Origin: Crocinitomix sp. | Lineage (GTDB): Bacteria; Bacteroidota; Bacteroidia; Flavobacteriales_D; Crocinitomicaceae | NCBI GenBank assembly: GCA_030836155.1 | Contig: JAURQI010000179.1 | Coordinates: 1-33,984, forward strand | Direction: 5' to 3' | Length of the DNA stretch: 33,984 bases | In this document: positions 1 to 33,984 of the stretch, in pieces | Layout: the number at the start of each line of letters is the position of its first letter | How positions within the stretch are numbered: position 1 is the stretch's first letter | Translations under genes and position numbers: made by a program | The notes under the pieces: generated by a model | The model's input: only the letters and a program-made list of their open reading frames with translations | What the model was told of the DNA's origin: nothing | The model's database searches: none

Positions 1-73
1 CATAAACCGTTGAAATAATGTGAGTTAAATTTTTTAATAGTCAAAGAATTTGATGAAAAATGGTCGAAAAATA

Positions 74-269
74 ATTAATGCGACAGAACCCTCAGCTGGT
101 ATGGTAGTTCGATATAATTGAATTGGATCGACAGCGGCAATGGATTTTTAGATTTAGTTGAGACTTATGGTATGTGCGAATTGTTGTCAAAAACTTAATA
201 CCGGGAGTCTATATTGTGCAAGTGAGGTATGATGATCAAACCAGAAGGGCTCGTTTTGTGAAGGCGTGA
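74..269 (+). pseudogene. Remnant of a T9SS type A C-terminal sorting domain
   Basis: The end of this stretch translates as LIPGVYIVQVRYDD followed by QTRRARFVKA and a TGA at 267-269, which is a textbook end of a Bacteroidota T9SS sorting domain (leucine, GVYIVQV strand, then RFVK). About 30 codons upstream, in another frame, EPSAGMVVRYN resembles the start of the same domain (NPSxGMV). The two parts are in different frames and each frame has stop codons (119-121, 142-144 and 159-161), and no start codon or passenger domain is visible upstream. I read it as the decayed 3' end of a secreted-protein gene whose body lies outside the window or was lost. The C-terminal motif is clear; the upstream half is weaker. 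Confidence 0.5.
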
Positions 270-321
270 TTAGGTTTTTAATTGCCTGCTGTTCAAACTA
301 CAAACTCCAACATTTTCTCCT

Positions 322-329
322 TACCTTTA
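322..329 (+). promoter_or_regulatory. Candidate -7 element (TACCTTTA) for the MORN-repeat gene
   Basis: TACCTTTA matches the Bacteroidota -7 consensus TAnnTTTG in seven of eight positions and lies 25 bases before the ATG at 355. No clear TTTG element was found at the expected distance upstream, so the assignment is tentative. Confidence 0.3.
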
Positions 330-354
330 CAAAAACCTATTGGCTTAAACTTTC

Positions 355-1428
355 ATGAGATTTTATTTCCTTTTCATACTGGTTGGTCTAACATCAACCA
401 CCTTTTCGCAACTCAAGGACACTATTTTTTATAATGAAAACTGGACCGAACTAAAAGATGGTTCAGAAGCGGCATTCTACCGCCTCTATGATGATACGGA
501 CATCACGGGCCCATTTAAAGTTGAAGACCATTATATCACAGGCGATTTGCAAATGGAGGGTCAGTTTGAGGATAAAGATCAGACGATAAAAACAGGCCAG
601 TTTACTTGGTATTTTAAAGACGGTCAAAAAGAACGCGAAGCCGGATATAAGAATGGGAAAAATCACGGCTCTTTCAAGGAATGGTATGAAAATGGGCAAC
701 TAGCTGAGGATGAGGTTTACAACAATGATGAAGAGGTTGGTGAATCTCGTTTTTGGTATCGCGATGGTAGTTTAAAAAGTTTGTATAAATGGAATGTAAA
801 CGGTCCCACCGACTCCGTGTATTTCTGGTGGGAAAACGGTCAAATTGAATTGGTGGGAACGGTGATTGATTATGACGTACAATACATCAAATACGATCAG
901 TATTATGGAATGTCAGGTGAGCAATTGATAGCTAACGGACAAGGTTATAAAATGGACCAATACGGATCTTATTCTTTAGAGGGGCCAATTGTGAATGGAT
1001 TGCGTCATGGAAAGTGGACCAAACGAAACGGTACCGATAAAATAATGGGGCAATTAAATTTTAAGGAAGGTCAATTTATTAAAGGATATATAACGGATAA
1101 TGGCAAAAAAGATAAATTCAAGAAGTGGGAAAGAGAACCTGAATATGCGAAAGGCGGTGTAAATGGTATGGCCAAGCATATTCAAAGGAACTTGAGAACT
1201 ATGTGTAAAGGAGGTTGGAGATATAACACTGTTTACGTCCAGTTCATTGTTGAAAAAGATGGAAGTATAACTCTAGGTAAAATTCTAAAAGGAGAGTATA
1301 CCAATTGTCAAAAAGAACAGATAGATAAATTATTAAAGACTATGCCGAAATGGAAACCAGGCATGCAAGCCGGTCAATACGTTCGCATTCGTTATACCAT
1401 ACCTATAAAATTCTCAGCACCGCAATAA
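355..1428 (+). CDS. Secreted MORN-repeat protein with TonB-C-like C-terminal domain
   Basis: 357 residues. Residues 1-19 form a signal peptide (hydrophobic FLFILVG, cleavage after TTFSQ), so the product is exported to the periplasm or outer membrane. Residues about 78-170 hold MORN-2-type repeats with the recurring pattern of an aromatic residue, then xDG or ENGQ, then lysine- and glycine-rich turns (YFKDGQK, WYENGQLAE, WYRDGSLKS, WWENGQIEL); further units follow around 185-255. Residues about 263-354 resemble the TonB C-terminal fold: VYVQFIVEKDGSI, then MPKWKPGMQAGQ and VRIRYTIPIKF. In Bacteroidota this combination is seen in proteins often labelled energy transducer TonB, but there is no N-terminal anchor or proline-rich linker, so a real TonB role is doubtful. 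Stand-alone gene with its own candidate promoter. The domain reading is good; the function is unknown. Confidence 0.8.
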   Translation: MRFYFLFILVGLTSTTFSQLKDTIFYNENWTELKDGSEAAFYRLYDDTDITGPFKVEDHYITGDLQMEGQFEDKDQTIKTGQFTWYFKDGQKEREAGYKNGKNHGSFKEWYENGQLAEDEVYNNDEEVGESRFWYRDGSLKSLYKWNVNGPTDSVYFWWENGQIELVGTVIDYDVQYIKYDQYYGMSGEQLIANGQGYKMDQYGSYSLEGPIVNGLRHGKWTKRNGTDKIMGQLNFKEGQFIKGYITDNGKKDKFKKWEREPEYAKGGVNGMAKHIQRNLRTMCKGGWRYNTVYVQFIVEKDGSITLGKILKGEYTNCQKEQIDKLLKTMPKWKPGMQAGQYVRIRYTIPIKFSAPQ

Positions 1429-1470
1429 AAGACATTATTCTAATCGATACGTACCTTTGCAAAAAGTAAG

Positions 1471-1499
1471 TTGCTCTTTCAAAAATTCTCCTACATTTG
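1471..1499 (+). promoter_or_regulatory. Promoter of the two-component genes (TTG, 18 bp, TACATTTG)
   Basis: TTG at 1471-1473 and TACATTTG at 1492-1499 are separated by 18 bases and fit the Bacteroidota -33/-7 consensus. The -7 element ends only seven bases before the ATG at 1507, so the transcript would have almost no leader. A second perfect -7 match, TACCTTTG, lies at 1452-1459 without an evident -33 partner. Confidence 0.5.
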
Positions 1500-1506
1500 G
1501 TATTAG

Positions 1507-2193
1507 ATGAAATTATTAATTGTCGAAGACGATATTGAATTATTAAGAACAGTCTTGCGTTATTTTGACGCCTCTGGTTATGTGCTAGAAAAAGCCAAAA
1601 CATTGGCAGAGGGACGAGCAAAAGTGACAGAACATCGATATGACTGTGTTATCCTGGATCTTAATTTGCCAGATGGGGATGGAATTGAGTTATTGCGACA
1701 AGTCAAAACAAAAGATAAATCCACTGGTGTTATCATTTTATCGGCAAATAGTTCATTGGAAACCAAAGTGGCTGGATTAGAAATCGGAGCAGACGATTAC
1801 TTGACTAAACCTTTTCATCTTTCTGAACTCAACGCCCGAGTGAAGTCCGTAGTGCGTCGTAATAAATATGAAGGCGATAATCAATTGACTTTTAATGAGA
1901 TTTCTATCGATACGGCTGGTCAGGAAGTGCGAGTGAACGATAAACGATTAAAATTAACGCGCAAAGAATATGAACTGCTGTTGTATATGGTCATTAATAA
2001 AAATAAAGTACTGACTAAACATTCAATTTCAGAGCATATTTGGGGTGATTTTGTTGATCGGAGAGATTCTTATGATTTTATCTATTCACACCTGAAAAAT
2101 TTGCGAAAAAAAATCATTGAAAAAGGTGGTGCGGATTATATCCAAACCATATATGGTATCGGTTATAAATTTGCAGAAGGTGAAGTTGAGTAA
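1507..2193 (+). CDS. OmpR/PhoB-family response regulator
   Basis: 228 residues, the usual length for the family. The receiver domain (1-115) has the acidic pair D8-D9, the phospho-acceptor D51 in VILDLNLPDGDG, the switch serine S79 and the conserved K101 in LTKPF. The C-terminal winged-helix DNA-binding domain (about 125-223) shows the family pattern: LTRKEYELLLYMV, then the SEHIWG segment, then SHLKNLRKKI recognition-helix region and the TIYGIGYKF wing. It is followed, with overlap, by its histidine kinase. Such regulators bind as dimers to direct repeats spaced by one helical turn; an array of seven 11-bp units at 3186-3262 just beyond the kinase gene is an obvious candidate target, and two similar 11-mers overlap this gene's own promoter. 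Complete and probably functional. Confidence 0.93.
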   Translation: MKLLIVEDDIELLRTVLRYFDASGYVLEKAKTLAEGRAKVTEHRYDCVILDLNLPDGDGIELLRQVKTKDKSTGVIILSANSSLETKVAGLEIGADDYLTKPFHLSELNARVKSVVRRNKYEGDNQLTFNEISIDTAGQEVRVNDKRLKLTRKEYELLLYMVINKNKVLTKHSISEHIWGDFVDRRDSYDFIYSHLKNLRKKIIEKGGADYIQTIYGIGYKFAEGEVE

Positions 2194-3151
2194 GTATAAC
2201 TGGATCGTAATAGGAGTCATTATGCTTTTATCCTTCTCCTTGATTTGGGGATTTTTGGAAACTATACAAGACATTTGGTTGCTCCTTTTACTTTTGTTTA
2301 TCCTTCAATTTTTAGGTTTGTTAATTTATGACCGGTTGAATACAGCTCGAATGAAAAAATCCATTCGTCGTTTCATTGCTCAGATTGATAAAGGAAATTA
2401 TGAGAGTGAAAACGCTCATGTGATCCAGAAATATGATTTTGTCAACCTCACAGATATTCAAGTTGAATTGTCTGATATGGTTGGACAAATACGAGCTGAT
2501 TATAATGAGCAAAAACGCTATGTAGAAAATGTAAGCCACGAACTGATGACGCCAATTGCCATTATTCGAGGTAAATTAGAATTGCTGATCCAATCGCCCA
2601 ATATTACCAAAAACGATTTTAAATTAATAAATGAAATCCTTATTAAATTAGATCGATTAACACGAGTGAATCAAGCACTCGTACTCTTGTCTAAAATTGA
2701 TTATAACCATTATTCCGAAAAATCTAACGTTTCACTTAACGCCATCCTTGCTGAAACTATAGACCTTTTTGAAGACCAAATTCACGTGGATGAATTAAGC
2801 ATTCGCAAAGAATTGAATGATGAGGTCATTTTTTATATGAATGAAAATTTGGCTTATATTCTCATTAAAAACTGCATGAAAAATGCAGTTATTCATAATA
2901 TAGAAGGCGGATATATTCACATAACAGCATTACCTAATAAAAAAGGCATCCAAATCACCAATAGCGGACCAGTGATTCAAGAATCAACGGATAAACTATT
3001 TGAAAGATTTGAAGTAGCTGGGGAGTATGAGGACTCTATTGGTCTTGGTTTATCAATCATGTCACGAATCTGTGAAGTCAGTCATATAGACCTGTCATAT
3101 ACCCATCAAAACGGAGTTCATACTGTAGAAATTAGCTTTGAGGCTAAGTAA
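2153..3151 (+). CDS. Sensor histidine kinase, intramembrane-sensing type
   Basis: 332 residues from the ATG at 2153, which overlaps the end of the regulator by 41 bases; a GTG at 2180 is an equally possible start and the open frame also extends to a TTG at 2117. Two membrane segments (about residues 16-34 and 41-58) are joined by only a few residues, so there is no real periplasmic sensor domain. The H-box reads NVSHELMTPIAIIRGKLELL with the phosphorylated histidine at about residue 129. The ATPase domain has an N-box (LIKNCMKNAVIHN), a short GIQITNSGPV segment and the G2 box GLGLSIM. A HAMP-like linker is not obvious. Short loop kinases of this kind usually sense the membrane or a partner membrane protein. 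Paired with the upstream regulator in one transcript. Confidence 0.88.
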   Translation: MVSVINLQKVKLSKYNWIVIGVIMLLSFSLIWGFLETIQDIWLLLLLLFILQFLGLLIYDRLNTARMKKSIRRFIAQIDKGNYESENAHVIQKYDFVNLTDIQVELSDMVGQIRADYNEQKRYVENVSHELMTPIAIIRGKLELLIQSPNITKNDFKLINEILIKLDRLTRVNQALVLLSKIDYNHYSEKSNVSLNAILAETIDLFEDQIHVDELSIRKELNDEVIFYMNENLAYILIKNCMKNAVIHNIEGGYIHITALPNKKGIQITNSGPVIQESTDKLFERFEVAGEYEDSIGLGLSIMSRICEVSHIDLSYTHQNGVHTVEISFEAK

Positions 3152-3185
3152 AGAAGTCCTTTTCTTTTTGCTGACCAATTGTTTC

Positions 3186-3262
3186 TCCAGATTTTCTTCA
3201 GATTTCCTACCGAATATCTCCAAAATTACTCCTGAATTTATTCAGAATTGTTTCCAGAGATT
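3186..3262. promoter_or_regulatory. Seven tandem 11-bp units, probable response-regulator binding array
   Basis: Reading the plus strand in steps of exactly 11 bases gives TCCAGATTTTC (3186), TTCAGATTTCC (3197), TACCGAATATC (3208), TCCAAAATTAC (3219), TCCTGAATTTA (3230), TTCAGAATTGT (3241) and TTCCAGAGATT (3252). Position 1 is T and position 3 is C in all seven; position 6 is A in six, position 8 is T in six, position 5 is G in five. The array lies in the gap between the histidine kinase stop and the first gene of the next operon and ends 30 bases before its ATG. OmpR-family regulators are known to bind tandem direct repeats of 10-11 bp, so a target for the neighbouring regulator is the simplest reading. 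Binding is inferred, the periodicity is seen. Confidence 0.6.
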
Positions 3263-3292
3263 TGTTTTAACAATTTAAAAGTTGAATAAGAA

Positions 3293-3577
3293 ATGGAAAA
3301 TAATCAGCGAGTAAAAGAAATTCAGGAATTAGACATCCGCGTCCTGCACTTCCCTAAAGAAGATGTTTTTTTTGCTCCTCGTGATATAAAACGTCGCGAG
3401 CAGGCCATTCAAAAACTGGGCGCATTACAAACATCTGTTTGTATCACCTTTCAGGATGTTGAAGGGGCCAAAACAGTTGTTTCAAAGGTTAAAACATATG
3501 CAAAAGACCTAATTACGCTTGCAGGCAATGCAGGTATACCTGTTCACCGAATTATTCAAATCGATCAAATCAAATAA
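3293..3577 (+). CDS. Small conserved-type hypothetical protein, first gene of the operon
   Basis: 94 residues, no signal peptide or membrane segment, so cytoplasmic. The N-terminus is charged (VKEIQELDIRVLHF) and the C-terminal half alternates strand and helix: SVCITFQDVEGAKTVVSKV, then DLITLAGNAGIPVHRIIQI. I do not recognise a named domain; it resembles short uncharacterised Flavobacteria proteins. It begins 30 bases after the 11-bp repeat array and is 10 bases from the next gene, so it is probably the promoter-proximal gene of the operon. No clean TAnnTTTG element precedes it; the best match, AAAAGTTG at 3277-3284, is poor, which would fit an activator-dependent promoter. Confidence 0.7.
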   Translation: MENNQRVKEIQELDIRVLHFPKEDVFFAPRDIKRREQAIQKLGALQTSVCITFQDVEGAKTVVSKVKTYAKDLITLAGNAGIPVHRIIQIDQIK

Positions 3578-3587
3578 ATCTAGTACC

Positions 3588-3866
3588 ATGAATAGACGTG
3601 TTTTTACTTCGTATAGTAAACTGAATTTAGCGGCAAAAAAAGCATTAAGCCGCGCCTATCCAGAAGGAGTGGATGACATTTTAACAACTATGAAAAATGT
3701 TTTTTCAGGAGAACTCTTTAAAGGGTTTGTTTTTGACCATGATGATGTTACTTATATGGTCGAATGGAACGTAAGAAATAATTTTTCTGTGGCTGATTTT
3801 TCAGACGCCGAATTGGGTGAATCTGAGACGGAAAATGATGAATTGGAATTAGAAGAGGATTTTTAA
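3588..3866 (+). CDS. Small acidic-tailed hypothetical protein
   Basis: 92 residues from the ATG at 3588; the frame is open back to 3519, but that start would overlap the preceding gene by 59 bases. The N-terminal part (VFTSYSKLNLAAKKALSRAYPEG) is basic and helical, the middle (FKGFVFDHDDVTYMVEWNV) is strand-like, and the last 20 residues are strongly acidic (ESETENDELELEEDF). Layout and length resemble a short Flavobacteria family sometimes labelled DNA primase in databases; nothing here supports a primase function. It sits 7 bases before the NUDIX gene, in the same run of tightly spaced genes. Confidence 0.7.
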   Translation: MNRRVFTSYSKLNLAAKKALSRAYPEGVDDILTTMKNVFSGELFKGFVFDHDDVTYMVEWNVRNNFSVADFSDAELGESETENDELELEEDF

Positions 3867-3873
3867 CACGCCT

Positions 3874-4296
3874 ATGAAGCAAAAAGCGAAAGTATTGATC
3901 GAGTATCAAGGCAATCTGCTCTTGCTAAACCCATTGGGTAAGGAGAAGCGAACCTTGATTGGTGGAACCGTAGATAAAGGAGAATCCGTTTTCCAGTCTG
4001 TGATCCGTGAGGCTGGGGAAGAAGCTGGAGTCCAATTGGATAGCGCAATGCTAACAATAGCTTATCGCCAATTGGTCACCATCAATGAGAAACCTGTGCT
4101 TTTTCATTGTTTCCTTATTCGTGATATTCCCTTTTTATTCGAATTAAAAGAAAAGCATAAATTTCAAGCATTGGATTGGATTCCGACCCAAGACGGGATC
4201 AAATTACTCAAAGGAGTCGAGCGCATTGCCGCTCAACGATTGTACAAAAAAATAATTAAAAACAAGACCGGACGATCTTATTCGATCGGCGCATAG
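3874..4296 (+). CDS. NUDIX hydrolase
   Basis: 140 residues. A complete Nudix box lies at residues 31-53: G31, E37, then R45-E46-A-G-E49-E50-A-G52-V53, matching GX5EX7REUXEEXGU with all the metal-binding glutamates present. The enzyme should hydrolyse a nucleoside diphosphate linked to another group; the substrate cannot be told from sequence. The N-terminal strand AKVLIEYQGNLLLL is typical of the fold. It is cytoplasmic, 7 bases after the acidic-tailed small gene and 24 bases before the arginine decarboxylase gene. A housekeeping or nucleotide-clearing role in the operon is possible but not shown. Confidence 0.88.
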   Translation: MKQKAKVLIEYQGNLLLLNPLGKEKRTLIGGTVDKGESVFQSVIREAGEEAGVQLDSAMLTIAYRQLVTINEKPVLFHCFLIRDIPFLFELKEKHKFQALDWIPTQDGIKLLKGVERIAAQRLYKKIIKNKTGRSYSIGA

Positions 4297-4320
4297 CCCG
4301 CCTATAGGCATATCTTTAAA

Positions 4321-5715
4321 ATGAAAAACAGATATATGGATTTAATCGAACAAACGTTCGATTTTCCACAACCCGAATTTCAAGTTTCGGAGAACCATGA
4401 ATTAGCATTTCATGGTGTTGATTTAATGGCTCTGATAAAAGAATACGGAACACCGTTAAAATTCAGTTATCTACCTAAAATCAGTGAAAATATACAACGT
4501 GCAAAAGATTGGTTTCATCAAGCCATGAATAAGCATAATTATGCGGCAAAGTATCATTATTGCTATTGCACCAAAAGCTCTCATTTTAAACATGTTTTAG
4601 ATGAAGCCTTAAAAAATAATATTCATATCGAAACCTCTTCGGCTTTTGATATCAATATCGTGCAGACCCTTAAAGCGGAAGGAAAAATCCAAAACGATAC
4701 ATATATTTTATGCAATGGTTTTAAACGCGACCAGTATATTGAAAACATCGCCACATTAATTAACGATGGACACAAAAACTGCATCCCAATCATTGATAAT
4801 TATGAAGAGGTAGAGTTATTGTCTGCGCGTATTAATGATCCTTTTGAAGTTGGGATTCGAATAGCGTCAGAAGAAGAACCAAAATTTGAGTTCTATACCA
4901 GTAGACTGGGTATTGGCTATAAAAATATCGTACCGTTTTATGAAAAAGTATTGCGCAATAACCCGAACGTTAAATTGCGTTTATTACACTTTTTTATTAA
5001 TACTGGAATTAAGGATAATGCCTATTACTGGAACGAATTGCGCAAATGTCTTAATGTCTACACGAGTCTAAAAAAGATTGCGCCCAGTTTAACCGGTTTA
5101 AATATAGGAGGAGGTTTTCCGATTAAAAACTCATTAGGTTTTGATTATGACTATGAATATATGATTGATGAAATCATCTACCAAGTCAAATCAACGTGCG
5201 AAGAGGCGAGTGTTGAGGTGCCTGACATCTTTACTGAATTTGGCTCATTTACTGTGGGTGAGAGTGCAGGTGCTATTTATAATGTCCTCTATCAAAAGCA
5301 ACAAAACGATCGTGAAAAATGGAATATGATCGACTCTTCATTTATTACAACCTTACCGGATTCTTGGGCAATCAATAAGCGCTTTATCATGCTGCCAATC
5401 AACAATTGGGACAAAGAATATGAACGCGTTTTATTAGGGGGGTTGACGTGTGATAGTGATGATTATTATAATTCAGAACAGCATATCAATGCAATCTATT
5501 TACCAAAGTTTCGAGAGAATAAGCCACTATACATCGGTTTTTTCAATACGGGAGCTTACCAAGAGTCGATCGGTGGTTTTGGAGGATTACAACACTGTCT
5601 GATTCCCAACCCAAAACACATTTTAATTTATCGAGATGAAAAGGGTGAGATTCAAACACGACTATTTGCCGCGCAACAAACGGCTGATGATTTTTTACAA
5701 AAATTAGGTTACTAA
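4321..5715 (+). CDS. speA: Arginine decarboxylase, PLP-dependent, alanine-racemase fold
   Basis: 464 residues. Makes agmatine from arginine, the first step of the putrescine pathway used by the next gene. The PLP lysine is K85 in YHYCYCTKSSH; a glycine-rich phosphate-binding loop is present in LNIGGGFP (about residue 260); the catalytic cysteine motif of these decarboxylases is seen as GGLTCDSDDYY, and GAYQES plus GGFGG follow near the end. The length (about 465) is that of the compact Bacteroidota arginine decarboxylase rather than the 630-residue Escherichia coli SpeA. Followed after one base by agmatinase, which supports arginine over ornithine or lysine as the substrate. A TATCTTTA element at 4311-4318 may act as an internal promoter. 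Function is inferred from family and neighbour. Confidence 0.87.
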   Translation: MKNRYMDLIEQTFDFPQPEFQVSENHELAFHGVDLMALIKEYGTPLKFSYLPKISENIQRAKDWFHQAMNKHNYAAKYHYCYCTKSSHFKHVLDEALKNNIHIETSSAFDINIVQTLKAEGKIQNDTYILCNGFKRDQYIENIATLINDGHKNCIPIIDNYEEVELLSARINDPFEVGIRIASEEEPKFEFYTSRLGIGYKNIVPFYEKVLRNNPNVKLRLLHFFINTGIKDNAYYWNELRKCLNVYTSLKKIAPSLTGLNIGGGFPIKNSLGFDYDYEYMIDEIIYQVKSTCEEASVEVPDIFTEFGSFTVGESAGAIYNVLYQKQQNDREKWNMIDSSFITTLPDSWAINKRFIMLPINNWDKEYERVLLGGLTCDSDDYYNSEQHINAIYLPKFRENKPLYIGFFNTGAYQESIGGFGGLQHCLIPNPKHILIYRDEKGEIQTRLFAAQQTADDFLQKLGY

Positions 5716-5716
5716 A

Positions 5717-6589
5717 ATGAAAAGGAGAACTTATGCAGGAATTCCAGAAGAATTTGGTCGTTTGGAAAATGCAAGTATTGTATTATTACCTGTGCCCTAT
5801 GATGGAACAAGCACATGGCAAAAAGGAGCTGATAAAGGACCGGAAGCTTTTTTATCGGCATCCGAAAATATGGAGCTGTATGATATCGAAACCGATGAAG
5901 AGGTATATCGCAAAGGAATTTATTTAGCAGATGCGGTAACAGAGAATTCGTCTCCCGAAGAGATGGTGGAAGGGGTATACAGTGAAACTAAATCCTATAT
6001 CTCAAAGAAAAAATTCGTCACCATTTTTGGAGGCGAACATTCTATATCAATTGGCACAATTCGGGCTTTTAATGAGTCATTTGATGATTTAACGGTTTTA
6101 CAATTGGATGCTCATGCAGATCTAAGAATGACCTATGAAGGTTCGGCTTGCAATCATGCATGCGCTTTACACGAGGCAAGCAAAACGACTAATTTGATTC
6201 AAGTGGGCATTCGCAGCATGGATATAGCTGAAAAAAAATGGATGAATTTTGATCAAACTTGGTTCGCGCAGGACATGGAAGAGGAGGAGTATTGGCAAGA
6301 TGCTGTAATTGATCAAATGACAGAGAATGTCTTTATTACAATTGACCTCGATTGTTTTGACCCATCCATCCTGCCATCAACTGGAACACCAGAACCAGGC
6401 GGGTTAAAGTGGTATGAAACTCTGGCATTTCTAAGAAGGACTTTTACAGAAAAAAATGTCGTAGGATTTGATATTGTAGAGCTTTGTCCGAATGATGTCG
6501 ATAAATCATCAGACTTTCTTGCCGCGAAACTATATTATAAAATGTTGAGCTATAAATTTTGTTTAGACGATTCAGAAGAATCAGAATAG
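5717..6589 (+). CDS. speB: Agmatinase (ureohydrolase family)
   Basis: 290 residues, normal for the family. Hydrolyses agmatine to putrescine and urea with a binuclear manganese centre. All metal ligands are visible: H108 in FGGEHS, D131, H133 and D135 in QLDAHADLR, and D210 and D212 in TIDLDCFDPS. The segment TPEPGGLKWYE matches the substrate loop of agmatinases and arginases. It starts one base after the arginine decarboxylase stop, so the two are certainly co-transcribed. Together they convert arginine to putrescine. Confidence 0.93.
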   Translation: MKRRTYAGIPEEFGRLENASIVLLPVPYDGTSTWQKGADKGPEAFLSASENMELYDIETDEEVYRKGIYLADAVTENSSPEEMVEGVYSETKSYISKKKFVTIFGGEHSISIGTIRAFNESFDDLTVLQLDAHADLRMTYEGSACNHACALHEASKTTNLIQVGIRSMDIAEKKWMNFDQTWFAQDMEEEEYWQDAVIDQMTENVFITIDLDCFDPSILPSTGTPEPGGLKWYETLAFLRRTFTEKNVVGFDIVELCPNDVDKSSDFLAAKLYYKMLSYKFCLDDSEESE

Positions 6590-6605
6590 GCGCATTAATT
6601 ACAAA

Positions 6606-7385
6606 ATGAATTATATAGTTTCAGCATTTCACATAGGTCGACGTATTCAGTTAACCAAGGTACTAGCAAAGTTTAATGATGAAATCATTAAAGATGAAAC
6701 ATCTTTTATTCTGCTCAAGCGAAGTGAAGAATCGTACCTCTACCTAAAAGATTATGGTAGTATTGTTTTCTGTAATTATAAAGAAAAGGAGATGATCAAA
6801 ATCATCCAACTGATTGCAGGAGATGACGCCGATTACTCAACTTTATCCTCAGAAGAATACGAAATCATTGAAGCGCCAGGAGAGCCGGAACAAGTGCATT
6901 TTAACACCGTTACCATTGAATCATTTTCTGTAGATATTCTGCATATTGTGATGTTCAATCTCTCTCAGAGCGTTGCCCTTGAAAATTATCAAAATCGAAC
7001 CAATAATTTATTGCAAGAAACAAGAGAAATCTCGGATAAACTAAAAACAACAGGGGATATCGGTCTAAAACGACCTGCATTAAGACAGTTTATTGGTAAA
7101 ACAATGGTTCTGAGAACGCGAATTGCAGAGAACCTCCTCATTTTTGAAACCTCAGATTTAGCTTGGTCAAGCGAGCAATTGTCCCGCTTGGATAATGAAT
7201 TGAGAGAACAATTAGACATGGTCAATCGGCACCATGGCTTGCAATACAGCTTGAATATTGCAAAGGAAAATCTCGACCTTTTTCGAGAAATATTACATCA
7301 TAAGCAAAGCAGCACTTTAGAATGGATAATTATTATTTTGATTCTTCTAGAAGTGGTAGACTTAGTCATTTCTAAAACATTATAA
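6606..7385 (+). CDS. RMD1/Sif2 (DUF155) family protein with C-terminal membrane anchor
   Basis: 259 residues. The order of elements matches the RMD1/DUF155 family: an N-terminal mixed domain (GSIVFCNYKEKEM around residues 51-65), a long helical coiled-coil middle (about 115-230, with LRTRIAENLLIFETSDLAW) and a single C-terminal membrane helix (about 240-256, WIIIILILLEVVDLVI). Mitochondrial relatives are inner-membrane proteins linked to translation or sporulation; the bacterial role is not established. It lies between agmatinase (16 bases) and the deoxyhypusine-synthase-like gene (8 bases), so a membrane-associated job related to polyamines is possible, but this is inference from position only. 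Confidence 0.8.
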   Translation: MNYIVSAFHIGRRIQLTKVLAKFNDEIIKDETSFILLKRSEESYLYLKDYGSIVFCNYKEKEMIKIIQLIAGDDADYSTLSSEEYEIIEAPGEPEQVHFNTVTIESFSVDILHIVMFNLSQSVALENYQNRTNNLLQETREISDKLKTTGDIGLKRPALRQFIGKTMVLRTRIAENLLIFETSDLAWSSEQLSRLDNELREQLDMVNRHHGLQYSLNIAKENLDLFREILHHKQSSTLEWIIIILILLEVVDLVISKTL

Positions 7386-7393
7386 AATTCAAA

Positions 7394-8362
7394 ATGAATC
7401 AACCTATATCAAATTTTATTGAGAAGTATTTTCTGCACTTTAATGCAGCAACATTGGTGGATGCCGCTAAAGCATACAATACGCAACTTGATCAGGAAGC
7501 TAAAATGTTGGTTTCATTAGCTGGAGCGATGAGTACCGCAGAGCTCGGTAAAATCTTCGCAGAAATGATCCGGCAAGATAAAGTGCATATTATCTCTTGT
7601 ACCGGTGCTAATTTAGAGGAGGATATTATGAATTTAGTGGCCCATTCGCATTATAAGCGAATTCCAAATTACCGAGATTTAACTCCTAAAGATGAATGGG
7701 CCTTGTTGGAGAAAGGACTTAACCGCGTCACCGACACCTGTATTCCAGAAGAAGAAGCATTTCGACGTTTGCAAAAACATATTTTCAAAGTTTGGAAGGA
7801 TGCTGAAGCAAAAGGGGAACGCTATTTTCCGCATGAATATATGTATAAACTCTTGCTGTCAGGCGTGCTTGAAGAATATTATGAGATAGATATCAAGGAT
7901 AGTTGGATGTATGCAGCGGCTGAAAAGAATTTGCCGATTGTTGTGCCTGGATGGGAGGACAGCACAATGGGAAATATCTTTGCTTCTTATGTGATGAAAG
8001 GTGAATTGCAAGCCTCTACGATGAAGTCGGGTATTGAGTATATGACTTATTTATCAGATTGGTATATCCATAGTAGCAAAAACGGAATCGGTTTTTTCCA
8101 AATTGGAGGAGGAATAGCGGGAGACTTTCCAATTTGTGTCGTACCGATGCTTTATCAAGACATGGAAATGATGGATACGCCATTTTGGAGTTACTTCTGT
8201 CAGATTTCAGATTCAACAACAAGCTATGGCTCCTATTCAGGAGCCGTGCCCAATGAAAAGATAACCTGGGGTAAATTAGATATTGATACCCCAAAATTTA
8301 TTGTTGAATCGGATGCGACAATTGTAGCTCCGTTGATTTTTGCCTATATCCTCGGCTACTAA
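7394..8362 (+). CDS. Deoxyhypusine-synthase-like protein
   Basis: 322 residues. The deoxyhypusine synthase fold is recognisable: SCTGANLEEDIMN near residue 68, the GGGI loop at 238-241, SGAVPNEKITWGK at 282-294 and the C-terminal PLIFAYIL. The WGK lysine (K294) corresponds to the catalytic lysine of the eukaryotic enzyme. The conserved KHH that follows GGG in human DHS, which supplies an active-site histidine, is replaced here by AGDF. Bacteria have no eIF5A; bacterial members of the family are thought to make homospermidine or related polyamines by NAD-dependent aminobutyl transfer. Next to arginine decarboxylase and agmatinase, which supply putrescine, this is the likely reading. The product is inferred, not shown. 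Confidence 0.85.
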   Translation: MNQPISNFIEKYFLHFNAATLVDAAKAYNTQLDQEAKMLVSLAGAMSTAELGKIFAEMIRQDKVHIISCTGANLEEDIMNLVAHSHYKRIPNYRDLTPKDEWALLEKGLNRVTDTCIPEEEAFRRLQKHIFKVWKDAEAKGERYFPHEYMYKLLLSGVLEEYYEIDIKDSWMYAAAEKNLPIVVPGWEDSTMGNIFASYVMKGELQASTMKSGIEYMTYLSDWYIHSSKNGIGFFQIGGGIAGDFPICVVPMLYQDMEMMDTPFWSYFCQISDSTTSYGSYSGAVPNEKITWGKLDIDTPKFIVESDATIVAPLIFAYILGY

Positions 8363-8373
8363 AATTTTGGCTT

Positions 8374-8607
8374 ATGATGAAAGAAATCAATGCCGTTTTC
8401 AAAGGTGTGAAAGAATCAAAATACTTCTTTGAAACAGACGAAGCACAAAAACGTGAAATGATTTTTAATAAAGCGAATAAGTCTTTAATTGAAGACTTTG
8501 ACCTTTTTGGGAAAGAAAGTATAGGACGATTGTTCCGACTCAAATATTTCACCGAAGCAATATCGGATCGAGATATTCATATCTTATGTGACATGGAGCG
8601 ATTGTAA
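8374..8607 (+). CDS. Small hypothetical protein, last gene of the polyamine operon
   Basis: 77 residues, soluble, rich in lysine, glutamate and phenylalanine, predicted mostly helical (VFKGVKESKYFFETDEAQKR, then KSLIEDFDLFGKES). The first two codons are both ATG, so the start may be 8374 or 8377. I recognise no family. It begins 11 bases after the deoxyhypusine-synthase-like gene on the same strand, with no terminator between, so it is probably translated from the same message. No stem-loop followed by a T run was found between it and the convergent gene at 8645. Confidence 0.55.
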   Translation: MMKEINAVFKGVKESKYFFETDEAQKREMIFNKANKSLIEDFDLFGKESIGRLFRLKYFTEAISDRDIHILCDMERL

Positions 8608-8644
8608 AAAGATGGTTTAATTGGCTGAGACGCCACGTGATGAA

Positions 8645-9235
8645 TCAAGGTTCTATCTCTCCTGCTTGTATCAATGCGCCCACCATAATAGGGACAAAAA
8701 GAACCGCAACTCTGTGTTCTAGCGGTAAGTCCGATGGGAAATCACCATTGGCATCCCAGTCGTCCCAATCATTTGAAAAGGCGGTGCGCACATCTAAATG
8801 ATATCCTTCAAAATCAATATTCCAATCATCAAAATCATTGCTGAATGTGGTGCGAACATCGGCATGCCACCCGGTGGTCGTTTCGTCAATATCCCAGTCA
8901 TCCCAATCATTAGAAAAGGAAGCTCGCATGCGTATGGTATGTCCAGAACTAGTCAGTTTCCATTGATCCCAATCCTCCATAAAATCGGTTTCGATGGCTC
9001 CTGTAATACCAGACCCACTGAAATTCCAGTTATCCCAATCTTCCATAAAAGCGGTTTCGACATCCACAGTTGAATCACCGATTTTAAATTTCCAATCGTC
9101 CAGATCATTTGAAAAGGAAGTGGACATTTCAATGTTGGAGCCATAACTTGGGGGATAGGTCCCTCCTCCTCCAGAAGGTGTAATCGTTTCGGGCTCACAA
9201 CTCCAAAGAAGCAAGGTAAATAGAATGATAGACAT
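8645..9235 (-). CDS. Lipoprotein made of six FSNDWDDW-type repeats
   Basis: 196 residues from the ATG at 9235; the frame is open to 9298, but the shorter start places a proper lipoprotein signal (MSIILFTLLLWSC, lipid cysteine C13) at the N-terminus. A short linker (TPSGGGGTYPPSYG) is followed by six units with cores at residues 41-48, 63-70, 85-92, 107-114, 131-138 and 153-160: FSNDLDDW, FMEDWDNW, FMEDWDQW, FSNDWDDW, FSNDFDDW and FSNDWDDW. Spacing is 22 residues except one of 24. Between cores, alternating hydrophobic and polar residues (DVRTAF, DIDETTTGWHA) suggest paired beta strands. A hydrophobic tail (VAVLFVPIMVGALIQAG) ends the protein. I recognise no named domain. Likely anchored in the outer membrane; function unknown. 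Confidence 0.75.
   Translation of the reverse strand: MSIILFTLLLWSCEPETITPSGGGGTYPPSYGSNIEMSTSFSNDLDDWKFKIGDSTVDVETAFMEDWDNWNFSGSGITGAIETDFMEDWDQWKLTSSGHTIRMRASFSNDWDDWDIDETTTGWHADVRTTFSNDFDDWNIDFEGYHLDVRTAFSNDWDDWDANGDFPSDLPLEHRVAVLFVPIMVGALIQAGEIEP
8756..9115 (-). repeat. Six in-gene repeats of about 66 bp encoding the FSNDWDDW motif
   Basis: The protein repeat is visible at DNA level as recurring TCCCAATC or TCCAATC followed by ATTTGAAAA-like blocks on the plus strand (for example near 8767, 8905, 8968 and 9034). Units of 66 bases (one of 72) keep the reading frame, which fits growth by in-frame tandem duplication. Confidence 0.7.
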
Positions 9236-9282
9236 GGTGTGCACTTTCGAAAGGTTAAGGTTTATTATATTAACTTCGTTAT

Positions 9283-9756
9283 ATGCAAACACCCACAAGA
9301 ATAATGCCTGAATTAAAGAACTATCTCAAAGGATATTTTTTTGTTCCTGAAAATGATCTCGATCATATCGCCAGGCTGTTTAAAAAGGAAAAACTGAACG
9401 CTGGAGAATATTTCGTGAAAGTGGGTCATTATGCAGATAAACTCAGTTTTGTCAATTCGGGAATTTTGAGAATATTTTTGCAAACAGAAAACAAAGAAGT
9501 CACCCAATGGATTGCAACCGAAGGGTATTTTTTAGCCGATTTAAGAAGTCTGATTTTTGGCCAGCCCGCCCGTTGGTTTATGCAAACTGAAACAAATGTT
9601 GAATTATTCTCGATTTCAAAAGAAGATTATAAAAAACTGGCTACGATCATTCCAGCTTCCAAGTCAAAGGTTCTGATTCAATTTTTGAAATTTACACAGA
9701 ATCGTATGGGGATAATCCGATTGTTATTCAAGGTGCTGGTGCTTGCGCAGAGGTGA
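9283..9756 (+). pseudogene. Truncated Crp/Fnr-type cyclic-nucleotide-binding regulator
   Basis: The open frame gives 157 residues (ATG at 9283; M8 at 9304 is also possible). Residues about 15-120 are a cNMP-binding beta-roll: LNAGEYFVKVGHYADKLSFVNSGILRIFL, then a VTQWIATEGYF strand pair and VELFSISKEDYKKLATIIPA. Flavobacterial relatives have about 190 residues, with a further helical region after this point. Here the homology stops at about residue 124 and the last 33 residues (KSKVLIQFLKF onward) are the out-of-frame reading of a homoserine dehydrogenase gene end. The protein therefore lacks its C-terminal DNA-binding or effector region. It may still be translated, but I judge it a broken gene. 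It diverges from the repeat lipoprotein gene. Confidence 0.7.
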
Positions 9757-9806
9757 CTGCAAGAGGCGTTTTTGGTGACCTTTTAAGGGTAGCAGAGCAG
9801 AAATAA
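9654..9806 (+). pseudogene. 3' fragment of a homoserine dehydrogenase (thrA-type) gene
   Basis: Frame 3 from 9654 reads SFQVKGSDSIFEIYTESYG, then DNPIVIQGAGACAEVTARG and VFGDLLRVAEQK with TAA at 9804-9806. This is the C-terminal 50 residues of the homoserine dehydrogenase domain as found at the end of Bacteroidota aspartokinase/homoserine dehydrogenase proteins (GSD, YTExYGDxPIVIQGAGAGAEVTARGVFGDLL). The body of the enzyme is absent and upstream sequence is a truncated Crp-type gene in another frame, so this is a remnant left by a deletion or recombination. The terminator right after it is intact. Confidence 0.75.
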
Positions 9807-9827
9807 ATTCAAGTGTTATACGAATGG

Positions 9828-9863
9828 AGCAGGGGTTGTTTTATACAACTTCTGCTTTTTTCT
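9828..9863 (+). terminator. Rho-independent terminator behind the thrA fragment
   Basis: AGCAGGGGTTGT (9828-9839) pairs over 12 positions, two of them G-U, with ACAACTTCTGCT (9845-9856) around a five-base loop, followed by a T-rich tract from 9856. It was presumably the terminator of the lost homoserine dehydrogenase gene. Confidence 0.85.
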
Positions 9864-9970
9864 TTTCTTTTTTTATCGAACACATTAAACCTTTCTCTAA
9901 AAAATGAGTCTTACCAAAAACGCAAAAACCATCAAATACTATAACTTAGTAAAACTGATACGATAAAAAC

Positions 9971-12220
9971 ATGAGAAAAAATTGTCTATTACTCATTGCA
10001 TTACTGCCCCTTTATACAGTAGCACAAGGCCTTTATGATATTGATAATATAACTACCATTGACCTTACATTCGAAGAAACGAATTGGGATGAAATAATGG
10101 ATGATTATTATGAAGCTGATCTGGACGAAAGATTAGTCGGAACGATTGTCATCAACGGAGAATTTTATGACAGTGTAGGGGTTAAATACAAAGGAAACAG
10201 TACTTACAGTCCTGATAATCTAAAGAATCCCCTAAACATCAAAATTGATCATATTCTTGATCAAAAATTCCAGGGATATACCACCTTCAAATTATCCAAT
10301 GGAGATAAAGATCCTTCATTTGTTCGAGAAGTGTTGGGCTATGAGATTGGGCGTAATTATATGGATTTACCATTGGCTAATTATGCGAAAGTTACCATCA
10401 ATGGCGATTATTATGGACTCTTCACGAGTGTTGAATCGATCAACGATGATTATCAAGAAAGACGTTTGTTTGTGGATGATGATAATGTTAGAATCAAATG
10501 CAATCCACAATCGGTAATGGATGGTTCTTCACTAAAATATTTAGGGTCAGATACAACGAATTACTATGATTATTATGAATTAAAATCGGATTTAGGTTGG
10601 GAGGAACTGGCAGATTTTACATACGAATTGGCATATAATACTGAAACCATTGAAGAACATTTAGATCTCGATCGTGCAATCTGGATGTTAGCCTATAATA
10701 ACGTAATGGTCAACCTTGATTCGTATTCAGGTCCTTTTCGTCAGAATTATTATATGATCCAAGATGATGATGATCGTTTTATGGCCCTCATTTGGGATTT
10801 AAATCAAAGCATGGGTAGCTTTTCGATGGTTGATGGAGGAGGAGGAATGGGCGGTCCACCAAGTTTAGGTGATTTGATTGAGATGGAATTATTTCTTCGC
10901 GAAGGTGATTCTGAATACCCACTGATAGCTAATTTATTTGCGGTTCCGCGCTACAAAAAGATGTATTTGGCACATTTAAAAACGATCGCTGAAGAATTTA
11001 TTGAAACAGGAGATTATTATGCACGAGCGGAAGAATTGCAGGATGTCATTGCAACCGAGGTGGCCGCAGAACCAAATGGATTTTTTACCCCGGCTGAATT
11101 TGAAAGTAATTTAGATGATGCTGTTGGCGGAGGACCCGGTCCTGGTAGCGTGTATGGATTGTCGCAAGTAATGGATCCACGAATGGACTATTATGAAAGT
11201 CTCCCAGAGTGGTCATATATTGCTCCAACTATTTCAGATATTTCACCATCAACCGAAAGTCCAACGGCTTATGCGGATATTTTTATCACCGCGACAATTG
11301 AGGGTGCCAGTTATGCTTATTTAGGGTATAGGGATAGACTTCAAGAGCGGTTTACAAAAGTGGAAATGTTAGATGACGGTTTGCATGGTGATGGAGCAGC
11401 AGGAGATGGAGTTTATGGCGCCATGGCAACCTTATCAGCTAAAGATGTTCAATATTATATCTATGCAGATAATGATAATGCAGGAAAGTTTTCGCCGGTT
11501 CGAGCAGAGCATGAGTATTACCATTTGGCTGTAACTGCACCTGTGGTGATTAATGAAATGATGGCCAGAAATACCGAGACGGTTACTGATCAGGATGACG
11601 AATATGACGACTGGTTAGAATTGTACAATACCACTGATGCTGACATAGATTTATCAGGTTATTATTTATCGGATAGACCGAATGCGGAACCCTTGATGTG
11701 GTCATTTCCAGAAGGAACAACAATTGCTGCCAATGATTATTTGATCGTCTGGTTAGATGAAGATTCCTTGCAAGAAGGCTTACACGCTAATTTTAAATTA
11801 AGTGTAAGTGGTGAAACCGTTTCATTTACAGGTGCTGATGGGTTTGAATTAAGTCGAGTGACAATGCCGGAAATGTATTCAAGCACAACTTACGGGCGAT
11901 ATCCAAATGCAACAGGTCCTTACATTCGTATGTTCCCTACTTTTGACGCAACCAATAGTTATACGGCTTTATCTTTACCAGAGGATCTTGAGTCTAACGT
12001 TGTACTTTCGATTTATCCTAATCCGGCATATGAGCGTTTGATCATTGATTGGCAAGAGGAAGCAACTCCTTTTATGATTTACAACTCACAGGGAGCATTG
12101 ATTCATCAAGGTCAATTGACGAATTTGAGCGAGCTAAACGTTGCGGATTGGGTTGCGGGTATGTATATCCTTATCTTACCTGAACATCATTATTCAGATA
12201 AATTTATTGTCCAGCATTAA
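9971..12220 (+). CDS. Secreted CotH-kinase-family protein with lamin-tail domain and T9SS sorting signal
   Basis: 749 residues. Signal peptide 1-18 (LLLIALLPLYTVAQ). The CotH domain spans about 25-400: VGVKYKGNSTY, FKLSNGDKDPSFVREVLGYEIGR, NGDYYGLFTSVESIND, then ALIWDLNQSMGSF with the catalytic-type aspartate, and a glycine-rich loop (GGGGMGGPP). A linker beta domain follows (about 415-520), then a lamin-tail domain (about 525-650: VINEMMARN, DDWLELYN, DLSGYYLSD). The end is a T9SS type A sorting domain (about 672-749: IYPNPAYERLIIDW, GMYILILPEH). The family relative CotH of Bacillus spores is a protein kinase; the role of secreted Bacteroidota members is not settled. No paralysed catalytic site was identified. 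Expected to be exported through T9SS to the cell surface or medium. Confidence 0.88.
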   Translation: MRKNCLLLIALLPLYTVAQGLYDIDNITTIDLTFEETNWDEIMDDYYEADLDERLVGTIVINGEFYDSVGVKYKGNSTYSPDNLKNPLNIKIDHILDQKFQGYTTFKLSNGDKDPSFVREVLGYEIGRNYMDLPLANYAKVTINGDYYGLFTSVESINDDYQERRLFVDDDNVRIKCNPQSVMDGSSLKYLGSDTTNYYDYYELKSDLGWEELADFTYELAYNTETIEEHLDLDRAIWMLAYNNVMVNLDSYSGPFRQNYYMIQDDDDRFMALIWDLNQSMGSFSMVDGGGGMGGPPSLGDLIEMELFLREGDSEYPLIANLFAVPRYKKMYLAHLKTIAEEFIETGDYYARAEELQDVIATEVAAEPNGFFTPAEFESNLDDAVGGGPGPGSVYGLSQVMDPRMDYYESLPEWSYIAPTISDISPSTESPTAYADIFITATIEGASYAYLGYRDRLQERFTKVEMLDDGLHGDGAAGDGVYGAMATLSAKDVQYYIYADNDNAGKFSPVRAEHEYYHLAVTAPVVINEMMARNTETVTDQDDEYDDWLELYNTTDADIDLSGYYLSDRPNAEPLMWSFPEGTTIAANDYLIVWLDEDSLQEGLHANFKLSVSGETVSFTGADGFELSRVTMPEMYSSTTYGRYPNATGPYIRMFPTFDATNSYTALSLPEDLESNVVLSIYPNPAYERLIIDWQEEATPFMIYNSQGALIHQGQLTNLSELNVADWVAGMYILILPEHHYSDKFIVQH

Positions 12221-12230
12221 TTCATCAGCC

Positions 12231-12893
12231 ATGATTAAAGGAGCTTCATTACCAGTTGTATTTATTTTTCTTTTAATTGGATGCACTGAAAGTAAATCAG
12301 AAAATGACGTAGATGCCAGCATCATTCAAGTTGAAACCGACACGATACAAAATTCAGCTTCAAACGAAGAGAAGAGCTTCAATGAAGATGAACTCGTTGA
12401 GGAAGATTTGCCTCAAGAGCCATGCCATACAGAAGTATCCGCCTTCGTCTCAGATGAACCTGGAGAGCCTTACACCGATATTCGAAATGCACCAGGATGT
12501 GAGGTCATTTTAAAATTGCCGCATGAGTCCGAGGATGATTATTTTATACTAGAATTAGATCAATACGTAAGTGGTTGGTTTCGAATAAAAGGAACTATAA
12601 ATGGTAAGACCGATTATGAAATTCCGCCAGGAGAAGAAAGTTGGATTCACCATTCCGTCATATCGGCTGGTTCAAGAAATTATGGCAATCAGCCCATTCA
12701 CTTTTATGAGGAACCCAATGAAGATGCTGAAGTAAACGTAGTACTCGATTATGAATCAAGTCTCATTATTTACGAAGCGTGCGGAGAATGGGTTCGCTGC
12801 TCGTATTATGATTATGAAACCGGTGATAAAGTTGAAGGCGGCTGGATAAAAACGGAATGGCTCTGCGGTAATCCGTTGACGAATTGTTGTTAG
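12231..12893 (+). CDS. Lipoprotein with two SH3-like domains
   Basis: 220 residues from the ATG at 12231; the open frame runs back to 12141 but would overlap the T9SS protein gene by 80 bases. Signal and lipobox: VVFIFLLIGC, lipid cysteine near residue 18. After an acidic low-complexity linker (ENDVDAS, NEDELVEEDLPQ) come two bacterial SH3-like units: TDIRNAPGCEVILKL to GWFRIKG and SWIHHSVI, and then IHFYEEPNEDAEVNVVL to WVRCSYYD and GGWIKTEWLCG. Such domains often bind cell-wall peptides. The C-terminus carries cysteines (CGNPLTNCC). It starts 10 bases after the CotH gene, so co-transcription is likely. Its stop overlaps the stop of the convergent gene by four bases. Confidence 0.75.
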   Translation: MIKGASLPVVFIFLLIGCTESKSENDVDASIIQVETDTIQNSASNEEKSFNEDELVEEDLPQEPCHTEVSAFVSDEPGEPYTDIRNAPGCEVILKLPHESEDDYFILELDQYVSGWFRIKGTINGKTDYEIPPGEESWIHHSVISAGSRNYGNQPIHFYEEPNEDAEVNVVLDYESSLIIYEACGEWVRCSYYDYETGDKVEGGWIKTEWLCGNPLTNCC

Positions 12894-13792
12894 AGCAAGT
12901 CAGCTGCGGCCTGATTTAATTGATCAAATTGAAATTGATAACCTTTTTCCTTGATCAGTGTATTATCAATTCGACTACCTTCTAGAATGATGATTGACAT
13001 CTCTCCAAAAAGCAGCTCGAGCATAAATCCAGGTACTTTTGGAGCCCATAGTTTTTTGCCCAATTGTTTTGCCATGGCTTGTGTCAGTTCTGCATTATTA
13101 ACGTGCTCAGAGGCCACTGCGTTAATTGGACCGCCGATTTGGTCGTTTTGCAGTAGATGCAAGTAGATACCGTTAATGTCTTTTATGTGAATCCAAGGCA
13201 CATATTGTTTTCCGCTTCCAAGTGGCGATCCGATTCCCATCTTTATAGGCTTAATGAGTTTCTCCATAGCCCCGCCTGTTTGCGAAAGAACAACACCTGT
13301 TCGCACCATAGCAACACGATCTGCGACGGAAGAAAATTGTTCTGCTGCTTCTTCCCATTTTACGCTGACGTCAGCTAGAAAATCAGTACCTGCTGAATCA
13401 GTTTCTTTATAAATGTGCTCCGTGGTGCGCGATCCATAATAGCTAATACCTGAAGCGGAAATAAAGGACTTTAATCGTAGGTTTTCTTCTTTGACATGCT
13501 TTAAGATGAGGTTTGTTGTCTCAATACGGCTGTCAAGGATGATTTTTTTTCTGGAATCTGTCCAGCGTTTATCGCCAACTCCAGCACCCGCTAAATGTAT
13601 GATGTGATCAACCTGATCTAGAGCAGCAATATCCATTTTGCCTGCCGAAGGTGACCATTTAAAAGTTCTGAATTCGGCGTCCTTGTCAGTCGTGCGAGAT
13701 AGATGCCGTATACGGTAACCATGGTCAGCCAATAATCGACTTAGAGCCATTCCAATCGTTCCTGTTCCACCCGTAATTAAGACATTTTCCAT
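12890..13792 (-). CDS. TIGR01777-family NAD(P)-binding oxidoreductase
   Basis: 300 residues. Extended short-chain dehydrogenase: the nucleotide-binding GxxGxxG motif is seen in LITGGTGTIGMAL at residues 5-17, followed by HLAGAGVGDKRW, SASGISYYGS and the VRTGVVLSQTGGAM segment that mark this family (SulA-like epimerases). Residues about 245-296 fit the C-terminal DUF1731 domain (WAPKVPGFMLELLFGEMS). The substrate is unknown. It is followed on the same strand, upstream, by the photolyase gene with a gap of 55 bases; this neighbour pair is frequent in Bacteroidota and suggests a light- or damage-linked role, though the link is by position only. Confidence 0.88.
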   Translation of the reverse strand: MENVLITGGTGTIGMALSRLLADHGYRIRHLSRTTDKDAEFRTFKWSPSAGKMDIAALDQVDHIIHLAGAGVGDKRWTDSRKKIILDSRIETTNLILKHVKEENLRLKSFISASGISYYGSRTTEHIYKETDSAGTDFLADVSVKWEEAAEQFSSVADRVAMVRTGVVLSQTGGAMEKLIKPIKMGIGSPLGSGKQYVPWIHIKDINGIYLHLLQNDQIGGPINAVASEHVNNAELTQAMAKQLGKKLWAPKVPGFMLELLFGEMSIIILEGSRIDNTLIKEKGYQFQFDQLNQAAADLL

Positions 13793-13847
13793 AACTTTTA
13801 TTAAATATACTTTCTTTTATGCTCGTTCTTTTGACTTTAACACTTCT

Positions 13848-15146
13848 TTAAGTTTCTGCTAATTCAAGAGCTTTTTTAAAAGTGTCAATGGCCCGAAGCC
13901 GCGCCATTTTATGATCGACCATTGGCCCTACATAATTCGTTTCAAATTCGGGAATCCATTTTTTTATGTATTCGAATTTAGGATCAAATTTTTCTTGCTG
14001 CGAGGTTGGGTTAAAAACTCGAAAATACGGAGCTGCATCACATCCTGTTCCAGCCGCCCACTGCCAGTTTCCATTATTTGCAGATAAGTCAAAATCCAAT
14101 AATTTTTCAGCAAAATAAGCTTCACCCCAGCGCCAATCAATCAGCAGGTGTTTAATCAAGAAACTAGACGTTACCATGCGCACACGATTGTGCATAAACC
14201 CTGTCTTATTCAGTTGTCGCATGCCTGCATCAACCATCGGATAGCCAGTTTCTCCTTTACACCATTTTTCAAATTCTTCCTCATTATTCCTCCATTCAAT
14301 ACCTGCATATTTTTTCTTAAATGGTCCGTCAACAACATGCGGGAAATGATGCAAAATTTGAGTAAAAAAATCTCGCCAGATGATCTCTGATAGATAAGTC
14401 TGGTTGCGTGGATTCGAATAATAAATCAAGCTCCTTAAACTAATCGTGCCAAACCGTAAGTGATGGCCAACACGTGTGGTTGCATCTTTTGCTGGTATAT
14501 CCCGGTGGAGATCATATTTATCTACCCCTTTTAAATTATATTTTGGAATGGTGATGGATGAACGCTTAAATCCAATTTTTTTGAGTGCTGGAAACGTATG
14601 TCGTGATTGTGTGAAATGGGTTAATAATTCAGGATCGTCTTTAGGTATATCGATATTCGTCCGCTCAAATTTCTTTAGCCATTTATTTTTATAGGGGGTA
14701 TATACCGTATAGGGCGTTCCGTCATCTTTTAAAACGTCATCTTTTTCAAAGAAAACATGATCCTTATAGTCATGAAACCCAATCGCGTTGGACTCAAGAA
14801 GAAAACGTACTTTATGATCACGTTCTACTGCCTGAGGTTCATAATCCCGATTGGTGTAGACATGATCGATATCAAATTCTTCGATCAGCTCTTTCCACAC
14901 TTCGATTGGATTGCCATGCTTAACAAGCAAACTAGAACCCAATGATTTTAGTTCAGTATTGATTGATTTGAGTGAGTCCCAAATAAACGTAACACGGGCA
15001 TCATCTTCAGGTAACTCATCTAAAATGGTGGTATCAAAAATAAATAAGGGCTGTACGTTTTCATTCGCGGAAAGCGCTGCCTGCAAACCGGTATTGTCAT
15101 TTAGTCTTAAATCTCTGCGAAACCAAAAAAAAGTTGTTTTGTCCAT
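13848..15146 (-). CDS. phr: Deoxyribodipyrimidine photolyase (cryptochrome/photolyase family)
   Basis: 432 residues. N-terminal alpha/beta antenna domain begins TFFWFRRDLRLNDNTGL; the FAD-binding helical domain carries the family block NNGNWQWAAGTGCDAAPYFR at residues 357-376, then VFNPTSQQEKFDPKFEYIKKW. The double asparagine before GNWQW and the tryptophans in WRWGEAYF and WQW fit a working class I photolyase electron path, so direct repair of cyclobutane pyrimidine dimers with blue light is expected. Length is slightly short of Escherichia coli Phr (472). First gene of a two-gene minus-strand unit with the TIGR01777 oxidoreductase. A DASH or cryptochrome function is less likely but not excluded. 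Confidence 0.9.
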   Translation of the reverse strand: MDKTTFFWFRRDLRLNDNTGLQAALSANENVQPLFIFDTTILDELPEDDARVTFIWDSLKSINTELKSLGSSLLVKHGNPIEVWKELIEEFDIDHVYTNRDYEPQAVERDHKVRFLLESNAIGFHDYKDHVFFEKDDVLKDDGTPYTVYTPYKNKWLKKFERTNIDIPKDDPELLTHFTQSRHTFPALKKIGFKRSSITIPKYNLKGVDKYDLHRDIPAKDATTRVGHHLRFGTISLRSLIYYSNPRNQTYLSEIIWRDFFTQILHHFPHVVDGPFKKKYAGIEWRNNEEEFEKWCKGETGYPMVDAGMRQLNKTGFMHNRVRMVTSSFLIKHLLIDWRWGEAYFAEKLLDFDLSANNGNWQWAAGTGCDAAPYFRVFNPTSQQEKFDPKFEYIKKWIPEFETNYVGPMVDHKMARLRAIDTFKKALELAET

Positions 15147-15223
15147 CTGGTTTAATTCAATATTTGAATGCTTAATGCTAACAAGTGGTGTAGATGCTTT
15201 GTTCTATTTTTTATATTCGTTTT

Positions 15224-15850
15224 ATGAAACGATATTTCTTTTGGATAGGTTTGCTTGGTTTTTATGCTTGCCAATCGCCAATAGAGTCAAACAAAGTTAA
15301 TGCAGTGGATGAAGATTCGCTCATAACAGACTTAACGGAAAAAGTGGCTGAAATCATTGAAGAAGATCCCGGTTTGGTAGTGCCCGATTGTTTGCCAGAA
15401 CCATCTTTAACTTTTCTTGAGGCGAAACAAGAAGGAAATCTGATGGAGAAATATGCACCAACTAGTAATGAATTTCCAATCGATGAGATCTACCTATACT
15501 TTCTCTTAAGCACGGATAGTTTAAGTGAGAAGAAAATGCTACGCAAGGAACCAGAATATGATTAATATATTTGGCAACAAGAATTCAACGGCGCTACATG
15601 TACCTATAATGGATACCAAAGTGGAGCAGGTGGAGAGATAACTTCGCGATGCACTGATCGATCACAATTCTTAAAAGTAATCGATGCTGTAGTTAAACAT
15701 GTTCCATGTGATGACTGCTATAATCCAGAAATGAAATGGTATAAAGATTCAACTGTCTACGGCGTCGGAGACGGTGAAGTCGGTTGCAATTATTATGTTG
15801 AAAACGATAGTTTAGGCAACTATAGACTATACTGGTATTGCGGATGCTAA
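15224..15850 (+). pseudogene. Lipoprotein gene interrupted by one in-frame TAA
   Basis: From the ATG at 15224 the frame gives a lipoprotein signal (MKRYFFWIGLLGFYAC, cysteine 16) and runs to a TAA at 15563-15565 (codon 114). The same frame continues without another stop for 94 codons to TAA at 15848-15850, encoding a cysteine-rich tail with seven cysteines (for example ATCTYNGYQSG, VPCDDCYNPEMKWYKD, YWYCGC). The tail looks like real protein, so the intact gene would have been 208 residues and a single nonsense change broke it. No function recognised. A sequencing error at one base would also explain it. The gene ends 4 bases before the convergent metH stop. Confidence 0.7.
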
Positions 15851-15854
15851 AAGC

Positions 15855-18569
15855 TTAATCAGCCAAATTACTACTTAACCAACGTTGCATATCTTCCAGT
15901 GGGATATCTTTTGCTTTTGCCAAGCGTTCCACTTGATCCATTTGTACCTTTCCGACACCAAAATAGCGCGATTCTGGGTGAGCAAAATACCATCCACTTA
16001 CGGATGCCGTTGGCAACATCGCCATCGATTCGGTTAATGATACACCGGTTAATTCAGTAGCGTTTAAGATATCAAATAAGCCCGGTTTTTCAGTATGATC
16101 TGGATTTGCAGGATAACCTGGAGCTGGTCGAATACCACGGTATTTTTCTTTAATCAGATCCTCTTGCGTATAGGGTTTCGTTTCATAACCCCAATAGTCC
16201 GTTCGTACCAATTCATGCAATCGTTCAGCAAAAGCTTCAGCTAAACGATCGGCTAATGCTTTTAAAAGAATGGAGTGATAGTCATCATGATCCGCTTCGT
16301 ATTCAGCTAATTTCTTTTCAATTCCCAATCCGGCAGTAACTACAAAACCACCGATATAATCTTTTAACTCGGTTTCCCGCGGTGCAATAAAGTCAGAAAC
16401 ACAAAGATTCGATGCTTTGGCCGATTTTTTTAATTGCTGACGCATAGCATGTTGCACATGAAGAATTTCATCGCGATTATCATCTTTATAAATGGCAATA
16501 TCATCATCATTAACTGAATTAGCCGGCCAAATTCCAAAAACGGCTTTGGCGGTTAGCCATTTTTCAGCAATAATCTGATCTAACATCTGATTGGCATCTC
16601 TAAAGAGTTTTTTAGCTTCTATTCCCATCGCTGGGTCTTCAAGTATTTGCGGATACTTAGCTCTTAATTCCCAAGTATGGAAAAATGGCGTCCAATCAAT
16701 ATAATTCCGCAATTCTTCTATGCTATAATCGTCAAAAAGCTTGGTGCCTTTTAATTTTGGCTCTTGAAGGTCTTCAGCTTTCCAATCAATTTTTAATTTG
16801 TTTTTTCGTGCATCGGCTAGATTGAGATAAGTCTTAAAGGCCTTTTTCTTATTATAATTATTTCGTACGATCTCGTATTCGTCCTTTACAGCACTGGTAA
16901 ACTTGTTTTTTTCTTCACTTAATAATTCACTGACCACCGTTACTGAGCGAGAAGCATCCGGAACATAAACCGTCTGTCCTTTGGTGTAATTTTGATCAAT
17001 TTTCACAGCGGTATGTACTTTCGATGTGGTGGCTCCCCCAATCAATAATGGAATATTCATGCCGTCTATTTCCATCTCTTTGGCAACATGTACCATTTCA
17101 TCTAATGATGGTGTAATTAATCCACTCAGACCAATAATGTCAACCTGTTCCGCCTTAGCGGTTTCTAAAATTTTATTAGCGGGCACCATAACCCCAAGGT
17201 CAATGATGTCATAGTTATTACAACCCAAAACAACCCCGACAATATTTTTACCAATATCGTGCACATCACCTTTTACAGTGGCTAATAAGACTTTTCCCTT
17301 TGATCTATTATCCGCTTTGGTTGCCTCAATATAAGGTAGGAGATAAGCAACGGCTTTCTTCATAACTCTTGCTGATTTCACAACCTGCGGTAAAAACATT
17401 TTTCCGGCTCCAAATAAATCTCCAACCACGTTCATCCCTCTCATGAGATGTCCTTCAATCACCTCAATAGGCGCGTTTACAACATGCCTCGCAGCTTCAA
17501 CATCTTCTTCTATATAATCTGCAATTCCTTTAACTAAAGCATGTGTAATTCGATCTTGTAAAGGCTCATCACGCCATGCTAAGTTGACAACTTTAACCTT
17601 TCCGTCACCTGAAACGGTTTCGGCAAATGCCAGTAAGCGCTCTGTTGCATTCTCCCTGCGATTGAGTAAAACATCTTCAACATGGTCCAATAAATCTTTT
17701 GGTATATCGTCATAGATCTCCAGCATGGATGGGTTTACGATGCCCATGTCCAAGCCTTCGTTTATACCATGATATAAAAAAGCAGAGTGCATCGCTTCTC
17801 GCACGACATTATTTCCGCGGAATGAGAAAGAAACATTACTGATCCCTCCGCTTACATGGGCGCCGGGTAAATTTTCACGAATCCAGCGTGTTGCTTGGAA
17901 AAAATCCAAGGCGTTAAGTTTATGCTCATCCATCCCTGTTGCAACTGGAAAAACATTTGGATCAAAAATGATGTCTTGTGCAGGGAAACCAACGGTGTCA
18001 ACCAAAATATCATAGGAACGTTTACAGATTTCAACGCGCCGTTCATAGCTGTCCGCTTGTCCATCTGTGTCAAAAGCCATGACCACAACAGCGGCTCCAT
18101 AACGCTTAATAAGTTTGGCTTCTTCGATGAATTTTTCTTCTCCTTCTTTTAAACTGATGGAATTTACCACACATTTTCCCTGTGCACATTGAAGTCCTGC
18201 TTCAATGATTTCCCATTTTGAAGAATCAATCATAATCGGAACACGAGAAATGTCTGGTTCAGCTGCGATTAGGTTCAGAAAATTGTTCATCGCTTCTTTC
18301 CCGTCGATTAAACCATCATCCATATTGATATCAATGATCTGTGCGCCACCTTCCACTTGATCCCGGGCAACAGATAAGGCTTCATCGTATTGTTCTTCTT
18401 TGATTAATCTTAAAAACTTGCGTGATCCAGCTACATTGGTTCGCTCTCCGATATTGATAAAATTCGATTCAGGAGTAACAACCAAGGGCTCTAAACCACT
18501 TAGTTTCATAAATGGCAAATCATGCCATTTGTATTCGTATTTTCCAGTATAATCAGGATGCAGACTCAT
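15855..18569 (-). CDS. metH: Methionine synthase, folate-, B12- and SAM-binding half
   Basis: 904 residues. Transfers the methyl group of 5-methyltetrahydrofolate to homocysteine through cobalamin, with the homocysteine part encoded by a separate gene upstream. Domains: pterin-binding (about 30-300; [36 protein letters not shown]), B12 cap helices (about 320-415), B12 domain with the cobalt ligand H437 in GDVHDIGKN and [14 protein letters not shown] and [11 protein letters not shown], and the reactivation domain (about 600-904; THFFHTWEL-like [25 protein letters not shown] and [19 protein letters not shown]). All domains needed for catalysis and reductive reactivation are present. Transcribed from the riboswitch-controlled promoter at 20251 after the two upstream minus-strand genes. 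Confidence 0.95.
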
Positions 18570-18598
18570 AATTGAATGGACTGAGATTTGAAATAGGT

Positions 18599-19033
18599 TT
18601 ACATCAATACGCTCCAGTTATCATCGCTGCTTGCGCTATGCCAATCTTTGAATTTTTCTTCACCACCACGAGCTTCCCAATCTGAATCGATCGCTAATTT
18701 AGAGCTTATTCCACCTCTTGGGTTGCAAACCATTGTGATTCTTAAACGCTCAGGATCATAAGTCTCCATCAAATGGTCATAAAAGATATTGATCAAACGT
18801 TCGTAGGAAACGATTATATCTCTTAAGTGATAAGCATATTGTTTAAGTGATTTTAACTCGATAATTTTATCCTTTGGGTAAAAAGTCAAGAATACAGTAG
18901 CAAAATCTGGTTGTCCATGAACCCCTAGAAAAGTGAATTCAGGAATTTTAATTTTAATCTCATAAGCCTCTTTCGTAGGATTCGGAAGGGCTACTAAGAT
19001 GTCTTTGTCGATCTCTTGATAAAGTTTCGCCAT
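18599..19033 (-). CDS. QueF-fold (tunnelling-fold) protein without the catalytic cysteine
   Basis: 144 residues. The QueF/FolE tunnelling fold is clear from [14 protein letters not shown] (33-46), [16 protein letters not shown] (57-72) and [10 protein letters not shown] (104-113), which match SVCPKTGQPDFAT, VExKSLKxY and TPRGGIS of preQ0 reductases. The nucleophilic cysteine of QueF is absent: the segment reads FLGVHGQ, one residue shorter and with no cysteine. The FHE motif is replaced by SYE (76-78), keeping the glutamate that anchors the base but losing the histidine. D43, corresponding to the catalytic aspartate, remains. Preq0 reduction is therefore not expected. It sits 13 bases from the homocysteine half and 29 bases from the folate half of methionine synthase, in one transcript. 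A pterin- or purine-binding helper is conceivable. Confidence 0.75.
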
Positions 19034-19045
19034 GATTTAAGTTGT

Positions 19046-20047
19046 TTATTGTTCGTTTTTTTGTTTAGAATATACTGCCGCTAGTTCAGCAATAACTTTT
19101 ATGTGTTCTGGAGTCGTGCCGCAGCAGCCCCCAATAATATTTACTAATCCTTCTTTCAGAAATGTATTGATTTGTTCACCCATCATTTCCGGACTTTCGT
19201 CATATTCACCCATTTCATTTGGCAATCCCGCATTAGGATGTGCACTGACGAAAAAGGGGGCTTTTTGATTCAGTACTTGCAGGTACGGGCGCAAGGCATC
19301 TGCACCTAAAGCACAGTTTAATCCGATGCTCAATAAATTAGCATGTTGCACAGAAATTAAAAAAGCCTCTGTTGTTTGGCCCGATAAGGTTCTTCCACTG
19401 GCGTCTGTAATAGTGCCAGAAACCATGATTGGAATTGTAATCCCCTTAGCTTCGCAAACTTCATCAATAGCAAATAAGGCAGCTTTTGCATTAAGTGTAT
19501 CCGTAACCGTTTCAACGAGCAATAGGTCAGCCCCTCCGTCGATTAAACCTTCAGCTTGTGTGCGAAATGCATTTTTAAGCTCCTCAAAACTTGTGTTTCG
19601 AAAACCTGGATTGTTTACATCTGGTGACATAGAAGCCAATTTAGTTGTTGGTCCCATTGATCCCGCTACAAATCTTGGTTTATCTGGATTCTTCGCTGTG
19701 AATGTTTCACAAATTTCTTTTGCAATTTTTGCTCCATGATAATTTATGTCATAGACAACGTCTTCTAGATGATAATCCGCTTGAGCAATAGTTGTTCCTC
19801 CAAATGTATTGGTCTCAATGATATCTGCCCCAGCTTCTAAATAAGCCGCATGAATTTCCTTGATCACATCAGGTCTGGTTAGGACCAGGATGTCATTATT
19901 GCCTTTTAAACTATCTGGATGATCTTCAAACCAACCTTTACGAAAGTCGGCTTCCTCCAAATTATAGCGTTGGATCATTGTACCCATGGCACCATCTAGC
20001 ACCAAAATACGATCGTTCAAAAGTTCTTTTATTTTCTGCATGTACAT
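19046..20047 (-). CDS. metH: Methionine synthase, homocysteine-binding half
   Basis: 333 residues, the size of the separate N-terminal MetH subunit of Bacteroidota. The betaine/homocysteine methyltransferase barrel is clear: ILVLDGAMGTMIQ, EAGADIIETNTFGGT and FVAGSMGPTTK. The three zinc cysteines are C245 in IGLNCALGA and C308-C309 in GGCCGTTPEHI. It starts ATG TAC ATG; the second ATG, two codons later, is an equal choice. The first gene of the operon, it follows the SAM-I riboswitch leader, so the whole set should be repressed when S-adenosylmethionine is plentiful. Alone it lacks the folate and cobalamin domains and must work with the downstream gene product. Confidence 0.93.
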   Translation of the reverse strand: MYMQKIKELLNDRILVLDGAMGTMIQRYNLEEADFRKGWFEDHPDSLKGNNDILVLTRPDVIKEIHAAYLEAGADIIETNTFGGTTIAQADYHLEDVVYDINYHGAKIAKEICETFTAKNPDKPRFVAGSMGPTTKLASMSPDVNNPGFRNTSFEELKNAFRTQAEGLIDGGADLLLVETVTDTLNAKAALFAIDEVCEAKGITIPIMVSGTITDASGRTLSGQTTEAFLISVQHANLLSIGLNCALGADALRPYLQVLNQKAPFFVSAHPNAGLPNEMGEYDESPEMMGEQINTFLKEGLVNIIGGCCGTTPEHIKVIAELAAVYSKQKNEQ

Positions 20048-20080
20048 TTTTTTCTCATGCCTTACAGAGATCGTGTATAT

Positions 20081-20088
20081 GGGACCGG
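20081..20088 (-). promoter_or_regulatory. Candidate antiterminator-type element, complementary to the riboswitch P2 side
   Basis: In the message (minus strand) the leader downstream of the aptamer contains CCGGTCCC, perfectly complementary over 8 bases to GGGACCGG in the 5' part of the aptamer (plus coordinates 20195-20202). Pairing of the two would break the aptamer, so it could be the alternative fold used when SAM is scarce. This is inference; no terminator hairpin with a T run was found. Confidence 0.4.
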
Positions 20089-20108
20089 AAATTAAAGTGA
20101 CTTTTTCG

Positions 20109-20220
20109 CTTATATCGCTCTAATTCTATTGAATTAAGGCAGGAATTGGCACCTTGTCAGTCAATGACTGGTAGGTTGCCAAGGTTTCGTCGGGCCGGTC
20201 CCTCCACCTTTCTTTATAAG
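20109..20220 (-). ncRNA. SAM-I (S-box) riboswitch aptamer
   Basis: On the minus strand the leader reads CTTATA, then AAAGAAAGGTGG, AGGGACCGGCCCGACGAAAC and CTTGGCAACCTACC, which match the S-box consensus core (AGGTGGAGGGACxGGCCC, then CCTTGGCAACC). The closing P1 helix is CTTATA (20220-20215) with TATAAG (20114-20109), six perfect pairs. It lies 61 bases upstream of the homocysteine-binding gene. Binding of S-adenosylmethionine should lower expression of the methionine synthase operon. Confidence 0.93.
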
Positions 20221-20243
20221 TGCATCATGTTTGAGAACGGATG

Positions 20244-20274
20244 CAAAGTTACAGCTAATGTTTTGATATGCAAA
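20244..20274 (-). promoter_or_regulatory. Promoter of the methionine synthase operon (TTTG, 19 bp, TAACTTTG)
   Basis: On the minus strand TTTG (20274-20271) and TAACTTTG (20251-20244) are 19 bases apart, a full match to the Bacteroidota -33/-7 consensus. Transcription would begin near 20238, about 18 bases before the P1 helix of the riboswitch. Confidence 0.7.
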
Positions 20275-20421
20275 TTAAATGTGGCTGAGTTTTTCGATTT
20301 GTAAGAGTGGCTTACTGTTTTTATTTCTGTAAGGCTATTGACTCTAGGATTATTATTTTGTATATTAAGATCAACCAAGCAGAAATCACAGTTTTTATTA
20401 CATCTTTAAAAATGCTACCCT

Positions 20422-22911
20422 ATGAAGTTGCACTGGATTCTTATGTTTGTTTTTTGCCTGGTTGTTATTCCTGTCAATGCCCAAGATTGTGGTTGCGATC
20501 ATGTAATTGGATTTGATGTTGATTATATAGATGGTGCTTCGTTCTCTCCGGGAGATGTGGTTTGTGTGCCTGCGGGTACAAGAATACAAATAGTGTTCGA
20601 AAATCTAGATGGTACACTCGAAAACCCCATACAAATCGTCAATTGTGGTGGGCAGGTTGTTATAAATGCACCGGTATCAGACTTTGCTATCGAATTTCGA
20701 AATTCTGAAAATTTTATGGTGGATGGAAGCTTTGAGTCTGGTATCGAATATGGTTTTAAGTTGATGAATGCTACTGAAAAAGCCATGTCGTTCAAAAATC
20801 TTACACGGTATTTTATGGTTACGAATATAGAAGTGACTGCAGTAAATGGTCCTGCATTTGAACTGCGTGATGAGCCGAGATGTGACCTAACAGCCAACGA
20901 AGGTTTTTATATAGCAGAAGAAATTAATTTTGATCATTGTTACGTTCACGATACCAAAGCAGGTTTTCGATTAGGCCATCCCAATTTTGGTGCAGGAGTA
21001 TTTGATGAGGCTTGTGAAATCTTATTTCCTTATGAGTTAAAGAATTTAAATATTTCAGATTGTCTAATTCACGATCTCACTGGAGGTGATGGAGTTGAAC
21101 TTTATGGGACGAGTGGCAAAGTGAATGAATTAAAAATCGAAAATATACAAGGCAATGGGATTTTCACTGGAACGCGTTCTTGTGTTGAAATAGATGCAAA
21201 TGATATCCGAAGAACATACTTTTATGGAATACGTGCCGAAGGTTATAGTGATCATAAAATTCGAAACAATGTATTTGAAGCCAATGGTGGATTAGGTACG
21301 GGAAGCGTTTGGGTTGAATTCTTTTGGCCAATGGGCGGAGGTTCTTATGAAAATAAGCTTGAATTTAGACACAATACGGCAATTGGAGCAGGTTCTTATC
21401 AACTGATGATTGCTAATACGGATGGGGCGACCGCTCCTTGTTATATTGAGAATAATCTCTTTGCAGAGTCTATGGTGCTCGAGCCTTTTTGGAGTTCATT
21501 TGGGCCTCATTTTAATTTCGAAGAAACCGACCTCGTACAGGTGAATAATAACCGATACGAAGCGAGTCGAAATGTCTATGATTTTGTAGATGCGGATGCC
21601 GGCGATTTTCGATTAACACATGAATCATCCGCTATAAATGAAGGTGTTTTAACAGGTGTTGAATCGGATCATGATGGACAAATCCGAAATTTAGCGGGAG
21701 CACCAGATCTCGGAGCTTATGAATATGTCCCAGAGCCTATTTCTCATTTTGGTTCGATTGATCTTGTCGGTTTATACGTCAATGATTTTAGATATATCCT
21801 TGGTGACGAAGAGGCGGAAACACAATTGTTGGAGTTCGCGCAAGATAGTGGGTTCAATTACTTGCTTTTATACAACTTAGCCTATATCCATTATAATATT
21901 GCCGATTTGGAGGATGAATCAGAATCAGCTTTATTGGCAAATTTTATCGAACGTGCAAAATCAGATTACGGAATGGTGCAGGTCGGCGCTGTTGGAGAAA
22001 CGGATGCGTCTTTTTATAAAATTGAGGTGTTCAATAGCTTCAATGAAAACAATTGGTTTCGCACTTTTGATGTCTTAAATATGGAGTTTGAATTCTGGAC
22101 ATCAAATGAAGGTTTGATGGACTATTATTGCGAGAATTATTTGATAGACGCAGGTCATTCATGCACAAATGATGGAGCATATGATTATTACGAAGGTCAA
22201 TTAGAGCTAATCGACGAAAGAGCTCATGATATGGGTATTATCAGTGAAATATACATTGGTTACCCAACCGATGAGCAATCCACAGCACTTGCTGAACGTT
22301 GTGATCGATTATTACTGCATTATTACAGGACATCTGATACGTATGGTGATGGGTCGAGCATTTATACTTATCATCCAAACCGTATCCGTACTATAGCTCT
22401 ATCCGATAGAATGCCAGCGGTTATGCCTATTTTTTCTTCACGCGAATACCATATGGGACCTTGGTTGGTGGATCATAGTTTACATCAGCCCATGGATACA
22501 TGGCTAAATGGTGTAGATGGTTATTTTTCAGATGATTCAGAAGGAGTAGCTGAATTACCAATAGCCGGTTATCAATGGTATCGTTATACAAGTTTTTTAG
22601 ATGCTTATAGATTACCAGCTCTTCCTTCTATGGCTCCGGAAATGGTTGAAGATGGATATGATGTTGAAATGAGTTATTATCAGCAATCTAACTTTATAAA
22701 TATCGAAACAAAGTCAGCAGATTTTTCCGAAGCAGAAAAGTATGAGCTTACAGTTTTTGATTTGAGCGGACGCATCGTGGCGAGCTACCTGGTGCAGGAT
22801 ATTAGACAAACTCAATTAGCGCTCGATCCGCTTCAAGAGGGTGTTTATCTCTGTGTTTTATCTTCAGGAACTGAGTTGATCAGGTCTCAAAAAATTATGG
22901 TGACCTTTTAA
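20422..22911 (+). CDS. T9SS-exported beta-helix protein with barrel-like second half
   Basis: 829 residues. Signal peptide 1-20 (ILMFVFCLVVIPVNAQ). Residues about 60-430 form a right-handed parallel beta-helix: repeating hydrophobic strands and asparagine turns (NPIQIVNCGGQVVI, FMVDGSFESGIEYGF, RRTYFYGIRAEGYSDHKIRNNVF, FRHNTAIGAGSYQLMI), closed by AGAPDLGAYEY as in choice-of-anchor Q proteins. Residues about 440-745 are a different fold, possibly a TIM barrel: GSIDLVGLYVNDFRYIL, FAQDSGFNYLLLYNLAY, MVQVGAVGETD, HDMGIISEIYIGYPTDEQ and RCDRLLLHYYRTSD. A C-terminal sorting-like domain (about 755-829) ends GVYLCVLSS and RSQKIMVTF. No catalytic residues can be named. It is 55 bases upstream of the DUF1800 gene on the same strand. 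Confidence 0.8.
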   Translation: MKLHWILMFVFCLVVIPVNAQDCGCDHVIGFDVDYIDGASFSPGDVVCVPAGTRIQIVFENLDGTLENPIQIVNCGGQVVINAPVSDFAIEFRNSENFMVDGSFESGIEYGFKLMNATEKAMSFKNLTRYFMVTNIEVTAVNGPAFELRDEPRCDLTANEGFYIAEEINFDHCYVHDTKAGFRLGHPNFGAGVFDEACEILFPYELKNLNISDCLIHDLTGGDGVELYGTSGKVNELKIENIQGNGIFTGTRSCVEIDANDIRRTYFYGIRAEGYSDHKIRNNVFEANGGLGTGSVWVEFFWPMGGGSYENKLEFRHNTAIGAGSYQLMIANTDGATAPCYIENNLFAESMVLEPFWSSFGPHFNFEETDLVQVNNNRYEASRNVYDFVDADAGDFRLTHESSAINEGVLTGVESDHDGQIRNLAGAPDLGAYEYVPEPISHFGSIDLVGLYVNDFRYILGDEEAETQLLEFAQDSGFNYLLLYNLAYIHYNIADLEDESESALLANFIERAKSDYGMVQVGAVGETDASFYKIEVFNSFNENNWFRTFDVLNMEFEFWTSNEGLMDYYCENYLIDAGHSCTNDGAYDYYEGQLELIDERAHDMGIISEIYIGYPTDEQSTALAERCDRLLLHYYRTSDTYGDGSSIYTYHPNRIRTIALSDRMPAVMPIFSSREYHMGPWLVDHSLHQPMDTWLNGVDGYFSDDSEGVAELPIAGYQWYRYTSFLDAYRLPALPSMAPEMVEDGYDVEMSYYQQSNFINIETKSADFSEAEKYELTVFDLSGRIVASYLVQDIRQTQLALDPLQEGVYLCVLSSGTELIRSQKIMVTF

Positions 22912-22954
22912 ACCTTCTCAACTTTGAACAGTCATACTAATCGTAAAACCATGC

Positions 22955-22961
22955 AAGGAGG
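22955..22961 (+). promoter_or_regulatory. Perfect Shine-Dalgarno sequence of the DUF1800 gene
   Basis: AAGGAGG lies five bases before the ATG at 22967, a full-length match to the anti-Shine-Dalgarno end of 16S rRNA. This is notable because Bacteroidota mRNAs generally do not use strong Shine-Dalgarno sites. It supports the chosen start over an ATG at 22951 in another frame. Confidence 0.6.
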
Positions 22962-22966
22962 TTATT

Positions 22967-24307
22967 ATGAAAATGACATCAGAAGAGAAAGCTCATTTAT
23001 ATGCACGAAGTTCGTTTTTTGTTTTTGCACAAGAATGGAATAAAAGTGACGACCGCAAAAAGGTGGTCGAAGCAATCGTAAAGGATCAAAAATTTGACCC
23101 TTTAAACTATGATTTGCCAAAACTTGATCCAGATGTTTTTAAAAAAGGAAGCAAATCAAAGCGACAAGCTTTGCGAAAAACCTGGCGACAACAAGCGCTT
23201 GAAATAAACGCTATCTGGATTCGCAAAATGATAACCACCAAATATGCCTTTCAGGAGCGTATGACCTTATTTTGGACTGGTCATTTTGCCTGTCGAACAA
23301 TCGACAACCCTTATTTCACATTGGATTTAAATAACAAACTCAGAAAACACGCCCTCGGCAATTTTCGTGATTTACTAGTTGAAGTAGCTAAATCTCCCGC
23401 TATGATTAACTATTTACATCTCAAACAAAATAAAAAAGGGAAACCAAATGAAGATTTTGCGCGAGAATTATGCGAACTGTTTACGTTGGGAAGAGATGTA
23501 GATTATACCGAAAAAGACGTCATGGAAATTGCGCGTGCTTTTACCGGGTGGACCTATAATTTTAATGGAGAACATGTAGTTAATCCAAGGCAACATGATG
23601 ATGGTGAAAAAACCATTTTCGGAAAGACTGGAAGGTATACAGGCGAGGATGTGCTGGATATGATTTTGGAGAATCCACACACGGCTGATTTTATTGCCAA
23701 GAAAGTGTACCTCGAATTTGTTCAGCAAGAACTCAATGACCAACACGTCAGAGAACTTTCGAATGTCTTATTTCAATCTAATTATTCCATAAAGACCATG
23801 ATGACCTATCTTTTTGAAGCAGATTGGTTTTATGAAGCAAAAGCAAAACGACTAAAAAGTCCAATTGAACTTTTGGTAGGATTAGGGCGAATGTTTGAAT
23901 TAGAGTTCCAAGATGCCAAATCACTTTTTCGTATTCAGAAAGTCTTGGGTCAGGTGCTGTTCGATCCACCCAATGTCGCAGGTTGGCCAGGTGGTCGTTC
24001 GTGGATTGATGCTTCTCGTTTAGCTTTCCGATTGAGATTGGGCGCTTTAATTACCAATAAAGGTGTTGTAGAAGTTGAGTTGACACCAGAGTTGGACGAG
24101 ATGCTGTCTCAGAAAACAAAAAAACAAAAAGCCCTACAATTATTCGAAGAAGTAGATTGGGAAAAATTCTTTCGCAAGCAGAAGACTTTAACAGCTCCCG
24201 AAATGGTGCTGCAAACAATTGAGAGTGACCAACATCACGTCTCAGAAGAATTAAAGGCTGATAATATCATTCAATTATTATCAACCCCAGATTTTCAATT
24301 GATATAA
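22967..24307 (+). CDS. DUF1800 family protein
   Basis: 446 residues. The family motifs are present: LFWTGHFACRTID near residue 105, FARELCELFTLGRDVDYTEKDVMEIARAFTGWTYNFNG at about 163-200, and FDPPNVAGWPGGRSWI at about 330-345. DUF1800 and DUF1501 genes are regularly adjacent in Bacteroidota and other phyla; their role is not established, and secretion or surface deposition has been suggested. There is no signal peptide at this start. It is 11 bases before the DUF1501 gene, so the two form one unit, possibly with the upstream T9SS protein. Confidence 0.9.
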   Translation: MKMTSEEKAHLYARSSFFVFAQEWNKSDDRKKVVEAIVKDQKFDPLNYDLPKLDPDVFKKGSKSKRQALRKTWRQQALEINAIWIRKMITTKYAFQERMTLFWTGHFACRTIDNPYFTLDLNNKLRKHALGNFRDLLVEVAKSPAMINYLHLKQNKKGKPNEDFARELCELFTLGRDVDYTEKDVMEIARAFTGWTYNFNGEHVVNPRQHDDGEKTIFGKTGRYTGEDVLDMILENPHTADFIAKKVYLEFVQQELNDQHVRELSNVLFQSNYSIKTMMTYLFEADWFYEAKAKRLKSPIELLVGLGRMFELEFQDAKSLFRIQKVLGQVLFDPPNVAGWPGGRSWIDASRLAFRLRLGALITNKGVVEVELTPELDEMLSQKTKKQKALQLFEEVDWEKFFRKQKTLTAPEMVLQTIESDQHHVSEELKADNIIQLLSTPDFQLI

Positions 24308-24317
24308 GCAACTTGAT

Positions 24318-25499
24318 ATGGATAGAAGGAGATTTTTAAAACAAACAGGAATTATAACAGCAGGAACACTCCTGGTGCCATCGTTTTTAAGAGCGAATGG
24401 CTTATTGAATGGTTTTGAACGTAATGGAAAACGCTTGGTGATTATTCAACTCAGTGGCGGTAATGACGGCTTAAATACGGTTGTGCCATATGGTATAGAT
24501 GCTTATCATCAAAATCGTAATTCGCTTGCTTATCAATTGAGTGAAATATTAAAAGTGAATGAGAAATTTGGATTGCATCCAGCTTTAAAAGGTTTTTATG
24601 ACCTACAACAAAAAGGACACTTATCGATTATTAACTCCGTCGGTTATCCTAATCCGAATCGTTCACATTTTCGTTCTATGGACATCTGGCATACGGGATC
24701 CGATGCAAATGAATATTGGTCTTCAGGTTGGTTAGGACGATACTTGGATAAAAACTGTAATCATGCTTATGAGGCGATTGAGTTTAGTGGAGAATTATCA
24801 CTGGCTATGAAAGGTGAGCACCAAGCAGGAATTGCAATATCTAATCCGAATGCTTTTTATAAAACCATGAATTCGGAGTTCTTTCAGCAGATGACAAAAC
24901 CAAAGTCAAAAAATGAAGAGCTGAATTATGTATATCGCATCTTTAATGATACACGAAATTCGGCAGAATACATTTATGATCAATACCGCTTAAAAGAAAA
25001 TCGTTCCGATTACGCAAACCATAATTTTGGACAACAATTAAAGAAAATAGCAACCTTAATTAAGTCCGATATTCGGACGCCAGTTTTTTATGCATCATTG
25101 GGTGGCTTTGACACGCACGTCAATCAAAAGAATAGTCAGAATCGCTTATTAGGGCAGTTGGATAGTGGTTTCTCAGATTTTATCAATGACCTCTCTAAAG
25201 AAGGCTTAATGAAAGATACAACGGTACTGATTTTCTCGGAGTTTGGAAGGCGATTGAAGGAGAATGCGAGCAGGGGCACGGATCATGGAGCAGCGAATGC
25301 TCTATTTATAATTGATTCGGATCTTTCAAGCAATGCTCATAGCCTCAACAATATAGATTTAGATAATCTGGAAAAAGGCGATCCAAAGTTTCAAGTTGAT
25401 TTTAGAAGTATTTATCAAGAGTTATTATCACATCGACTTAAAGTAGATGCCAAAGCGGTGCTCGGAAAAACATTTGACGGAATTGGCCTATTTGCTTAG
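24318..25499 (+). CDS. DUF1501 family protein with twin-arginine-like signal
   Basis: 393 residues. The N-terminus MDRRRFLKQTGIITAGTLLV is a twin-arginine-type export signal (RRRFLK, then a hydrophobic stretch), so the folded protein is probably exported by Tat. The family is recognised from VIIQLSGGNDGLNTVVPYG (about 40-58), NRSHFRSMDIWHTG (about 112-125), LGGFDTHVNQ (about 258) and SEFGRRLKENASRGTDHGAANALF (about 307-330), a sulfatase/alkaline-phosphatase-like fold with the metal-type residues D and H kept. The substrate is unknown. Partner of the DUF1800 gene. Its TAG overlaps the TAA of the convergent transporter gene by sharing the tetramer TTAG. Confidence 0.9.
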   Translation: MDRRRFLKQTGIITAGTLLVPSFLRANGLLNGFERNGKRLVIIQLSGGNDGLNTVVPYGIDAYHQNRNSLAYQLSEILKVNEKFGLHPALKGFYDLQQKGHLSIINSVGYPNPNRSHFRSMDIWHTGSDANEYWSSGWLGRYLDKNCNHAYEAIEFSGELSLAMKGEHQAGIAISNPNAFYKTMNSEFFQQMTKPKSKNEELNYVYRIFNDTRNSAEYIYDQYRLKENRSDYANHNFGQQLKKIATLIKSDIRTPVFYASLGGFDTHVNQKNSQNRLLGQLDSGFSDFINDLSKEGLMKDTTVLIFSEFGRRLKENASRGTDHGAANALFIIDSDLSSNAHSLNNIDLDNLEKGDPKFQVDFRSIYQELLSHRLKVDAKAVLGKTFDGIGLFA

Positions 25500-27346
25500 A
25501 TAACCTGTTGAATCTCACACAACGATTTATAATAACCGTCGGAAGCGATAAGTGTTGCATGATTTCCACGCTCGACGATCTCACCGTTTTTTAATACGAG
25601 AATTAAATCGGCGTCGCGAATGGTGCTTAAACGATGGGCAATAACCAATGATGTTCTGTTTTGCATCAACCTGTCCAAGGCATCTTGCACCAAACGTTCA
25701 GACTCTGTATCCAAAGCAGAAGTAGCCTCATCTAAAATCATGATAGGAGTATTAGCTAGAACAGCACGGGCAATGCTCAAGCGTTGTTTTTGCCCTCCAG
25801 AAAGTTTGTTGCCGCGATCACCAATGACGGTCTCATATCCATTTTCAAGTACCGATATAAAGTCATGGGCATTGGCAACTTTTGCAGCTTCAACAATTTC
25901 TTCATCTGTTGCTTCAGGCCTGCCAAATGCAATATTGTTTTTAACGCTATCATTAAATAGGATCGATTCTTGCGTTACCACTGAAATCAACGAACGCAAT
26001 TCTTTTTTGTCAATAGATCGGACATCTACCCCGTCTATAGTAATCCTACCCGAAGTAACATCATGGAATCGTGGAATTAAATCAGAAATAGTTGATTTTC
26101 CGCTTCCAGATTCTCCAACTAAAGCTACTGACTTACCTTTTTCTAATGAGAAATTGATTTGTGATAAGACTTCTTTTTCATCTTCATCGCCCGCATTATA
26201 TGCAAAGCAGACATCGTCAAAAAGGATTTCTTTTTCGAGGTCTTTTTTTATTAAGGGCTCCGCTGGATTCTTGATCGTGTCTTCAATTTGAATAATCTCA
26301 GATACACGATTTAAAGATACTTCTGCTTTCTTTAAATAAGTTAAAGCACTGGCAATACTGCTAACCGGTCTTAAAAACTGTGAAAAGACAATGATAAAAG
26401 TGATAAAATCCTTGCCTTCCATCGCACCTTGTCCATCTAAGATCAATTTACCACCGTACCAGACAATGGTAATCAGTACAGCCGCTCCAAAGAATTCATT
26501 AAGCGGAGATGCCAAATCTTTCTTCCTAAATGTACGAGTTATCAGTTTCTGATGATGCGTGTTTTTTGTTTTGAATCGGCCTTCAACCTCTTTTTCTGCT
26601 GTAAAGGCTTTTATAACTCGAATGCCTCCCAAGCTTTCTTCAATATTGGAGAGCAAATCACTCATTTGCTCTTGGCCTTTCTGAGAAGTTCGCTTTAAGC
26701 TTTTACGAATGCGAGAGATTACTAAGGCACTAATCGGCATGAGGATTAGCGAAAACATGGTCAATTCCGGACTCCAATAAAACAAAACGGCGAGGTTAAT
26801 AATAATGGCAATGGGTTCTCTAAATACGAGTTCTAAGGTCGAAACTACCGCAATTTCAACCTCGCCCAAATCTGAGGTCATGCGGGCTAATAAGTTTCCT
26901 TTTTTCTCTTCTGAATAAAAAGAGAGGGGCAAGTGCATCGCTCGTGAAAACAATTTTTCTCTCAAATCACGTACCACGGCCATTCTTAAAAATGACTGAT
27001 GATATACAGCGCTATAACGGAAAACATTTTTCAGAAAAAACGCAATTAAAACTGAGATACAGACAAATTGTAATGCGCCCATATTACCTGCTGCAGCAAC
27101 AAAATCGGCCTTGAAATAATCAAAATAATCACCGATATAGGCGAATAAATCTGCGCGATCCTCCCATATTGGTTTGGCTATTTCTTGAGCTTCAGTCTCA
27201 GGATTAAAGATGATGTCAAGAAATGGAACGAATAAAACAAGTGACAAAAGATTGAAGATGACAAATAGCAAATTGCTAAATATCACAAGAAGCGCTATAC
27301 GCTTAAAGACAAAAGTCAGTTTGAATAGTTGAATTATTCCTTTCAC
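25496..27346 (-). CDS. ABC exporter, fused membrane and ATPase domains (MsbA-like)
   Basis: 616 residues from the GTG at 27346; the frame is open to a TTG at 27355, but that codon is the end of the probable -7 element, so GTG is preferred. The membrane domain (about 1-330) has six helices. The ATPase domain has Walker A GESGSGKST, signature LSGGQKQR, Walker B IMILDEATSALD and the H-loop IAHRLSTIRDADLI. Half-transporters of this type move lipids, lipid A or drugs; MsbA-like lipid transport is the usual guess but cannot be confirmed. It would act as a homodimer in the inner membrane. Promoter and start are nearly superimposed, which implies a leaderless message. Confidence 0.9.
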   Translation of the reverse strand: MKGIIQLFKLTFVFKRIALLVIFSNLLFVIFNLLSLVLFVPFLDIIFNPETEAQEIAKPIWEDRADLFAYIGDYFDYFKADFVAAAGNMGALQFVCISVLIAFFLKNVFRYSAVYHQSFLRMAVVRDLREKLFSRAMHLPLSFYSEEKKGNLLARMTSDLGEVEIAVVSTLELVFREPIAIIINLAVLFYWSPELTMFSLILMPISALVISRIRKSLKRTSQKGQEQMSDLLSNIEESLGGIRVIKAFTAEKEVEGRFKTKNTHHQKLITRTFRKKDLASPLNEFFGAAVLITIVWYGGKLILDGQGAMEGKDFITFIIVFSQFLRPVSSIASALTYLKKAEVSLNRVSEIIQIEDTIKNPAEPLIKKDLEKEILFDDVCFAYNAGDEDEKEVLSQINFSLEKGKSVALVGESGSGKSTISDLIPRFHDVTSGRITIDGVDVRSIDKKELRSLISVVTQESILFNDSVKNNIAFGRPEATDEEIVEAAKVANAHDFISVLENGYETVIGDRGNKLSGGQKQRLSIARAVLANTPIMILDEATSALDTESERLVQDALDRLMQNRTSLVIAHRLSTIRDADLILVLKNGEIVERGNHATLIASDGYYKSLCEIQQVI

Positions 27347-27352
27347 AGGGTA

Positions 27353-27385
27353 CAAAAGTAGGCGTGAATTTTAAATAACGGCAAA
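27353..27385 (-). promoter_or_regulatory. Promoter of the ABC exporter (TTTG, 21 bp, TACTTTTG)
   Basis: On the minus strand TTTG (27385-27382) and TACTTTTG (27360-27353) are separated by 21 bases. The -7 element ends six bases before the GTG start at 27346, so the first transcribed base would be at or next to the start codon. Confidence 0.55.
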
Positions 27386-27467
27386 AAACACTACTTGTTT
27401 TGTTGAAAGGAAAATAAAAACACCTTCATCAACCTACTGGACAGGGTTTAAAATCAGGTTTAATAAT

Positions 27468-27475
27468 TACCTTTG
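27468..27475 (+). promoter_or_regulatory. -7 element (TACCTTTG) of the rbfA operon
   Basis: TACCTTTG is a perfect match to TAnnTTTG and ends four bases before the rbfA ATG at 27480; no TTTG at the expected upstream spacing is obvious. The start of transcription would coincide with the start codon. Confidence 0.5.
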
Positions 27476-27479
27476 TCTC

Positions 27480-27818
27480 ATGAGTTCGATTAGACAAAGG
27501 AAAATACAAGCGTTATTACAAGAAGAATTGGGTAACTTTTTTAGACAGAATGCCCGAACAGTTTGTTTGGGGGCTATGGTCTCGGTTACTGAAGTGCGTG
27601 TTGCACCGGATATGTCATACGCTAAAGTGTTCCTTAGTATCTTTGGCCACCCTGATTCAAAAGAGGTGCATGAAAGCATCCATAAGCAAAGAGATACGAT
27701 TCGATATGAAATGGGAAAAAAACTAGGGAAATCATTGCGTCGAATTCCTGCGTTCAGTTTCCACATTGATAATAGCTTGGATTATGCTGAGGAGATTGAA
27801 AACCTCTTAAAGGATTAG
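27480..27818 (+). CDS. rbfA: Ribosome-binding factor A
   Basis: 112 residues, typical length. Assists 16S rRNA maturation and 30S assembly in the cytoplasm. The single KH-like domain is evident: SIRQRKIQALLQEELGNFF, then VSVTEVRVAPDMSYAKVFLSIFG and RYEMGKKLGKSLRRIPAFSFHID with a C-terminal DYAEEIENLL. The stop codon is directly followed by the GTG of the permease gene, an arrangement often seen for rbfA in Bacteroidota. Confidence 0.93.
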   Translation: MSSIRQRKIQALLQEELGNFFRQNARTVCLGAMVSVTEVRVAPDMSYAKVFLSIFGHPDSKEVHESIHKQRDTIRYEMGKKLGKSLRRIPAFSFHIDNSLDYAEEIENLLKD

Positions 27819-29045
27819 GTGAATTCCTCTTTATTCATAGCTAGACGATATTTGTTTTCACGGAAATCACAAAACGTGATTAATATTATTTCAGCCATAT
27901 CCGTGTTCGGGATTATGATTTCAACTGCAGCTATGGTTATTATTTTGTCTGGCTTCAATGGCATAGAAGGATTAGTTTTAGATATGTTTAACTCCTTTGA
28001 TTCTGACCTGAAAATCGCTGCGAAAAATTCAAAGACCTTTGATCGGAACTTCTTACCAAATGAAATTTATGAATCTGAGGGTCTCGTCAATTATACAGAG
28101 GTTATTGAGGAGATAGCAATTATCAAAAACCATGAAAATTTTATTATCGGAACGATAAAAGGGGTTTCTCCAACATTCCTCAAAATGGCGGAAATGGATA
28201 AGCACCTGCTTGATGGAAAAAGTCAGCTCGAAGATAGTTATGGTTCAGTGGCATTAATTGGTGCAGGTGCAATCGAAAACCTTGATGGTTATATCTATCA
28301 AGTCGAAGATCAGTATGAGTATTTTACCATCTATTCGCCCAACAGAGAAAAGAAGATTAGCTCAAATCAATTACGAAATATAGGTGCCTTTACGACTTCA
28401 CAAATTCCAGTTGTTGGTGTCTTTAGCTATAATAATGCCGTAGACCAAGATTACCTAATCGTACCAATTGATTATGCCCGCGATATTTTTAATTATGGTA
28501 GTGATATTACCCAATTAGAATTAGATTTTGATCCGACTATTGATCTGGAGCAAAAAAAAGCAGAATTAACATTGATTTTAGGGCCTAGTTTCACAGTGGA
28601 AACAGCCTTTGAGCAGAATAAATTGATTTATGAAACGAGTCAAACAGAGAAATGGATAACGACTTTGCTTCTTGGTTTTATATTCTTCTTAGCGACATTT
28701 AATATGATCGCTTCTATCACCATGTTAGTTATCGAAAAGAAAGAAAATATGAAAACATTATTTGCGTTGGGAGCCAAAGAGTCTCAATTACGCAGAATTT
28801 TCTTCTTCGAAGGACTATTGATTAATGGGATCGGCATGATTTTGGGTTTGTTGATTGGGTATGGAATTTGTTATTTACAAAAAGAAGTAGGTTTTATTGA
28901 AATGCAAAATAGCACGGTGCCTTATTTCCCGATCGCCTTTAAATGGTCAGATCTTTTTATAATTTTGAGTATCACAACTGGCTTTGGATTATTTGCTGCT
29001 TGGGTGCCAAGCAAATTTTTAATTCAACGAATTATTAAATCATAA
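27819..29045 (+). CDS. FtsX/LolE-type ABC transporter permease
   Basis: 408 residues, starting with GTG immediately after the rbfA stop. One N-terminal membrane helix (about 19-44; VINIISAISVFGIMISTAAMVIIL), a large periplasmic MacB-like domain (about 50-270) and three C-terminal helices (about 275-300, 325-350 and 370-395) form the FtsX/LolC-E layout, and the motif ARRYLFSRKSQNVINIIS is characteristic. Such permeases release lipoproteins from the inner membrane or work as mechanotransmitters with a separate ATPase. No ATPase gene is adjacent here. Ends 2 bases before the peptidase gene, so it is part of that transcript. Confidence 0.88.
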   Translation: MNSSLFIARRYLFSRKSQNVINIISAISVFGIMISTAAMVIILSGFNGIEGLVLDMFNSFDSDLKIAAKNSKTFDRNFLPNEIYESEGLVNYTEVIEEIAIIKNHENFIIGTIKGVSPTFLKMAEMDKHLLDGKSQLEDSYGSVALIGAGAIENLDGYIYQVEDQYEYFTIYSPNREKKISSNQLRNIGAFTTSQIPVVGVFSYNNAVDQDYLIVPIDYARDIFNYGSDITQLELDFDPTIDLEQKKAELTLILGPSFTVETAFEQNKLIYETSQTEKWITTLLLGFIFFLATFNMIASITMLVIEKKENMKTLFALGAKESQLRRIFFFEGLLINGIGMILGLLIGYGICYLQKEVGFIEMQNSTVPYFPIAFKWSDLFIILSITTGFGLFAAWVPSKFLIQRIIKS

Positions 29046-29047
29046 CT

Positions 29048-31084
29048 ATGAAACGAATATTTTTCTTTTTAACACTGTTTTTGGTGACTGCTCTACAGGC
29101 CCAACAGGATAGAATGACACCCGAATTATTATGGAAATTAAAACGTGTAGGTAATATTGAAGTAAGTCCCGATAAGCAAAAAATACTATTTAGCCTTAAG
29201 TCATATGATCTTAAAGCTAATTCAAGTAGCTCTGACCTTTATGTGATTCCGACAAAAGGTGGTAAAATCACAAGGCTAACGACAAGAAAAGGGAATGAGT
29301 ATAACGCACTGTGGCGTCCTGATGGTCAGAAAATTGGCTTTATTGCTACAGACGATATGGGGCAGCATACGGTCATCTTTGAAATGAATACCGATGGAAC
29401 TGGGTTGAAACAAATTTCAAGAACACCGGGCAACATAACCGGATTTAAATATTTCCCTACGGGAGACCGCATTCTATTTACGAAGGATGTGAAATTAAAC
29501 CTTGTTAATTCAAGAGAGACCGATCAAGACTTGCCAAAGTCAAATGCTAGAGTAATAGACGATTTAATGTATCGTCATTGGGGTAGTTGGGATAATGGAG
29601 AACGCTCCCATATTTTCTTTGCAAAATTAGATAACGGTCAGTTTCAAGGGCGTGGTACCGATATAATGGATGCCGAGAATTTTGATAGTCCATTAAAACC
29701 CTTTGGTGGAATGGAGCAAATCACCATTTCTCCGGATGGCAAAACAATTGCATACACCTGCAAAAAGAAAGAGGGTATGCAATATGCTATCAGTACGAAT
29801 TCGGATATTTACCTGTACGATATACTCATGAATACTACCCATAATTTCACAAAAAGCAACACGGGTTATGACATGAATCCTGTATACTCTCCTGACGGTA
29901 AAAAACTAGCTTGGTTGAGTATGGAGCAAGATGGTTTTGAAGCTGATAAAAACGATATTATCGTTTACGATTATGAGACCCAATTAAAAACCAATTTAAC
30001 AGCTGAACACGACCTGACGGTATCTGATTTTACTTGGGGTGCAGATGGCAAAACAATCTATTTTAAGTCAGTCACTGAAGCAACTTATCAACTGTTTGAG
30101 TTGGATGTTAAAAAAGGAAAAATCGAACAATTGACAGAAGGGGTGCATAATTATACCTCAGTGGCTTTTGCTGGAGATGTCTTAATTGGCGGAAAACAAT
30201 CAATGAATCACCCAACAGATATCTATTCAGTTGAAATTAAGTCGGGTGAGCAAAAGCAAATAACAGATGTAAATAAAGAAATTTATGATGGGTTAAAAAC
30301 CGGAAAAATTGAACGCCGTTGGATTGAAACAACAGATGGTAAAAAAGAATTGGTTTGGGTTATTTATCCACCAGACTTTGATCCAAATAAGAAATATCCG
30401 GCTTTATTGTATTGTCAAGGCGGACCGCAGTCTGCGGTGAGTCAATTTTTCTCATATCGTTGGAATTTTCAGTTGATGGCTGCGAATGATTATATCATTA
30501 TTGCTCCAAATCGTCGCGGCTTGCCTGGTTTTGGTCAAGAGTGGAATGATGCTATCTCGAATGATTGGGGAGGACAACCAATAGATGATTATTTATCCGC
30601 GATTGATGACATCAAAAAAGAACCGTTTATTGATGAAGATCGCATTGGTGCGATAGGAGCAAGTTATGGAGGTTATTCAGTTTATTATTTGGCGGGTATC
30701 CACGAGAAAAGATTTAAGTGCTTCATTTCTCATTGTGGGTTGTATAACCTTGAGAGTTGGTATGGTACTACGGAAGAATTATTCTTTGCAAACCAAGATA
30801 TTGGAGGCCCTTATTTTAGTCCAATTAAACCAAAAAGTTACGAGAAATTCTCTCCGCATAAATATGCTGAAAATTGGGATACACCAATGTTGATTTTTCA
30901 CGGGGAAAAGGATTACCGTGTTCCTTTAAATCAAGGTTTAGAAGCTTTTCAGGTTTTACAGATCAAAGATATTGACAGCCGCATGATTTTATTTCCAGAT
31001 GAAAACCATTGGGTGCTTTCACCTCAGAATGGTGTCTTTTGGCATCGAGAATTTTATGCTTGGTTGGATAAGCATTTGAAATAA
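29048..31084 (+). CDS. S9-family (prolyl oligopeptidase-type) serine peptidase
   Basis: 678 residues. Signal peptide 1-18 (FLTLFLVTALQAQ), so periplasmic or surface. The N-terminal part (about 25-400) is a beta-propeller with TolB/WD40-like repeats (ISPDGKTIAYTCK, YSPDGKKLAWLS, WGADGKTIYFKS). The C-terminal alpha/beta hydrolase has the triad S539 in GASYGGYS, D622 in HGEKDYRVP and H654 in DENHWVLSP. Acyl-aminoacyl or dipeptidyl peptidase activity on short peptides is expected. Last gene of the rbfA unit, followed by a clear terminator. Confidence 0.93.
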   Translation: MKRIFFFLTLFLVTALQAQQDRMTPELLWKLKRVGNIEVSPDKQKILFSLKSYDLKANSSSSDLYVIPTKGGKITRLTTRKGNEYNALWRPDGQKIGFIATDDMGQHTVIFEMNTDGTGLKQISRTPGNITGFKYFPTGDRILFTKDVKLNLVNSRETDQDLPKSNARVIDDLMYRHWGSWDNGERSHIFFAKLDNGQFQGRGTDIMDAENFDSPLKPFGGMEQITISPDGKTIAYTCKKKEGMQYAISTNSDIYLYDILMNTTHNFTKSNTGYDMNPVYSPDGKKLAWLSMEQDGFEADKNDIIVYDYETQLKTNLTAEHDLTVSDFTWGADGKTIYFKSVTEATYQLFELDVKKGKIEQLTEGVHNYTSVAFAGDVLIGGKQSMNHPTDIYSVEIKSGEQKQITDVNKEIYDGLKTGKIERRWIETTDGKKELVWVIYPPDFDPNKKYPALLYCQGGPQSAVSQFFSYRWNFQLMAANDYIIIAPNRRGLPGFGQEWNDAISNDWGGQPIDDYLSAIDDIKKEPFIDEDRIGAIGASYGGYSVYYLAGIHEKRFKCFISHCGLYNLESWYGTTEELFFANQDIGGPYFSPIKPKSYEKFSPHKYAENWDTPMLIFHGEKDYRVPLNQGLEAFQVLQIKDIDSRMILFPDENHWVLSPQNGVFWHREFYAWLDKHLK

Positions 31085-31107
31085 GAGTGAATTAACTTAA
31101 CTGAAAC

Positions 31108-31144
31108 GGCGCTTGGTGGATTTTTTCATCAGGCGCCTTTTTTA
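31108..31144 (+). terminator. Rho-independent terminator of the rbfA-permease-peptidase unit
   Basis: GGCGCTTGGTGG (31108-31119) pairs with TCATCAGGCGCC (31126-31137), nine Watson-Crick and three G-U pairs, around a T-rich loop and followed by a run of T at 31138-31143. From here to the next gene (31319) only a possible CACCTTTG element at 31257-31264 is seen. Confidence 0.85.
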
Positions 31145-31318
31145 TTAATCACTAAAAATTGATTAAATAACTAATAGGGGTTTTGTTCCTTTAACCGTTT
31201 ATACAACAATGACGCTGTTTTAAACGAAACTTAACGGTCAAATCAATTAAAAATATCACCTTTGCAGAACAATTCACCACAACCGGTGTTTACGAGTGTA
31301 GTATTAAAGAAAACTTAC

Positions 31319-33679
31319 ATGTATAAAATTTGCTTTAGTCTCTTATTACTTTTATTCAGCTTAAATGTGTCCGCCCAGTTCACCTTGAGTGGGACATTGA
31401 AAGACGGAGAGACAGGAGAAGACCTTATCGGAGCGCGAATTCTTGTGGATGAAATGCCTGGTACGGGCGCGATAACAAATGTATATGGGTTTTTCTCATT
31501 GACGTTTAAAGAACCGGGAACTTATAACCTGACCATTAAGTCTATTGGCTTCGAAACCCAGAATGTTGAGGTAGTAATGGATAAGAGTCAAACCTTGGAT
31601 CTCGAAATGAAACCAGAAGGGAAGATTTTGAATGCGGTTCAGGTTACCGGAGAAAAACAAGATGAAAACATTACTTCTGCTGAAATGGGAGTGGATAAAA
31701 TCCAAATGAAAGATATTGACAATATTCCTGTATTATTCGGCGAAAAAGATGTCTTAAAAACCATTCAGCTCTTGCCAGGTGTTAAGCCAGCTGGTGAAGG
31801 AAATGCAGGTTTTTTTGTGCGGGGTGGTTCTGCAGATCAAAACCTAATTCTTTTGGATGAAGCGCCCGTGTACAATGCTTCTCACTTATTGGGTTTTTTC
31901 TCTGTATTTAATTCGGATGCCTTAAAGGATATCAAATTGTACAAAGGAGCAGCACCAGCAGAATTTGGTGGACGACTTTCTTCTGTGATGGATATAAAAA
32001 TGAAAGAAGGGAATGCTAAGAAATTAGGTGTTAGCGGAGGTATTGGTTTGATTTCATCGAAGTTAACAGTTGAAGCACCTATCGTAAAGGATAAAGGTTC
32101 CTTTATTGTTTCGGGAAGAAGAACCTATGCAGATTTGTTTTTGGCCTTTGCTGAACAAGAGCAAGCGCAAAATTCTACCCTTTATTTTTATGATTTAAAT
32201 GCAAAAGCAAACTATCGTTTAGGTAAAAAGGATCGTATTTTTATTTCAGGTTATTTTGGTAGAGATGTATTTGGTTTTGACGATCAATTTGGATTTGATT
32301 GGGGCAATACAACGGGTACGTTTAGATGGAATCACTTATATGGCGATCGTCTATTTGGGAATACATCAGTGATCTTTAGTAAATACAATTATGAACTAGG
32401 GTTTGGAGCTGGTGAAAATCGAATTCAAATCGGTTCTGAGATTCAAGATATAAACGTTAAAAAAGATTTTGATTTTTATATCAATTCTAACAACACCTTG
32501 AGTTTTGGTGCTAATGTGATTCATCATACTTTTCGTCCCGGTGAAATCGAAACCGGTGATGACTTCGGTATTACCCTAAATGATATAGAAAATCGCTATT
32601 CGATAGAGTCGGCTGTGTATGTGTCAAATGAGCAAAAGATTAAAAAGCGCTGGAATGTTATCTACGGAGTTCGCTTTTCAAATTTCACACAAATCGGACC
32701 AGGAAGTATCTTTTCCTATAATGATCTAGGTGAAGTAACCGATACGACGGAGTATGGAGATTGGGAACCTGTTGCAAGTTATTTTGGAGCGGCTCCACGT
32801 TTAAGCCTAAATTACAAGCTGTCAACCCATAGCGCAGTGAAAGCTTCTTATGGTCGATCTTATCAGTTTGTTCACCTGATCTCAAATACTACTGCTTCTC
32901 AGCCAACGGATGTTTGGATTCCGTCTAGTAACAATGTTCGTCCTCAGGTTTCAGATCAAGTATCGGTGGGTTATTTTCAAAACTTTTTGGATAACCAATT
33001 GGAGTTTTCAACAGAGGTCTATTATAAACAAATGGATAATGTGATTGATTATCGTGACGGGGCAGAAGTGACGTTAAATCCAACAGTTGAAGGAGAGCTA
33101 TTATATGGTATTGGACGGGCGTACGGAGTGGAGATTTTATTGAAAAAGAGACGCGGGCAGTTCACGGGTTGGGTGTCTTATACTTTGTCTAAGACAGAGC
33201 GTCAGTTTGATGAAATTAATAATGGAGCCTGGTATGCTGCTCGTCAGGATAGAACGCATGATGTGTCTATTGTAGGAATGTATAATATTACTGAGCGTAT
33301 TACAGCTTCGACAACCTGGGTGTATTTTACAGGTAACGCGGTTACTTTTCCAAGCGGTAAATATGTTGTTGATGGTCAGGTCGTGCCTTATTATACGGAA
33401 AGAAACGGTTATCGTATGCCGGATTATCATCGGTTAGATTTGGGGGTGACCCTGAATAATAAGAAGACGAAGACCGTGATTGATATGGAATCCGGTGAAG
33501 AAAAAGAGGTGCCAAAGCGCTTCGAATCGAGTTGGAATTTCTCGGTTTATAATGCTTATGCACGTCAAAATGCCTTTTCTATTGATTTCAGAGAAAATGC
33601 TGAAACGGGACAGACAGAGGCGGTGCAAATTGCCCTTTTTAAAGCGGTTCCTTCAATAACATTTAACTTTAAATTTTAG
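31319..33679 (+). CDS. TonB-dependent receptor with carboxypeptidase-like N-terminal domain
   Basis: 786 residues from the ATG at 31319, which gives a clean signal peptide (MYKICFSLLLLLFSLNVSAQ); the frame is open to a TTG at 31262. Residues about 20-105 form a CarbopepD-regulatory-like domain (LSGTLKDGETGEDLIGARIL, VYGFFSLTFKEPG, KSIGFET). The plug follows (about 115-235: KTIQLLPGVKPAGEGNAGFF, VRGGSADQNLILLDEAPVYN) and then a 22-strand-type barrel ending with phenylalanine (SITFNFKF), a typical outer-membrane insertion signal. Transports an unknown ligand across the outer membrane with TonB energy. Followed after 3 bases by a DUF4249 lipoprotein, a frequent partner in Bacteroidota. No TonB box is pinned down. 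Confidence 0.93.
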   Translation: MYKICFSLLLLLFSLNVSAQFTLSGTLKDGETGEDLIGARILVDEMPGTGAITNVYGFFSLTFKEPGTYNLTIKSIGFETQNVEVVMDKSQTLDLEMKPEGKILNAVQVTGEKQDENITSAEMGVDKIQMKDIDNIPVLFGEKDVLKTIQLLPGVKPAGEGNAGFFVRGGSADQNLILLDEAPVYNASHLLGFFSVFNSDALKDIKLYKGAAPAEFGGRLSSVMDIKMKEGNAKKLGVSGGIGLISSKLTVEAPIVKDKGSFIVSGRRTYADLFLAFAEQEQAQNSTLYFYDLNAKANYRLGKKDRIFISGYFGRDVFGFDDQFGFDWGNTTGTFRWNHLYGDRLFGNTSVIFSKYNYELGFGAGENRIQIGSEIQDINVKKDFDFYINSNNTLSFGANVIHHTFRPGEIETGDDFGITLNDIENRYSIESAVYVSNEQKIKKRWNVIYGVRFSNFTQIGPGSIFSYNDLGEVTDTTEYGDWEPVASYFGAAPRLSLNYKLSTHSAVKASYGRSYQFVHLISNTTASQPTDVWIPSSNNVRPQVSDQVSVGYFQNFLDNQLEFSTEVYYKQMDNVIDYRDGAEVTLNPTVEGELLYGIGRAYGVEILLKKRRGQFTGWVSYTLSKTERQFDEINNGAWYAARQDRTHDVSIVGMYNITERITASTTWVYFTGNAVTFPSGKYVVDGQVVPYYTERNGYRMPDYHRLDLGVTLNNKKTKTVIDMESGEEKEVPKRFESSWNFSVYNAYARQNAFSIDFRENAETGQTEAVQIALFKAVPSITFNFKF

Positions 33680-33682
33680 GTC

Positions 33683-33984
33683 ATGAAGCAATTATTGAAA
33701 TTCGTATTGGCTTTAGGATTATTTGCCTTCATGTTGTCTTGTGAGAAGGTGATTGATGTGCCCTTAAATGACGGAGATCGTCGAATAATAGTTGAGGCTG
33801 TAGGGCGAAATTTTGACGGAGAATCGTACGTTTTATTATCGATGTCTGGAGCTGTTTACAATCAAGAGTCTGGTTATGATCCGGTTACAGGAGCTTCTGT
33901 TTCTGTTACCGATGGTGATGGTCTAGTTTCCATATTTAATGAAGATCCATTGAATCCTGGTACGTATCTAAATGCAGATTTTGC
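33683..33984 (+). CDS. DUF4249-type lipoprotein, partial (cut by window end)
   Basis: Only the first 100 codons are in the window. A lipoprotein signal is clear: MKQLLKFVLALGLFAFMLSC with lipid cysteine 20. The next residues (EKVIDVPLNDGDRRIIVEAV and ASVSVTDGDGLVSIF) match the DUF4249 start as found next to TonB-dependent receptors. It begins 3 bases after the receptor stop on the same strand, so the two form one unit; the lipoprotein probably covers or feeds the receptor at the cell surface. No stop is reached. Confidence 0.85.
   Translation, partial: MKQLLKFVLALGLFAFMLSCEKVIDVPLNDGDRRIIVEAVGRNFDGESYVLLSMSGAVYNQESGYDPVTGASVSVTDGDGLVSIFNEDPLNPGTYLNADF

Follow-up and report, generated by a model that had tools for sequence, protein, structure and literature searches.

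In a 33,984-nucleotide stretch of DNA from Crocinitomix sp. (the window), six consecutive 11-bp direct repeats lie between the genes of a two-component system and a gene for a 94-aa protein, just upstream of a promoter-like element. Across loci, such arrays go with the two-component system, and the array is very probably an operator bound by the response regulator encoded at 1507-2193, whichever the sign of regulation. That it is an activating tandem direct-repeat operator for this adjacent regulator is our preferred reading, which we consider probable. From the sequence comparisons described here we infer binding, its dependence on phosphorylation, activation rather than repression and co-transcription of the genes downstream.

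Results

Six tandem units upstream of a promoter-like element

Scoring with a unit matrix, which incorporates four of the window's own six units, placed six consecutive 11-bp units at 3185-3250 in exact 11-bp steps, with CTyCAGAATTT as the consensus strand and CTyCAGA as its core (Table 1). The original prediction had counted seven units. Its letter counts are exact in its own frame (T1 and C3 in seven of seven, A6 and T8 in six of seven), and ORF coordinates bear out its placement of the array, downstream of the kinase stop codon at 3151 and upstream of the next gene at 3293. The 11-mer taken as the seventh unit scored -3.1 bits in phase and 2.9 bits in the earlier frame, which lies one base later; it has neither A6 nor T8 and extends into GAGATTTG (3257-3264). 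A seven-unit reading was therefore rejected, the seventh scoring below zero in phase and merging with the -7-like element. The proposal that all units share one face of the helix holds roughly, as 11-bp steps at 10.5 bp per turn drift by ~86 degrees by the sixth unit.

Table 1. Coordinates and supporting data for the array, the promoter-like element and the neighbouring genes in the window.
Feature	Position	Strand	Data
Array unit 1, CTCCAGATTTT	3185..3195	+	13.8 bits
Array unit 2, CTTCAGATTTC	3196..3206	+	12.9 bits
Array unit 3, CTACCGAATAT	3207..3217	+	8.4 bits
Array unit 4, CTCCAAAATTA	3218..3228	+	12.8 bits; most conserved unit, mean between-genome identity 0.91 (four genomes)
Array unit 5, CTCCTGAATTT	3229..3239	+	10.6 bits
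Array unit 6, ATTCAGAATTG	3240..3250	+	10.3 bits; starts 17 nt before the -7-like element, spacing kept in 4 of 4 aligned genomes
-7-like promoter element, GAGATTTG	3257..3264	+	nAnnTTTG kept in 4 of 4 aligned genomes; predicted start site near 3269
OmpR/PhoB-type response regulator gene, proposed binder of the array	1507..2193	+	Pfam PF00072 E 3.3e-28, PF00486 E 2.6e-17
Sensor histidine kinase gene	2180..3151	+	Pfam HisKA, HATPase_c; ORF
94-aa protein gene, first after the array	3293..3577	+	homologs in 20 of 59 genomes
92-aa protein gene	3588..3866	+	ortholog in G005 preceded by a separate array
NUDIX, arginine-decarboxylase-like, agmatinase, DUF155 and deoxyhypusine-synthase-like genes, close-packed	3874..8362	+	Pfam, ORF spacing

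Summed matches at lags of 11, 22 and 33 came to 96, a count reached by 0 of 20,000 dinucleotide shuffles of the 77-mer and by 0 of 20,000 shuffles of the intergenic region 3152-3292. When periods of 6 to 24 were scanned, the z observed for the array was reached by 0 of 5,000 shuffles, and in a window-wide scan of periods 4 to 25 the array was the strongest periodic spot (z 9.6), the next reaching 5.1 with the harmonic at 22 set aside. The shuffle tests thus rejected a chance origin. A genome-wide repeat was also rejected: in the array's own genome, model R1 (trained on G000, G002, G003 and G004) gave no other match at E 0.05, and profile R2 (14 arrays from nine genomes, aligned on the -7 element) gave none beyond the array at E 0.001.

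The Bacteroidota -7 consensus is TAHHTTTG, with 4-5 nt to the start site, in the part of PMC6847099 available. GAGATTTG is a poor match to this consensus, with G in place of T at -12 and G in place of H at -10, and TTTG at -33 is absent from the window sequence upstream of it. Transcription would begin near 3269, which would place the starts of the units at -84, -73, -62, -51, -40 and -29. An operator of the OmpR/PhoB family consists of at least two tandem direct repeats at an 11-bp centre-to-centre spacing, of which the array has six, and lies at the upstream edge of the core promoter. Judged by sequence only, this is the position of the arrays, in which the last unit starts 16-17 nt before the -7-like element, and of 15 of the 21 two-unit boxes described below.

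The neighbouring genes

The regulator joins a receiver to a Trans_reg_C winged helix, both domains (PF00072 and PF00486) scoring above their gathering cut-offs, which assigns it to the OmpR/PhoB family; its relatives with solved structures include BasR, KdpE and PhoP. Its recognition-helix region reads SYDFIYSHLKNLRKK. We set the start of the kinase gene at a GTG that matches the start of the ortholog at locus L004, the mechanical ORF beginning at 2117.

The 94-aa protein matched no Pfam family at E 0.001 and no NCBIfam family at 0.01, a sequence search of the PDB gave no name for it, and its predicted structure is of low confidence (pLDDT 65.5). For the 92-aa protein no family was found in Pfam or NCBIfam. 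Among the products of the close-packed genes that follow, the agmatinase scored above its NCBIfam cut-off and the arginine-decarboxylase-like and deoxyhypusine-synthase-like proteins below theirs. Gaps between consecutive downstream genes are 1 to 24 nt (with the 92-aa gene started at ATG 3588), so the genes from 3293 onward are likely to form a single operon, predicted from this spacing to be co-transcribed.

The original prediction had named this a polyamine operon. Polyamine genes do follow in the window and at four loci of the same genus (L002-L005), but the first genes encode two uncharacterised small proteins, and the stretches read for genomes G011, G071 and G350 contain no polyamine genes; the name therefore describes the genus and not the core target of the array. 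Elsewhere in the family, the 94-aa gene, often followed by a 92-aa-like gene, also occurs beside unrelated genes with none of this two-component system nearby. Further along the window, an ORF on the minus strand (8645-9298) encodes repeated FSNDWDDWD-like segments.

Conservation of the units in close relatives

The same six units occupy the same place between the kinase and 94-aa genes in G002, G003 and G004 of the same genus, unit 3 of G002 scoring weakly (2.0 bits). Across the four genomes, the window's included, 24 of 24 units retain T2 and C4. Between genomes, units at the same position are 79% identical and different units 64-65%, which argues that the units are old and have been kept one by one. 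The original prediction had named absence of the 11-bp period from close relatives as one refutation; lag 11 came top in seven of eight intergenic regions, the window's included, and ranked second in the eighth (L005).

Among nine genomes of this genus, the 94-aa gene, a regulator match at E 1e-75 and a strong array occur together in five. All three are absent from the other four (G001, G006, G007 and G008, the last 67% complete), R1 matching in G006, G007 and G008 only at E 0.013 to 0.046.

The array occurs with the regulator

Matches to the 94-aa protein were found at 23 places in 20 of 59 related genomes. At seven of these (L001-L004, L011, L021 and L023) this two-component system lies directly upstream, and at L005 it lies ~9 kb from the 94-aa gene on the same contig. 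An array precedes the 94-aa gene at all eight loci linked to this system and at none of the other 15. Upstream of this gene a three-unit matrix scored 25.6-38.3 at the eight linked loci and at most 4.3 at the 15 others; the matrix was trained on the four genomes of R1 only, and four of the eight linked loci lie outside this training set. In a matrix-free test at lag 11, the linked loci were matched by 0 of 1,000 shuffles in six cases, by 1 of 1,000 at L023 and by 51 of 1,000 at L005, where the signal is weak; the 15 unlinked loci were matched by 17 to 846 of 1,000, L017 being lowest at 17. The unlinked loci were read over 1.5 kb on each side, and L005 was called linked from its whole contig. 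Of the 15, eleven come from genomes in which the regulator search found no match at E 1e-75, and one, L008, comes from G032, whose regulator is on another contig; among the genomes with unlinked loci, that search covered all but three (G041, G051 and G055).

R1 also found G005, contig C71 of G002, G032 and G011 at E 4.8e-5 or better, and gave many further matches at E 0.0004-0.05. Of 150 family genomes, 10 gave an R2 match at E 1.1e-7 or better, namely its nine source genomes and G083. The regulator was matched at E 1e-75 in 12 of the 150, and these include all ten (Fisher p 5.6e-14). This overlap exaggerates the association, because R2 was built from arrays in nine of the ten matched genomes and these arrays were sought beside the gene or the regulator; related genomes are also not independent. 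In the 138 family genomes where the regulator was not matched at E 1e-75, R2 gave no match at E 1.1e-7. Both counts were taken to concern the same 150 genomes, given the same group, number and quality tallies; the non-matching genomes are listed in part. Searches that spanned more than 40 genomes applied more stringent filters, under which weak or short arrays are lost.

Since nine of the R2 matches hold by construction, what counts most is G083, the second array of G071 and the lack of matches at that level in the 138 genomes that have no regulator match. In G083 the array follows a kinase, and the second array of G071 (contig C124, R2 E 2.4e-5) precedes a gene resembling the 92-aa gene. Two genomes, G064 and G089, have a regulator match (a 52% relative) and no array; in both the kinase is longer and a two-unit box stands at the regulator promoter. 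Weak R2 matches (E 3.6e-6 to 9.4e-4) in seven genomes were left uncounted, as five of them lie inside ORFs and two overlap an ORF start. In G014, from which the ortholog is absent, R1 and R2 match (E 2.1e-5 and 4.8e-6) inside an ORF.

A class-wide R2 search of 295 genomes matched three at E 1e-5, two of the window's genus and G350, which belongs to another family. In G350 the array lies between a regulator-kinase pair and a pair of 94-aa and 92-aa-like genes, all in order. The R2 profile that found this gene set knows no proteins. The arrays thus go with the regulator across loci, in support of the original proposal that an OmpR-family array is tied to the adjacent two-component system, whose regulator would bind it.

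Further arrays around the regulator

One contig of G005 holds the regulator-kinase pair together with six arrays. Each has two to four clear units, and in some of them a further, degenerate unit adjoins the -7 element. One array precedes the 94-aa gene, one the 92-aa gene and four lie around the regulator-kinase pair, three of them before 92-aa-like genes (the start codon of one was assigned here) and one before a small secreted-type protein. At L190/L191 (G005:C126, 4.8-5.7 kb and 13.0-17.0 kb) several 92-aa-like small genes surround one regulator-kinase pair, and each has its own array of two to four clear units. Arrays precede the 94-aa gene in G011, G032, G071 and G350, and directly follow the kinase, before other small genes, in G077 and G083. 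Neither R1 nor R2 found a second array in the window genome, so the regulon is not readable from that genome.

Two-unit boxes at paralogous regulators

Two units stand at the regulator's own promoter in 27 of 30 paralogous Bacteroidota regulators (42-53% identical), above a 1% shuffle threshold. Promoters were placed by the coordinates of the regulator match; L070, whose regulator is cut by the contig end, was left out, three distant Bacteroidota (L144, L165 and L182) were scored apart with one above threshold, and the rows include the near-duplicates L061/L223 and L071/L079. Among the matches listed in the contig scan for regulators, 11 Bacteroidota-type rows were used, and most rows were from other phyla and served as a control; two units stood at the own promoter of 1 of 66 non-Bacteroidota regulators among the matches listed.

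At lag 11 the median two-unit score was 24.0; no other lag gave a median above 13.8. Control lags of 9, 10 and 12 passed the threshold in 13, 22 and 23 of 30 cases, and controls with a single spacing of 11-20 in 17 to 25 of 30; such controls often pass because two good units alone exceed the threshold. The position of TAnnTT is cleaner evidence for the spacing than this promoter threshold test. In the 21 boxes of at least 12 bits, drawn from the 30 paralogous regulators' own promoters, TAnnTT followed 16-17 nt after the start of the second unit in 15 and at another offset (8-30) once.

The recognition-helix region conforms to Yx(H/Q)x(K/R/T)N(L/I)(R/K) in 42 of 42 Bacteroidota regulators shown and in 0 of 6 non-Bacteroidota ones shown. 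Within the close group the helix varies (DFIY versus DSVY) and the unit does not. None of the 11 promoters of the window regulator and its 10 close relatives has a two-unit box, so the autoregulation that appears usual in the paralogs is not seen in the close group of the window. Upstream of the window's regulator gene (1452-1506) there are two TAnnTTTG elements (TACCTTTG and TACATTTG) but no two-unit box, unlike in the paralogs.

In 16 of the 30 paralogs the -7-like element ends 4 nt before the start codon of the regulator (examples of such promoters are L061, L062, L064, L065, L068, L069, L071-L073, L076, L078, L079, L110, L116, L117 and L223). With the start site 4-5 nt beyond the element, as the available part of PMC6847099 gives it, the mRNAs would be leaderless or nearly so.

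Discussion

Comparison with known operators

Operators of ArcA in E. coli resemble the array in that a regulator of the OmpR/PhoB family recognises direct repeats spaced 11 bp from centre to centre; three to five elements occur at 92 of 158 sites, and binding looks cooperative at some (PMC3798270, available in part). ArcA sites vary in spacing, number and strength, whereas the window array has six strict units at a near-fixed distance from the -7-like element. Because ArcA sites in that account have between two and five repeats with this spacing, a six-unit operator would be a long case within an established class.

The PHO boxes bound by PhoB in E. coli and by PhoP in Streptomyces likewise consist of two 11-nt direct repeats, with seven bases of each unit conserved and the other four less so; the number of units varies among Streptomyces PHO operators, and multiple PHO boxes occur at E. 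coli ugp (PMC4415409, consulted in excerpt). The window core is CTyCAGA, in contrast to CTGTCAT or GTTCACC, and no phosphate gene was recognised with Pfam among the ten neighbouring proteins scanned. A strict PHO box was rejected, as the regulator scored 156.9 bits on TIGR02154 against a cut-off of 296.2, and 136.1 bits against 270 on the Bacteroidota PhoB family NF053854.

The promoter region of Streptomyces lividans pstS also has a long row of repeats, eight degenerate 12-nt units thought to bind a regulator, but these are 12-nt repeats far upstream (-329 to -144) and apart from the PHO boxes; as far as the excerpted source goes, their binder is unknown, and their deletion raised expression (PMC2605767). 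BldC of Streptomyces forms a head-to-tail oligomer of winged helices on two to four promoter repeats about one turn apart (PMC5859096, in the portion available). It differs in being MerR-like, with neither receiver domain nor kinase, and in its repeat sequence.

Within the Bacteroidota, the best NCBIfam match of the window kinase is the PorY family of the PorY/PorX system, at 260.5 bits. This score lies below the curated cut-off of 350 (NF052314), and a PorY system was rejected; PorX has another output domain. An RprY system was also rejected, the regulator scoring 121.9 bits on NF051850 against a cut-off of 370. A literature search of titles and the starts of abstracts, with most subscription papers outside its scope, found no description of the motif or array, and a search for TTCAGAATT with response regulator and flavobacterium found nothing. 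Nor did this limited search find the tie to the -7 element, the two-unit relatives or the target gene pair.

A model for activation and its alternatives

We propose that the phosphorylated regulator would bind head to tail, one subunit per 11-bp unit on the CTyCAGAATTT strand, so that the six units could take up to three adjacent regulator dimers. This would most likely resemble PHO and ArcA boxes, on whose 11-bp repeats dimers of the regulator line up head to tail (PMC4415409, PMC3798270). The last subunit would lie just upstream of the weak -7 element, in place of a -33 element, and the regulator would there recruit the housekeeping polymerase to start transcription near 3269. It would thereby switch on the genes for the two small proteins, of 94 and 92 aa, and the close-packed genes that follow, and six units in place of two may give a steeper or stronger response.

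The main rival to this activator reading is that the same regulator binds the array and represses, its occupancy of about -84 to -19 blocking polymerase until the signal changes. The array does cover a region that polymerase needs, and ArcA represses carbon-oxidation genes, most of its sites holding three to five repeats at 11-bp spacing (PMC3798270, as far as it was available). Yet the units stop upstream of the -7-like element, 16-17 nt from the start of the last unit, and do not run over it, and the lack of TTTG at -33 together with the weak -7 element suits an activator-dependent promoter; we regard repression as unlikely. We find it distinctly improbable that the main binder is a different regulator, for instance an OmpR-type paralog whose recognition helix is similar. 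Paralogs do share the unit motif and have a similar helix, and two-unit-like matches in the own genome number 109, those of the window array included, against 48 for a reversed-pattern control. Even so, no strong array appeared in any of the 150 family genomes that lacks a regulator match at E 1e-75, though several of these have paralogs.

Readings that dispense with a specific regulator fare less well still. Phased A/T tracts might bend the DNA or act as an UP-like element, as A/T steps recur every 11 bp and promoters of Flavobacterium johnsoniae generally have AT-rich motifs at -18 and -28, according to the part of PMC6847099 available. Such tracts would hardly account for a C4 kept in 24 of 24 units from four genomes, or for strong arrays not being found in 138 of 138 family genomes without the ortholog, and we give this explanation very little credence. 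The intergenic DNA is AT-rich and tandem duplication can create short repeats, but the shuffle tests, the unit-by-unit conservation and the recurrence in another family leave chance, or recent duplication of a low-complexity tract, with a negligible likelihood.

A possible operator code in the Bacteroidota

A wider picture can be drawn to which we give even odds. One large branch of OmpR-type regulators in the Bacteroidota may share an operator code, in which units like CTTCAGAATTT recur every 11 bp and stand 16-17 nt from TAnnTTTG, in place of a -33 element. Its ancestral form would be a box of two units at the nearly leaderless promoter of the regulator itself. The window's lineage would have lost this box and built arrays of up to six units before a conserved small-protein pair as a steep dedicated switch, which in this genus also takes in polyamine genes.

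Our analysis gives an operator sequence, a spacing rule and a target gene pair for a two-component system without a known role. The spacing rule could predict boxes for many uncharacterised Bacteroidota regulators, and the six-unit arrays, beside their two-unit relatives, may offer a natural series on how unit number relates to the steepness of the response.
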